Shown in pieces: positions 1 to 64,000 of a stretch of 64,000 nucleotides of DNA (positions are counted from its first letter, which is position 1; every line of letters starts with the position of its first letter). A program made the translations under genes and the position numbers. Below the pieces are notes generated by a model. The model had not been told where the DNA came from and ran no database searches. It worked only from the letters and a program-made list of their open reading frames with translations. The DNA lies in the NCBI GenBank assembly GCA_947495555.1, contig CANLZI010000002.1:248001-312000 (forward strand). Reading direction: 5' to 3'. This DNA is from an uncultured Erythrobacter sp. Its GTDB lineage: Bacteria > Pseudomonadota > Alphaproteobacteria > Sphingomonadales > Sphingomonadaceae.

Positions 1-577
1 CCTCGCGATAACGCAGGTGAACGGACCGAGCGAGTGTATCCACCTGCCCGCCCGCATCATTGATATAATATTCACGCACAACGCTGTGCCCGGCATACTC
101 CAGCAGGCTGGACAGGGCATCGCCCACCACCGCGCCGCGGCAATGGCCCATATGCATGGGACCGGTCGGGTTGGTGGAGACAAATTCAACATTGACCCGC
201 TGTCCTGCACCCATGGCCGATTTGCCATAGCTATCGCCTTGGCTGGCAATCGCTGAAATCTCGTCCAGCCATACGCCGGGCGTCAGCCGCAGATTGATAA
301 ATCCGGGGCCTGCGATATCAGCACTTTGAACCTGTGGATCATCGTTCAGCTTGGCTACGATTTGCTCGGCCAGTGCGCGCGGATTGGTCTTGGCCTGCTT
401 GGCCAGAACCATCGCTGCATTGGTGGCCAGATCACCATGCGATGGATCGCGCGGCGGCTCGACCGCCACATTGGCATAGGATGTACCAGCTGGCAGCGCG
501 CCCTCTGCCTCTAGCGCAGAAAGCACATCACCAATCTTGGCCGTGAAAGCGGAGTATACTGTTTGCATATCAGACAT
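1..577 (-). CDS. argS: Arginyl-tRNA synthetase, N-terminal part (C-terminus runs off the left edge)
   Basis: Reverse-strand translation contains [49 protein letters not shown], typical of class I ArgRS (HIGH-like motif HMGH); ATG at 577; truncated so not in ORF track. Confidence 0.9.
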
Positions 578-664
578 AGGCGCGCGGTTAGACGAGCCAC
601 CAAAAAGCGCAAGTTTTTGCTACCCATCCCAAGGGACCCAGATGGGTCAAAATGGGAGCCGGAT

Positions 665-1324
665 TTAGCGCGTGGCGTTATAGGCCAGCTGGTCTTCGCT
701 CAGCTGAAACCCAATCAAAAGCTCAAAGCTGGCGCGCTGGATTGCGGCGCGCACTTGCGGGTCCGCCAGTGGATCGAGGGCAGCATCAGGATCACCTGCT
801 TTGCGTCGTCGTGTGATCCGCTCGCGAATATCAGCAGGCAAGGATGCTTCGGCACGGTCGACAAAAGCACCGGCTTTTCCGCTTGCCTGGGCGCGTTCTT
901 GCCCATCCGCAAAGTTCAACGTTACGTTGCCTACCCGCTTGGTCACAACAGCAGAGCCGCCGCGCACCACGGTTGAGAAATAGGGCACGGTGACTTGGCG
1001 CGCACCGCGTGTGTCCATCCGGCGTGCAATCACATCAAATGTGACGCCGCTGTAAACCTTGGCACCCGAATCATCGCAAGTGCTGCGCACATTGGTGATC
1101 GATGCCGTCATATCCAGATTGGTCGCTGTGCGATCGCCCGCCGTTCTGAAGGCGGTTACATCGCCGGTGTAATCGGGAACCCCTACAGAGGGGCAAGACG
1201 ACAATACCGAAGTGATGCCAACACCTTGATCGACAACCAGTTCACCTTCGCGTGAGCAGCCAGCCAATGCGGCGGCCATGGCAATTGCAGGTAACAGGCG
1301 AGTGCGGGAAAACATGAGGGGCAA
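665..1324 (-). CDS. Putative lipoprotein of unknown function
   Basis: 219 aa ORF; N-terminal signal with lipobox-like LAGC; same strand as and upstream of argS. Confidence 0.7.
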   Translation of the reverse strand: MPLMFSRTRLLPAIAMAAALAGCSREGELVVDQGVGITSVLSSCPSVGVPDYTGDVTAFRTAGDRTATNLDMTASITNVRSTCDDSGAKVYSGVTFDVIARRMDTRGARQVTVPYFSTVVRGGSAVVTKRVGNVTLNFADGQERAQASGKAGAFVDRAEASLPADIRERITRRRKAGDPDAALDPLADPQVRAAIQRASFELLIGFQLSEDQLAYNATR

Positions 1325-1404
1325 ATTCCTTGATCGATCAGTTTTGGCTCAAAAGCGTGAGCATGTCCTAGCGGCGCGTTAAGCAATGCGCTAGAGGGCG
1401 CCGT

Positions 1405-2397
1405 ATGAACGCTGCCTTTCAAACACCAGAATCTGGGGACACAGCCGGCAATAACGGCTCTGCCCCCGCTCTCAAGCTGCTGATCGCAGCGCCTCGTGGC
1501 TTTTGCGCCGGGGTAGACCGCGCGATTGAAATCGTTGAACGATCCATCGAGCGCTATGGCGCGCCGGTCTATGTCCGTCACGAAATCGTGCATAATAAAT
1601 ATGTAGTCAATTCGCTGAAGGCGCAGGGTGCCATATTCGTGGAAGAGCTGGACGAAGTGCCCGACGATGCTCCTGTTGTATTCAGCGCGCATGGCGTGCC
1701 CAAATCTGTTCCGGCAGAGGCCGAACGGCGCAAGATGATCTATGTCGATGCGACCTGCCCCTTGGTCAGCAAAGTGCATCGCCAGGCCGAGCGTCAGATT
1801 GAAAAAGGTCAGCACATCATCTTTGTCGGCCATGATGGCCATCCCGAAGTGATCGGCACCATGGGCCAGGTTGAACCTGGGCAGATGACGCTGGTGGAAA
1901 CAGTTGACGATGTTGCGACGCTGCAGGTTCCTGACGAAGCTAGCTTGTCCTACCTTACGCAAACCACCCTGTCGGTGGATGACACAGCTGACATCATCGC
2001 CGCGCTGCAACAGCGCTTCCCCCAAATTCAGGGGCCCAAGGCAGAAGACATTTGCTATGCCACCAGCAACCGCCAGGCTGCGGTCAAACAGATCGCTCCC
2101 GCAAGTGATCTGGTGCTGGTGATTGGAGCGCCCAATTCATCCAATTCCCTGCGCTTGGTAGAGGTCGCCCAAAGACTTGGTACCGACGCCAAATTGATCC
2201 AGCGCGCCGATGAAATCGAGCCGGAATGGCTGGAGGCCGTGGGTACTCTGGGCTTGACCGCGGGCGCATCCGCTCCGGAAAAACTGGTGCGCGAAGTTGT
2301 CGATCGCATCTCGCAATGGCGCACGGTTGAAGAAGAGACCATTTCTGCTGCAACAGAGAAGATGGTCTTTAAGCTGCCGCGCCAGCTTACTGAGTAA
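1405..2397 (+). CDS. ispH: 4-hydroxy-3-methylbut-2-enyl diphosphate reductase
   Basis: [63 protein letters not shown]: IspH/LytB signatures. Confidence 0.97.
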
Positions 2398-2411
2398 TCG
2401 AGAGCTTCACC

Positions 2412-3398
2412 TTGGCCGTCTACACTCATCTTGCTGCCGAAGATCTGGCCGAATTGATTGCGGCCTATGACGTAGGCCAGCTGGTTTCGGCAAAGGGCAT
2501 TGCCGAGGGGGTTTCCAACAGCAATTGGTTGATCGAAACCACAGGTTCCAATGGATCGGGCACGCGCTTCATTCTGACCATGTATGAACGTCGGATCGAG
2601 ACCAACGATCTGCCATTTTTCCTCGGGCTGTTGGACCATTTGGCCGACCATGATTGCCCGGTTCCGCGCACGATCCATGATCGCGGCGGGGCAGCTTATC
2701 GCATGCTGGATGGCAAAGCAGTCGCCCTGATCGAATTTCTGCCCGGCGTATCGATTGACCACCCCACCCCGGCGCAAGCGCGATCGGTTGGACGGGCGCT
2801 GGCGCAGATCCATCTGGCCGCGCGTGACTTTGATCAATCGCGCTATCAGACGTTGGGGCTGGCAGCATGGGATGATCTGATCGACAAATGCGGCGCAGAC
2901 AATTTGGCGAAGATCGATCCGCAGCTGCCCGACATGGCGTTTGATGAATTGAGCTGGTTAGCGGGCGAATGGCCCGGCGGCCTGCCGCACGGCGTCAGCC
3001 ATTGCGATCTGTTTCCCGATAATGTGCTGATGCTGGACGATAAGGTTTCTGGCCTGATCGACTTCTATTTCGCCGCCAATGACATCTTCGCTTATGATCT
3101 GGCGGTCACGCATGCCGCATGGGCCTTTGATGCAAGCGGTCAGGAATTTCGACCGGATATCTCTGCGGCATTGATCGCCGGATATGAAGATGTCCGGCCA
3201 ATGTCCGCAATCGAGCATGAATGCTTGCCCATCCTTGCACGCGGTGCCTGCATGCGGTTCATTGCATCGCGATCTGAGGATTGGCTGACCACCCCCGATG
3301 ATGCATTAGTGAAGCGCAAGGACCCGATGGATTTTGCCCGAAGGCTGGCGTTCTATCGCGATCAAGGTGCCCAAGCTTTTCAGACAGAAGCCGGCTGA
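2412..3398 (+). CDS. thrB: Homoserine kinase (ThrB2/APH-fold type); TTG start
   Basis: [39 protein letters not shown]...; APH-fold motif [13 protein letters not shown] and [17 protein letters not shown]; ispH-thrB-rnhA order. Confidence 0.92.
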
Positions 3399-3850
3399 TG
3401 AAGGCGGTCCAGATTTACACCGATGGCGCCTGCAAGGGCAATCCGGGACCAGGCGGCTGGGGTGCGTTAATGCGCATGGGCGAGCATGAAAAGGAGCTGT
3501 CCGGCGGCGAGGCCGAGACCACCAACAACCGGATGGAGTTGACCGCGGCAATCAGGGCGCTGCAGGCGTTGACCCAGCCGTGTCAGGTTGAGCTGTATTC
3601 AGACAGCAAATATGTGCTGGAAGGGATCACCAAATGGATCCACGGATGGCAGAAGCGGGGCTGGAAAAACGCGAGCAAAAAGCCGGTGCTGAATGAGGAT
3701 CTTTGGCGCGAATTGTTGGACGCGGCCGCGCCTCATCAAATGAGCTGGAATTGGGTAAAGGGCCATTCGGGGCATCCGGAAAACGACCGGGTGGATCAAT
3801 TGGCCAGCGATCAAGCAGCCGCCTTTGGCGCGGCGCGATCAGATCAATAG
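3398..3850 (+). CDS. rnhA: Ribonuclease HI
   Basis: [68 protein letters not shown]. Confidence 0.97.
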
Positions 3851-3868
3851 AAAGCGTCTAAGGGTGCC

Positions 3869-3893
3869 GGCGCGCACCACTGCGATGCGCGCC
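3869..3893. repeat. Inverted repeat GGCGCGCA-N9-TGCGCGCC between convergent rnhA and the DUF1508 gene
   Basis: Perfect 8-bp arms, no T-tract; candidate transcript-end hairpin. Confidence 0.5.
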
Positions 3894-3904
3894 AGACATA
3901 CCAA

Positions 3905-4087
3905 TCAGTAATTATCGACCACTTCGGCCTTGGGTCCGTTTTTCAAGACCGATTCAATCGCGTTCTTGGCACTGGCCTTTGAGGAATAGCCTTCGGTCCA
4001 CCAAATCGTTTCCGAATTGTAGATGAAATAGGACACGAATTCGCCCTTCTTGTTTTTCCGGATTTCAAAGCGGTGAGCCATTTGCAT
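3905..4087 (-). CDS. YegP/DUF1508 family protein
   Basis: 60 aa: HRFEIRKNKKGEFVSYFIYNSETIWWTEGYSSKASAKNAIESVLKNGPKAEVVDNY resembles the DUF1508 repeat. Confidence 0.85.
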   Translation of the reverse strand: MQMAHRFEIRKNKKGEFVSYFIYNSETIWWTEGYSSKASAKNAIESVLKNGPKAEVVDNY

Positions 4088-4141
4088 TCCTCCATTTTGG
4101 GTTAGCTTCCTTGCGCACCCTAATGCCGCTGACAGAAAAAT

Positions 4142-5239
4142 CTAGCCAAACCGCAGTGGGCTGTAAGTTTCAGCATTTATGCCCTTGGTCATTGCATCGG
4201 CAGGCTGATCCAGCAGCATCTGAACAGCTAGGCGCGCAGAGGCGGGCGCTGTTTGAATGCCCCAGCCGCCCTGCCCTGCAAACCAGAAGAAGTGAGGGAT
4301 CGCGCGGTCGCGGCCATAAATGGGCAAGCGGTCAGGGGCAAAGGTGCGCAGCCCAGCCCATTTGCGCTCGACCTGCTCGATCTGAATGTCGGCCACATCG
4401 GCCAGCCGATCTATCGCTTCGGCAACCGCAATCTCTTCGGGGGCAGCATCGCATGGAGCACTGGGCGCTTCGTCATGCGGGCTGAGCCACAACCGGCCAT
4501 TTTCTGGCTTGAAGTAGAACCGGCCGCCAATATCCAGAACCAACGGAAGAGTGGCGGGTGCTTCTGGCGAGACACGCAATTGCAACACTGTGCGGCGCAG
4601 GGGGGTGAGGCCAAGCGGTCGCGCACCGGCGATAACTGCCACCTCGTCCGCCCAGGCGCCAGCTGCGTTGATCAATATTTTCGCGCGGATCTCCTCACGG
4701 CCGCAATCGAGCTGCCAAACATCGCCTACCAACCGAGCTGATCTCAATGGTGCCCGCGTCAAGACCTCGCCCCCGGCCTTGCTCAAACGCTTGAGATAAT
4801 GGCTATGCAGGCCAGCCACATCAATATCGGCACAGGCCGGTTCCCAAATGGCATCGCACCATTCGCTGCGCAAAATAGGTGCCTTTTGCGCCAATGACGA
4901 TGGATCAAGCCGCTCCAAGCTGACGCCTGTTTTAGCAAAACGGCGCATAAAATCATCCAGCTCGGCGCGATCTTGCTCGCGCCCGATATATAAGGAACCG
5001 CGCTGCTTCAAAAAGCCGTTCTCGCGCAGGAAATCACCGGATGCTAAGGTGAATGGCACAATGTCCGGACCACCGTAACACTCGTCCCAAAAAGCAGCGG
5101 AGCGCCCCGTGGCGTGATAACCGGGCTGATCTTCGGCTTCCAACACCACCACGCTGGCGTGCGGAGCCAGCTCGGCTGCCAGACTGGCGCCAGCAATGCC
5201 CGCCCCGATGACGGCGAAATCGTAGACCGTTCGGCTCAT
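4142..5239 (-). CDS. FAD-dependent oxidoreductase (DAO family)
   Basis: N-terminal dinucleotide-binding motif DFAVIGAGIAGASLAAELAPHASVVVLEAE; LINAAGAWADEVA; ends near WFAGQGGWGIQTAPA. Confidence 0.9.
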   Translation of the reverse strand: MSRTVYDFAVIGAGIAGASLAAELAPHASVVVLEAEDQPGYHATGRSAAFWDECYGGPDIVPFTLASGDFLRENGFLKQRGSLYIGREQDRAELDDFMRRFAKTGVSLERLDPSSLAQKAPILRSEWCDAIWEPACADIDVAGLHSHYLKRLSKAGGEVLTRAPLRSARLVGDVWQLDCGREEIRAKILINAAGAWADEVAVIAGARPLGLTPLRRTVLQLRVSPEAPATLPLVLDIGGRFYFKPENGRLWLSPHDEAPSAPCDAAPEEIAVAEAIDRLADVADIQIEQVERKWAGLRTFAPDRLPIYGRDRAIPHFFWFAGQGGWGIQTAPASARLAVQMLLDQPADAMTKGINAETYSPLRFG

Positions 5240-6225
5240 TGTTGCGCTGGTTCTGCCAATTCTGAAGCCTTAGCTGGGGCATATTGAGCGAGAAAATGGT
5301 CAATCGCATCCATCGCCAAGGATCGGACCAGATCCCCTTCGCGCAGCAATTCATGGTGGGCTTCTTTGCCAAACTCCAACAATTGAGCATTGGGCATGCG
5401 CTTGGCCGCTTCTGCAATGGCAGGCATAGATACAAGCTTGTCGTTTGATGTGCCGATCAGCAATGTCGGAGTCTCTATCGACTCCAACCTGCCAGCGGCA
5501 AACAATTCGCGCATAGAGGCATAGGCCCGCTCAACCCAACCCCAGCTACCCGGCCCCATAACCAGTTCAGGGCGATGCTCGCGCCACCATAGTTCATCGG
5601 CATAACGGTCCCGGTCATGCGTGAGCAATGAAGCGCGGGACGCAGGAACGGCACCGGGCTTCTCGCTCCATTTCCAGGCTGGGCGCATGGGATCACCGAC
5701 AGCGATCATCAACTTGGCCGCACCATGACCGATGGCCGATGGCAGTGGCCCGACAAACCCCAGCATCGGAGCCGAAAGGAATACCGCAGCAGGATCCGCT
5801 GCACCATCGGCAACGCCGCGCAATGCCAGATGTCCGCCCATCGAATGGCCTGACAGAACATGGGGCCCTGGCGTGGATGCTTTCCAATCCGACCAGAAGG
5901 CGCGCAAATCTTCGATCCAAACCGAAAAATCACTTATGTGGCCGGTAACCTCGTCATTGCCCAACCGGCCCGAACCACCCTGCCCGCGCCAATCGGCGGC
6001 AGTGACCCGCCAGCCAGCGCGGTGCCATTGTTCCAGGGCCTCGAGATATTTTTCGTAATTGTCGCCCCTGCCTGGGAAAAACAAGATCGAGCCACGCTTG
6101 GGCTCGCCTGCGCCTGGCCAATCAATCCGGCGGATCGAATGGCCGTCAACAGCCTGCCAAACGCTCTCCACCGCGTCAGCCGGGATGGCGCGCCGATCAA
6201 TAGGGTTATTGTGCGCCTGCTTCAC
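5236..6225 (-). CDS. Alpha/beta hydrolase (lysophospholipase-like)
   Basis: HVLSGHSMGGHLALR nucleophile elbow (GHSMG), late His in KEAHHELLRE; ORF overlaps the FAD oxidoreductase by 4 bp. The ORF-track start (6333) overlaps divergent cpaA; a GTG at 6225 is my estimate. Confidence 0.8.
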   Translation of the reverse strand: MKQAHNNPIDRRAIPADAVESVWQAVDGHSIRRIDWPGAGEPKRGSILFFPGRGDNYEKYLEALEQWHRAGWRVTAADWRGQGGSGRLGNDEVTGHISDFSVWIEDLRAFWSDWKASTPGPHVLSGHSMGGHLALRGVADGAADPAAVFLSAPMLGFVGPLPSAIGHGAAKLMIAVGDPMRPAWKWSEKPGAVPASRASLLTHDRDRYADELWWREHRPELVMGPGSWGWVERAYASMRELFAAGRLESIETPTLLIGTSNDKLVSMPAIAEAAKRMPNAQLLEFGKEAHHELLREGDLVRSLAMDAIDHFLAQYAPAKASELAEPAQQ

Positions 6226-6312
6226 GTTACTAATGACAAGCCTCCAGGTCTGGTTACTTTTTGGTAAGTGATAATCTGTAGCACCGGCTTCCAAGGGGAG
6301 ACTTGGGGCCAA

Positions 6313-6804
6313 ATGTTCAGCGAATACCTTCACTACGGGCTGCTTATTGCCTTGGCAATCGCGCTGGTATTTGCCGCGTTTACGGACCTGCGTCGGCGCC
6401 AGATCGACAATTGGTTGAACGGCGCAATCGTTCTGGGCGCACCGCTATATTGGTGGTCGAGCGGCCTGACCCTGTATCCCGAAATTGCCATCCAATTGGC
6501 CATTGCACTGGCGGTGTTCGCCGTGCTTGCGGGCCTGTTCATTCTGAAAATGATGGGCGGCGGCGATGTCAAACTTTTGACTGCGCTGGCGCTTTGGATC
6601 GAGCCGACCATGTTCCTCAAACTGCTGATCATCATGGCGCTGGTTGGCGGCTTGCTGACCATCGTGATGGGCATTGCCCACCTCATGAAACGCCAAAGAG
6701 ATCGACTGGCCGTACCCTATGGCGTGGCCATCGCGGTCGGCGGATTGTGGGTTCTTGGCACACACTACCTTCCCCTTGCTGGTCAAACAGCTGGCTCGGG
6801 GTGA
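6313..6804 (+). CDS. cpaA: Prepilin peptidase CpaA/TadV (A24 family)
   Basis: FAAFTDLRRRQIDNWLN and ILKMMGGGDVKLLTALALW: paired Asp motifs of type IV prepilin peptidases. Confidence 0.93.
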   Translation: MFSEYLHYGLLIALAIALVFAAFTDLRRRQIDNWLNGAIVLGAPLYWWSSGLTLYPEIAIQLAIALAVFAVLAGLFILKMMGGGDVKLLTALALWIEPTMFLKLLIIMALVGGLLTIVMGIAHLMKRQRDRLAVPYGVAIAVGGLWVLGTHYLPLAGQTAGSG

Positions 6805-6812
6805 ACCTGATT

Positions 6813-6820
6813 TTAACCAT
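6813..6820 (+). promoter_or_regulatory. TTAACCAT motif upstream of cpaB (candidate CtrA half-site)
   Basis: Sequence TTAACCAT followed by TTAA within the cpaA-cpaB gap; resembles the CtrA motif described in Caulobacter. Single-site match only. Confidence 0.3.
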
Positions 6821-6892
6821 TTAAATCTAGAAACGTGAACCATACCCGCCCGAACAATTTTTAATGGGCCGAAATAGGGGGCTAGAATAGCC

Positions 6893-7975
6893 ATGGATAG
6901 GAAGAAGCTGGTATTGCTGTTGGGAGCGCTGGTCATTGCGATCGGCACCGCTTTGGCAGCTCGTAGCATGTTCGCTGGTGCAGCTGCACCTGAAGTAGAA
7001 GCGGCTCAGCCGGTTCCACAAGGACCAAAAGTTTTGGTGGCGCAACGCGCTTTGCCCACCGGCACCATTATCACCGTCGACGCGCTGAATTTCCAGCAGT
7101 GGCCGGAAGAACTGGTGCAGGACGCTTATTTCCTTGATGGCGAATCCGACATCAACAAACTGATCGGCACCGTTGTGCGCCACCCCATCACTGCGGGTGA
7201 GCCAGTTACTCAAGGTTCGCTGGTTCGTCCTGGCGATCGTGGGTTCCTTGCAGCGGCGCTTGGCCCAGGCATGCGGGCGGTCACCGTTCCTGTGTCAGCC
7301 AATACCGGTGTTGCCGGCTTTGTCTTCCCAGGCGACCGGGTTGACCTTGTTTTGACCCAAACCGTTGCCGGTGAAGAAGGCGCGCCATTGAAGGCAGCTG
7401 AAACAGTACTGCGCAATCTGCGCGTGCTTGCCACCGACCAAACAACCAATCAGATCAAAACCGAAGACGGTAAGACGGTTGTTCGCGGCTTCAAGACAGT
7501 CACCATCGAAGTGACGCCAAAGATTGCTGAGAAAGTTGCTGTGGCCCAAACCATCGGCACGATCAGCCTGGCGCTTCGCTCTATCGCTGACAACCAAGTT
7601 GAACTCGAGCGTGCGATTGCTTCAGGCGATATCGTAGTGCCCGAAGATGCCACTCCCGAAGAAGAAGAGCGTCTGTTGCGCGCCGCGATGAACCGTCCGG
7701 TCGACAAAGGCACAACCTTCAGCACCGGTGGTGATGTATCGCGCTTCCAACGTTCTACCATTCCGCCACAGACCAAGGCTGCTGTTGCTGCCAACGCTGC
7801 GGCAGGTCTGAACGGAGCCGCACGTCCAGGACCAAGCGTCCGAGTGACACGGGGTAACAACACGCAAGTTGTTGGTGTTGGATCAGGCGCTGGTCGCATG
7901 CTCAACCAACAAGCTGCAGGCGTTCGCAGTGGCGGTCGCACTGTACCCGCCGCCAGCGCTGCGCTGGTCCGGTAA
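6893..7975 (+). CDS. cpaB: Flp pilus assembly protein CpaB/RcpC
   Basis: N-terminal TM, SAF-domain-like RALPTGTIITVDALNFQQWPEE, VVRHPITAGEPVTQGSLV; position in Tad cluster. Confidence 0.93.
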   Translation: MDRKKLVLLLGALVIAIGTALAARSMFAGAAAPEVEAAQPVPQGPKVLVAQRALPTGTIITVDALNFQQWPEELVQDAYFLDGESDINKLIGTVVRHPITAGEPVTQGSLVRPGDRGFLAAALGPGMRAVTVPVSANTGVAGFVFPGDRVDLVLTQTVAGEEGAPLKAAETVLRNLRVLATDQTTNQIKTEDGKTVVRGFKTVTIEVTPKIAEKVAVAQTIGTISLALRSIADNQVELERAIASGDIVVPEDATPEEEERLLRAAMNRPVDKGTTFSTGGDVSRFQRSTIPPQTKAAVAANAAAGLNGAARPGPSVRVTRGNNTQVVGVGSGAGRMLNQQAAGVRSGGRTVPAASAALVR

Positions 7976-7987
7976 AGGGGCACGACC

Positions 7988-9679
7988 ATGAACAACTTCA
8001 CACATCGTCACGCTGCACATGCGGCAAATAAGATCAAACCGAGGGGCAAGATCATGAAACGCCACCTTACTGCCAAATTGCTGCTCGCCAGCCTGGCCAT
8101 CGCACCGCTTGCTGGTGTCCCGATGACCACCGCTACCGCGCAGTCTATCGCCAGCCCGACGGACGACATCGTGATCTCTATTGGTCGCGGCGAGCTTGTC
8201 ACTATCCCTGGTTCAATGGCCGATGTTTTCATTGCCAATGATGCCGTTGCGGATGTGCAGGTAAAGTCACAGCGCCAGCTGTATGTGTTCGGCAAAAATG
8301 GTGGTGAAACCACGATCTATGCCAGCAATGCTGCAGGTGACGTGATCTGGTCAGCCAATATCCGCGTGGGTTCAAACATTGACAGCATCGATCAGATGCT
8401 GGCTCTGGCGATGCCCGCAGCCAAAGTCAGCGTTGCAACCATGGGTTCCAACACTGTTTTGCTGACCGGTACGGTTGCAGCTCCTGAAGACGCAGCAGAA
8501 GCAGAACGCTTGGTTCAAGCCTTCCTGGGTGATGATGCCAATGTAATCAGCCGCCTGAAGATGGCGACACCGCTGCAGGTCAATTTGCAGGTTCGCTTTG
8601 CCGAAGTCAGCCGTTCGCTGGTTCGCGCAATTGGCGGCAATCTGTCGACACGTGACCAGACAGGCGGTTTCCTGTTCGGTGTGCAACGCGGCAATGGCCC
8701 CGTTATCGGCGGTGCCGGTACAGCTGGTCTTCCAGTGATTGATGCTTCATCGCAATTCGGTCTGCCAGCAGGTTCAATCTCGCTGCCATTCGATCCGGCA
8801 TCGGGTGAGTTTGTGACCGGTGGCACGACTTATGACTTTACGTCCAACCCAGCGCAAACTGCTATTCAAGCGGCTGGCCGCTTGTTTGGTCTGGATGTTG
8901 GTGCAGCGTTTGACCTGTCCGAACAGCTCGGCCTGGTTACCACGCTTTCAGCACCTAATCTGACCGCGCTTTCGGGTGAAACGGCTGACTTCCTTGCAGG
9001 TGGTGAGTTCCCGATCCCGACAAGTCAGGGTCTGGGCACCACCGCGATTGAATATCGCAATTTCGGTGTCAGCCTGTCTTACACGCCAACAGTTCTTTCC
9101 AACGGCCGGATTTCAATCCGCGTTCGTCCGGAAGTATCCGAGCTGTCGACGCAAGGCTCTGTTGTCATCAATGGCTTCCAAATTCCGGCACTTACAATTC
9201 GCCGGGCAGAAACCACCGTTGAGCTGGGTTCAGGTCAAAGCTTCATGATTGCTGGCCTGATGAGCAACAATGCGCAGACCACATTGGATAAGGCCCCTGG
9301 CCTTGGCGATGTGCCGATCCTGGGCAATCTGTTCCGCTCACGTTCGTTCCGTAAGGGCGAAACCGAGCTGGTGATTGTTGTTACGCCATATCTGGTTAAG
9401 CCAGTGAACGCGTCCGACATCCAATTGCCAACCGATGGCTTCAATGCAGCCAACGAATTCGAGCAGTTGCTGGGATATCAAAACCATTCGGGCACATCGG
9501 ACACAGGTCGTCCGGTTCCAACCGCCAAGGATAAAGACGCTCCTGACCCCACTGTGGGCAAGATCGATCCAGCAGCGATTGTCCCGTCAAGCCAGTCCAA
9601 CACCAAGCGGGCTGACAATGAAAAGAAACGCAAGAACGATCGTCGCGCAGATTCTGCGGCGCCCGGCTTTAGCCTCTAA
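7988..9679 (+). CDS. cpaC: Tad pilus secretin CpaC/RcpA (an internal ATG at 8054 directly precedes the signal peptide)
   Basis: N-terminal domain DIVISIGRGELVTIPG...; secretin core NLQVRFAEVSRSLVRAIG, LGDVPILGNLFRSRSFRKGETELVIVVTPYLVKP. Confidence 0.93.
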   Translation: MNNFTHRHAAHAANKIKPRGKIMKRHLTAKLLLASLAIAPLAGVPMTTATAQSIASPTDDIVISIGRGELVTIPGSMADVFIANDAVADVQVKSQRQLYVFGKNGGETTIYASNAAGDVIWSANIRVGSNIDSIDQMLALAMPAAKVSVATMGSNTVLLTGTVAAPEDAAEAERLVQAFLGDDANVISRLKMATPLQVNLQVRFAEVSRSLVRAIGGNLSTRDQTGGFLFGVQRGNGPVIGGAGTAGLPVIDASSQFGLPAGSISLPFDPASGEFVTGGTTYDFTSNPAQTAIQAAGRLFGLDVGAAFDLSEQLGLVTTLSAPNLTALSGETADFLAGGEFPIPTSQGLGTTAIEYRNFGVSLSYTPTVLSNGRISIRVRPEVSELSTQGSVVINGFQIPALTIRRAETTVELGSGQSFMIAGLMSNNAQTTLDKAPGLGDVPILGNLFRSRSFRKGETELVIVVTPYLVKPVNASDIQLPTDGFNAANEFEQLLGYQNHSGTSDTGRPVPTAKDKDAPDPTVGKIDPAAIVPSSQSNTKRADNEKKRKNDRRADSAAPGFSL

Positions 9680-9697
9680 TCGAGAAAGGTGAGATCA

Positions 9698-10351
9698 ATG
9701 CCTATTGCAAAACACAGCAAGCTGGCCAAAGCGCCCGCAGTTGCAATCGCCCTCTCGCTAGGCCTGGCCCTTGGCGGATGCGGCGGAATGCCAACCAACA
9801 AAAGCCTTTATAGCGTAAAGCAACCGGTCGTTGAGCGGTCCAACTATACGCTGGATGTGCAGACTAACCAGTCCGGCATGACCATCTCCGAACAGCAACG
9901 TCTGACGGGTTGGTTTGAAGCGATGGACCTGCGCTATGGCGATCGCATTTCGGTGGATGATCCACTGGACAGCGAAGCGACCAAGGATGCGGTTGCTGAA
10001 TTGGCCGGCCGATTTGGTCTGCTGATCGAATCAACCGCTCCGGTAACATCCGGATTTGTTCAGCCTGGCTATGCCCGGGTTGTGCTGACCCGCTCAACCG
10101 CATCGGTGCCTGGTTGCCCCGATTGGAGCGAGTCTTCCGACATGAACTATAACAACGCGACCTCACCAGGTTACGGTTGTTCGACCAATAGCAATCTTGC
10201 CGCAATGGTCGCCGACCCAGAAGATCTGATCGAGGGTGCCGAAGGCTCGGGCGAGACCTGGGTAACCGGCCAAACCCGCGCTGTTGACCGTTATCGCACC
10301 GATGGCCCTAGCGCCGGCGGTCTGACAACCAATCAAACTGGAGGGAACTGA
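9698..10351 (+). CDS. cpaD: Pilus assembly lipoprotein CpaD
   Basis: Lipobox LALGGCGG; CPDWSESSDMNYNNATSPGYGCSTNSNLAAMVADPEDLIEG is characteristic of CpaD. Confidence 0.92.
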   Translation: MPIAKHSKLAKAPAVAIALSLGLALGGCGGMPTNKSLYSVKQPVVERSNYTLDVQTNQSGMTISEQQRLTGWFEAMDLRYGDRISVDDPLDSEATKDAVAELAGRFGLLIESTAPVTSGFVQPGYARVVLTRSTASVPGCPDWSESSDMNYNNATSPGYGCSTNSNLAAMVADPEDLIEGAEGSGETWVTGQTRAVDRYRTDGPSAGGLTTNQTGGN

Positions 10352-10354
10352 GCC

Positions 10355-11641
10355 ATGAACGCTCCTTGGAAATCAGGCATGCCTGGCAATCGCGATCCAT
10401 TCGCCGCCTATATCTGCGACGACAACGCGCTGGACGTCTTGCGTCCTGTGGTCATCGAATTGGGATGGCAGCCGGAGAAGTGCAACAAAGGTGGATTGCG
10501 CAACGCTGTTCAGTCTTTGTCTGTCAGCGCCAGCCCGAACATTCTTATGGTCGATCTGTCAGAAAGCGGTGATCCGCTGAACGATATCAACGCTTTGGCT
10601 GAGGTTTGCGAACCCGGCACAGTGGTGATCGCGATCGGTCAGGTCAACGATGTGCGCTTATATCGCGATCTGTTGGCCAGCGGCATTCACGATTATCTGC
10701 TGAAGCCACTTTCGGCCAGCCAGGTACGCGATTCACTGAACCAGGCTCAAGCTGTCTTTACAGCTCCTAAGCCCGGCGAAGCAGAAGCGGTCAAGCGCCA
10801 CATTTCCACCGCAGTTGTGGGAACACGCGGAGGTGTTGGCGCCTCTACCTTGGCAACGTCGCTGGCATGGTTGTTCAGTCAAGAGCACCAGCTGCCAACG
10901 GCATTGCTTGATCTGGACGTACATTTCGGAACGGGTGCCTTGGCACTCGATCTGGAACCAGGCCGCGGTTTGACCGATGCGATTGACAATCCAAGCCGGA
11001 TTGATGGTCTGTTCATCGAACGCGCCATGATCCGCGCCAATGATAATCTGTCGATTCTGTCCGCAGAGGCACCGATCAACGCACCGCTGATGACAGATGG
11101 TTCGGCCTTCGTTCAACTGGAGGAAGAATTCCGCCAGGCGTTCGAAATGACCATGATCGATCTGCCACGCAACATGCTGATCAACTTCCCCCACTTGCTG
11201 GCAGACGTGAATTTGGTGTTGCTGGAGACGGAAATGACGCTGGCATCCGCCCGCGACACCATCCGCATCCTGTCTTGGCTGAAAACCAACGCGGCTCATG
11301 CCCATCCTATGGTCATTGCCAACAAGGTTCAGTCCGGCGTGACAGAGATCAGCAAGTCTGACTTTGAAGCCTCGATCGAACGCAAGATCGACTTCACAAT
11401 CCCCTACGATGTGAAAGCTGCTTCTAATGCGGCCAAGCTGGGTCAGGTGTTTGTTGAAGCCAATCGTTCGGCCAAGGCAACCTCTGTTATCAAGCAGATC
11501 GCAGACCGGATCGTCGGTTCCAGCGAAGAAGATCTTGCAGCTGAAGAGCCAGAGAAGAAGTCTCTGCTCGGCACGTTCGATCTGAAATCGTTGCTGGCGA
11601 AAAAGGGCAAGAATGCCCCGGTTAGCGAACCAGCAGAATAA
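10355..11641 (+). CDS. cpaE: Pilus assembly protein CpaE/TadZ (REC-like + MinD-like ATPase)
   Basis: Receiver-like N-terminus; deviant Walker A GTRGGVGASTLATSLAWLFS; DLDVHFGTGALALDLEPGRGLTDAI. Confidence 0.93.
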   Translation: MNAPWKSGMPGNRDPFAAYICDDNALDVLRPVVIELGWQPEKCNKGGLRNAVQSLSVSASPNILMVDLSESGDPLNDINALAEVCEPGTVVIAIGQVNDVRLYRDLLASGIHDYLLKPLSASQVRDSLNQAQAVFTAPKPGEAEAVKRHISTAVVGTRGGVGASTLATSLAWLFSQEHQLPTALLDLDVHFGTGALALDLEPGRGLTDAIDNPSRIDGLFIERAMIRANDNLSILSAEAPINAPLMTDGSAFVQLEEEFRQAFEMTMIDLPRNMLINFPHLLADVNLVLLETEMTLASARDTIRILSWLKTNAAHAHPMVIANKVQSGVTEISKSDFEASIERKIDFTIPYDVKAASNAAKLGQVFVEANRSAKATSVIKQIADRIVGSSEEDLAAEEPEKKSLLGTFDLKSLLAKKGKNAPVSEPAE

Positions 11642-11750
11642 TATTGGTTAGGTGGGTTGCACATAGGGTTTCGGGGGCTGTCTTGGCCAATCGGTTAAGC
11701 GCCTCCGCTACCACTAACCTGAATTTGATAGGGAAAGGCGGGACAATCAC

Positions 11751-12722
11751 ATGAGCATTCTTCAGCTCTTGTTGCTTGGCGGCGTAGTGATGGCAGTACT
11801 TGTGGGCGGCTATATGCTGTACGCGATGCCGTCGGCTGCAAAATCAAGTCAACGCCGCCTGGATGCGGTCCGCTATCGGCACTCCGAAAGCACCGACACC
11901 AAGGTTGAATCGCAACTGAAAAAGGCGATCGCTGCGCGTAAACCAAAAGCGCACAAGATTGCTGGTTCTGGTTCGCGCGTTGAGGCTTTGGCAGTGCGTT
12001 TGGATCGCACCGGCAAAGGCTGGACCTTGTCGCAGTATCTCTATGCAACGCTGGGTGTTGCACTGTTTATCACCGTTATCATGTTCCTGCGGAGCGGGGC
12101 CTTGATGATGTCATTGGCAGTGGGTTTGTTCGTGGGCGCTGGCCTGCCGCATATGGTGGTCAACTTCTTCATCAAGCGGCGGACCAACCAGTTCAACGGG
12201 AAATTCCCTGACGGCATCGAGCTGTTGGTGCGGGGCCTGCGTTCTGGTCTTCCGGTAACCGAGACCTTGGGCATTGTTGCCCAAGAAGTTCCCGGCCCAG
12301 TAGGCGAAGAGTTCAAAGGCATCGTCGAACGGATTAAGATTGGCCGCACGATGGAGGAATCGCTTCAGGAAACAGCCGACCGGCTGGGCATCCCGGAGTT
12401 TAACTTCTTCTGCATCACCTTGGCGATCCAACGCGAGACCGGCGGTAACTTGGCCGAAACATTGTCAAACCTTGCCGATGTTCTGCGCAAGCGTGCGCAA
12501 ATGAAGCTCAAGATCAAAGCGATGAGCTCTGAATCAAAAGCGTCAGCCTATATCGTGGGTTCATTGCCCTTCATCGTCTTCATCATGATCTTCTCGATCA
12601 ACCCAGAATATATTGGCGGCTTCTTCACCGATGACCGACTGATTGTTGCCGGGCTTGGCGGGCTGGTGTGGATGTCGATCGGCGGCTTTATCATGGCCAA
12701 AATGGTCAGTTTTGAGATCTAA
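11751..12722 (+). CDS. tadB: Type II secretion F family protein TadB
   Basis: LPVTETLGIVAQEVPGPVGEEFKGIVERIKIGRTMEESLQETADRLGIPEFNFFCITLAIQRETGGNLAETLSNLADVLR. Confidence 0.94.
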   Translation: MSILQLLLLGGVVMAVLVGGYMLYAMPSAAKSSQRRLDAVRYRHSESTDTKVESQLKKAIAARKPKAHKIAGSGSRVEALAVRLDRTGKGWTLSQYLYATLGVALFITVIMFLRSGALMMSLAVGLFVGAGLPHMVVNFFIKRRTNQFNGKFPDGIELLVRGLRSGLPVTETLGIVAQEVPGPVGEEFKGIVERIKIGRTMEESLQETADRLGIPEFNFFCITLAIQRETGGNLAETLSNLADVLRKRAQMKLKIKAMSSESKASAYIVGSLPFIVFIMIFSINPEYIGGFFTDDRLIVAGLGGLVWMSIGGFIMAKMVSFEI

Positions 12723-12739
12723 GAGAGGGAACGGAAACA

Positions 12740-13735
12740 ATGCTAAATAACCCTCCTGGACCGACACTTCTCGGCTTTGATGTTATCCTTGTTGGAACGA
12801 TCCTAGCCGGGATTGCCACTCTGGCTGTGATGTTTGCCATCTATGCTGCGGTGACCGTCAGAGACCCGATGGCGAAACGCGTTCAGTCTCTGAACGAGCG
12901 CCGTGAAGAATTAAAAGCGGGCATCATCACATCGAGCGCCAAAAAGCGCGTCAGCCTGGTTCGCAAGACGGACAAGACGGACAAGATGAAAGAGCGCTTG
13001 GAGGGCATGAAAGTCCTTCAGCAAAGCCAGATCGAAGCCATTCAGCAAAAACTGGCGCATGCCGGCTATCGCAATAAAGAACTGGCTGTTCTGGTGATTG
13101 GTGCGCGTATCGTGCTGCCTATCGTATTGGGCTTCACTGCGTTCATGCTGCTCTACGTCGTGGAGATTTATCCTGATTGGCAGATGAAGAAGGTTATGGC
13201 TTTGTCCGCGGCCGTTTTCCTCGGCTACAAAGGTCCGGAAATCTTCCTCGCGAACAAGGCCAGCAAACGCACGACCGAAATCCGCAAGGGTTTGCCCGAC
13301 GCACTCGACCTGTTGGTCATCTGTGCAGAGGCTGGACTGACGGTGGATGCTGCCTTTAACCGGGTCGCCAAGGAATTGGGCCGCGCTTATCCCGAGTTGG
13401 GCGACGAATTCGCTCTGACCGCGATTGAGTTGTCCTTCCTCAGCGAGCGTCGGATGGCGTTTAACAATTTGGCCTATCGAGTCGATCTGGAATCGGTTCG
13501 CGGCGTGGTCACCACCATGGTTCAAACCGAACGCTATGGTACTCCACTGGCATCCGCATTGCGCGTATTGTCGGCTGAATTCCGTAACGAGCGCATGATG
13601 CGAGCTGAAGAAAAGGCTGCGCGCCTTCCGGCTATCATGACCATTCCGCTCATCCTGTTCATTCTGCCCGTGCTGTTCATCGTGATCCTTGGACCGGCAG
13701 CTTGTTCGATCTCGGATTCCTTCATCAGCAAATAA
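12740..13735 (+). CDS. tadC: Type II secretion F family protein TadC
   Basis: GLPDALDLLVICAEAGLTVDAAFNRVAKELGRAYPELGDEFALTAIELSFLSERRMAFNNLAYRVDLESVRGVVTTMVQTERYGTPLASALR. Confidence 0.94.
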   Translation: MLNNPPGPTLLGFDVILVGTILAGIATLAVMFAIYAAVTVRDPMAKRVQSLNERREELKAGIITSSAKKRVSLVRKTDKTDKMKERLEGMKVLQQSQIEAIQQKLAHAGYRNKELAVLVIGARIVLPIVLGFTAFMLLYVVEIYPDWQMKKVMALSAAVFLGYKGPEIFLANKASKRTTEIRKGLPDALDLLVICAEAGLTVDAAFNRVAKELGRAYPELGDEFALTAIELSFLSERRMAFNNLAYRVDLESVRGVVTTMVQTERYGTPLASALRVLSAEFRNERMMRAEEKAARLPAIMTIPLILFILPVLFIVILGPAACSISDSFISK

Positions 13736-13772
13736 GGAATTTGAGGAGCAAAAGCCCAACAGATTTGGGTGC

Positions 13773-13796
13773 AGAGCCTGATGGGGGTTAGGCTCT
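13773..13796 (+). terminator. Hairpin after tadC (AGAGCCT-N10-AGGCTCT)
   Basis: 7-bp inverted repeat downstream of tadC; weak T-tract. Confidence 0.35.
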
Positions 13797-13819
13797 TGCA
13801 ATCGGAGGCCCGCTTCGCG

Positions 13820-14302
13820 TCAATCGCGCGAGGTGGGCCCCTTTGTATCTGTATTGTTGAAAATCCGCTTCAGCATGGCTTTGAATTGAGCCTGCTCTTG
13901 CGCTGACAGAGCAGCGAAAATGTCTCGCTCCATTTGCTCCACCATGGGCATTACCTCTTGATGGATGGCCTTGCCTTCCTCGGTCAGCTCCAACAGATGA
14001 GAGCGACCATCATGCGCGTTAGGTTTGCGCTTCAGCAATTCGCGTTCTTCCAGAACCTTGCTCGCGCGATTGACCGCAACCTTGTCCATCAAAGTCGCCT
14101 GGGTCAGGTCGCGCTGAGTGGCTGCGCCCGCATCCCCCAGCACCGCAATCACGCGCCATTCTGTGATCTTTAAACCAAACCGCGCGCGATAGCGTTGTGC
14201 GATCATGCTGCTGACAGCGTTCGATGTTACAGACAGTTGATAGGGTAGAAAGTCAGCCAGCCGTCCAAGGGTAGCACCGGATTGGTTTTGATCGTCGTCC
14301 AT
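13820..14302 (-). CDS. MarR family transcriptional regulator
   Basis: LKITEWRVIAVLGDAGAATQRDLTQATLMDKVAVNRASKVLEERELLKRKPNAHDGRSHLLELTEEGKAI: MarR wHTH with DxR wing. Confidence 0.92.
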   Translation of the reverse strand: MDDDQNQSGATLGRLADFLPYQLSVTSNAVSSMIAQRYRARFGLKITEWRVIAVLGDAGAATQRDLTQATLMDKVAVNRASKVLEERELLKRKPNAHDGRSHLLELTEEGKAIHQEVMPMVEQMERDIFAALSAQEQAQFKAMLKRIFNNTDTKGPTSRD

Positions 14303-14378
14303 GCTGGATGGCTTCCCACAATAGTCGCCAGCTTGGCAAGAGCCGGCGACTTTTTGCACCACATTTTAGAACCAATTG

Positions 14379-15251
14379 TCAGCGATATTCAGGCTCGTCC
14401 CACCATGGGTAGAAATCGGGCATGTCCTGGCTCACCTTGTCGGGATAGACTGGTGCGCGCTTTTCTAGGAAGCTGGCGATGCCTTCTTTGGCGTCCCCTG
14501 CCCGCGACATGCGATAGATCGATTTGCTGTCCACCCGGTGCGCCATCATCGGATGTTCGGTGTTGGACAGACGCCACATCATCGCCCTGGTCATCGCTAC
14601 CGAAATGGCTGATGTATTGTCCGCAATCTCGCGCGCTAACGCAACCGCAGCTGGCATCAAATCTTCGGCTGCATGGACCGAGCGGACCAGGCCCGCCTGA
14701 TTTGCCGTGGCAGCATCAAATATGCGCCCAGTATAGCACCATTCCAACGCCTGTTGGATGCCCACTATCTTGGGCAGGAACCAGCTTGAACAGGCCTCAG
14801 GAACGATGCCGCGCCTCGCAAACACAAAGCCATACCGCGCCGTGTCGCTGGCCAGCCTGATATCCATCGCCAATTGCATTGTCGCGCCAACACCAACCGC
14901 CACTCCGTTGCAGGCGCTGATCAGCGGCTTGGTGGATTGGAACAGGCGCAAGGTCAGCTTGCCGCCGCCATCGCGCACCGTCGGGTCAGACAAATCCTCC
15001 ACTTCATTCGGATCGGAGAACACATGCCCTCCACCCTCTGGAGTCAGGTCAGCACCAGCACAAAAGGCACGGTCTCCTGCCCCGGTAAAGATCACCGCAC
15101 GAATGCTGTCATCGGCGTCAATGTCGTCCATCGCATCGCAAATTTCACCTTGCATATGGCGCGTATAGGCATTCATCTTCTCAGGACGGTTCAATGTGAT
15201 CGTTGCGATACCATCGCTCTTGTCGACCAAGATTTGCGTGTAATCGGCCAT
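14379..15251 (-). CDS. Enoyl-CoA hydratase/isomerase family protein
   Basis: GIATITLNRPEKMNAYT, AVIFTGAGDRAFCAGADL, ACNGVAVGVGATMQLAMDIRLASDTARYGFVFARRGIVPE: crotonase fold. Confidence 0.93.
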   Translation of the reverse strand: MADYTQILVDKSDGIATITLNRPEKMNAYTRHMQGEICDAMDDIDADDSIRAVIFTGAGDRAFCAGADLTPEGGGHVFSDPNEVEDLSDPTVRDGGGKLTLRLFQSTKPLISACNGVAVGVGATMQLAMDIRLASDTARYGFVFARRGIVPEACSSWFLPKIVGIQQALEWCYTGRIFDAATANQAGLVRSVHAAEDLMPAAVALAREIADNTSAISVAMTRAMMWRLSNTEHPMMAHRVDSKSIYRMSRAGDAKEGIASFLEKRAPVYPDKVSQDMPDFYPWWDEPEYR

Positions 15252-15401
15252 GTATACCTCCTGAGATGGGTGGCGGGTCTAAAGTCGGATTTGCCGGGAC
15301 ACCTATAACGCCAAGATGGGGGCAATTTCATGTCCATTTTCGATAGGCGCAATCGACAAGGCAAGGGTCGACCAGCCGTCATGGGTTTTAGTTGCTTGCG
15401 A

Positions 15402-15917
15402 TTATGGCGATCGCCATTCCAGAACCACGGTTTCGCTGCCATCGTCTTCTTGTCGTGTCCCAGTTTTGCTCAAACCGGCTTTTTCCAACACCCTTATCGA
15501 CGCGAGATTGGGCGATGCCACGGTCGCGATGAAATGGGTCAGCCCATGGAGGTTCTGGCCATAGTGGATCAACCCGCGCACAAATTCACTCGCCAAGCCC
15601 CTGCCCCATACACCCGGTTGAAAGGCGTATTTGATTTCAGGCTCGGGTTGATTGCCAGGATGCACGATGCCGCCAAAACCGACAACTTCGTTTGTCTGAC
15701 GATCCTCGATCGCGAACATTCCATAACCGCGCTTTTCGTAATTGGTTCGGGTAACACCCATCCAATATTGAGCCTCTTGCGCTGTGATTGGCTGGCCATC
15801 GTCAATCCAACGAGCCACCTCGGCTTGCCCATACAATTGCAGGACGCGCGGCTCGTCGCTCTCAACCCAGCGCCGCACGGCGAGATGTTCGGTCTCGAAT
15901 ACAAACGATCCGCTCAT
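15402..15917 (-). CDS. GNAT family N-acetyltransferase (RimJ/RimL-like)
   Basis: LAVRRWVESDEPRVLQL..., YAFQPGVWGRGLASEFVRGLIHYG, ATVASPNLASIRVLEKAGLSKTG. Confidence 0.9.
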   Translation of the reverse strand: MSGSFVFETEHLAVRRWVESDEPRVLQLYGQAEVARWIDDGQPITAQEAQYWMGVTRTNYEKRGYGMFAIEDRQTNEVVGFGGIVHPGNQPEPEIKYAFQPGVWGRGLASEFVRGLIHYGQNLHGLTHFIATVASPNLASIRVLEKAGLSKTGTRQEDDGSETVVLEWRSP

Positions 15918-15937
15918 TGCAGTGCCCCCAAACGAAA

Positions 15938-15975
15938 TTGCCGCCGCCCGGACATTTCTGCACGAGCGGCGGCAA
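15938..15975. repeat. Inverted repeat TTGCCGCCGC-N18-GCGGCGGCAA
   Basis: Perfect 10-bp arms in the gap between the SDR gene and the GNAT gene. Confidence 0.6.
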
Positions 15976-16017
15976 GTGTAAAGCTTTGACGCGCTAGCCT
16001 AGGCCAGCGCGATGGTC

Positions 16018-16803
16018 TTAGCGTGGAGCCATACGGATGGCGCCGTCCAAGCGGACATCTTCGCCATTGAAATAACCGGTTTCGATCATCGTCATGGCCA
16101 GCTTTGCATATTCTTCAGGGTAACCCAGACGCTTTGGGAATGGGACAGAGGCGGCCAGCGCTTCTTTCACTTGAGGCGGTGCCGCATTCATCAACGGGGT
16201 TTCAAAAATGCCGGGCAGGATGGTGTTCACCCGGATGCCTTCGCGCATCAGATCGCGCGCGATCGGCAAAGTCATGCCAACAACGCCGCCCTTAGATGCA
16301 GAATAAGCGGCTTGGCCCATCTGGCCATCCTCAGCCGCAACCGACGCAGTGTTGACGATCGCACCGCGATTGCCCTCGTCCGACAGTGGATCTGCCGTCA
16401 TCATGCCGGCGGCTGATTTGGCAATACAGCGGAAGGTGCCGATCAGATTGACCTGAATCACAAAGTCAAACGCGGACAATGGGAAATGCTTGATCTCGCC
16501 CGTTTGCTTGTCACGGCTGGCGGTCTTGATCGCATTGCCGATGCCTGCGCAATTGACCAGAATGCGTTCTTGGCCATGCGCTTCGCGCGCTTTGGCAAAG
16601 CCTGCGTCCACATCATCATCGCTTGTCACATTGACCTTGCAAAACACGCCGCCAATGTCGGCGGCAACAGCTGTGCCTTTTTCTTCGTTCATGTCGAAGA
16701 TGGCGACTTTGGCGCCCTTGGCCGCAAGTGCACGAGCAGTGGCCTCTCCAAGGCCGGATGCGCCGCCCGTAACAACTGCGGGGGTGTTAGCTGATACTTC
16801 CAT
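16018..16803 (-). CDS. SDR family NAD(P)-dependent oxidoreductase (3-hydroxyacyl-CoA dehydrogenase type 2-like)
   Basis: [66 protein letters not shown]. Confidence 0.93.
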
Positions 16804-16830
16804 TATCGTAATTCCTCTTAAGGTATTGAA

Positions 16831-18003
16831 TTAAAGCGCTTCGACGATCGTCACATTGGCTACGCCGCCACCTTCGCACATTGTTTGAAGGCCATATTTT
16901 TTGCCGTGCCGTTTCAGGCCATGGACCAAAGTTGCCATCAGCTTGGTGCCCGATGCGCCCAATGGGTGGCCCAGCGCAATTGCGCCGCCATGCACGTTCA
17001 GCTTTTCAGGATCGGCACCGGTATGCTTCAACCAGGCCATCGGAACAGGGGCAAAAGCCTCGTTCACTTCATACAGATCGATATCGTCGATCTTCATGCC
17101 CGCGCGCTCTAGCGCCTTGTCGGTGGCGAACAGCGGTTCTTCCAGCATGATCACCGGATCACCGGCGGTCACGGTCAAATTGTGAATTCGGGCCATCGGG
17201 GTCAGATTGTGCCGCTTCAAGGTCTCTTCATTGACCACCAGCACAGCCGACGATCCATCGCAGATCTGACTGGCCGAAGCGGCTGTAATCCTGCCTTCGG
17301 GAGCGAGCAATTTCACTCCAGCAATGCCTTCCAGCGTCGCGTCAAACCGAATGCCCTCGTCCACTGTATGCATATCGTCGCCCTCGGGCGTTTCGATGGC
17401 GATCGGCACGATTTCATTTTCAAACGCGCCAGCCTTGGTCGCAGCGATTGCGCGCATATGGCTTTCCAGCGCGAATGCATCGATCTCTTCCTTGGAAAAA
17501 TCGTGCTTCCGGGCGATCATTTCTGCACCCATAAACTGGCTGAACTGCACATTGGGATATTTTTCCTGAACGCCGGGCGACATGTAATTGCCCAGCCCTT
17601 CTTTCATATGCAGTGTCATATTCGACCCCATCGGTACGCGGGTCATGCTTTCCACGCCGCTGGCAATCACAGCATCTTGTGTACCGCTCATCACCGCTTG
17701 GGCTGCAAACTGGATGGCCTGCTGGCTCGAACCGCACTGGCGATCGATTGATACGGCGGGGGTGGATTGCGGCAGCAGCTTGGATGCCAGCACACCCATT
17801 CGTCCGACCTGGCCTGCTTGTTCGCCCGCCTGGCTGACGCAGCCTGTGACAACATCGTCAATCGCCGCCGGGTCAATTCCGCTGCGCTCGACCACGGCGT
17901 CCAGTGACTGGGCGAGAAGATCGACAGGGTGAACCCCGGCAAGGCGGCCACCACGGCGGCCCCCAGCTGTGCGAACGGCTTCAACAATATAGGCTGTGGT
18001 CAT
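16831..18003 (-). CDS. Acetyl-CoA acyltransferase (thiolase)
   Basis: SIDRQCGSSQQAIQFAAQAVMSG active-site Cys region; NVHGGAIALGHPLGASGTKLMATLVH and MCEGGGVANVTIVE C-terminal signatures. Confidence 0.94.
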   Translation of the reverse strand: MTTAYIVEAVRTAGGRRGGRLAGVHPVDLLAQSLDAVVERSGIDPAAIDDVVTGCVSQAGEQAGQVGRMGVLASKLLPQSTPAVSIDRQCGSSQQAIQFAAQAVMSGTQDAVIASGVESMTRVPMGSNMTLHMKEGLGNYMSPGVQEKYPNVQFSQFMGAEMIARKHDFSKEEIDAFALESHMRAIAATKAGAFENEIVPIAIETPEGDDMHTVDEGIRFDATLEGIAGVKLLAPEGRITAASASQICDGSSAVLVVNEETLKRHNLTPMARIHNLTVTAGDPVIMLEEPLFATDKALERAGMKIDDIDLYEVNEAFAPVPMAWLKHTGADPEKLNVHGGAIALGHPLGASGTKLMATLVHGLKRHGKKYGLQTMCEGGGVANVTIVEAL

Positions 18004-18200
18004 GTGCTCAACTCCGGCGAGATAAATTTGGAATTGAGATCGGCCTAGGCATACCTTACGTTTGCGTCAACTTACTCATAGTGGTAACTTCTGATCACGG
18101 TATCGAAATCCACCGGCAAACTTTCAAAAAACACTCGCGCGCTTAAGTCGATTGGCTGAATCGGGACATTGGCCAAAAATCGCCGAAAATTGCCCCAAAA

Positions 18201-18223
18201 TGTAGTGTTGCAGTCACGCTACA
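18201..18223. repeat. Imperfect inverted repeat TGTAGTGT-N7-ACGCTACA upstream of TonB receptor
   Basis: 8-bp arms with one G:T mismatch. Confidence 0.4.
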
Positions 18224-18332
18224 CCATAGCGACCAATTTGTTGCATAGTGCCTAGCTACCTTTCAATCCGACGTCTTATAGGGGTAGTCCACCCTCAGGG
18301 ACTGGCTACTCAGCGGATATTGCGCATTTTTT

Positions 18333-18346
18333 GCGCGATATCGCGC
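18333..18346. repeat. Perfect 14-bp palindrome GCGCGATATCGCGC
   Basis: Read directly in the region upstream of the TonB-dependent receptor gene. Confidence 0.6.
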
Positions 18347-18473
18347 TGTTTTGCTTTCGCCCGATGAACTTGACTGCCGCTCGTTGCTCGCTTTTTCAAA
18401 GTGGTCGCGGGAAGCAGTCGGCAACGCTCTCATCATCTCGGTGATGAGGCAATTCATAAGGGTACTAAACCAA

Positions 18474-21374
18474 ATGAAAATTTCTACTCAACTTAGACTG
18501 GGCGCTGGTTCGCTGGCCGTCAGTCTCGCACTGGCGTCGGCTCCTGCCTTCGCTCAGGAAGATGTCGCGGCTCCCGCCGAGGCTGAAGACGAAGGTCAGA
18601 TGATCATCGTTACGGGTTCGCGTATCAGCAACCCTAACCTCGAACTTTCCAGCCCAGTTGCGGTTGTCGGCTCTGAAGAGATCGATCTGCGTCAGCAAGG
18701 CAACATCGAGAACGTTCTTCGCGAAATTCCCGGCGTTGTTCCAAGCACAGGTTCAAACCTGAACAATGGTAACGGCGGCAGCACGTTCATCAACTTGCGC
18801 GGTATCGGTTCCAACCGGAACATCACACTGCTCAACAGCACACGCCTTGTGCCAGTTGATCGTACCGGCCGTGTGAACTTGGATATCATTCCTGTTGCTC
18901 TGATCGAACGCGTTGACGTTCTGACCGGTGGTGCTGGCTCCACATATGGTGCCGACGCTATCTCGGGCGTGATCAACTTCATCACCAAGCAAGACTTTGA
19001 AGGCATGGACTTCACGGTCAACAACTCAATCACTGAGCAAGGTGACGCGAACAACTTCCGTGCCGACCTTACGATCGGTGCTAACTTTGACGATGGTCGC
19101 GGTAACGCCGTAATCAGCGTTGGTTACTCTAAGCGTGACCCACTGCGTCAAGGTCAGCGTGACTTCTCGATCGACAACATCAGTGCACGTAGCGGTAACG
19201 CCGGCGGTTCTTCGACAACTGCTCCAACCCGCATCAGCGGCGGTGGTTTCTCGGGCTTCCAACAGATTGATCCAGCCACTGGCAACATCAATCCTGGCTT
19301 CTCACCGTTTAACTACAACCCGTTCAACTACTTCCAGCTGCCACAAGAGCAATTCCGTATCTATGCTCAAGGCAACTACGAAATCGTTGAAGGCATCGAA
19401 GTCTTCTCTGAAGCGATGTTTGTCGACAGTCAGACTGACACCAACGGCGCTCCTTCTGGTTCGTTCGGCTTTGCCGGTCCGATTCCTTTGAGCAACCCGT
19501 TCTTGCAAGACAACACTCGTGACCAACTGTGTGCTGCTGCAAGCATCGCACAAGCTGATTGTGATGCTGCTTCGACTGTTACGGACCCATCGGATCCAAA
19601 CTATCGTGAATTCACGCAGTTTACCTTTGCCCGTCGCTTCATCGAATTCGGTGAGCGTTTGAGCGAACGTACGACCCGTCAGTTCCAAATCAAGGTTGGC
19701 GCGCGCGGTTCGATCACCGATAATCTCAACTTTGAGATCTTCGGCGCTCACGGTGAGAACGAAGTCGTTCGTAAGCAATCTGGTAACGGCCTGAAATCAC
19801 GCCTGATCCAGGCACTGTCGGCTGTTGATCAAAACACCTGTGTAGATCCAACCAATGGATGTGTGCCTTTCAACCTGTTCGGTGAAATCGGCAGCATCAC
19901 TCCTGAAATGCAGGGCTTCCTAGATACCGGTAACCAGCAAGTTCGCACATCGGAACTGTCACAGGTTGGCGGTTACATCGACGGCGACCTGGCTTTGTCT
20001 TCACCTTGGGCTGACCAAGGCGTAAGCTTCGTGCTTGGTGCTGAGTATCGCGACTACACAGCCGGCAATACTGCCGACCTGTTGTCACAAACTCCTGGCG
20101 AAGTTCTGGGTAACGGCGCAGCTGTTCCTGACCTCGTAGGCGTTGGATACGACGTTAAGGAAGCATTCGGCGAGCTGGTTGTTCCACTCGTAGAAGGCAA
20201 GCCTGGCTTTGAAGAGCTGACGCTGCAATTGGGTGGTCGTATTTCTGACTATTCAAGCACCGGCACTGAATACACGTGGAAAGTTGGTGGTACATACTCA
20301 CCAGTTTCTGCGCTTCAGATCCGTGGTAACTACCAACGTGTGACACGTGCACCGAACATTGGTGAGCTGTTCTCGCCACAAGCAACTGGTCTGGGTAACT
20401 TCTCTCAGGATCCTTGTCAGGGCAATATCGCTGGCGATGCAAACCTCGTTGCGGTTTGTTTGGCTCAGGGTGCACCAGCTGCTTCGATCGGGAACATCAT
20501 TCCTGACCCGGCTGCTCAAGGTAACGTTACCACTGGTGGTAACCCTAACCTTGGCGCAGAAGATGCAACCACCTGGACAATCGGTGCGGTCTTCCGTCCC
20601 GACTTTGCTCCTGGACTGTCTTTGACTGTTGATTACTACAACATCAAAGTTACGGGCGCGATCACCAACCCGACAGAAGACGATCTGTTTGCATCATGCT
20701 TTGGCGCCGCCTTTGCTACGGCACCTTCGGTAACAGCTGCTTCGGCATCTGATCCGGCATGTACCAGCATTCGTCGTAACCCAATCACGGGTAACCTGTT
20801 TGGCGACGTGGCAATCACACCAGGCTTGCCTCAGGTTCTTTCGAACTTGGGTCAGATCACGACTGATGGTGTTGATCTGACGATCAACTATCGCAAGGAC
20901 TTTGACTTCGCGACTTGGACCTCGAGCTTTAACGGCAACTGGACCAACAGCAGCAAATTCCAAGCGACACCAAGCGGTCTGAACCGTGAGTGTGTTGGTT
21001 TCTACAGCTCTAACTGTGCATCCATCCAGCCTGAGTTCTCCTCAAGCTGGCGGAACACTCTGACATTTGACGATATGTCTGTGTCATTGTTCCACCGCTG
21101 GATCGACGCGGTTGAAGTGGAGCCATTGGTTGCAACCAACTTCCTGGAGCAATTCCAGACTGCTGGTTCAGAGCACTACTTTGATCTGACGCTTGCTGTT
21201 GATCCAACAGAAAATCTGAAACTGATCTTCGGTGCTCAGAACATTCTGGACAACAAGCCTCCGTTCACAGGTAGCAGCATCGGCGCCACCGGATTTAACT
21301 CCGGTAACACCTTCCCATCTACATATGATGTGTTGGGTCGCCGTTACTCGGCAACTGCAAGGCTGCGTTTCTAA
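18474..21374 (+). CDS. TonB-dependent receptor (Oar-like/peptide-type plug)
   Basis: Signal peptide MKISTQLRLGAGSLAVSLALASAPAFAQ, TonB box-like IIVTGSRISNPNLELSSPV, plug VLREIPGVVP..., C-terminal aromatic end RRYSATARLRF. Confidence 0.93.
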   Translation: MKISTQLRLGAGSLAVSLALASAPAFAQEDVAAPAEAEDEGQMIIVTGSRISNPNLELSSPVAVVGSEEIDLRQQGNIENVLREIPGVVPSTGSNLNNGNGGSTFINLRGIGSNRNITLLNSTRLVPVDRTGRVNLDIIPVALIERVDVLTGGAGSTYGADAISGVINFITKQDFEGMDFTVNNSITEQGDANNFRADLTIGANFDDGRGNAVISVGYSKRDPLRQGQRDFSIDNISARSGNAGGSSTTAPTRISGGGFSGFQQIDPATGNINPGFSPFNYNPFNYFQLPQEQFRIYAQGNYEIVEGIEVFSEAMFVDSQTDTNGAPSGSFGFAGPIPLSNPFLQDNTRDQLCAAASIAQADCDAASTVTDPSDPNYREFTQFTFARRFIEFGERLSERTTRQFQIKVGARGSITDNLNFEIFGAHGENEVVRKQSGNGLKSRLIQALSAVDQNTCVDPTNGCVPFNLFGEIGSITPEMQGFLDTGNQQVRTSELSQVGGYIDGDLALSSPWADQGVSFVLGAEYRDYTAGNTADLLSQTPGEVLGNGAAVPDLVGVGYDVKEAFGELVVPLVEGKPGFEELTLQLGGRISDYSSTGTEYTWKVGGTYSPVSALQIRGNYQRVTRAPNIGELFSPQATGLGNFSQDPCQGNIAGDANLVAVCLAQGAPAASIGNIIPDPAAQGNVTTGGNPNLGAEDATTWTIGAVFRPDFAPGLSLTVDYYNIKVTGAITNPTEDDLFASCFGAAFATAPSVTAASASDPACTSIRRNPITGNLFGDVAITPGLPQVLSNLGQITTDGVDLTINYRKDFDFATWTSSFNGNWTNSSKFQATPSGLNRECVGFYSSNCASIQPEFSSSWRNTLTFDDMSVSLFHRWIDAVEVEPLVATNFLEQFQTAGSEHYFDLTLAVDPTENLKLIFGAQNILDNKPPFTGSSIGATGFNSGNTFPSTYDVLGRRYSATARLRF

Positions 21375-21400
21375 TAGCTAACGCAACTTAGCTTATAAGG

Positions 21401-21436
21401 GAGCAGGCCAGCATTGCTGGTCTGCTCCTTTTTTAT
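21401..21436 (+). terminator. Rho-independent terminator after TonB receptor
   Basis: GGAGCAGGCCAGCATTGCTGGTCTGCTCC followed by TTTTTT. Confidence 0.9.
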
Positions 21437-22359
21437 TGTGCGGCCTTTTGTCCGTTGATGGCCCAGGCAATGGGCTGACCTTCGCTCTTCAACATCATCG
21501 GGAATCGGGCATCAACCTGAAGCCCGACGGACAAGAGCTGCTTTTCCAGCAATGCCATTCCAGCGTCATCCTTCGACGCAGCGATCATCGCTCGAATACG
21601 GGTCATTTCCTGAGTCGATTGCTTATTCAGTTGGGCAATGATGCTGCGGCAAACGGGTACAGGCTTATCGGCCCCGATAGTCAGCGTTTGCAGCACTGCG
21701 TGAGCGAACTCATTCGCCACTGAATATTGGCCAAATTTCAGACCTGCCGACTGGGCAATGGCTTGAAATCCAGCGGGAACCATATTCCCCAGCATTTGCC
21801 GGGAACGTAAATAGGCATCCGCTTTTGCGATAAGCTGCTGATCTTCCAACGCCCAGGCCAACTGCTCTGCCCTCGCCTTGTTTATGGCATGGATTGGGCT
21901 GCCGCTATGATGGACAACAAACGCAAAAACACCCGTCGACAACAAGGCTCTCGAAATCTCAGCAGCGATCCGCTCGGTGTTGCCATATTCAATCCCGAAC
22001 CGGCTTACGAAGGCAGCGATTGAGCTTTCGCCAAAGGGCAAATCCTCCATATCAACATTGGGCCGCAATTTGATGTGTTTGGGCGCAGTGGGCAAAGTCT
22101 TGCTGTAATCCACGCCGGTCAACTTTAAATCCTTCCGGATCCGATGGATTTGTTGCAGAACACCGCCGTCGCCTGTCGCAAGATCGACAATCCGGGCCTT
22201 TCGCGGAAGATTGGCCAGCGCAGCTTTCCAAAATTCCAGCTGCAGCTCGACGATTTCTGGAGTGGAATCTGGGAGGCATCCGATTGAGCCGCTGTCCCGG
22301 CCATCGGTCCAGTAGTTTTCCCAAGCGTGCTTCATCACGCCATGATTGCTATTTACCAT
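21433..22359 (-). CDS. Class I SAM-dependent methyltransferase
   Basis: RKARIVDLATGDGGVLQQIHRIRKDLKLTGVDYSKTLP, NVDMEDLPFGESSIAAFVSRFGIEYG. Start uncertain (ATGs at 22359 and 22335). Confidence 0.8.
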   Translation of the reverse strand: MVNSNHGVMKHAWENYWTDGRDSGSIGCLPDSTPEIVELQLEFWKAALANLPRKARIVDLATGDGGVLQQIHRIRKDLKLTGVDYSKTLPTAPKHIKLRPNVDMEDLPFGESSIAAFVSRFGIEYGNTERIAAEISRALLSTGVFAFVVHHSGSPIHAINKARAEQLAWALEDQQLIAKADAYLRSRQMLGNMVPAGFQAIAQSAGLKFGQYSVANEFAHAVLQTLTIGADKPVPVCRSIIAQLNKQSTQEMTRIRAMIAASKDDAGMALLEKQLLSVGLQVDARFPMMLKSEGQPIAWAINGQKAAQ

Positions 22360-22497
22360 TGGATGACATCCGATCCCCAGCAAGGATTATTTTCGCCCCT
22401 AGACAGTTGGCGCCTTGGGTTGTGCTCGTCACGATAGTGGATCTGCCTATTTGGCCAAATCCGCTAGTCACACGCGAGCGCAAAGATCGCTCTCTGC

Positions 22498-23046
22498 TTA
22501 TCGCAGGCGCTTGACCGAGAGGCTTCCTTTCCGGTCGCCGATTTTGAGTCGGAAACCGCCGAAGCCCGATTTTGAGATAACAATTTTCATCCCCGCTCGA
22601 GGCGACCGCCCGAGGCTGTTCGGTCTCGTCTCTTGCCAAATCTGACCGTTCTTGAGAACAAATATGCGTTTCTTCGAGGCGTTCCCAACATAGAAATCAA
22701 CCAATTCAGATTCGATCTGATTGGGTTCCAACTCGTTGCGTTGATCCTGACGTTCCTGAACCAGTTCAGCATCGTTCTCGGTCACTTCTGCATCTTTCTC
22801 CGCGATTTCAAACGCGGACAGTCCGAAGTCGTCGCGCGTTCTGGCTCGCCGCTGGTCCCTATTCGTGACGGCCAAATTCTTCGCCTGTACCAGTGCCTCA
22901 TCAAAGCAGGCCAATCGCTGAGTAGGGTCTGACAGGCCTTCACACTTTGCAAACGGCTCCAGCGCAACCTCTTCAGGCGATTGAGCATTGGCAGTTGTTG
23001 CGATCATGCCTCCAAAAAAGGCGATGGTTGCCAAACACTTTGTCAT
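22498..23046 (-). CDS. Putative periplasmic protein of unknown function (Cys pair; C-terminal VLKNGQIWQ motif)
   Basis: Signal peptide ...IATTANAQS; CEGLSDPTQRLACFDEAL; C-terminal basic beta-rich region IFVLKNGQIWQETR. Confidence 0.65.
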   Translation of the reverse strand: MTKCLATIAFFGGMIATTANAQSPEEVALEPFAKCEGLSDPTQRLACFDEALVQAKNLAVTNRDQRRARTRDDFGLSAFEIAEKDAEVTENDAELVQERQDQRNELEPNQIESELVDFYVGNASKKRIFVLKNGQIWQETRPNSLGRSPRAGMKIVISKSGFGGFRLKIGDRKGSLSVKRLR

Positions 23047-23210
23047 CGTACTGTTCTTTCTATCTTTATGCTCGAGCGGCAATTCTAAGCGGGTGATGAT
23101 AGTGAATGCCTTATTGGGGATGGATTCCAACCTCTGCGCTGTCTGGTTATGATGCTACCGACAGGCAGTGCGCCTTGCAACTAGGCCCCTTGTCTCGTCT
23201 CCACAAAGAG

Positions 23211-23242
23211 AAAAGGGCCCGCCGTTATGGCGAGCCCTTTTT
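23211..23242 (-). terminator. Rho-independent terminator after S9 peptidase
   Basis: Minus strand AGGGCTCGCCATAACGGCGGGCCCTTTT; lies just downstream of the S9 peptidase stop. Confidence 0.75.
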
Positions 23243-23268
23243 GTTTGATCGTTATGAGCGTCGGAGGC

Positions 23269-25281
23269 TTAAAGCCCGCCCGGCCCGCAATCGTTCTCGA
23301 GGAAGTCGAGTATTTTGGCATTGATAGCCTGTTGGTGCTTAAACATATGAGTGGTCGAGAAGTGGTCGGCACCTTCCAATGTCAAATACTGAGCATTGGT
23401 CTTACCGGCCTTCTCCATCGCCTTTTTGAAATCTTCCATATGATAATACATCACACGGCGATCATCATCAGGGTGGATCATCAGCAACGGAATGTCCGCG
23501 TTTGCAACCTTGTCAATCGGGTTCACACCGATCATCCCACGACGCTGTGACCAATCGTCGAGCGCAGTTGGCGAGTTCACCCCACGGCGGCCCTTGTATT
23601 GCTTCTCTGCATCGGCAACCGCAGCGCCAGCGATTGAACACTGATAGAGGCCATTTGCCCGCGTGAGAGCATAAAGCGCAGCCTGGCCACCATAAGACCA
23701 ACCCATGAAAGCGACACGATCTGGATCGACCAGTCCCTGATCAATCAGGTATTTGACGCCATCGTCCTTGTCATCCTGCATCGCCAGGCCATGCTCGCCA
23801 TAACCAGCGTCAAAGTGCTTCTTGCCCCAACCCGTCGAGATACGGTTCTGCGGCGCCAAGACCATATAGCCGGCGTTTGCAAGCATCTGGCCCCACTCGT
23901 CATACAGGACCATGCCGTTAACGTGGGGGCCACCATTGTGCTGCACAACAAGTGGGAAAGGACCTTCGCCCTTGGGCACCGTAACATAGGCGGGGATTTC
24001 CAGACCGTCGCGCGCCTTGTAGCGGATATATTTGACTTCCGACAATTGCTCTGGCGCGATCAGAGGGTTGCGGCTGCCCAGCTTCGCCATCTGACCATCT
24101 TTCACCAGCCAGAATGAACCTGGATCGCGTGGTCCGATATTGTTGACGACCATCGTATTCCCATCGCGTGAGCGACTGGTAATACGAACATAATGCGCAT
24201 TAGGAATTTGGGCTTCCAGCGCTTCGTAAAGTGCTTTTTCTTCCTCGTCGAACCAATGCCGTTGCGGCTTGGCGCCGGGATAGCGGACAGCAACCAATTT
24301 GTTGTTGCCAGGGATCGAGTGCGTCTGGATTGCGGTGATATCAGCATCGGGCGCTTCGAACAGTTTTTTAACAAAGCGTCCGTTGGCAATATCATATTCC
24401 CACAGCGCCGCCTTATCATCACCATCCGCGTTCCAAATGAGATACGCCATGTTCGGATCTTCGGTGCTGCGGATTGCTTGCCCGACAAAACCACTCAAGA
24501 ACCGATAGAGGTTTTCATGCTCGTCCAGATCATAAGTCAGGCCGGCAGCGGGGCTACCCCACGAACCATCCCCGATCTGGCGGAAGAAGGTCTTATTCTC
24601 GTTTGATCCTTGCTCAATGCGCTGGCTCATGAACGGGTTACCGTCGCCATCGAAGATCGCACTGCGGAAATTCTCGCTGCCCTTTAGCATCAAGCTGCGG
24701 CTGCCGGACCTCAAATTCACTTTGTAATAGGCGCGCGGTCGCACAGCGGCGAAGGGGTCCACACCGGTTGGGTCGGCTACTGCGTTACCGGCTGATACGA
24801 GAATGTGGTTCGGCTCGTTTGGAAGGGTGCTTTCCAGTCCGAAGTTGCCGTCAACCTCGCTAAATTTGTTGGTCTCAAGATCGTAGAACAAAGACTTGTA
24901 AGACCGGATATCTTCCTCGGGCCGCTTCACCGACTTGCGTACAACCTTCCAGGCATTGCCGAAGATGTGCCGATCGCTCACCCAGCCCGCCGTGAATATC
25001 TCCATCGGATCCGCATTCAGACGACGCAGCGGTTTCGACATGTCATCGGTTTTATAGATCTCCATGACATATTCGCCTTCGCGGCTCTCCACCTTGTGGA
25101 CCAACAGGTGTTTGCCATCGGGCGATACCGAAACGCTATTTACAACGCTGCGTAACGACCAGACGTCGATCGGCACGCGCTGTTCCGACTGGGCAACAGC
25201 TGGCGTGATTGGCAGGGCTGTTGCACCGAGCGTTGCGACGCCAGCCATTGCGGCAAGGAGGGAGGCTTTAAAAGTCTGCAT
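23269..25281 (-). CDS. S9 family peptidase (prolyl oligopeptidase/acylaminoacyl peptidase-like), exported
   Basis: Signal MQTFKASLLAAMAGVATLGATALPITPAVAQ; FMGWSYGGQAALYALTRANGLYQC (GWSYGG nucleophile), late GADHF His region. Confidence 0.93.
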   Translation of the reverse strand: MQTFKASLLAAMAGVATLGATALPITPAVAQSEQRVPIDVWSLRSVVNSVSVSPDGKHLLVHKVESREGEYVMEIYKTDDMSKPLRRLNADPMEIFTAGWVSDRHIFGNAWKVVRKSVKRPEEDIRSYKSLFYDLETNKFSEVDGNFGLESTLPNEPNHILVSAGNAVADPTGVDPFAAVRPRAYYKVNLRSGSRSLMLKGSENFRSAIFDGDGNPFMSQRIEQGSNENKTFFRQIGDGSWGSPAAGLTYDLDEHENLYRFLSGFVGQAIRSTEDPNMAYLIWNADGDDKAALWEYDIANGRFVKKLFEAPDADITAIQTHSIPGNNKLVAVRYPGAKPQRHWFDEEEKALYEALEAQIPNAHYVRITSRSRDGNTMVVNNIGPRDPGSFWLVKDGQMAKLGSRNPLIAPEQLSEVKYIRYKARDGLEIPAYVTVPKGEGPFPLVVQHNGGPHVNGMVLYDEWGQMLANAGYMVLAPQNRISTGWGKKHFDAGYGEHGLAMQDDKDDGVKYLIDQGLVDPDRVAFMGWSYGGQAALYALTRANGLYQCSIAGAAVADAEKQYKGRRGVNSPTALDDWSQRRGMIGVNPIDKVANADIPLLMIHPDDDRRVMYYHMEDFKKAMEKAGKTNAQYLTLEGADHFSTTHMFKHQQAINAKILDFLENDCGPGGL

Positions 25282-25324
25282 GATTGGTCTCTCTGGGTGA
25301 GTCTGCGATCTTAAGATTAATACA

Positions 25325-25362
25325 AAAAAGCGGCCCCATAACAAGTGTATGGGACCGCTTTC
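25325..25362 (-). terminator. Rho-independent terminator after second TonB receptor
   Basis: Minus strand AAGCGGTCCCATACACTTGTTATGGGGCCGCTTTTTTG. Confidence 0.8.
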
Positions 25363-25389
25363 TTGATAGTAAGGTTAGTATGAACAGAC

Positions 25390-28300
25390 TTAGAACGTCT
25401 TGCGAACCGAAGCGAAGAACTCACGTCCATCGATGCTGTAGGCGTTACCCAAAGCGCGGTTTGCAAAGCAGTTAAAGTTGCCTGGACCTTCATTACAATC
25501 AACCAGCGGCGGTGCGCGGTCAAAGATGTTGGTCACACCAACGCGGATCGTCCAGCTGTCATCGCGATAGCGAATGGAGGCTGCATGCTCGTAATAAGCA
25601 TTGGCAAAGCCTACGTCCCGGCAGAAGATACCGTCGCCGGCGACATTGCCGCTAGCGCTACCGCCACCCAGACAGGTGTTGCCGAGGAAGCCGGTTGGAT
25701 TTCCATCAGGTCCGTTACCGAAGGCGTCAGACAGCGGATCAATTCCTGGTGCAGATTGCTCGACTGGACCAACATAGCGGGTCTGCCAAGTGAACAGGAA
25801 TTTATCAACTTCAGCTGTGAACGTTGTGCGACCGGTCCATTTGGGGAAACCAAACTCGCCAGCATCTTCGTCAAATGATGCCACACCTGAATCATCGATA
25901 AAGATATTGCTACGCTCGATCAGGTGGTTGGCCTGAATTTCAAGGCCGAGATCAACCAGATTGCCGAACAGGCTAACTTCTTTGCTGAAGTCTGCGTTGA
26001 TATCCAGACCACGGACCAATTCTTGGTTCAGGTTGATGAACCCGGAGTTGATGTCTGAAACCAGAAGACGTGTGGAAGCCAGTGTGTCGTAACCGATCCG
26101 GTCACAGAACTGGCTACGGATGCCATCATCGCGCGTGAAGCAGTCATTGATAATGAACTGCGAGCTTGGCTCGATGATCGAGTCTTTCACCTTGATGTCG
26201 TAATAGTTGACGTTGAGAGCAACATCATAACCGTCACCAAATGTCTCTTCGAAGGCAAAGCCAGCCGTGATCGAACGAGACGTTTCCGGATTGAGATCAA
26301 GTGTACCACCTGAAATCGCTTCAGCACTGGTCGTCTGGATCGGTGGGAAGGCAATCGTTGGATCGTTGGCGTCAAAGCCGATGCCGACAACCGTAGGATC
26401 GCGTCCTTCACGGATGCAGTTATCTAGCGTTGTTGTTTCACGTGTATCCAAGCTAGCGTCATAGGCACCGTTGATAAACGCGGCGTCAGGAACGGCGCAC
26501 GGATCGAATACCGTCGGGAAGCCTGTTTGACCGGCCAGGAAGTTTTCACGCAAGTTCGGCGCACGGAACGACGTACCATACGTGACTTTCAACAGCAGCG
26601 AGTCGATCGGACGCCAGCCACCCTTGATGGAGTAGGTTCCGTTCGTGCCGTAGAATTCCTCGTCAGTGATACGGCCAGCAATATCGACAGAAAGTTCGCG
26701 CACCCAAGGCTTGTCAGCCTGTAGTGGGATCGAAATTTCGCCGAATGCTTCTTTCAGTTCCTTGCTACCAACAGCGCCACGGTCGGCGAAGAAGGCAAAG
26801 AACAAGCCGTTTGAGGCAACATCGTTCGGAGTAGAGTTGATGCTATCCTTACGATATTCAGCACCGAACACGGCACCGACTGGTCCAGCAGGCAATTCGA
26901 ACAAATCACCCGTTACATACGCTGAAAGCAGCGTTTGCTCATAGGTGGTGTCGAAACTACGAACGCCAAACAGATAATCACGTTCTGCTTGCGTTTCGAA
27001 ATCACCGATAGCTTGGCCAAGGACGCTGTCAGCAAACAGGTTTACTGGAACACAACCTTGCGTCAGGTCACCCAGAGCTGCACCTGGATTGGCAAGGCCG
27101 CTGGCGTCACAAGCTGTAATGCCCTGCGGGTCACCAAAGAATGTGAAGACGTCGAGGTTCTGATCGTAGTCATCAGCAATTCCGTCGCCATTGTTATCGA
27201 AGACGCCGTCGCCGTCATAATCGGCTGTAGGGTCAAGACCCAGCGCGAATGCCAGCTTGTCTTCACGGATACCGGTACGGATCGAGCTACCTTCGGACCG
27301 TGAGTAGACACCCGACACTTCGAAGGTCCAGCTCGAACCGATGAATGGAAGGTCACCACGAACACCGAGGACACCGCGATATTGCTCTTGCGTTACGTCG
27401 ACATTGTTACGGTCACCGCGAATACTAAAGATTGGCGAAACCGGAAGTGCAAAGCCGCCACCAAGTCCGCTGCCGAATGTAGCATTCTCTGCAGCACGGC
27501 AGTCAACGCCGTTAGGGTTGGTGATGAAGTTACAAGGGTTGAAGGCGTTCAGATCGGGAACCGATGGGAACACCTGACCAGTACCTGTGTTCGAAGAGAA
27601 AATCTCCGCACGGGTATAAAGCGCTTCAAAGAATGGCGTGATGTTGGCTTCACCTGGGAAGGTGTATTCGCCGTAAGCCATTACGTTGTAGAGCTTTTGC
27701 TCACTAATCAACGTGGCATCAAGATCAGCTGCGTTGGTGTTCACATCCTGGAAGTCAACGTCACGAATGCCGTCATTGTTGGCATCAACGTCGAACGCAG
27801 GGATACCAGCAGATGAGAATGTGGACTCGTTGAAGTTAGGAATACCGGTGTTTGAATTACCATTCTGGTAATACACCGAACCCAAGTTCGTGAACGGGAT
27901 AAAGATACGTCCCGAAATGCCCGTGATCACACAGGGGCTTTCCGAAACCGATACGCCTGGCGTACGATTTTGAACAACAGCGTTATCGCGCTTGTTAACC
28001 GTCAGGATGTTTCCGTTCTGGTCAATCTCGTAGTTTGTTTCGCATCCGGAAAGGAAGCTACGATCACGCAGGCGAATTTCGTCACGAACGCGATACTCAC
28101 CACCAATGCCGAAGAAGGCACGGTCGGTGTTGAAGCCCCAGGCAGCGCTGACTGTGTAGTCGTTGCCGCCACCTTCTTCGTTCAAATTGCCGCTTGCAAA
28201 CAGCTCAAGACCGTCAAAGTCTTTGCGCAAGATAATGTTACCAACGCCGGCAACAGCGTCCGAACCGTAAACCGAAGACGCGCCGTCAAGCAGCAGGTCG

Positions 28301-28824
28301 TAACGGTCAATCAGCGATGCAGGCAGCAAGTTGATTGATGGGTTCGTTGGAGCACCTTCAACACCAGCAGGTGCCATGCGGCGGCCGTTGATCAACAGCA
28401 ATGTGCGGTCGGCACCAAGGCCACGCAGGTTGATTGTCTCAGAACCAGGTCCGTTGTCGAGAACAAAGCCCTGGAAGGTTGCGTCGATTTGCACACCAGC
28501 GGCCGATTCAGAACGCTGCAGGATTTGCGCCGGGTCAAACGCACCAACATTGGACGATTGATCGGTTGTGATAACCTGAAGCGGTGAAATGCTGTTGAAC
28601 GTGCTCTTGCGAATACGCGAACCGGTTACCGTGATGGCCCCCTGGTCCGAAGTAGCGCCATCAGCACCCGTCGTGATGTCAACGGTTTCTTCTTCCGCTT
28701 CTTCAACAACTTCTTCAGCTGGCTCTTCAGCGTCTTGCGCGAGAGCTGGTGCGCCAACAACCAATGCGAGCGCTGAAACAGAAAGAGCGAGGCCCTTCAC
28801 AGTATTTTTTTGGAACGTTTTCAT
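25390..28824 (-). CDS. TonB-dependent receptor, 1144 aa
   Basis: Signal MKTFQKNTVKGLALSVSALALVVGAPALAQ; acidic linker; ITVTGSRIRKSTFNSISPLQVITT; NLRGLGADRTLLLINGRRMAP; C-terminal FFASVRKTF. Confidence 0.95.
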   Translation of the reverse strand: MKTFQKNTVKGLALSVSALALVVGAPALAQDAEEPAEEVVEEAEEETVDITTGADGATSDQGAITVTGSRIRKSTFNSISPLQVITTDQSSNVGAFDPAQILQRSESAAGVQIDATFQGFVLDNGPGSETINLRGLGADRTLLLINGRRMAPAGVEGAPTNPSINLLPASLIDRYDLLLDGASSVYGSDAVAGVGNIILRKDFDGLELFASGNLNEEGGGNDYTVSAAWGFNTDRAFFGIGGEYRVRDEIRLRDRSFLSGCETNYEIDQNGNILTVNKRDNAVVQNRTPGVSVSESPCVITGISGRIFIPFTNLGSVYYQNGNSNTGIPNFNESTFSSAGIPAFDVDANNDGIRDVDFQDVNTNAADLDATLISEQKLYNVMAYGEYTFPGEANITPFFEALYTRAEIFSSNTGTGQVFPSVPDLNAFNPCNFITNPNGVDCRAAENATFGSGLGGGFALPVSPIFSIRGDRNNVDVTQEQYRGVLGVRGDLPFIGSSWTFEVSGVYSRSEGSSIRTGIREDKLAFALGLDPTADYDGDGVFDNNGDGIADDYDQNLDVFTFFGDPQGITACDASGLANPGAALGDLTQGCVPVNLFADSVLGQAIGDFETQAERDYLFGVRSFDTTYEQTLLSAYVTGDLFELPAGPVGAVFGAEYRKDSINSTPNDVASNGLFFAFFADRGAVGSKELKEAFGEISIPLQADKPWVRELSVDIAGRITDEEFYGTNGTYSIKGGWRPIDSLLLKVTYGTSFRAPNLRENFLAGQTGFPTVFDPCAVPDAAFINGAYDASLDTRETTTLDNCIREGRDPTVVGIGFDANDPTIAFPPIQTTSAEAISGGTLDLNPETSRSITAGFAFEETFGDGYDVALNVNYYDIKVKDSIIEPSSQFIINDCFTRDDGIRSQFCDRIGYDTLASTRLLVSDINSGFINLNQELVRGLDINADFSKEVSLFGNLVDLGLEIQANHLIERSNIFIDDSGVASFDEDAGEFGFPKWTGRTTFTAEVDKFLFTWQTRYVGPVEQSAPGIDPLSDAFGNGPDGNPTGFLGNTCLGGGSASGNVAGDGIFCRDVGFANAYYEHAASIRYRDDSWTIRVGVTNIFDRAPPLVDCNEGPGNFNCFANRALGNAYSIDGREFFASVRKTF

Positions 28825-29100
28825 TAAAGACTCCAGTTAGACAACCAGAATCGGGTTCAGAAAAAGATTCGCTTATTGGAAAAAAACGCCAGTCCCCTCA
28901 GCGCCTTAGACCCAAGACAGTCCCTCTGATTGCAACCCAATCCCCATTAGGAACGGGTTTAGTGACCCAGCAGTGCTCAGATGTCAAAGCACCCGGTTAC
29001 GATTTCAACTATCTACCTGGACATGTGTTGCGCAATTCACACAATCGCTCTGCAGCGATGGTGGCGGAAAAGGTGGGCGCTGCACCCATCCCGCCCCACT

Positions 29101-31680
29101 TTACCCAACGGTAATTTGCAGCTCGCCATCACCTTCATCAATCGCCAGCGTGCTGCCATCGGGAATATCGCCTTGCAGTAATTTGTCCGCCAGCGGGTCT
29201 TGCAAATAGCGTTGAACCGCACGTTTTAGAGGCCGTGCACCATAGACAGGATCATAGCCCACTCGGCCCAGCCAGCGCAGGGCTGCATCGGTCAAGTTCA
29301 GCGTGATCTTGCGATCATTGAGCAGCCTTTGCACCCGCTTGACCTGAATTTCGACGATCGGTGCCATATGCTCCATGCTCAGGCGGTGGAACAGGATGAT
29401 CTCGTCCAACCGGTTGAGGAATTCTGGGCGGAAATGGCCGCGCACAACATCCATCACCTGCGGCTCCACATCGGCCACCTTCTGGTCGTCCTCCATATTT
29501 GCCAGATAGTGACTGCCCAGGTTGGAGGTGAGGATGATCAGTGTGTTGGAGAAGTCGACGACCCTGCCCTGCCCATCGGTCAGGCGGCCATCATCCAGTA
29601 CTTGCAGCAGCACGTTGAACACATCCGAGTGCGCTTTTTCCACCTCATCGAACAAGACCACTTGATAAGGCCTGCGCCTAACCGCTTCGGTCAGAACACC
29701 GCCCTCATCATAGCCAACATATCCAGGAGGCGCCCCAATCAGGCGCGCCACCGAATGTTTCTCCATAAATTCGCTCATGTCGATGCGCACCATGGCGTCG
29801 TCGTCATCGAACAGAAATTCGGCCAAGGCCTTGGTCAACTCGGTCTTGCCAACGCCGGTAGGGCCGAGGAACAGGAAGGAGCCTAGCGGACGGTTAGGAT
29901 CTTGCAGGCCCGCTCGCGCCCGGCGCACAGCCTTGGACACAGCTTCAATTGGCTGTTCCTGTCCAATGACGCGCTTACCCAACAATTCTTCCATCTGGAG
30001 GAGCTTTTCTCGCTCGCCCTCCATCATCCGTTCCATCGGAATGCCAGTCCAACGTGCCACAACGCTGGCGATGTCCTCTTCGGTCACCTCTTCGCGCAGT
30101 AAAGCGTTCTCGGCATGCCCTTCGGCTTCCTGCAGCTGCTTTTCCAGCTGAGGAATGCGACCGTAAGAAAGCTCGCCCGCCTTGGCCAAATCGCCTTCAC
30201 GTTCGGCCTGCTCCAGCTCGAGTCTAGCTGCATCCAACGCTTCCTTGATCTTCGCCTCGGCGTTGATCTTGTCCCGCTCGTTCTGCCAGCGCGTGGTCAG
30301 TTCCGCGCTGTCTTGCTCTAGATTGGCCAATTCTTCGCGCAAAGCGACCAGGCGATCTTGCGAAGCGGCGTCGCTTTCCTTGCTGAGCGCAGATTCCTCG
30401 ATCTTGAGCTGGATAATCCGTCGATCCAAGCCTTCGATCTCTTCCGGCTTGCTTTCCACTTCCATCCGGATCCGGCTGGCAGCCTCATCCATTAGGTCAA
30501 TCGCCTTGTCGGGCAGAAATCGGTTCTGGATGTAGCGGTTGGACAGCTGGGCCGCGGCCACCAAGGCGCTATCGGTGATCCGCACCCCGTGGTGCAATTC
30601 ATACTTCTCTTTCAATCCGCGCAGGATCGAGATTGTGTCCTCGACGCTCGGCTCATCAATATAAACCGACTGGAACCGCCGCTGCAGCGCAGGGTCCTTC
30701 TCGACATATTTCTGATACTCATCCAGCGTGGTGGCGCCGATGCAGTGAAGCTCTCCTCGCGACAAGGCCGGCTTGAGCAGATTGGAGGCATCCATAGAGC
30801 CTTCCGATGCGCCCGCTCCGATCAGAGTGTGCATCTCATCGATAAACAAGATGATCTGCCCATCGGCATTTTTCACCTCGTCCAGGACGGACTTCAGACG
30901 CTCTTCAAACTCGCCGCGATATTTGGCGCCCGCAATCAACGAGCCCATATCCAGGCTCATCAAGGTGCGCCCCTTCAGGCTGTCGGGCACATCGCCATTG
31001 GCAATGCGCAACGCCAGACCTTCAGCGATGGCCGTCTTACCGGTTCCGGGTTCGCCAATAAGAGCGGGATTGTTCTTGGTTCGGCGCGCCAAGATCTGGA
31101 TCGTCCGGCGGATTTCTTCGTCGCGCCCGATAACCGGGTCCAGCTTACCATCGCGGGCAGCTTGCGTCAGATCGCGCGCGAATTTCTCCATCGCATCATA
31201 AGCATTTTCGGCGGTGGCAGAGTCAGCTTTGCGCCCGCCCCGCAAAGCGTTGATCGCTTGTTCCAGTGCCTTGGGATCAAGGCCGGCCGCTTGCAGCGCC
31301 TTGCCTGCTTTGGTGGTGCTGGCCAAAGTCAGCGCAACCAACAAGCGCTCCACGGTCACATAGCTGTCGCCCGATTTCTCGGCGATTTGCTCAGCGGAAT
31401 CGAGGACCCGCACCGCGTCATTATCGAGACCCGGTGTAGCCTGAGCGCCACCGCCAGATACGGCGGGTATCTTGGCCAATTCGGCATCAACTTCGCTCAC
31501 CGCCCGAGGGGCATCGCCGCCCGCACGCTGAATAAGACCAGCGGCCATTCCTTCATTGTCTTCCAACAAAGCCTTGAGCAGATGGGTTGGCGTAATGCGC
31601 TGATGGTTCATCCGAATGGCAACCGTTTGTGCGCTTTGCAAAAAGCCCTTGGCCCGATCGGTGAATTTTTCGAGATCCAT
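29101..31680 (-). CDS. clpB: ATP-dependent chaperone ClpB
   Basis: Two AAA modules ([40 protein letters not shown]), Clp_N repeat, long coiled-coil middle domain. Confidence 0.98.
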
Positions 31681-31715
31681 TTAGAACATCCTCACTAGAG
31701 TACCGCCTCGATATA

Positions 31716-31735
31716 GTGTTGCGTTTATGCAACAC
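31716..31735. repeat. Inverted repeat GTGTTGC-N6-GCAACAC upstream of clpB
   Basis: Perfect 7-bp arms, about 36-55 bp upstream of the clpB start; candidate operator. Confidence 0.5.
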
Positions 31736-31861
31736 AACCCCTGCACTGCTCAAACCCTGTGCAGTCAACACCCAAACAGGTGTGTTACTCACATAGGTAG
31801 GCTGCGCTGGCCAAGCCGCAAGGGCAAGCGATAAATTAGCGTGTTCAATGCTGTATTCGAA

Positions 31862-31886
31862 CCGGGCCAACCGCGGGTTGGCCCGG
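31862..31886 (-). terminator. Strong hairpin downstream of the M17 aminopeptidase (CCGGGCCAACC-GCG-GGTTGGCCCGG)
   Basis: Perfect 11-bp arms with 3-nt loop; no T-run, so a 3' end-stabilising hairpin or terminator. Confidence 0.6.
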
Positions 31887-31903
31887 CCATCAAGACCAAT
31901 ACA

Positions 31904-33478
31904 TTAGGGGCGCCAATTGCGCGCCATCTCGTCCAGCAACATCACGCCGAACCCGCGTGCGCCCACCGGGATCATGGGCCGGTTTGTGTCTGTACGATCC
32001 ACTGCAGCCATATCGATATGCACCCACGGGAGCTCTTCTGGCACGAAATATTCGATGAAGTGAGCCCCGGCACTGGCACCAGGCGCAGGGCTGGTGCTGG
32101 AGTTTTTCACATCGGCAATGTCGGATTTCACAGCCTTACGATAGGCCGGATGAAGCGGTAGACGCCACAGCGCTTCTCCGGTTTTGCCTGAAGCCTCCAT
32201 GGCTGCCTCGGCATGGGCGTCTTCGCGCGCAAACATCGCCGCAAATTCTGGGCCTAACGCGCCGACTGCCGAGCCGGTTAGCGTGGCGATATCGACCAGC
32301 GCGAACGGCTTTTTCTCTTTCACAGTGTATTCAATCGCGTCAGACAGTACCAAACGCCCTTCAGCATCAGTGCTCAAAATCTCGATTGTCTTACCGGACA
32401 TTGTGCGCACCACATCGCCAGGGCGTTGGGCATTATCGCTCGGCATATTCTCGGCCAAGGCAACAGCCGCAACAACATGCACTGGCGCCTTGGATTTGGC
32501 CAAGGACAATACCGCGCCGGTCACAGCGGCCGCGCCCGACATATCGCCTTTCATCTCCCACATGCCCCGGTTGGATTTTATAGAAATACCGCCGGTATCA
32601 AAGGTGATGCCCTTTCCGGCCAATGCAATTGGCGCGCCGCCTGCTCCGCGATAGGTGATCATCATCAGACGCGCGCCGCGACGGCTGCCCTGCCCCACAC
32701 CGGCAATCGCGCCCATGTTTAGGCGCCGCATGTCGGCTGCATCCAGCACTTCAATTGTGACGCCCTCAACACCGGCAAAGGCAGCCTTGGCGCGGCCCAC
32801 AAAACTGGCCGGATAGATCACATTGGCAGGCTCGTTGATCAAATCACGCGCCAGCCGGACGCCTTCCGCCAATGGCTCCGCCCGACCTTCCCACAGATCT
32901 TTCGCCGCCGAGGCTTCGCTGCCCACCACAGTAATACGGTCCGTAGGAGGCTCTTTGCGGTCGCTCTTATAACGGTCGAACCGATATTGCCCCAAAGTCG
33001 CACCAAACGCTGCATCAGCCATAGCGGCTGCATCGGGCAGGCCAACGATCGCAAGCGGAGCCTCTTGATCCGCCATCGCCTGAGCAATCTTTCCGCCCAA
33101 TTCACGCCAATTCATGGGGCCATCATCGCTCGCCGCGCTGAACAGCGTCAGCTTGGGACGGCCATCAATCCGCGGCACTTCAGCAGCTGTGCCGGCATCA
33201 CCAGAAAGTGCATCCGAACTGATGATCGCCTCGGCCAAGGCGCGGTCAGTATCGCTCAATGGTGCATCATCGGGCAATGCGTCGCCGGTTATTACGATTG
33301 CAACGGCCGCAGCATCAGGCGCACGCTGGGCAAATTTGATCGGCCTTTCGGCAGAATTCTCGACCGTGGCCGGAGCAATGCCAGAGCCCATGACGTCCTG
33401 CGCCATGGCTGAATTCGGCAACGCTAATGCGATCGAAGCTGCAAAGGAAAGGGCGACAATTTTGCGGTGACGGGTAAT
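31904..33478 (-). CDS. Exported leucyl aminopeptidase family protein (M17); proposed ATT start at 33478
   Basis: M17 motifs LAGKGITFDTGGISIKSNRGMWEMKGDMSGAAAV and STDAEGRLVLSDAIEY. ORF track starts at TTG 33421, inside a signal peptide; see finding. Confidence 0.85.
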   Translation of the reverse strand: MTRHRKIVALSFAASIALALPNSAMAQDVMGSGIAPATVENSAERPIKFAQRAPDAAAVAIVITGDALPDDAPLSDTDRALAEAIISSDALSGDAGTAAEVPRIDGRPKLTLFSAASDDGPMNWRELGGKIAQAMADQEAPLAIVGLPDAAAMADAAFGATLGQYRFDRYKSDRKEPPTDRITVVGSEASAAKDLWEGRAEPLAEGVRLARDLINEPANVIYPASFVGRAKAAFAGVEGVTIEVLDAADMRRLNMGAIAGVGQGSRRGARLMMITYRGAGGAPIALAGKGITFDTGGISIKSNRGMWEMKGDMSGAAAVTGAVLSLAKSKAPVHVVAAVALAENMPSDNAQRPGDVVRTMSGKTIEILSTDAEGRLVLSDAIEYTVKEKKPFALVDIATLTGSAVGALGPEFAAMFAREDAHAEAAMEASGKTGEALWRLPLHPAYRKAVKSDIADVKNSSTSPAPGASAGAHFIEYFVPEELPWVHIDMAAVDRTDTNRPMIPVGARGFGVMLLDEMARNWRP

Positions 33479-33568
33479 GACTAAATCCTCACTTCAAACA
33501 ATGATCAGTTGACCTGTATCAGCGTCAAAGCAATTGTTGGTTTCAAATGCAATAATAAGGATGCTCGA

Positions 33569-35767
33569 ATGCGCAAATGGTTGGTTGGCGGGGGCTTTGG
33601 TCTGCTCGCTCTGGTGATTTTTGGCTTTATCGGCCTTGCCACGTGGGAGCCATTCTTTGCCGAACGTGGAGCTGAACCACCAGCCGAAACCTACAGCGCA
33701 GAAATTATTCGGGACGAATATGGCGTGCCGCATATCTACGGCGCGCGCGATGCTGATGTCGCTTTTGGTATCGCAATGGCTCATGCCGAGGACGACTTTA
33801 CCACCCTTCAAGATGTGATTGCCATGAGCCGCGGCCGCTTTGGAGCTATCGCCGGTCAAGACGGAGCGGCCGTCGACTATGTGTACCATTTACTCGACGC
33901 GCGCGGCACAGCAGAGCGGAACTATCCCGGTCTACCTGCCGATACTCGCGCCTTGTTCGACGCCTACGCCAGCGGGCTCAATCAATACGCAGCCGATCAC
34001 CCGGCCGAGTTGAAACTGGCGAATCTTTTTCCCGTAAACGGAATGGATGTGGCCGCCGGGTTCGCCTTGCGCCAACCCTTCTTCTTTGGCCTTAACGGTG
34101 TGATCCAGCCCTTGGTCTCAGGCGAACCTCTACGCCGGGAATTCGGCCCTGACATCCCCGGCTTTCCGCGCGATGCGCAAGGTAATGTGGTCGAAACGCC
34201 CGCTGCCGAGCAGACTGCGCGCAATTTCTCTCCGCTTGGCGCTGATGCCGCATTGGCTGGCTCCAACGCATTTGCAGTGGCACCGGCAAAGTCAGGTGGA
34301 CCAACCACGCTGATTTCCAACTCGCACCAACCGCTGAGGGGCGGTGTTGCCTGGTATGAATTCAGCGTTGAAAGCGAAGAAGGTTGGCACTTTACTGGGG
34401 CCAATTTCCCTGGATCGCCCTTCCCCTTTTTGGGCCACAATCGCCATTTGGGCTGGACCAATACAGTCAACCGGCCCGATATGGTCGATGTCTATCAGCT
34501 GGAAATGAACGAGGCTGGCGATCAATACATGTTGGACGGAGAATGGCGCGATCTTGAAGAAAAGACCGTCACCCTACCGGTCAAATTGGGGCCCATTGTC
34601 TTGCCCATTCGCCAGACGGTTTATCGCAGCATCCATGGCCCCGTTGTCAGGAACGACAATGGCACCTTTGCCATCCGTTATGGCGGGATCGATCAGCTGA
34701 ATCAGCTGGATGCCTATTACCGGCTGAACAAAGCCACCAATTTGGAGGAATGGCAGGCGCAGATGGCGCGCATGGCCATTCCCAGCACCAATTTCATCTA
34801 CGCCGACGAAGCGGGCAATATCGCTTATGTCTATAATGCCGCTCTTCCCGATCGACCCGAAGATACCGAGCAAAACTGGCGGGGCATCTTACCGGGCGAT
34901 CGCAGCGATCTGATCTGGAACGGAGCTGTCGAGTATGCTGAGCTGCCCAAGCTGATCAATCCTGCAAGCGGATGGCTGTATAATTCCAACAATGAACCCT
35001 ACACCGCAGCAGGCGCTGGCAGTGATCTGTCACCGGATGATTTCTCGCCCATACTTGGCGTAGAGCGCAAGCAAACCAATCGCTCGCTGCGCGCTTTTAA
35101 GCTCATGTCAGAGGCCAATCTGCTCGACCGCGCCAATCTTGAGCGGATCAAATATGATACCGCCTATGAACGCGAAAGTTACGTGGATGATCTGTTCACT
35201 GCGGCCGAAGCCCTGGACGTTGACGGCGAGTTGGCCGAGGCCCGCGACCTTTTGCTCGGTTGGGATTTCACCGCCGATAACGAAGGCGCAGGCGATGCGA
35301 TTGCCCTGCTGATGATCCGTGATTTCATGTCGGCTGAATATGGCAATCGGCCCTATCCGGATGTAGAGGAAAAACTGCGCGAGGCGACCGATCACCTCAT
35401 CACTCATTTTGGCATACTGGACCCGCCCATGTCGGACTTGTTGCGCTTACGCCAGGGCGATGTCGATCTGCCGTTGGATGGCGGATCTGACACTTTGCGC
35501 GCCTCGACCACATGGCAGGTTGACGATGATGGTCGGCTGCAATTGGTCCATGGTGACAGCTTCATCCAGTGGGTAGAATGGAACGAGGGAGAGCCTGTAT
35601 CCTCACGATCGATCCAACCATTCGGCTCAGCCACCACCCGGCCACACAGCCGACATTACACCGATCAAATGCAAATGTTTGTCGATCATGAGCTGAAGCC
35701 AGTGCATTTCTGGCGCGAAGATGTGTTGGCTAATGCCTCGCGTCGATATGTGGTTGAGTCCAACTGA
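33569..35767 (+). CDS. Penicillin acylase family protein (AHL/penicillin/aculeacin acylase-like Ntn hydrolase)
   Basis: EIIRDEYGVPHIYGARDADVAFGIAMAHAEDDFTTLQ; LAGSNAFAVAPAKSGGPTTLISNSHQP (GSN Ntn Ser); FLGHNRHLGWTNTVNRPDMVDVYQ; N-terminal TM/signal anchor. Confidence 0.94.
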   Translation: MRKWLVGGGFGLLALVIFGFIGLATWEPFFAERGAEPPAETYSAEIIRDEYGVPHIYGARDADVAFGIAMAHAEDDFTTLQDVIAMSRGRFGAIAGQDGAAVDYVYHLLDARGTAERNYPGLPADTRALFDAYASGLNQYAADHPAELKLANLFPVNGMDVAAGFALRQPFFFGLNGVIQPLVSGEPLRREFGPDIPGFPRDAQGNVVETPAAEQTARNFSPLGADAALAGSNAFAVAPAKSGGPTTLISNSHQPLRGGVAWYEFSVESEEGWHFTGANFPGSPFPFLGHNRHLGWTNTVNRPDMVDVYQLEMNEAGDQYMLDGEWRDLEEKTVTLPVKLGPIVLPIRQTVYRSIHGPVVRNDNGTFAIRYGGIDQLNQLDAYYRLNKATNLEEWQAQMARMAIPSTNFIYADEAGNIAYVYNAALPDRPEDTEQNWRGILPGDRSDLIWNGAVEYAELPKLINPASGWLYNSNNEPYTAAGAGSDLSPDDFSPILGVERKQTNRSLRAFKLMSEANLLDRANLERIKYDTAYERESYVDDLFTAAEALDVDGELAEARDLLLGWDFTADNEGAGDAIALLMIRDFMSAEYGNRPYPDVEEKLREATDHLITHFGILDPPMSDLLRLRQGDVDLPLDGGSDTLRASTTWQVDDDGRLQLVHGDSFIQWVEWNEGEPVSSRSIQPFGSATTRPHSRHYTDQMQMFVDHELKPVHFWREDVLANASRRYVVESN

Positions 35768-35845
35768 CAGCCATGTAAATAGGAACCCAATCGTCAGCCA
35801 AGACTTGGTTTGATGAGAGCAAATTTCGCACTAAGGAGAATTCGA

Positions 35846-36151
35846 ATGTCAGTAGCAGGAACTTATAACACCGTCGTGAAAAGCCCGATGGGCGACCAGA
35901 GCGGTACCTTCACCGTTATACCAGGTGACGATGGCAACACTTTCACCGGCTCTATGGCTGGTGGAATGGGCAGCATGGATGTCGAAGAAGGCAAGATCGA
36001 CGGCAACAAGCTGACCTGGAAAATGAACATGACCGTACCGATGCCAATGGGCCTCGATTGCGAAGCAACGGTCGATGGCGACCAATTGACAGGTAATGTC
36101 AACGCAGGCGCTTTTGGCGCAATGCCGCTGAGCGGCCAACGCGAAGGCTAA
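35846..36151 (+). CDS. Small conserved-looking hypothetical protein, Gly/Met-rich
   Basis: SD AAGGAG then ATG 35846; 101 aa beta-rich; followed by a terminator. Confidence 0.75.
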   Translation: MSVAGTYNTVVKSPMGDQSGTFTVIPGDDGNTFTGSMAGGMGSMDVEEGKIDGNKLTWKMNMTVPMPMGLDCEATVDGDQLTGNVNAGAFGAMPLSGQREG

Positions 36152-36186
36152 GCCACACAGCGCTTCACAGCGACACAATCAAAAAT

Positions 36187-36218
36187 GCCGTCCAAGTTCG
36201 CGCTTGGGCGGCTTTTTT
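36187..36218 (+). terminator. Rho-independent terminator
   Basis: GCCGTCCAAG-TTCGCG-CTTGGGCGGC followed by TTTTTT. Confidence 0.92.
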
Positions 36219-36380
36219 GTTGCCCCAAATTGCGCTCAAGCCGACCGGCTGCACGACCCAATTAAATTGCGTTAACGGCCATCCCTCGGCTTCGTTTCCT
36301 GTACATTCAGACGCGTACGACCGCAGGGGGCTTGGGGTATGAATTCATGGCTCTTAAGTGATGCGCGCCATCAAAATTGA

Positions 36381-37029
36381 TTGATCGCGGCACGCTCCTC
36401 CCTTCGGAAACAGTCGAGGGGAACGATCAATGAACAAGACCAAGCTGCTTTTGGGGAAAGCGCCACAGCAAGCGGCGATCCCTCCACCAGCCTTGGTACC
36501 TTGAGCGATGCAACCATGGTCAATTCCAGCGCATTTGGCGCCAGCGCGCTGGGTTCGTACGCCCGCGCGGAAGCGTTCGGCTCTATCGCTATTGGAGGGG
36601 ATGGGACCGATCTCGACAGCTTAGGAGCCTTGGCCAGCTCGGACGTGGCCATCGCCATCGGTGCCGACGCTGCTGCCACCGCAAGTTATTCGATTGCATT
36701 GGAGCAACGATCGCTAACCAACAACGTTCTTGCGGTGGCAGTCGGGGGCAATGCAAACGCCTTGGGTGTGGGCGCGACGGCGCTCGGTCCATCAGCCAGC
36801 GCCACCGAATCCGCCACAGCGGTTGGCTCAGGCCGATGCGCCCTTCCCGCCAGAGCCTGGCCAAACTGGCTATGCCATGCGCGGTGCCACATTTCGTGGA
36901 GAGCAGGCCTTTAGCCTAGGCCTGTCGCATCGCCTCAATCTTGCCGTGCCGATTACGATCAACGCCAATGTCTCGCACAGCGGCGGTTCAAACACCGGTG
37001 CCATCGTAGGAGTGGCCGGAATTTTCTAG
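36381..37029 (+). pseudogene. Decayed YadA-like trimeric autotransporter adhesin (head repeats plus C-terminal anchor in different frames)
   Basis: Head repeats AFGESATASG, SSAFGASALGSYARAEAFGSIAIGG, VAVGGNANALGVGATALGPSASATESATAVGS in one frame; YadA-anchor-like MRGATFRGEQAFSLGLSHRLNLAVPITINANVSHSGGSNTGAIVGVAGIF* in another. Confidence 0.8.
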
Positions 37030-37104
37030 CCCACTCAATTGCTGGATCAAAAACGGAGTTTGGATCGTTCTGTAGTTATCTTTCGAAATTTACAGGATCG
37101 CATC

Positions 37105-38007
37105 ATGATATTTCGTTCAGTGCCTGCCCTCCTCGCGGCCAGCATCGTGCCGCTTGGTTCAGCCGCGGCGCAAGAATATCCGCAATCATCCGCAAAGGCT
37201 GATCAGACAAGCGAAGACATTTCGGGACCGCCGCCGGGCGTTGCAGGAGGGCCTCCGGGTCGACCGAAGGCGGAAGGCTTATCTGTCACGCTGGGTGTCG
37301 CCCCTGTCCTCAGCCCTGCGTTTCAGGGCTCTCGCGATATGACTTTGTCAATTTTCCCGGATGTGCGGGTCAAATACGGCGAAGAGGTATTTGCCTCAAT
37401 CCCCGAGGGGCTTGGATGGAATGCCATCAACGCCAATGGATGGAAGGCTGGCCCCTTGGCAAAAATCCGCTTTGGCCGCGACGAGGATACCGGCGGGTCG
37501 CCCTTCTTGATCGCGGGCGACAGCGATGCCTTGGTCGGATTGGGTGATATCGGAGCCTCTGGCGAAATTGGCGGTTTCGTCGAAAAACGTTTTGGCCCGG
37601 CCAATGAATGGCAATTGAGAGGGGAGGTCTTGCAAGGCTTTGGCGGGCACGACGGGACGGTCGCGGATATCTCGTTCAATTATCGCACCCGCATCAGCGG
37701 CTCCAACGTCACCTTTGGGCCGCGTGCATCCTTTGCCAGTGGCGATTTTCAACAAACCTACTTCGGCATCGATCCGATCCAGTCTGCCAATTCCGGCCTG
37801 GCCACATATGACGCAGATGGCGGTTTACTGTCTTGGGGCGTGGGTGGCACGGTGATCAAGCCGATCAACCGGGGCAGTGCGGTGACAGTGTTTACCAGCC
37901 TAGAGCGTTTGGCAGACAATGCCGCCAATTCGCCATTGGTCGAGCAGCGCGGCCGCGCGACCCAGTTCACTCTGGGCATTGGTTATGGAGTCCGTTTCGG
38001 CCTTTAG
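37105..38007 (+). CDS. MipA/OmpV family outer-membrane protein
   Basis: Signal MIFRSVPALLAASIVPLGSAAAQ; LSVTLGVAPVLSPAFQGSRDMTLSIFPDVRVKYGEEVFAS; beta-barrel C-terminus YGVRFGL. Confidence 0.85.
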   Translation: MIFRSVPALLAASIVPLGSAAAQEYPQSSAKADQTSEDISGPPPGVAGGPPGRPKAEGLSVTLGVAPVLSPAFQGSRDMTLSIFPDVRVKYGEEVFASIPEGLGWNAINANGWKAGPLAKIRFGRDEDTGGSPFLIAGDSDALVGLGDIGASGEIGGFVEKRFGPANEWQLRGEVLQGFGGHDGTVADISFNYRTRISGSNVTFGPRASFASGDFQQTYFGIDPIQSANSGLATYDADGGLLSWGVGGTVIKPINRGSAVTVFTSLERLADNAANSPLVEQRGRATQFTLGIGYGVRFGL

Positions 38008-38144
38008 CAAAGAAGGTCCCTCCCGGGCATCCTAAGTATAAATGCTGATCAGGCGCTTCATCCAATTTCCCCTAAATTTGCGTAGTGTTTTCAACTGAAT
38101 TCGCGGCACATGCGTCTTGTGCATTCAGTACAAAGTGAAACACC

Positions 38145-40259
38145 ATGCACGCAGAAGATCACAGCAACCGACTGAGCAAAATGCCCGAACTGCTGGGGTA
38201 TTTGATGACCCTTATTGTTGTCATCCTATCCGGTATGGTGCTCACTTTGGGTTGGGGCATTGGCTCGAGGGAATTCACCAACTTTGGCAATCAGTTTTCC
38301 GCCATGGCACCGTCCACGGCCATTCTCTTTTTGGCGTCTTCAGCATCACTGTTCGCGTTTCATCACTTTTCCTCAAGTGAGCGATTAGGCTTCGTGGTGC
38401 GATTGGTGGGACTGGCGATCATTGCCATCACCTTGGCCAATTTGCTCATCCTTTTCTCAGGCTCGAAGTCCGGAATTGATCAGCTCATTTGGCCCGGCCC
38501 CGGAGAGCTCATCCAAGCCAAAATGTCGGAGGCCAGCTCATTTGGATTCTTGTGTCTGGGCACATGCATGGTGCAAATACCGAACAAAGGCGGCCCGCAC
38601 CGGATTGCCGTTTCATCGGCCTCGTTGGGGGTGACCATCACCCTTCTCGCATTGATCGTCTTTTCTCTCGACGCGCGCTCTCTTTCGACCGCAGCGATGT
38701 ACTCCAGCCTGTCTCTTCCCACCGCTGTCGCATTTCTATTCTTGTTCGTCGCTGTTTTGCTCCATTTGCGTGAATATGGCTGGATGAAGGTCTTGTTGGG
38801 AACAGGCCGAGGCTCGACTGACCTGCGCCGATTGATGCCATGGGTGATCGGCCTACCTCTCGCGCTCATCCTTTGGACAAATTATGCAATGGAAGAGCAG
38901 GTCTTCGACGAGAATTTCCGGCTCAGCCTGCTCGCGACCGGAATGGTGGTTGGCCTATCGTCCATCCTGTTCAGAGATGCCGGCAGAACAAATCGGTTGG
39001 AGACCAGTGCAGCGACCGCAATGGCACGGGCTGCCGAAGCCGAAACCGAGCGTGAGGAGCAAAACCGCCAACAAGAGCAAGCCGAGAGCACGTCGCAAGC
39101 AAAGACAAGATTTCTGGCCAATATGAGCCACGAAATCCGTACTCCCATGAATGGAATACTTGGCTTTTCAGACCTCCTTCTAAGAGACAATCTAACTCGC
39201 GAGCAACATCAAAAAGTCAGCCTTATTCACGAATCCGGCCAGACAATGCTCAAACTGATCGACGATATTTTGGACCTGTCAAAGGTCGAAACCGGTCACA
39301 TTTCCATGCATAGAGAATCCACTGACATCCGGCACAAGATCAGCAGTTGTGTCCGATTATTCAAAGCAGCAGCGATCAAGAAGGGGCTTGTAATCGAATG
39401 CCATTTCGCACCTGATCTGCCCCACTATATCTTGACAGATAAATTAAGGCTTAGGCAAATCCTGAACAATCTGATTGGCAATGCGGTCAAATTTACCCAC
39501 ACGGGACGCATCGATGTTTCCGCCAACATCACCAATGGATCGATAGAAATCTCGGTAGAAGATACTGGGATCGGAAATCCGCTCGACAGGCAGAAGAGCG
39601 TCCTAGGTGAATTCTCGCAAGCCGATGACAGCACCCAAAGACAATATGGCGGATCGGGCCTGGGACTGCATATCAGCAAGCGACTGATCGAGCTTTTGGA
39701 CGGGTCAATGGCGCTGACCAGCGTGGAAGGCGAAGGCACCAAGGTAATTATCAGGCATCCGGTTGAGCTTCCCGAAAATGCCAGAGCCGCTGTCGGGGTT
39801 AGCGCGGAGCAACAATGCGTGGGCGACCAGATTGATTGGCGCGGTAAGAAAATTGCGGTCGCAGAAGACCATGACATCAATCAGATGCTCATCCTGTCAA
39901 TGCTGACAGACCTGGGGGTTGACGCTCAGCTGTTCGAAAACGGTGCAGAGGCTGTCAGAGGTATTGCCGAGGCGGACGACGCGGGAGACGGTTTTGCCTT
40001 GGTCTTAATGGATATCCAGATGCCCGAAATGGATGGCATGTCAGCCACCCGAGAATTGCGGAAGATGGGCTATTCATCGGCCAAGCTCCCGATAGTCGCA
40101 ATGACCGCCAATGCATTCAAAAGCGATGTTCAGGATTGTCTGGAAGCAGGCATGCAAGACCATTTGGCAAAGCCGATTTCGGTTAAATTGCTCACCAATA
40201 TTCTCTCAAAATGGTTGATCACTGTGCCTGATGCACGCCAAGGCGCAATGACACCTTAA
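38145..40259 (+). CDS. Multi-TM hybrid histidine kinase (HisKA-HATPase-REC)
   Basis: [23 protein letters not shown] (H-box), [12 protein letters not shown] (N-box), [18 protein letters not shown] (G-box), REC with [20 protein letters not shown] and MTANAF..AKPIS. Confidence 0.95.
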
Positions 40260-40283
40260 GCCAGCGTGTCCTTGCCGCAGCGA

Positions 40284-41651
40284 TTAGACGCTGATCACGC
40301 TATCCCATGGGCCTCGTATGGCGACCGTGGTCGACGGAGACATCAGATTCACAAACATGGTTGAACCATCGGGTGAGAAACAGGCGCCGGCAAATTCGGT
40401 TTGGATACGGCTTCTGCCGAAGACATATGTTTTGCCTTTGGGCGTCACACATCTGAGGTGATTGTTGGTAATCTCGGTATACTGATCTTCCGACACCATC
40501 AGATGCCCCGATGGCATCACACAGATATTGTCACCCAGATTGTAGGTCGCTGCATCCTGGCTTTCAAGAAACAGACTCAAACTGCCATCGTCGCCATGAA
40601 GCGACGCTTTTGCGGCAGGTCTGTACCGAAAAATTTGCCCGAATTTCTTGGGTCCACCGCTGGTGGCAGTGAAAAACAACTGGTGCTCTTTCTCGTCCCA
40701 GAAGATGCCTTCGCCGCGCGCAAAAATGGTCGCGCCGCGCTGTGCCCCGCGTTCGCGTAGCTCACCCGCGGAACGCTCTGGATCACCCAAATCGACCCAT
40801 CTTGCAGTGTGCTCATCGCCAACCGAAATAGAGATGTCTTCCCAATTTCTAGTGTCGGCAATTCCACTAATCGAGAGAGCTTGCAGTCTGCCGCCGGCCG
40901 CCAACTGGCCCGGGACACTGGGGATGAAGCGGTAGAACAAACTATCTCCTCGATCCTCAGTCATATAGGCGATGCCCGATCGCGGATCGATGCAGACCGC
41001 CTCGTGGACGAAACAACCCATTGCCTTGAGCGGGACCGGATCGACCAAACCTTTGTGATCGGCGGGAACCTCGAAGATATAGCCATGATCTTTGCCCACT
41101 CCGTCGCTTACTTCCAGCGCGCTTTCCTCGCAGGACAGCCAACTGCCCCAAGGGGTGATGCCTCCCGAACAATTGCGCGCCGTGCCAATCAGGCTAAGAA
41201 ATTCTTCGACCACCCTGCGCTCGTCCGTATCGTAGATAAGAGTGGTGGTGCCGCCGGGCAATATCTTCTGCTGGTCGTCATCAATGCGATCATACGCGTT
41301 AATATGATCGGGAACGTCACCAACGAAGGGGCCAGAGCTACCCTCTAGCGCATTGAGTTCATGGTTTCGGACCAGCGCAACTCTGTTCTTGCCTATCCCA
41401 ATGCAGCCCATGCCATCGGCGACATCAGGAACAACAAAGCCATCGCTCATCAAATTCCCGCGACGGGAAATCACCTGATATGAAAAGCCCTTGGGCAGAT
41501 CCAGCAGCCGATCAGGATCGGCCACCAATGGACCATAGCCACCAACCTCGTTGACGGCATTGAAGGGCAAATGTGCATGGGCACGAGCTGCCAAGCCGGC
41601 AAAGGCTGTGCCGAGCATTCCTGCTCCGAAAATCCGCCGCGAAATCATCAT
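40284..41651 (-). CDS. PhoX family (DUF839) phosphatase-like protein with Tat-like signal
   Basis: SRRIFGAGMLGTAFAGLAARAHA; VALVRNHELN, GGTTTLIYD, RNCSGGITPWGSWLSCEE, HEAVCIDPRSGIAYMTEDRGDSLFYRFIP. Confidence 0.9.
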   Translation of the reverse strand: MMISRRIFGAGMLGTAFAGLAARAHAHLPFNAVNEVGGYGPLVADPDRLLDLPKGFSYQVISRRGNLMSDGFVVPDVADGMGCIGIGKNRVALVRNHELNALEGSSGPFVGDVPDHINAYDRIDDDQQKILPGGTTTLIYDTDERRVVEEFLSLIGTARNCSGGITPWGSWLSCEESALEVSDGVGKDHGYIFEVPADHKGLVDPVPLKAMGCFVHEAVCIDPRSGIAYMTEDRGDSLFYRFIPSVPGQLAAGGRLQALSISGIADTRNWEDISISVGDEHTARWVDLGDPERSAGELRERGAQRGATIFARGEGIFWDEKEHQLFFTATSGGPKKFGQIFRYRPAAKASLHGDDGSLSLFLESQDAATYNLGDNICVMPSGHLMVSEDQYTEITNNHLRCVTPKGKTYVFGRSRIQTEFAGACFSPDGSTMFVNLMSPSTTVAIRGPWDSVISV

Positions 41652-41735
41652 CGTGAGTAGGGCCTCCAGCTACTTTCCAACGCGGCCATGCCGGGACTTC
41701 TCCAAAACACAGAGCCCCGCAAGCAAAGGTCCACC

Positions 41736-43235
41736 TTATCCCAGCTTGTCTTTCAGGATTTGGTTCACAACAGCAGGGTTGGCTTTGCCCTGCATGGCCT
41801 TCATCGTCTGACCGACAAAGAAGCCGAACAACTTGTCCTTGCCGCCGCGATATTGCTCGACCTTGTCCGCATTATTAGCGAGAATCGCGTCAATCGCGGC
41901 CTCGATTGCGCCGGTATCGCTGACCTGCTTGAGGCCTTCTGTATCGGCAATTTCATCGGGCTCGCGGCCGGTCTTCAGAACGATCTCGAAGATTTCCTTG
42001 GCTTGGCCACCGGAAATCTCGCCAGCATCTTGCATCTTGAGAATTGCGGCCTGGCGTGCAGCTGTGGCGTGCTCCACCTGAGCCTCATCACCCAGCGATT
42101 TGATAACGCCGGGAGCGACAGACAGAGCCCAATTGGCGACCTGCGTGGCAACCTTTGCTTCGCCCTTGCCCAATGCGCTGGCGGTCTCATTCAGCAGCGT
42201 TTCGAACCGAGCGAAGGTCTCCACCTCGGCGGTCAATTCGCGCGCATTATAGGGCGTCAGGCCCAAATCCTGCTCGTATCGGATGCGCTTGGCATCGGGC
42301 AGCTCGGGCAGCGATGCTCGGCAATCGGCCAGGAAATCATCCTCCAGATTTACCGGCAACAAATCGGGATCGGGGAAATAGCGATAATCATGAGCGTCTT
42401 CCTTGCTGCGCATGGTCCGCGTGGTGCCGGTCGCGACATCAAACAGCCGCGTTTCCTGATCGACTGAGCCCCCGCTTTCAAGCAAATCGACCTGACGGTT
42501 CGCTTCATATTCAATCACTTGCATCACGAAGCGTACCGAATTGACGTTCTTCGTCTCGGTCCGAGTGCCCAATTCCGGATCGCCCACCTTACGCACGCTG
42601 ACATTCACGTCAGCCCGCATAGAGCCCTGCTCCATATTACCATCGCACGACCCGACATAACGTAGGATCGAGCGCAGTTTGCGCACATAAGCGCCCGCTT
42701 CTGCCGGCGAGGTCATATCCGGCTTGGACACGATCTCCATCAGTGCCACACCGCAGCGGTTCAGATCGACATAGGACATGGTCGGGTGCTGATCATGCAT
42801 CAACTTACCCGCATCCTGTTCCACATGGATCCGCTCAATCCCGATCACCTTGTCTTCGGGTATACCGGACTTCTCATCGGCCTCGATCAGCAGCTGCCCC
42901 TCGCCCACAATCGGGTGATAGAGCTGGGAAATCTGATAGCCCTGCGGCAAATCGGCATAGAAGTAATTCTTGCGGTCGAAACGCGAATATTTGTTGATCT
43001 CAGCCTCGATCGCCATGCCGGTGCGCACCGCCTGTCGGATGCATTCGGCATTGGGAACGGGCAGCATTCCGGGCATGGCCGCATCGACCAGACTGACTTG
43101 CGTGTTGGGTTCGGCGCCAAATTCGGTGGAGGAGTCTGAAAACAGCTTGGCCTGAGAGCTGATCTGGGCATGCACTTCGAGGCCGATCACGACCTCCCAA
43201 TCACCCGTTGCGCCCTGAATGCGATAAGAACTCAT
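41736..43235 (-). CDS. gatB: Asp-tRNA(Asn)/Glu-tRNA(Gln) amidotransferase subunit B
   Basis: [60 protein letters not shown]-like region; ATG at 43235. Confidence 0.97.
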
Positions 43236-43435
43236 TGTAACTCCGAAACACCAGAATTGTGCAGCGGCAGTGCACCCGTGGCCACCACCTGCAATCTCAA
43301 TTGACCTATTTAGCGATTCCGCTGCGTAAATCCATGGGCCACATTGCCATTTCGCTGCAAATATCGCGCGCGCGATGGCCAAACCCAGAGATCGCTTTAC
43401 CCGAGCCAAGTGGCGGGATAGGTCCAAGCCCGATT

Positions 43436-44080
43436 ATGCCGCAAACAATCGCCACCTATCACGATCGTGTCCGAACAGACGCGCTGGCCATGCTGGAAGG
43501 CAATGCGGGCGCGGTTTTGGACTTTGGCGGAGGGGTTGGAGCGACCTCTGCGGCGCTGAAACAGGCAGGCCGCGTTAGCCATGTCGCTCTGCTGGATCAA
43601 GTGGCGGACAATGCGCTGGGTGATATGGATCAAGCCGTCGCGCTTGATCTGAATGATAGCGATCGGGTGAAGGGCGCTCTGGATGATGCGGGGCCATTCG
43701 ACACTATCCTATGTCTGGATGTGCTCGAGCATCTGATCGATCCGTGGGCAATTTTCCCGCTTCTCGAAAGCGCGCTCAAACCGGGCGGCACAATGATCTT
43801 ATCGCTGCCCAACATCAGTTATCGCGGCGTGGTGATGCCGCTGCTGTTGCGCGGGCGGTTTGATTATGTCGATGCGGGCGTGATGGACCGGACCCATCTG
43901 CGCTGGTTTACCAAATCTAGCATGGTCGAGCTGGCGACCAGAGGCGGCTTAAAGCTGGATCAGATTGCACCGAATATTTCAGGCCGGCGCGACAATATGT
44001 TGAATGCTCTCACCTTGGGGTTGTTCGAGAGGTTCTTCGCTAGGCAATACCGCCTGAAATTGCGAAAATCGGCCGGTTAA
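43436..44080 (+). CDS. Class I SAM-dependent methyltransferase
   Basis: AVLDFGGGVGATSAALKQAG, DTILCLDVLEHLIDPWAIFPLLESALKPGGTMILSLPNISY, HLRWFTKSSMVEL. Confidence 0.88.
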   Translation: MPQTIATYHDRVRTDALAMLEGNAGAVLDFGGGVGATSAALKQAGRVSHVALLDQVADNALGDMDQAVALDLNDSDRVKGALDDAGPFDTILCLDVLEHLIDPWAIFPLLESALKPGGTMILSLPNISYRGVVMPLLLRGRFDYVDAGVMDRTHLRWFTKSSMVELATRGGLKLDQIAPNISGRRDNMLNALTLGLFERFFARQYRLKLRKSAG

Positions 44081-45198
44081 GACAGCAATTTCCGCGACCA
44101 ATCGCGTCCCGGCTTTTCTACCAGCCTATAGCTCAACCATGACACGCCGATCAGCAGCGCAAGCATAGCCACTGTCACTGCATTCCCGACCCAGGGCGAT
44201 CCGGTCAGCAAGGTGCGGCCCTGCGCATCCACCGAAATGTCGATCAGATCGGTCATTTGCAGCAGTTCTCCCAAGCGGCCCTGCACAAACACATGCACCA
44301 TATAGATCGAATAGCTGATCAGGCCGAGCAGCTGGAAGAAGGGCCGTCGCAGCAAGGCTGAGACAAGCCCGCTTTGCGTGGCCAGTGCCATGATGGTGAG
44401 CGCGAACACCAACGGGGCAAAAAACGTCCATGCGCCGGCGGCGAAGGATGCAAATGCAATCACCAATGCGATGGCCAGTGCCTCCCACAATTGGCCGTGC
44501 AGACCGCCGAATTGGCGAAAGGCCTTATAGGTCAGCACGCCGACTGAAAAGCCGAAGATGCAGCGCACGATCCCGCCTTCAAAGGTCACATGCAGATCGG
44601 GTGCATTGGCGAATAACCACACGCCCGCGGCCAGCACCAAAAGCCCCGCTATCCCCACGAACCACCGCCGGGCGATCACAAAGATCACCGCGTACAAAAG
44701 ATAGGTCCACATCTCTGCCGCTATGCTCCACGCCGGGCCGTTCCAGCCGCGGCCACCCTCGATCCCAAAACTTTGCAACAAGAATATATTTTGCAGCAAT
44801 GCGCCAATGCTTCGCGATCCGGTGAAGGGTTCGCGGGTGACAAATTGCGCGATCCAATCGCCGCCAAACACCAGCAACAATTCCAGCGCGATAAAAGCCA
44901 GCAAGACCGCGATATGCAGCGGATAGATCCGGCCCATCCGCAGCGCCATAAATCGCCCGACTGAGACCGCGCCATCACACAACCGCGCGCCATAGGAATG
45001 GGCAATCACAAAGCCGCTGAGGACGAAGAAATAGTCGACGAACAGCCAGCCATTTTGCACCAGCAAAGACCGGGCGATCAGGCCATTGGCTTGAAAGTGG
45101 TATAGCGCCACCAGCAGCGCGCAGATGCCGCGCAATGCGTCCAGCACTTCAAACCGCTCAGCCGCAGTATGTGGCGACTGGAGCGATTGTTTCGTCAC
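44077..45198 (-). CDS. Acyltransferase 3 family membrane protein (OafA/YrhL-like)
   Basis: EVLDALRGICALLVALYHFQ, NGWLFVDYFFVLSGFVIAHSYG, GPAWSIAAEMWTYLL; many TM segments. Confidence 0.92.
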   Translation of the reverse strand: MTKQSLQSPHTAAERFEVLDALRGICALLVALYHFQANGLIARSLLVQNGWLFVDYFFVLSGFVIAHSYGARLCDGAVSVGRFMALRMGRIYPLHIAVLLAFIALELLLVFGGDWIAQFVTREPFTGSRSIGALLQNIFLLQSFGIEGGRGWNGPAWSIAAEMWTYLLYAVIFVIARRWFVGIAGLLVLAAGVWLFANAPDLHVTFEGGIVRCIFGFSVGVLTYKAFRQFGGLHGQLWEALAIALVIAFASFAAGAWTFFAPLVFALTIMALATQSGLVSALLRRPFFQLLGLISYSIYMVHVFVQGRLGELLQMTDLIDISVDAQGRTLLTGSPWVGNAVTVAMLALLIGVSWLSYRLVEKPGRDWSRKLLS

Positions 45199-45201
45199 GG
45201 A

Positions 45202-45570
45202 TTACCCACCCGTGGTTTCCAGCAAATAGGCCTCTGTCTGCTGAACTTCGACCTGCAACATGCGATCATATGGGGTCTTGCCGGTGATGTTGGTGGCATT
45301 CAGCAGCAGTACCGAAATGTCACGATATTCGGGGAATTCGCGTAGCTCGCGCATGCTGGCGACCACCGCTGGCCCGTTGGAAGCTTCCTTGTTCACCTCA
45401 TGAACCAGCCGGTCGAGCACCGCCATATAAGCGCGATACCGCGTACCCGGCTGCTTCTCGATCGCCACCTGGCGTCCGGTGTAGAGAATTGAGAGGAACA
45501 CCCACACCGGGATGACCAAGCCAACCACAATCAACCCGATGATGGTGAGTTCAAATGCGCTCACCACCAT
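45202..45570 (-). CDS. Small membrane-anchored hypothetical protein
   Basis: 122 aa, N-terminal [25 protein letters not shown]; overlaps the end of gatA by 10 bp. Confidence 0.7.
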
Positions 45571-47051
45571 TTCTCCGGCTTGGCGGCAAATCCAGCACGT
45601 TGCTGGATTGCTAGGCCAGCGTTCAACACCCCTTGCTCGTCAAATGGCTTGCCCACCAATTGCAGACCCAGCGGCAGACCATCTTTTGTCAAACTCGCTG
45701 GAACGCTCATCGCGGGAAGTCCTGCCAGCGATGCGGGCACGGCGAATACATCGTTCAGATACATCGTCAGCGGATCAGCATCGAGCGATCCGAGCGGGAA
45801 GCTGGCCGTAGGTGTTGTAGGTGCCAGGATCACATCGCATTGCGCCCAGGCCTTTTCAAAGTCCTGCGACACCAGCGTGCGGATTTTCTGCGCCTGATTG
45901 TAATAGGCATCATAGAAGCCCGCGCTCAGCACATAGGTGCCGATTAGAATGCGGCGCTTCACCTCGTCACCAAAGCCCGCTGCACGAGTCTCGGCATACA
46001 TGTCTTGCAGCCCCGCCCCATCGGGCAGATCGCGCAGACCGTAACGCACACCGTCATAGCGCGCGAGGTTGGAAGACGCCTCGGCTGGTGCGATAATGTA
46101 ATAGGCGGGCAGCGCATATTTGGTGTGCGGCAAAGAGATATCGACGATTTCAGCGCCAGCATCTTTCAGCCACGCCTTGCCCTGCTCCCAGCTATCGAGG
46201 ATCGCCTGATCGGTGCCCTCCATCTGGTATTCCTTGGGAATGCCGACTTTCTTGCCCGACAGATCGCCAGACAGAGCGGCTTCCCAATTGGGAACGTCCA
46301 TTTGCAGACTGGTCGCGTCTTTCGGATCGAATCCGGCCATCGCTTCCAACATTATGGCGCAATCTTCCACACTGCGCGCCATCGGACCTGCCTGATCGAG
46401 CGAGCTGGCAAAGGCCACAACGCCCCAGCGGCTGCAGCGGCCATAGGTCGGCTTGATCCCGCAAATGCCGGTGAAGGCGGCAGGCTGGCGGATAGAACCG
46501 CCAGTGTCAGTGCCCGTCGCAGCGGGCGCTATGCGCGCAGCAACTGCTGTGGAACTGCCGCCCGACGAGCCGCCCGGGCTCATCGGAGCATTGCTGCCTT
46601 CCTTTTGCCATGGCGAGGAAACATTGCCGAAATAGCTTGTCTCGTTCGAGCTACCCATCGCAAACTGGTCAAGATTCAGCTTGCCCAACATGCCCGCACC
46701 TGCTGCCCAAAGGTTGGACGAAACGGTGCTTTCATATTCGGGGATAAAGCCTTCCAGAATGTGGCTGGCGGCGGTTGTCTGCACGCCGCGAGTGGCAAAC
46801 AGATCTTTCATTCCGATGGGAACGCCGGCCATTTTGCCGAGCGTCTCGCCCTTGGACCGTGCGGCATCCGTCGCGTCAGCAGCAGCCAACGCGTGGTCGG
46901 GCGTCGTCACGATAAAGGCGTTCAAGGACGCGGCTTGGGCAACGGCAGCGTTGAAGGCTGTCGCCACTTCGCGCGCAGTGAAGTCGCCCTTGGCAACGCC
47001 ATCGCGGATGTCTTTGACACCGAGAGAGGTAAAGTCAGTCATTCTATTCAA
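45561..47051 (-). CDS. gatA: Asp-tRNA(Asn)/Glu-tRNA(Gln) amidotransferase subunit A
   Basis: Amidase signature: [80 protein letters not shown]. Confidence 0.97.
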
Positions 47052-47346
47052 TCACCTTGGGCACGCCAAAAAAGCCGTGCTCTGCCGCTGGCGCATTGGC
47101 CAGAACATCGTCTCGCTTGCCGCCGCCCGTCAGCGGATCGGCATCCACCACATCATCGCGCAGGCGCAAGATATTCGGGATAACCGCCGTCATCGGAGCG
47201 ACCTGACTGGTGTCGACCTCGCTCAATTGTTCGACCCATTCGAGGATATTGTTCAGTTCGGGCGCCATTCGCTCCAGCTCTTCATCGCTCATCTTGATGC
47301 GAGCAAGGCTCGCAATTTTGGCGACGGTCTGTTTGTCTACCGACAT
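47044..47346 (-). CDS. gatC: Asp-tRNA(Asn)/Glu-tRNA(Gln) amidotransferase subunit C
   Basis: [52 protein letters not shown]. Confidence 0.96.
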
Positions 47347-47367
47347 GTGGTTAGTGCCTTGATTGGT

Positions 47368-47943
47368 TTATTGTGCAGGGATGGGTGCAGGAGCGCCCGA
47401 AGCGGCTGGTGCGCCCGGTTGCGCAGACTGCATTGCCTGCTGCAGCAAAGCGATGCGGCGATCAAAATCATCGCGGCTCATGAAATCGACCAATTCAATA
47501 TCGAACACCAAATCGGCACCAGGCGGGATTGGCGAACCTGGTTGCGGCGTATCGCCATAGGCTTTGTCCGACGGGATGAAGAGTTCGTATTTGCCGCCCT
47601 TTTGCATCTGCGTCAGGCCTTCGCTGAAGCCCGGCAACATCGAATCCAATGGCAAGGGGCTACCATCGGGGAAGATGCCTTCGATCGGCAGCGGCAATTC
47701 CTGTGATTCGTCAAAAATCTCGCCCGAATCTGCCAGCTTGCCGACATAATGCACAAACACCACATCATCGGCTGACGGAGAAGCTCCCGTGCCTGCCGTT
47801 ATGGTATCCACTTCAACGCCCTTGGGCACAGCTGCCCATGCAAGGCCAGCGCCGATCAGAACCGCAATGATCACACCAAGCCACAGCTTGGTCAGCGATC
47901 CCTTGGCGATGGGATGCAGGGGTACTCGGGTGACTTCGGTCAT
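47368..47943 (-). CDS. FKBP-type peptidyl-prolyl cis-trans isomerase, membrane-anchored
   Basis: DDVVFVHYVGKLADSGEIFDES...LPGFSEGLTQMQKGGKYELFIPSDKAYG...GADLVFDIELVD. Confidence 0.93.
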   Translation of the reverse strand: MTEVTRVPLHPIAKGSLTKLWLGVIIAVLIGAGLAWAAVPKGVEVDTITAGTGASPSADDVVFVHYVGKLADSGEIFDESQELPLPIEGIFPDGSPLPLDSMLPGFSEGLTQMQKGGKYELFIPSDKAYGDTPQPGSPIPPGADLVFDIELVDFMSRDDFDRRIALLQQAMQSAQPGAPAASGAPAPIPAQ

Positions 47944-47995
47944 ACAGCGTTCCTGAAATACAAAGTATAAAAGGGCAAAAAGAGCCTCAACAAGC

Positions 47996-48027
47996 AAAAA
48001 GGCGCGGGAATCATCCCACGCCCCTTT
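47996..48027 (-). terminator. Rho-independent terminator downstream of rpsU
   Basis: Minus strand GGGGCGTGGGATGATTCCCGCGCCTTTTT. Confidence 0.85.
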
Positions 48028-48106
48028 GGCTTATCATCGTGCTGGCATCAAGCAATTCGGCAGTTAAACCGCTGCAATGCCAACCGCAAAGAATATGGGC
48101 GCGGAC

Positions 48107-48307
48107 TTAACCGTCGCGTTCCATCCGCTTGCGTTCAAGCTTACGAGCGCGGCGAACCGCAGCAGCCTTCTCGCGGGCGCGCTTTTCGCTGGGCTTTTCA
48201 TAATGGCGGCGCAGCTTCATTTCGCGATACACACCTTCACGCTGCAGCTTCTTCTTGAGCGCGCGGAGGGCTTGATCGACATTGTTATCGCGAACCATGA
48301 TTTGCAT
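48107..48307 (-). CDS. rpsU: 30S ribosomal protein S21
   Basis: [61 protein letters not shown]. Confidence 0.97.
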
Positions 48308-48547
48308 AAAAGACTACTACCTTAATCCATAAGCACGAAGCCCCCCAAAACCGAATCGCGGGGCAAACGCGTAAATCTGACGTTAAAAACAGCACGTTTC
48401 CCACCCTTTAAAGGCACGGAACGCGCTTCAACTTGGGGCTCCTTAACGCTGGATCGGCAAAATGGCAAGGTGTTGCGTGGCGTAAAAGCGCCTTTGCCTG
48501 ATGCACAACGCTATGCAGAGACGGCCCGCCTCGTTAAAGGGCGAGCC

Positions 48548-48952
48548 ATGGCCGGTGATCCTACCCCTCTATATGCAACGTTGAATGTCGCGATTGGCGG
48601 CGCCGTAGGCGCAGCTGCGCGCTATCAACTGGGCCGCGCTGTTACGCAATGGACTGCGCAAGGAAGCGCTTTTCCCTGGGTAACGCTGGCCGTCAACGTG
48701 ATCGGCTGTTTAGCCATGGGCCTGCTGGTGGGGTGGCTGGCCAAAAGCGAAGGTAGCAGCGAAAGCCTGCGCCTGCTTCTGGGCGTCGGATTGCTCGGCG
48801 GATTTACCACATTTAGCGCCTTCAGCCTCGAGATGATGCAATTGATCCAGCGCGGTTCGGCTGGCCTTGCGATCAGCTATGCCGCTGTGTCGGTGCTGGC
48901 CGGACTGGGAGCGCTTTATCTCGGCCTAATGATGATGCGGGGGGCAGCATGA
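48548..48952 (+). CDS. crcB: Fluoride efflux transporter CrcB
   Basis: VAIGGAVGAAARYQLGR, TLAVNVIGCLAMGLLVGWL, LGVGLLGGFTTFSAFSLEMM. Confidence 0.94.
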   Translation: MAGDPTPLYATLNVAIGGAVGAAARYQLGRAVTQWTAQGSAFPWVTLAVNVIGCLAMGLLVGWLAKSEGSSESLRLLLGVGLLGGFTTFSAFSLEMMQLIQRGSAGLAISYAAVSVLAGLGALYLGLMMMRGAA

Positions 48953-50145
48953 GCGCCGAAAGCAAAGATACCGTCCGCCAATTTACCATCAGCGAAGATG
49001 ACGCTGGTATCCGGCTGGACCGCTGGTTCAAGCGAAACCTACCGCAAATCGGCTTTGCCACTGTGTCGCGCTGGGCCCGAACGGGGCAGATCCGCGTCGA
49101 TGGCAAACGGGCCAAGCCCGATGACCGTTTGGAAGAAGGCCAGACATTGCGCGTTCCCCCTGGCGGCGAAAGCCCAGCGCGAAAGACCAAGACCAAACGC
49201 GAATTGACCGAGGCCGAAGTGGCCGAGGCCAAGGCGATGGTCATCACCGAGACAAAATCGGCCATCGTGCTCAACAAACCGCCCGGTCTCGCGACCCAAG
49301 GCGGCAGCAAAACAACCAAGCATGTGGACGGATTGCTGGATGCATTTGTGGGCGATGACGAGATCCGCCCCCGGCTGGTCCACCGGTTGGACAAGGACAC
49401 GTCGGGCGTCTTGCTGATAGCCCGCACTCCGGGCGCGGCAGCGTCTTTTTCCAAGCGCTTTTCTGGACGCAGCGCACGCAAGATCTATTGGGCGCTGGTG
49501 GTCGGCATTCCCGAGGTTAGCGAGGGCACGATTGATGCACCCTTGGCCAAACAGCCCGGGACCGGCGGCGAGAAAATGCATGTGGACGAGGAGGAAGGCC
49601 AACCGGCCAAGACCCGTTACCGCATCGTCGATCGGGTCGGCAATCGCGCTGCATGGGTCGAGTTGGAACCGCTGACCGGACGGACGCACCAATTGCGGGT
49701 CCATATGCAGGCCATCGGAAATCCGATTGTGGGCGACGGCAAATATGGCGGGCAGGATGCGTTTCTGACCGGCAGCGTCAGCCGCAAAATGCACCTGCAT
49801 GCCCGGCGTCTGGTTATCTCTCAGCCAGGTGGTGGCAAGCTGGATGTGACCGCGGAACTGCCGGAACATTTCGCTGCAACGATGGAACAATTGGGCTTTG
49901 ACACGGGGTTGAGCGATGCTGCCCCGATAAGCGTGGGCCCGCCCGAACGCACCGGCATAGAAAAGAAGCAGGCTGCGCGCAAACATGCCAAACAATATCG
50001 CAAGAGCCAGCGCGCGCCGCGCCGCGCCCGGGGTGATGCGAAGAAGGCCAGCACTCCTGCACGGGGCAAACCCGCTGCAAAGGGTAAAGCCGGCCGGTCA
50101 AAATCTTCACCCAAAGGCGCTGCGCACAAGGGGCGCAAGCGGTGA
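48949..50145 (+). CDS. RluA family pseudouridine synthase with basic C-terminal tail
   Basis: S4-like N-terminus DAGIRLDRWFKRNLPQIGFATVSRWARTGQIRVDGKRAK; RLVHRLDKDTSGVLLIARTPGAAASFSKRFSGRSARKIYWALVVG; EPLTGRTHQLRVHMQAIGNPIVGDGKYGG. Confidence 0.95.
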   Translation: MSAESKDTVRQFTISEDDAGIRLDRWFKRNLPQIGFATVSRWARTGQIRVDGKRAKPDDRLEEGQTLRVPPGGESPARKTKTKRELTEAEVAEAKAMVITETKSAIVLNKPPGLATQGGSKTTKHVDGLLDAFVGDDEIRPRLVHRLDKDTSGVLLIARTPGAAASFSKRFSGRSARKIYWALVVGIPEVSEGTIDAPLAKQPGTGGEKMHVDEEEGQPAKTRYRIVDRVGNRAAWVELEPLTGRTHQLRVHMQAIGNPIVGDGKYGGQDAFLTGSVSRKMHLHARRLVISQPGGGKLDVTAELPEHFAATMEQLGFDTGLSDAAPISVGPPERTGIEKKQAARKHAKQYRKSQRAPRRARGDAKKASTPARGKPAAKGKAGRSKSSPKGAAHKGRKR

Positions 50146-50792
50146 CCACCCGGCTCGCCGTGTTCGATTGCGATGGCACGCTGGTCGATAGCCAGGCCGA
50201 TGTTTGCGATACGATGGAATTTGCCTTCAACGATGCTGGCCTGAAACCGCCTGACCGCAATGAAATACGCCGATCTGTCGGGCTGAGCCTGCCCTTCGCT
50301 CTGCAACGTCTGGCGCCAAGTCTGGATGAAGCGCAACGCCAGACCATTGTCGAAGGATATAAATTCGCTTTCCGCAACAGACGTACGCAGGGCCATTTGC
50401 GCGAGCCATTGTATGATGGAATTGTCGATCTTCTGGCTCGATTGCACCACAGCGGGTGGCAATTGGCGGTCGCGACCGGCAAAAGTGACCGAGGCTTGAT
50501 CGGGTGCCTTGAAGCGCATGGTATCAAGGACCAATTCGTCTCTTTGCAAACGGCTGATCGACACCCCTCTAAACCCCATCCCGCCATGTTGGAGGCCGCC
50601 CTGTTCGAAGCCGGCGTGCAGCCCCAAGATGCCGTGATGATTGGCGATACCAGCTTCGACATGGAAATGGCCAGAGGCGCAGCGGTGCGCGCCATAGGCG
50701 TTGCCTGGGGCTATCACACACCTGCAGAATTGCTGGAAACAGGCGCCGAAGTAATTGCCGACACCCCCACCCATTTGGAGGCCTTGCTATGA
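50142..50792 (+). CDS. HAD-IA family hydrolase (phosphoglycolate phosphatase-like); GTG start
   Basis: LAVFDCDGTLVDSQADVCDTM; ATGKSDRGL; VMIGDTSFDMEMARGAAVRAIGVAWGYH. Confidence 0.93.
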   Translation: MTTRLAVFDCDGTLVDSQADVCDTMEFAFNDAGLKPPDRNEIRRSVGLSLPFALQRLAPSLDEAQRQTIVEGYKFAFRNRRTQGHLREPLYDGIVDLLARLHHSGWQLAVATGKSDRGLIGCLEAHGIKDQFVSLQTADRHPSKPHPAMLEAALFEAGVQPQDAVMIGDTSFDMEMARGAAVRAIGVAWGYHTPAELLETGAEVIADTPTHLEALL

Positions 50793-51019
50793 CCGATCAA
50801 CCACAAGACGAAGCCGAGGGTTTGGCCAAGCAACGGTTCATGTTGCTCAATCTGGTTCGGCTGATGGGTCTGGCCATGGTGTTGGTGGGTATTGCTATCA
50901 CTCAGGGCGCGATTGATCTGCCCTATGCAGTGGGCGTGGTGCTGGCGATCTTTGGCTTGCTGGAATTTTTCCTGATGCCCAACATCATCGCAAAGAGCTG
51001 GAAAAGCGACGAAGAATGA
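50789..51019 (+). CDS. Small two-TM membrane protein of unknown function
   Basis: 76 aa; 4-bp ATGA overlaps at both ends; two hydrophobic segments. Confidence 0.8.
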   Translation: MTDQPQDEAEGLAKQRFMLLNLVRLMGLAMVLVGIAITQGAIDLPYAVGVVLAIFGLLEFFLMPNIIAKSWKSDEE

Positions 51020-51711
51020 AGCGGTTTTACAAGCACGCTGACTGCATCAAAGCAGACGGCGGTTGGCAGGTTTGTTTGGATGGTCGCCCCCTAAAAACCG
51101 TAGGCGGAAGGCCTCAGATTGTGCCGTCTGCCGATCTGGCCGATGCCTTGGCACAAGAGTGGAATGCCCAAGGCGAGAAGCTGGAACAGGCCGGTTTTGT
51201 GATGCGCGACCAGACCGATTTTGCATTGGACAAGGTTGCAGTTGATCCGACCGAGACGATCACCCGCACGCTGGCGTATGGCGAGACCGATACGCTGTGT
51301 TATCGCGGCGATCCCGAAGATGCGGTGTTTGAACGCCAGCAATCTGTGTGGGAGCCGATCATCACCGCGGTTGAACAACGCGAGCAGGTGCAATTTGCGC
51401 GCGTTAGCGGGATTGTCCATCGCGCCCATCCGGCGCAAACTCTGCCAAAATTGAAGGACCGGCTGGTCCAGATGAACCCGTTCCAACTTGCGGGCCTTCA
51501 CACCATGGTTTCGCTTACCGCATCCTTGTGCATCGGGTTGGAGGCTTTGCAGCCAGATGCCGATGCCCATGCCTTGTGGAGCGCGGCGGTGCTGGAAGAG
51601 GAATGGCAGGCTGATTTGTGGGGACACGATGAAGAAGCCGAGGAAACCAGAGCGCTAAAGCGCGATCAATTCCTCAGCGCCTTTGGCTGGACCCAATTGG
51701 CCAATTCCTGA
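51016..51711 (+). CDS. ATP12 family F1-ATPase assembly chaperone
   Basis: MKRFYKHADCIKADGGWQVCLDGRPLKTVGGRPQIVPSADLADALAQEWNAQGE..., LAYGETDTLCYRGD, VWEPIITAVE. Confidence 0.93.
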   Translation: MKRFYKHADCIKADGGWQVCLDGRPLKTVGGRPQIVPSADLADALAQEWNAQGEKLEQAGFVMRDQTDFALDKVAVDPTETITRTLAYGETDTLCYRGDPEDAVFERQQSVWEPIITAVEQREQVQFARVSGIVHRAHPAQTLPKLKDRLVQMNPFQLAGLHTMVSLTASLCIGLEALQPDADAHALWSAAVLEEEWQADLWGHDEEAEETRALKRDQFLSAFGWTQLANS

Positions 51712-51749
51712 ATTCTTCGGCTGCGTGAGCGTCGAAATGTGTCTTGGCG

Positions 51750-52358
51750 CTATTCGCCAACCCAGTCAGCCACTTGTCCGGCAACATCATTGGCGGCCCG
51801 GTTCAGCGCAGCCCCAACCGCGCCAGCGCGCGCTTCCACGCCCTGCTCGACCGCTTCGAAACGCTGCGTTTCCATCGTGCCATCGGTGCTTCGCCGTATC
51901 GCATCAAAGCGCACGAGCACTGATGAATTGCTGGCATCATAACCAAATTCGCGCAGCACGCCGCGCAATCTGCTTTGCGCTGACAGGCCCGGATCATCGG
52001 CATCCAGCACCAGGCGGTTGGTCCGCACGCGCACAGTTTCGGCCAGCAAGCGGCGGAATAGCCGAGCAGGTTTTTCAACCCACACGGCGTCTTTCAAATA
52101 AGCGACTTCGGTGCTGCTGACCTGCACCGGAACGCGCAGCACATCGATTTTTGCAGGCACCTCGGGTTCATAAATGGCCAAGGCCTCGTCACGCGAAGCG
52201 CTGGAGGTGGCGCCCGCGGGCGCAGATTGGCTTGCTGTTAGATCCAGCAGGCTTTCGGGCGGTTCGCTGCCCAGGCTGACACAGCCGGTCAAAAGCAGGC
52301 TTGATCCGAGCAGAGCCGGAGCAAGTATAGCCAATGGTTTTGCGCGGCGAGTGATCAT
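51750..52358 (-). CDS. ABC-type transport auxiliary lipoprotein (PqiC/MlaE-associated)
   Basis: Lipobox SSLLLTGCVSLG; VQVSSTEVAYLKDAVWVEKPARLFRRLLAETVRVRTNRLVLDADD; follows MCE gene. Confidence 0.85.
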   Translation of the reverse strand: MITRRAKPLAILAPALLGSSLLLTGCVSLGSEPPESLLDLTASQSAPAGATSSASRDEALAIYEPEVPAKIDVLRVPVQVSSTEVAYLKDAVWVEKPARLFRRLLAETVRVRTNRLVLDADDPGLSAQSRLRGVLREFGYDASNSSVLVRFDAIRRSTDGTMETQRFEAVEQGVEARAGAVGAALNRAANDVAGQVADWVGE

Positions 52359-52384
52359 GGCGTCTCTCAATATGTGCAGTGGGG

Positions 52385-53335
52385 TCATGGCTTGTAATCC
52401 GGCAGAGTTTCGCCCTGGATCAATGCCCCTGCCCCTTGATTGTCGAGCTTTTCGGTGATCGCGCGCAGTGCTTTGCTGGTGGCGCGCAGATCGCGCAACG
52501 TCGCTTCAGCTGCGGGCAATGTTGTATCGGTCAACTCACGTGCGGCAGGCCTTGTGTCTTCCAGTGTGGCTGACAGCGAAGTGGCCGCCTTGTTGGCCGC
52601 CGCCAGTGTGTCTCGCAATTCCTCGGCCAGCGAAGCGCCTTCGCCATTGATCAGTTTGTCGGTTGATCCCAGAACGGTTTCGAATTGGTTTAATGCCTCG
52701 CTTGCTTCACGCAAAGTGACCTGCAATTCGGCCATGGTGCGTTCGACCTGCGGGCTGGCATCGGCCAGATTAGCGGTCATTTGATTGGTGTTGCGCAAGA
52801 TGCCTTCCATCTGCTCCAAATTGGTGTCGGACAAGACTTGCGTCATACGCTCGGTCAAGGTCGCTAGCCGCTCAAGCAGCAATGGAGCATTGGCCAGAAC
52901 CGCGCCCAAGCCTTGGCCTGGAGCAGGCGGGATAACTGGCACCCCTTCGGGGCAAGCGGTGGTTTCGCAACTGATCGGAGGTTGGCCGCTGCGCGCGCCG
53001 TCCAGCAGAATGGTTGAAACGCCGGTAAAGCTGCCCTGCATGGTGGCCGATGTGCCCACCAGAATAGGCACTTCATCGCGCACCCGCACTCGCACCCGGA
53101 CAAATTCGGGATCATCTTCTGACAGGGTAATCTCTGACACTTGACCTACCGGCACACCGGCAAAGGCCACTTGCGATCCATTAGCCAAACCAGAAACCGA
53201 CTGCTTGAAGAAAATGTCATATTCATTGTGCTGGCCCTGCCCCAACCGGGCAATCCAGACGATGGCAGCCGCCAGCAATGCCAAAAGCAGCAGCGTTACG
53301 GCACCGACCCAGATATGATTTGCGCGTGTTTCCAT
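52385..53335 (-). CDS. MlaD family (MCE) lipid-transport protein
   Basis: N-terminal TM then YDIFFKQSVSGLANGSQVAFAGVPVGQVSEITLSEDDPEFVRVRVRVRDEVPIL...ATMQGSFTGVSTILLDG; long helical C-terminus. Confidence 0.93.
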   Translation of the reverse strand: METRANHIWVGAVTLLLLALLAAAIVWIARLGQGQHNEYDIFFKQSVSGLANGSQVAFAGVPVGQVSEITLSEDDPEFVRVRVRVRDEVPILVGTSATMQGSFTGVSTILLDGARSGQPPISCETTACPEGVPVIPPAPGQGLGAVLANAPLLLERLATLTERMTQVLSDTNLEQMEGILRNTNQMTANLADASPQVERTMAELQVTLREASEALNQFETVLGSTDKLINGEGASLAEELRDTLAAANKAATSLSATLEDTRPAARELTDTTLPAAEATLRDLRATSKALRAITEKLDNQGAGALIQGETLPDYKP

Positions 53336-53345
53336 GTCGCTGCCT

Positions 53346-54176
53346 CTAATCCCCTGAAACGCGGGGTTTGTCTATCTCTATACTGTCTCTGCGCGTGCTG
53401 CTGTCTTGAGCGGCGCGGCCACGCGGTCCGTTGAAATATTCCTGTATCCAAGGGTGATCTGTCGCCAACAATTCAGGAATGGTCCCGACCGCGATCACTT
53501 TTTTGTCGGCCAGCACGGCCACACGGTCACAGATCGCATGCAACGTGTCCAGATCATGAGTGATCAAGAACACCGTCAGACCCAGCGTTTCCTTCAACTC
53601 CTTGGTCAGCCGGTCAAATTTGGAGGCCCCCACCGGATCAAGGCCCGCGGTGGGCTCGTCCAGAAACAGCAATTCAGGATCCAGTGACAGCGCCCGCGCC
53701 AACCCTGCACGCTTGCGCATACCGCCGGACAATTGAGAGGGATATTTGCTCGCTGCATCTTCAGGCAGACCGGACAGCATCACCTTGTAACGGGCAATAT
53801 CGGCGCGCAATTCATCGCTAATTTCCGGGTGGAACTGGCGTAGCGGCACCTCGACATTCTCGCCCACGGTCAGCGTTGAGAACAACGCTCCGCCCTGAAA
53901 CAGCACTCCCCAACGGCGGCGAACGCCAATGTCCTCGTCCGGCTCTGCATCGGTGATGGACTGACCAAACACCTCGATGCTGCCCTCAGCCGGAGTTTGC
54001 AGACCAATGATCGATCGCATCAGCACGCTTTTACCGGTGCCAGACCCGCCAACCACACCGATGATTTCGCCCCGTTTGACCTTCAGCGACAGTCCATCAT
54101 GGACCACTTGTTCGCCAAAGCGATTGCCCAAGCCTTCGACAATTACCGGATATTCGCCCCTGAACCGTTCTGTCAT
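53346..54176 (-). CDS. ABC transporter ATP-binding protein (MlaF-like)
   Basis: VVGGSGTGKSVLMRSIIGLQTP Walker A; YPSQLSGGMRKRAGLARALSLDPELLFLDEPTAGLDP. Confidence 0.95.
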   Translation of the reverse strand: MTERFRGEYPVIVEGLGNRFGEQVVHDGLSLKVKRGEIIGVVGGSGTGKSVLMRSIIGLQTPAEGSIEVFGQSITDAEPDEDIGVRRRWGVLFQGGALFSTLTVGENVEVPLRQFHPEISDELRADIARYKVMLSGLPEDAASKYPSQLSGGMRKRAGLARALSLDPELLFLDEPTAGLDPVGASKFDRLTKELKETLGLTVFLITHDLDTLHAICDRVAVLADKKVIAVGTIPELLATDHPWIQEYFNGPRGRAAQDSSTRRDSIEIDKPRVSGD

Positions 54177-54179
54177 GGC

Positions 54180-55298
54180 TCAGACCCAGCCGATCTTGGT
54201 GAAGAACACGGCAAAGAACGCGTCCAACACAATCACTGCAAAAATGGCAGAGACAACTGCCATGGTGGTGCGGCGGCCAACTTCCTCGGAATTGCCCTGA
54301 ACTTGCATGCCGTGATAGCAGCCTGCCAGCGCCACGATCAGACCGAAAACGGGGGCTTTGAGCATGCCAACCCAAAGGTCATAGATCGGTACCACATCCT
54401 TGATCCGTTCAAGGAAAGTGAAGAACGGGATGCCCAGCGACAATTCGCCCACCACGGCCCCGCCAATGATGGCGACCACTGATGCGTAAAAGCCCAGCAG
54501 CACCATCATGAAGGTGCAAGCGAGCACTCGCGGAATAACCAGCGCCTCTATTGGAGAGATCCCGATGGTGCGCATCGCGTCCACTTCTTCGGTCAGTTTC
54601 ATCGTGCCGATTTGCGCGGCAAAGGCCGATCCAGACCGGCCCGCGACCATGATAGCGGTCATCAAAACGCCCAATTCGCGAAGAGTGATGCGGCCGACCA
54701 GATTGACGGTCAGCGCCTCTGCGCCAAATTGCGACAATTGCACTGCGCCTTGCTGGGCAATCACAATGCCGATCAGAAAGCTCATCAAGCCGATGATCGG
54801 GAGCGATGCAACGCCCACCAATTCCAGCTGATGCACAAAGGCCCGGCCCCTGAACCGGCTGGGGTGCAAGATAATATTGCCCATGCCGATCAGGATCTGG
54901 CCCAGAAATCCGACCACTTGGACAAACCCGACCCACATTTCCGTGACCCTGGTTCCCAAGAAACCGGTTACCCGTTCCCAAAGCGGTTCAAACGGCGGCT
55001 TGATATCAGCATCATTACTGGCCCCGTGGACAGCGCTCAGCAATCGCTGCGCGCGCTCGCTCGCGCCCAAAATCTCTACATCGTGTCGCTGCGACAACCG
55101 GCACACGATCCACGCGCCGACAGTGTCGATTTCATCCACTTGGCTGAGGTCAACCGAGACCAGCGGCACATCGATCGCTTCGAGGCCGTGGTCAATCTCG
55201 CCCACGGTCGAGACCAACAACGCGCCAGACAAGGACAATTTGCCCCGTCCCTGCTCGTCATGCTCCACGGCAAAATTGGCCAAACCGGTCATAAGCAA
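54180..55298 (-). CDS. MlaE family permease with N-terminal STAS domain
   Basis: N-terminal STAS-like LSLSGALLVSTVGEIDHGLEAI...VDLSQVDEIDTVGAWIVCRL; MlaE core GRSGSAFAAQIGTMKLTEEVDAMRTIGISPIEALVIPRVLA. Confidence 0.93.
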   Translation of the reverse strand: MLMTGLANFAVEHDEQGRGKLSLSGALLVSTVGEIDHGLEAIDVPLVSVDLSQVDEIDTVGAWIVCRLSQRHDVEILGASERAQRLLSAVHGASNDADIKPPFEPLWERVTGFLGTRVTEMWVGFVQVVGFLGQILIGMGNIILHPSRFRGRAFVHQLELVGVASLPIIGLMSFLIGIVIAQQGAVQLSQFGAEALTVNLVGRITLRELGVLMTAIMVAGRSGSAFAAQIGTMKLTEEVDAMRTIGISPIEALVIPRVLACTFMMVLLGFYASVVAIIGGAVVGELSLGIPFFTFLERIKDVVPIYDLWVGMLKAPVFGLIVALAGCYHGMQVQGNSEEVGRRTTMAVVSAIFAVIVLDAFFAVFFTKIGWV

Positions 55299-55466
55299 AT
55301 CTATGAAAGCAATTTAGGCACTTAATCAAGCGCCCAGATCAGCCGCGCTGGGTGAATTCGCTCGGATCGCCCGTTGCATCGCAGCATTTGCGCTGGCAAA
55401 GGCAGGATAAATACCGACAGCACCGCCAAGCATCATCCTAAGCTTTGGCAATCGAGCGAAGAAACC

Positions 55467-58256
55467 ATGACACTTGATACGACATTTAGCCCCGCCGAGA
55501 TTGAGGCGCGCTGGTACAAACATTGGGAAGAAAGCGGCAGCTTTCGGCCCGAGCGCCCCGATGCGGAGCCCTTCACCATTGTGAACCCTCCGCCCAATGT
55601 CACGGGCAGCCTGCATATCGGCCATGCGTTGGACAACACGTTGCAGGACATTGTGATCCGGTACGAGCGGCTACGTGGCAAGGATGCTTTGTGGGTGGTT
55701 GGCACCGATCACGCCGGTATCGCGACGCAAATGGTGGTCGAGCGCCAAATGGAGGAGCGCCAGGACAAGCGGACCAATTATTCGCGCGAAGAATTTGTCG
55801 ACAAGGTATGGGAATGGAAAGCCGAGAGCGGCGGCACCATCACCAACCAATTGCGCCGGCTGGGTTGCTCAATGGACTGGAGCCGTGAGCAGTTCACCAT
55901 GGACCCGCACTTCACCAAGGCGGTGCTCAAGACCTTCGTTGATCTGTACAATGACGGTCTGATCTATCGCGACAAGCGTCTGGTCAATTGGGACCCCAAG
56001 CTAAAAACCGCGATTTCAGACCTTGAGGTCGAGACGCAGACCATTGCGGGCAGTTTCTGGCATTTCCGCTATCCGCTGGCAGACGGTGTCACGCTGGCCG
56101 ATGGCCGCGATTATATCGAGGTTGCAACCACGCGCCCTGAAACCATGCTGGCCGATATGGCGGTGGCGGTTCACCCCACGGACGAGCGATATGCCAGCGT
56201 GGTGGGCAAGCATGTGGTGCTGCCGATTACCGGACGGCGCATCCCGATTGTGGCCGATGAACATGCCGACCCGGAATTGGGCAGCGGCGCGGTGAAGATC
56301 ACGCCGGGCCATGACTTCAACGATTTCGAGGTGGGCAAACGCGCCGGCTTTGCTGCGGGCGATATGCTCAACATGCTGGATGGCGATGCCAATGTTTGCC
56401 AGACCTCAGACGGCCTGGTGCCGGAAGAATTCCTCGGCCTTCACCGCTTCAAGCGCGATGGGAAAGACGGAGCGCGCGAAGCGGTTGTCGCTCGATTGAA
56501 GGCAGATGGCTTCCTCATCCCGCATATCACCAAGACCAAGAAGGGTGAGGAGCAGGAGCTCGACGCAGAGCCGCGCCAAATCGCCACGCCCTTTGGCGAC
56601 CGCGGCGGTGTGGTGATCGAGCCATGGCTGACCGATCAATGGTATGTCGATGCTGAGAAGCTCGCTGCAAAACCCATTGCGCAGGTAAAGTCCGGCGCAA
56701 TCGAGATTGTCCCAGCAACATGGGAAAAGACCTTCTTCAACTGGATGGAGAACATCCAGCCATGGTGCATTTCGCGCCAGCTGTGGTGGGGCCACCGGAT
56801 ACCGGCATGGTTTGACGAAAATGGCGAAGTCTATGTCGCTGCGAGCGAAGAAGAAGCGCAATCACTGGCTCCACAAGGGGCCGTGCTAACGCAAGATTCC
56901 GATGTGCTCGACACATGGTTCTCCAGCGCCTTGTGGCCCTTTGCCACGCTGGGTTGGCCCGAGGAAGGTCAGCCACTGCTCGACAAACACTTCCCCAATT
57001 CGCTGCTGATCAGCGGTTTCGACATCCTGTTCTTTTGGGATGCGCGGATGATGATGATGGGCCAGTACAATATGGGTGAGGCCCCCTGGCCCAAGCTGTA
57101 TCTGCACGGCCTGGTGCGCGCAGCAGACGGTTCAAAAATGTCTAAGTCGAAGGGCAATGTGGTCGATCCGCTCGGTCTGATTGACCAATATGGCGCGGAC
57201 GCATTGCGGTTCTTTATGGCCGCGATGGAGAGCCAAGGCCGCGACATCAAAATGGATGAAAAGCGGGTCGAGGGATATCGCAATTTCGCCACCAAGCTGT
57301 GGAACGCCACCCGCTATTGCCAGTCAAACGGCATTGGTGCCTCGTCCACGATCAAGGCTCCTAAGGCCCGCATGGCGGTCAACCAATGGATCATTGGCGA
57401 AGTGCAGCAAACGGCATTGGAATTGGAAAAGGCGATGGCCGACCTGCGTTTTGATGCAGCGGCCAACACAATCTATCAATTCGCCTGGAGCCGGTTCTGC
57501 GATTGGTATCTTGAGCTGATCAAGCCTGTGCTGATCAAGGATGACGACCAGCCACCAGCATCCGATGCAGCGATTGCCGAAACCCGCGAAGTGGCCGGAT
57601 GGGCGCTGGACCAGATCTTGGTAATGCTGCACCCCTTCATGCCCTTCATCACTGAAGAGCTGTGGCACGCACAAGGCGAATTGAACGGCACCGATCGCAG
57701 CAGTTATCCGCTGATCACCGCCAAATGGCCCAACCCTCGTGCCCAAGTGTCCAAGGACGCGACTGATGCGATTGATTGGACGATTGAATTCGTCGCCAAT
57801 GCGCGCACCGCTCGCAATGAAATTGGCATCCCGCCCGGCACCAAATTGAGGGCTGTGATCGCTGATCCTTCCGATCTGGCTCGCCAGGTTCTGGGCGGCA
57901 ATGGGGCCGCCGCGATGGAGCGGCTGTCGCGTGTAGGACCCTTTGCGATGATTGGCCAAATTGGCGACGCCAATGTCCCCGGCCCTATCCCTAAGCCCGC
58001 TATGGAAATCGCGGTTGGCGACGATGTTGTCCTGGTCGATCTGGCCGGGGTGATCGACATTGCCGAGGAAAAGGCGCGTCTGGAAAAAGCTTTGGCAACC
58101 TCGCAGAAAGAAGCGAAATCGCTGGAGGGTCGCCTCTCAAACGCAAACTTTGTCGAACGCGCAAAACCCGAAGCGGTGGAAAAAGCCAAGGCCGATTTCG
58201 CCCATCATTCGGCGGAAGCTGAACGGTTGCAAGGAGCGCTTGCCAGATTGGGGTGA
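55467..58256 (+). CDS. valS: Valyl-tRNA synthetase
   Basis: [63 protein letters not shown]-terminal coiled coil. Confidence 0.98.
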
Positions 58257-58335
58257 GCCCGGCTGGGCTGGGCCAGTTTCCTATGCCAGCCGATCATGGC
58301 ATGATAGCTGAGGATGAGGTTCAAAAGGCACAGCT

Positions 58336-59127
58336 TTGGCGCAACTTTCAAGTTGGGAACATGTCAAACGTGTCAAAATTGAAAGCAGGCTCAACTTGGC
58401 CATAATTCTTGCCACTGACGATGCTGGGCAGCCAGAGATTTTTGCTTCTTTGCAGGGCGAAGGACCCAGTGCGGGTATGCCGGTTGCCTTTGTCCGACTG
58501 TCGCGCTGCAACCTTACCTGCACTTGGTGTGACACTGCCTACACGTGGCGGTTTGATGAAACCCACAATCACCGTGATGGCGTGGTGTTTGATCGAAAAG
58601 CCAACCAGATTGCGCTCGATCCCAGGGACGCTGCTGAACGGATTTTGGCCTTGGGGCAAAAGCGGCTGGTTATCACTGGCGGCGAGCCGATGCTGCAAGC
58701 TGGCGCATTGGCGGACATGCTCGAGCATTTGCCCGATATCTCGGTCGAGATTGAGACCAATGGCACCGCCAAGCCCTCTGCCAGGCTGGATGTTCGGGTG
58801 GACCAATTCAACGTAAGTCCAAAGCTGGCCCATTCGGGTAATGCTGCAGAGCTTGCGCTCATCCCCGAACGGCTGGACGCCTTTGCCGCCGATCCGCGCG
58901 CCTTCTTCAAATTCGTGATTGCCGAACCCGGTGATGTGAACGAAGTGCTGGAATTGCAGCGCCGATATCGCTTCAAGCCTGGCCATGTGTTCCTGATGCC
59001 GGAAGGGACTGACAGCGCCATATTGCGCAGCTGCGAGGAATGGCTCAGCCAGCTATGCGTGAAGCATGGCTTCAGGATGAGCGACCGGCTGCATATCCAC
59101 CTCTATGGCGACACGCGAGGGACTTGA
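58336..59127 (+). CDS. queE: 7-carboxy-7-deazaguanine synthase (radical SAM)
   Basis: IFASLQGEGPSAGMPVAFVRLSRCNLTCTWCDTAYTW (CxxxCxxC), LVITGGEPMLQ, SVEIETNGT, FNVSPKLAHSGN. Confidence 0.94.
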   Translation: MAQLSSWEHVKRVKIESRLNLAIILATDDAGQPEIFASLQGEGPSAGMPVAFVRLSRCNLTCTWCDTAYTWRFDETHNHRDGVVFDRKANQIALDPRDAAERILALGQKRLVITGGEPMLQAGALADMLEHLPDISVEIETNGTAKPSARLDVRVDQFNVSPKLAHSGNAAELALIPERLDAFAADPRAFFKFVIAEPGDVNEVLELQRRYRFKPGHVFLMPEGTDSAILRSCEEWLSQLCVKHGFRMSDRLHIHLYGDTRGT

Positions 59128-59134
59128 TTTGGGG

Positions 59135-60994
59135 CTAGCCCTGGCTCCGCCACCGTTGAACGACACGCTCGACCATCTCGTCTTCGCCGCCACTGGAAGA
59201 CCACAGATCGACAAAGCTCGGATCTTCCGACGCAGGCCGTTTGTTTTCTTCCAAATGGTCGAATGACACGCGGATTGGGATGGCAACACCCTCGCCGCAG
59301 ATGATGCACTCGCGGTTGCGCAAGGCTGGAATGGAATCGAGGAAACCACGCGCGCCTTCGGGCATAGCCGAGCGAACAAATTCCTGATCTCGGTCGTTGT
59401 TCAGACGCATCGAGATAATGGTACCGCATTGCGACAGCACGCCTTCGGCCAAATCCGATGGACGCTGCGTGATCAGGCCAAGAGAGATACCGTATTTACG
59501 CCCCTCTTTGGCGATCCGTGAAAGGATGCGACCGACCGAGGAACCATCTTCGTTCGCGCTGTTTGGCACGTAACGGTGGGCCTCTTCGCAAACCAGCAGG
59601 ATTGGACGCGTCTTGTCGTCGCGGCCCCAAATGGCAAAGTCGAACACCAAGCGACTGAGCACGGCGACAACGGTGCTGGTGATGTCGGATGGAACGCCCG
59701 ACACATCGATGATGGAAATTGGTTTGCCATCGCCCGGCATACGGAACACTTTACCGATGAACTCGGCCATCGTGTCACCCACCAGCATGCCCGAGAACAT
59801 GAATTGATAGCGCGGATCCGCTTTCAGCTCTTCCAGCTTGTTTTTGATCCGCATGTAGGGTGCAGATGTGGTTGATTTGTCCAGCTTACCCATCTCGTCC
59901 TGGATCTTGTTGGACAGATCGGACAACAAATAGGGAATAGGCGAGTCCACGGTAATCTTGCCCATGCCATCGGCGAGACGGTTCTTGCTGCGCGCATGCA
60001 GCAAACATTTGGCCAGAATATCGGAATCGACCTGACGTTCATTGCCGCTGGAGGTCAGCAAGACTTCGCAATGCTCTTCGAAATTCATCAGCCAATAAGG
60101 CATCTGCAGGTTCGAGACATCGAGGATCATACCGGTTTGACGGAAGGCAGCTGAATATTCGCCGTGCGGATCGACCATGACGATATGGCCCTGCGGAGCG
60201 GCCTGACAAATTCGATGCAGGATCAGTGCAGCACTGGTTGATTTACCCGTACCGGTCGAGCCGAGCAGTGCAAAGTGCTTGCCCAGCATCGCATCGATAT
60301 ACATGCCTGCACGGATGTCGATGGTGGGATAAACCGTACCGATTTCCACATTGGCGCGGCCATCGCTGGCGTAAATTTGCTTAAGGTCAGCCGTGGTCGC
60401 AGGATAAATCATTGCCCCTGGAACCGGATAGCGAGTGACACCGCGGCGGAAGCTGTGGATGCGGCCCGTTAGCTTTTCTTCCTGACCCTCGCCCAGAAAG
60501 TCGATATTCGCCAGAATACCACCACCGGAGCGGCGATCCTTGCGCTGATTGCGCACACTGGCGAGCAGCCAGTTGTCGCCAACGCGGATCTTGATCTGAC
60601 TGCCGACCTGTCCCGACAGAGCAATCGAAGGATCATCATCATCCATGCATTCATTGAGGCGTTCAGTGTCGAGAGCGATCTGCGAGCCCGAACCGGCGAT
60701 TTCCAGCACCACGCCAATAGGCAAACGTGCGTTATCGCTTTCGGAAACACTTGTTTGTTGAGCATCATCCGAGACAGGATCAGCGGGTTGAGCAGTTGCA
60801 GCCAATTGCGCTTCTGATTCTGCCGCGGCGGCGGCTTCTACTAGCTTGCCTTGGCCCATCGCAGAAGACGGCTCACCGGCAAAACCTTTCGGCGCGCCTT
60901 GATCGGCACCCTGCTGAAACGGCTCAAAATTCTGCTTGCCCATGTCGGTCATAAATGGCCCCAAATCCCGTAAATAGTTCTTCACGGTGGCCAT
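59135..60994 (-). CDS. HerA-type ATP-binding protein (DUF87)
   Basis: HFALLGSTGTGKSTSAALILHRI Walker A; ILLVCEEAHRYVP; GISLGLITQRPSDLAEGVLSQCGTIISMRLNNDRDQEFVRSAMPE. Confidence 0.92.
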   Translation of the reverse strand: MATVKNYLRDLGPFMTDMGKQNFEPFQQGADQGAPKGFAGEPSSAMGQGKLVEAAAAAESEAQLAATAQPADPVSDDAQQTSVSESDNARLPIGVVLEIAGSGSQIALDTERLNECMDDDDPSIALSGQVGSQIKIRVGDNWLLASVRNQRKDRRSGGGILANIDFLGEGQEEKLTGRIHSFRRGVTRYPVPGAMIYPATTADLKQIYASDGRANVEIGTVYPTIDIRAGMYIDAMLGKHFALLGSTGTGKSTSAALILHRICQAAPQGHIVMVDPHGEYSAAFRQTGMILDVSNLQMPYWLMNFEEHCEVLLTSSGNERQVDSDILAKCLLHARSKNRLADGMGKITVDSPIPYLLSDLSNKIQDEMGKLDKSTTSAPYMRIKNKLEELKADPRYQFMFSGMLVGDTMAEFIGKVFRMPGDGKPISIIDVSGVPSDITSTVVAVLSRLVFDFAIWGRDDKTRPILLVCEEAHRYVPNSANEDGSSVGRILSRIAKEGRKYGISLGLITQRPSDLAEGVLSQCGTIISMRLNNDRDQEFVRSAMPEGARGFLDSIPALRNRECIICGEGVAIPIRVSFDHLEENKRPASEDPSFVDLWSSSGGEDEMVERVVQRWRSQG

Positions 60995-61075
60995 AGCCCA
61001 GATGAGGTTAAGATCGCGTCAACGATAAGTCGGCTTAGTCAGAATCCAATGAAATTAGGGGGTCGAATTTACGGC

Positions 61076-61828
61076 CTAAATCATTGCGAACAAACGCCCA
61101 GCAATCCAGCCCATCGTTATCGACAGCATGACCGCCACAAGACCGTAGACGAAAGACGATCGTTGCGAAGCGGTTTCGACAAAACGCTCCAATCCAACCT
61201 TACGAACCTCGACATCTGCGATCGCTGATGCAATCACGCGGCCATCGGAAATCGCAAATGTTTCAGCGGTATAAAGGCCAGTTTGCACATTTGATGGCAA
61301 GGAAATACGCGCCTGATACAGCACCTGTTCGCTGATCCGAACTCCGTTCATATCTTCCTTGTAGAGCCCTTCGCGCTGACGCAAATCCACCAACCCCGCC
61401 GAGAAGCGGGCTTGCTTGTCAGGGTCAATTTCGCCCGAGGGAGACAGTTGGATAAAGTCGGTTCCCAATTCGTAAATCGCAGCCGTTCGGTCATCAACAA
61501 TTTCGGCTACGGGCCGCGAAGCAGCCACTGCAAAGAAGGACGGGGCAGAGCGGAAATCACTGCTCTCAGCGTTCATCCAGATGCCTGCAAACCGTTCCTT
61601 TTCGCGCATCCGAATGGGCTGTGTGGGGCCCTTGAGCACCACCACAATATCATAAGCAGCGCCTCCGCGTCGCCCACCAGGATCTAGGATGGCGCCATAC
61701 AAAAGCAATTCAGTGCCGGTGAAGCCCTGGCGCACCTGCACCTCGTCTTGCGACACTTCGGGCACCAAAATCGCATCGCGCTGGCCCGATAGCATCAACG
61801 CTGCAAGGATCAGAAACAGCCATCTCAT
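61076..61828 (-). CDS. TIGR02186 family membrane-anchored protein
   Basis: VPEVSQDEVQVRQGFTGTELLLYGAI...DIVVVLKGP; C-terminal TM; overlaps the TauE/SafE gene by 4 bp. Confidence 0.85.
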   Translation of the reverse strand: MRWLFLILAALMLSGQRDAILVPEVSQDEVQVRQGFTGTELLLYGAILDPGGRRGGAAYDIVVVLKGPTQPIRMREKERFAGIWMNAESSDFRSAPSFFAVAASRPVAEIVDDRTAAIYELGTDFIQLSPSGEIDPDKQARFSAGLVDLRQREGLYKEDMNGVRISEQVLYQARISLPSNVQTGLYTAETFAISDGRVIASAIADVEVRKVGLERFVETASQRSSFVYGLVAVMLSITMGWIAGRLFAMI

Positions 61829-62739
61829 AACGGCGTCACCGTGAAAATTTCATCCGGCTGATACCCCAGTCCCAGCAGCATGCGCACCGCTACCGCCAGC
61901 ACAATGGCTGCTAGGACCAGCCGCAAGATCTCTGGGCGAGCCTTCAACGCAATCTGCGTACCGAATTGCGCGCCCATGACCGAGCCAAGCAACAACAAGC
62001 CAGCCAGCACAATGTCGACCGCCTTGGTGGTCATTGCGTGCATCATGGTGGTTACCATCGTGACGAACATGATCTGGAACAGAGAAGTGCCGACCACGAC
62101 ATTGCCGCTCATGCCCAAAATATACAGCATGGCTGGGACCAGAATAAAACCGCCTCCAACGCCCATCAGCATCGTCAGAATGCCGACGATTACGCCAAGG
62201 AGAAGCGGTGCCAGCGGCGAGATATACAGGCCCGAACGATAGAATCGCCACCGCATCGGCAGCGCTGCCACCAGTGGGTGATGGCGGCGTTTCTTGACGG
62301 TGTTGCCCGCTGTCGCTGCCTTCGGGCGGAGCGCATCCATCGCCTCTTTTGCCATCAACATGCCAATGGTGCCCAGCATCAACACATAGAGGATGTTGAT
62401 GACTACATCGATTTGCCCGATCGATTGGAAAAAGCGGAACAGCAAAGCACCAAATAGCGCGCCGATGACACCGCCTGCCACCATCACCATGCCCATCCGA
62501 TAATCCACACCATTGCGCCGGCTGTGGGCCAGAACGCCGGAAACGCTTGCTCCCGTAACCTGAGTGGAAGCCGAGGCGGCAGCCACGGTTGGCGGAATGC
62601 CATAAAATATCAGCAGAGGCGTGGTCAGAAATCCGCCGCCAACCCCAAACAGACCGGACAAAACACCCGTTAGCGCGCCCAAGGCTACGATCAGCAGACC
62701 GTTTACCGAGAGATTCGCTATAGGCAGATAGACGTCCAT
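61825..62739 (-). CDS. TauE/SafE (TSUP) family transporter
   Basis: LGALTGVLSGLFGVGGGFLTTPLLIFYGIPPTVAAASASTQVTGAS; LLGVIVGILTMLMGVGGGFILVPAMLYIL. Confidence 0.93.
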   Translation of the reverse strand: MDVYLPIANLSVNGLLIVALGALTGVLSGLFGVGGGFLTTPLLIFYGIPPTVAAASASTQVTGASVSGVLAHSRRNGVDYRMGMVMVAGGVIGALFGALLFRFFQSIGQIDVVINILYVLMLGTIGMLMAKEAMDALRPKAATAGNTVKKRRHHPLVAALPMRWRFYRSGLYISPLAPLLLGVIVGILTMLMGVGGGFILVPAMLYILGMSGNVVVGTSLFQIMFVTMVTTMMHAMTTKAVDIVLAGLLLLGSVMGAQFGTQIALKARPEILRLVLAAIVLAVAVRMLLGLGYQPDEIFTVTPL

Positions 62740-62796
62740 GGGTCTCCGCCTACCTTACCGGAGGCAGGGATTAAAGGCGCAGCGTGGGATTAGAGA

Positions 62797-63981
62797 TTAA
62801 AAGCTGGTCGACAGTGTCACAGCAGCACCGGAATCGGGCTGCGCCGAACCTGCAACCCGCTCACGATAATCGACCGAAAGGCGCGCTGGCACCGAACCAA
62901 TCGTCATATCCACTCGCACGCTGGGCCCAACGTCGACCCGTTCAGCACCCTTTTGCGCCCCGCCCCAGGCTGCTGCCCCCAAACTGACCTTGGCCAGATC
63001 AAATTGGCCAACATCTCGCAGGACATGCAATTGCCCGTCGGCAAATGCGGTTGCGTCATCTCCGCCGACATAACCGGCCTGCGCATAAATTTCAGCTCGG
63101 GCAGAAAACGGCAGATCAATCGGAGGCATTTCAGTGGTAACAAAGGCAGACGGGCGAAGCTCAACCCCGGCAACGCCGCTGCGCTGTGTTGCGCGCAATT
63201 CCGCATGGGCACGCAGCGGCAGTTTTGCCAGGGGTCGTGCGGATAAGCCAGCGGACACTTCGCTCTCCCCGCCATCGACCAAGGCACGATAGGCTCGCAC
63301 AAATAGGCGTGGATCGCGCGATGCGGTTGGAGCCAATCGGTAGTTCAACACCGCGCCAAGCTGGCTGGCACCATAGGTCGGCGCGCGCCCTTGCGAGACC
63401 AATGCAGAATTGGAATTCTGCCGCCAATAAACCCAAGCATCGGCCGACCAACGTTTGGATCCGGTGGCCGCATTGGGCAGTGGCTGCACCGGTTGAGGCG
63501 TCGCCGAACTGGCTTGTACAAAGGACTGTTGGACCGAGATCGGGACAGGCAGGCGGGACATCGCCGCCATCCAAACAAGCTGGTGCCCAGCAGTTGCGGC
63601 CTTGTTTTGCATGGGGGCAAACACAGGTGGGCCAGCCACATTTCCAACACCCTCAGATGCGTCAGCGTCTAAACCTTCAACCCGCATCGCAGTGACCGGA
63701 GGAAGAGGCGCAAAACCCTGCCAAGTCTGGGCTTTTGGCGCGGCATGCGATTGCGAGGGGGTCTCAATGCTAGCGAGGCGGTCAGCAGGTGTATCGCTGA
63801 CAAATATCGGTGCCGACAGGCCTTCAGTCAGTGGCCAAGGGGCTTCCCAAACCATGGCCCGTCCGCTTGTCCAGGCAAGTAACAACACAGCCAACATCGC
63901 CAATGGTCTGCCGCGAGATCTGGCGCGCAATCTGCTAGGGCGTGTTTTTCCCAAACCGGAATTGTTGCCAGGCCCGCTCAT
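62797..63981 (-). CDS. Hypothetical protein, predicted exported with a beta-barrel-like C-terminus
   Basis: 394 aa ORF; N-terminal hydrophobic segment LAMLAVLLLAWTSGRAM; alternating amphipathic C-terminal strands ending VTLSTSF. Confidence 0.7.
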   Translation of the reverse strand: MSGPGNNSGLGKTRPSRLRARSRGRPLAMLAVLLLAWTSGRAMVWEAPWPLTEGLSAPIFVSDTPADRLASIETPSQSHAAPKAQTWQGFAPLPPVTAMRVEGLDADASEGVGNVAGPPVFAPMQNKAATAGHQLVWMAAMSRLPVPISVQQSFVQASSATPQPVQPLPNAATGSKRWSADAWVYWRQNSNSALVSQGRAPTYGASQLGAVLNYRLAPTASRDPRLFVRAYRALVDGGESEVSAGLSARPLAKLPLRAHAELRATQRSGVAGVELRPSAFVTTEMPPIDLPFSARAEIYAQAGYVGGDDATAFADGQLHVLRDVGQFDLAKVSLGAAAWGGAQKGAERVDVGPSVRVDMTIGSVPARLSVDYRERVAGSAQPDSGAAVTLSTSF

Positions 63982-64000
63982 GCTGGTTTCTCGGCGAGCA

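Follow-up and report, generated by a model that had tools for sequence, protein, structure and literature searches.

An M17 aminopeptidase gene of Erythrobacter with a predicted signal peptide and a probable AUU start codon, kept as AUU or AUC in a small lineage

Conserved near-cognate start codons are already known from infC, sigR, ccpN, cvfC1 and pncA; proven cases are few, and those compared here comprise regulators, translation factors, a small protein and one enzyme, so that an exported metabolic enzyme is unusual among them. Initiation factor IF3 discriminates against AUU, AUC and AUA starts, as established for infC (PMC5472188, PMC13009471). The infC genes of E. coli, Streptomyces and S. 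aureus begin with one of these codons behind a Shine-Dalgarno sequence and keep it within their lineages, and infC autoregulates, its product repressing such starts. In Xanthomonas, the ATT start of infC has been seen by peptides (PMC5559785). Streptomyces sigR has an IF3-repressed GTC start (PMC5472188), ccpN of S. aureus and B. subtilis (AUA) and cvfC1 of S. aureus (AUU) yield, in poor medium, about 10% of what AUG gives (PMC13009471), and pncA of Borrelia burgdorferi starts at AUU (PMC13398362). A limited literature search returned nothing on near-cognate starts in alphaproteobacteria or Erythrobacter and no description of an AUU or AUC start in an exported aminopeptidase.

The window analyzed here, a 64,000-nucleotide stretch of DNA from an uncultured Erythrobacter, carries on its minus strand (31904..33478) a gene for a predicted periplasmic M17 leucyl aminopeptidase of 524 amino acids plus stop, translation of which very probably starts at an AUU codon (33476..33478, minus strand). 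As in infC, an AUH start codon is combined with a Shine-Dalgarno sequence and conserved in the lineage; unlike infC, the gene encodes a metabolic enzyme that is exported and for which no feedback is known. It shares with sigR a conserved non-canonical start and the avoidance of canonical starts within the group, but the codon is AUU or AUC rather than GUC or GUU, and sigR encodes a sigma factor whose repression by IF3 has been measured (PMC5472188). The ccpN and cvfC1 genes likewise have a conserved weak start codon with a properly spaced, though longer, Shine-Dalgarno sequence (PMC13009471), and encode a transcription repressor and a small protein rather than an exported enzyme. Like the aminopeptidase, pncA is an enzyme gene, in its case for a nicotinamidase, and because of its AUU start databases give the protein in truncated form (PMC13398362). 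The starts of ccpN and cvfC1 were demonstrated by Ribo-Ret and reporters (PMC13009471) and that of pncA was proven experimentally (PMC13398362), whereas the start of the aminopeptidase is predicted here from sequence.

In the minus strand, an in-frame TGA (33496-33494) is followed by AGT GAG GAT TTA GTC ATT ACC CGT CAC CGC AAA, and from the ATT the frame runs on as ACC CGT CAC CGC AAA ATT GTC GCC CTT TCC TTT GCA GCT TCG ATC GCA TTA GCG TTG, with no ATG, GTG or TTG between the TGA and this last codon, the TTG at 33421. No canonical codon in the frame is usable as a start, and a GAGGA Shine-Dalgarno sequence (33486..33490, minus strand) is properly spaced, at 7 nt, to an AUH codon. The initial annotation had given this ATT at 33478, this Shine-Dalgarno sequence and this spacing, all of which hold, and had warned that gene callers would choose the TTG; a mechanical ORF caller does exactly that, returning 505 amino acids. 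The 27-nt string at the gene start is single copy in the window's own genome assembly, and a scan of viral contigs for it gave 0 matches. RNA folding around the start codon revealed no shared structure.

The gene is patchily distributed, being present in 10 of 114 genus genomes and in 40 of 401 genomes of the family sample, yet no genome of the first sample is without an M17 gene. Scanning named genomes yielded 80 loci, almost all of them carrying a Sphingomonadales label, and after duplicate removal we read 92 distinct orthologues. Wherever these have a canonical start, it lies at the head of a signal peptide; we saw none beginning at the TTG-equivalent residue without one, the finding that the initial annotation had named as fatal to its reading. 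The exceptions begin with ATT (the window genome, G006 and UBA9348/G121) or ATC (G043, G102 and Parerythrobacter lacustris), and all 10 genus members that have the gene are non-ATG (three ATT, two ATC, four GTG and one TTG). In G006, a second species with a 95% identical protein, the region reads GAGAGGATTTAGTC-ATT, so that both the ATT and its Shine-Dalgarno sequence are conserved while the TTG has become CTG. The orthologue alignment proposed in the initial annotation thus finds the ATT kept in G006 and ATT or ATC at the corresponding position of four others, which read AGGAGCTTCCTC-ATC (G043), GAGAGGCAAGACC-ATT (UBA9348), AAGGGGAGAACAACC-ATC (P. lacustris) and GGGGGCATAGCC-ATC (G102) and lack any canonical start where the signal peptide begins. 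The SD-like stretch of the six ATT/ATC genes ends 6-8 nt before the start codon, and its pairing energy and spacing are comparable to those of ATG, GTG and TTG orthologues. Metagenome bins account for two of the ATT/ATC genomes (G043, locus L033, and UBA9348, locus L039), and in one of them the gene contains a stretch of N; a search of the genus around P. lacustris found the gene in no further genome.

Read from the ATT, the protein begins with a 26-residue signal peptide, MTRHRKIVALSFAASIALALPNSAMA|QD (33401..33478, minus strand), with a charge of +3, a hydrophobic core and an A-M-A site. Its n-, h- and c-regions and small-X-small cleavage site, judged by charge, hydropathy and motif only rather than by a trained predictor, bear out the complete signal peptide that had been proposed, and make a periplasmic enzyme with a predicted cleavable Sec signal peptide the best reading. 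Measured from ATT or ATC, the signal peptides of the six rows are 26, 26, 28, 26, 26 and 26 residues long, compared with 22-27 residues in the eleven rows measured that start with ATG, GTG or TTG. Given these lengths, the absence of a usable canonical start and the CTG of G006, the start is pinned to the ATT or ATC. Callers limited to ATG, GTG and TTG cut off the signal peptide in these genomes and would call a periplasmic enzyme cytosolic.

The rest of the protein appears to be a functional enzyme. Pfam matches on the 524 residues are Peptidase_M17 (1.9e-107) and M17_N (2.2e-06), and the catalytic domain (PF00883; 31934..32854, minus strand) scores 359.6 bits against a cut-off of 25. The best of the NCBIfam leucyl aminopeptidase equivalogs (PRK00913 group) reaches 444.4 against a cut-off of 471, and the protein is therefore filed under the M17 family rather than under a specific equivalog. 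The motifs KGITFDTGG and TDAEGRL, which align with solved M17 enzymes, hold putative metal-binding and catalytic residues including the expected lysine and arginine; K289, D294, K301, D312, D371, E373 and R375 are invariant in five orthologues, and their roles are presumably those of their counterparts in PepA. The protein is related to solved cytosol aminopeptidases and resembles M17 leucyl aminopeptidases such as PepA in its catalytic domain (PF00883) and putative metal ligands, but it carries a signal peptide and has STDAEGR where its best solved relative has NTDAEGR. Between the window and G006, dN/dS is 0.074 for the whole gene, 0.10 for codons 2-26 (8 changes only) and 0.073 for the rest, pointing to strong purifying selection.

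Three other accounts of the start can be weighed against these data. The TTG (33419..33421, minus strand) is the first canonical in-frame codon, and initiation there would give a cytosolic aminopeptidase; we consider this very improbable, as the codon lies in the interior of the signal peptide, as the initial annotation had already observed, has no Shine-Dalgarno sequence and is CTG in the nearest orthologue, G006. On this account, the other ATT/ATC relatives would moreover begin translation at unrelated sites within or past the cleavage region, and a cytosolic product is at odds with the signal peptide of every canonical-start orthologue. Initiation one codon earlier, at the GTC (33481), as the case of Streptomyces sigR might suggest, seems improbable, if slightly less so: GTC starts exist (PMC5472188), the codon directly adjoins the ATT, and two relatives (L038 and L044) have GTG-ATT, from which a GTC could have arisen by mutation, but it would lie only 4 nt from GAGGA, and its counterparts in the other ATT/ATC relatives are CTC, ACC, GCC and ACC while the ATT or ATC is kept. 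That a sequencing error or frameshift, generally a common cause of missing starts, hides an upstream ATG is next to impossible, because the same ATT occurs in assemblies of two distinct species (G000 and G006; dS 0.32), which removes the initial annotation's worry about a single error, because four others have ATT or ATC, and because no upstream start is conserved in another frame. A mini-frame upstream in the window, GTG-AGG-ATT-TAG, is lost in G006 and was rejected. The AUU start is thus supported by the lack of another credible start, the Shine-Dalgarno sequence and its spacing, the conservation of AUU or AUC in the lineage, signal-peptide length and purifying selection.

In a tree of the mature part of the protein (38 rows, quick method), the five genus ATT/ATC rows form one clade (SH-aLRT 95) that is sister to a GTG/TTG clade (97), suggesting an origin of the weak start among bacteria whose close relatives use GUG or UUG. 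P. lacustris, the sixth member with such a codon, stands apart, so that switches between canonical and ATT/ATC starts must have occurred twice or more. Among four ATT/ATC lineages, 35-45% of four-fold sites are identical, against a saturation expectation of 27-36%, so the AT of the start codon has outlasted most synonymous turnover. Only the third base shifts, between T and C, as would be expected of a start that is used but weak. This position clearly lacks the customary bias towards ATG; however, with neutral third positions the chance, from base frequencies, of finding no ATG in any of four saturated lineages is about 0.18, and selection for weakness is therefore not proved. Given that ATT or ATC has been retained at this position by relatives within the small lineage, weak initiation looks like a maintained property of the gene. 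The ATG, GTG, TTG, ATT and ATC variants found in near relatives offer a natural series for studying the evolution of start strength.

We posit that the AUU is read as methionine by initiator fMet-tRNA positioned by the GAGGA Shine-Dalgarno sequence, and that discrimination by IF3 against AUU and AUC would make initiation weak and hold the enzyme at a low level. By analogy with the known cases, we lean towards such an IF3-limited low output, likely about 10% of that from AUG if the S. aureus measurements apply. An internal precedent for AUH starts in the family comes from infC, which in nine of these genomes (loci L151-L159, from the genus and P. lacustris) has a conserved ATA start in the arrangement SD-spacer-ATA-GCC-CGT-CCA; the window genome's copy (L155, G000:C1:1237824-1238315) reads AAAGGAGAAAGCCCC-ATA-GCC-CGT-CCA. 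Most of the infC genes compared have an ATG seven codons past the ATA that would mislead gene callers, and P. lacustris infC, which is without this ATG, has no other in-frame start before the conserved domain. Synthesis of the aminopeptidase might then follow IF3 activity, as that of infC does and in line with the link to initiation stringency drawn in the initial annotation, for which the ATA of infC is the nearest internal support, but we are cautious here and regard regulation of the gene through IF3 as unlikely. Equally doubtful is an IF3-controlled set in Erythrobacteraceae, in which the AUA-started infC would set the level of IF3 and thereby tune a periplasmic peptidase through its AUU or AUC; such a set, if it exists, would couple the capacity for protein synthesis to the recovery of peptides beyond the cytoplasm.

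A competing account leaves the AUU start in place and bears only on its regulatory meaning: the ATT may be a neutral or mildly harmful leftover, unregulated by IF3, that is tolerated in a dispensable gene because its product is required in small amounts only. We consider this a real possibility, though short of probable. It fits the presence of the gene in so few genus genomes, and neutral drift of the third base is compatible with the data; it sits less well with the strong purifying selection on the protein, with an AT retained across lineages near synonymous saturation and with a second such start, in P. lacustris, outside the clade. A general loss of start stringency was also considered and rejected, as every orthologue found of the control gene clpB, the next gene downstream, begins with ATG, and a scan of the window gave no second gene of this kind. 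In that crude scan of 52 non-overlapping long ORFs, the aminopeptidase gene alone had an SD-preceded ATT, ATC or ATA as a credible start; of three other ORFs flagged, 6878-7975 and 51750-52505 have ordinary ATGs when read closely, and in 16018-16830 an ATG with a Shine-Dalgarno sequence before it follows one codon later.

The divergent gene (33569-35767), about 90 nt from the ATT, reads by eye as a penicillin-acylase-type Ntn hydrolase whose N terminus is hydrophobic; its orthologues, a second control, start with ATG or GTG, and the divergent aminopeptidase/acylase pair is conserved in near relatives. Between the two genes, a GGTCAAC motif (33508..33514, minus strand) found by eye recurs in orthologous intergenic regions, and on the plus strand, as GTTGACC, it resembles a -35 box that may belong to a promoter of the divergent gene. 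On the other side, the gap that separates the aminopeptidase stop codon from the start of clpB holds a perfect inverted repeat, GTGTTGC-N6-GCAACAC (31716-31735). Of 160 retrieved loci, counting duplicates, 61 have this pattern, in most cases a short distance past the aminopeptidase gene, which makes the repeat a candidate for a conserved operator that overlaps a promoter of clpB.
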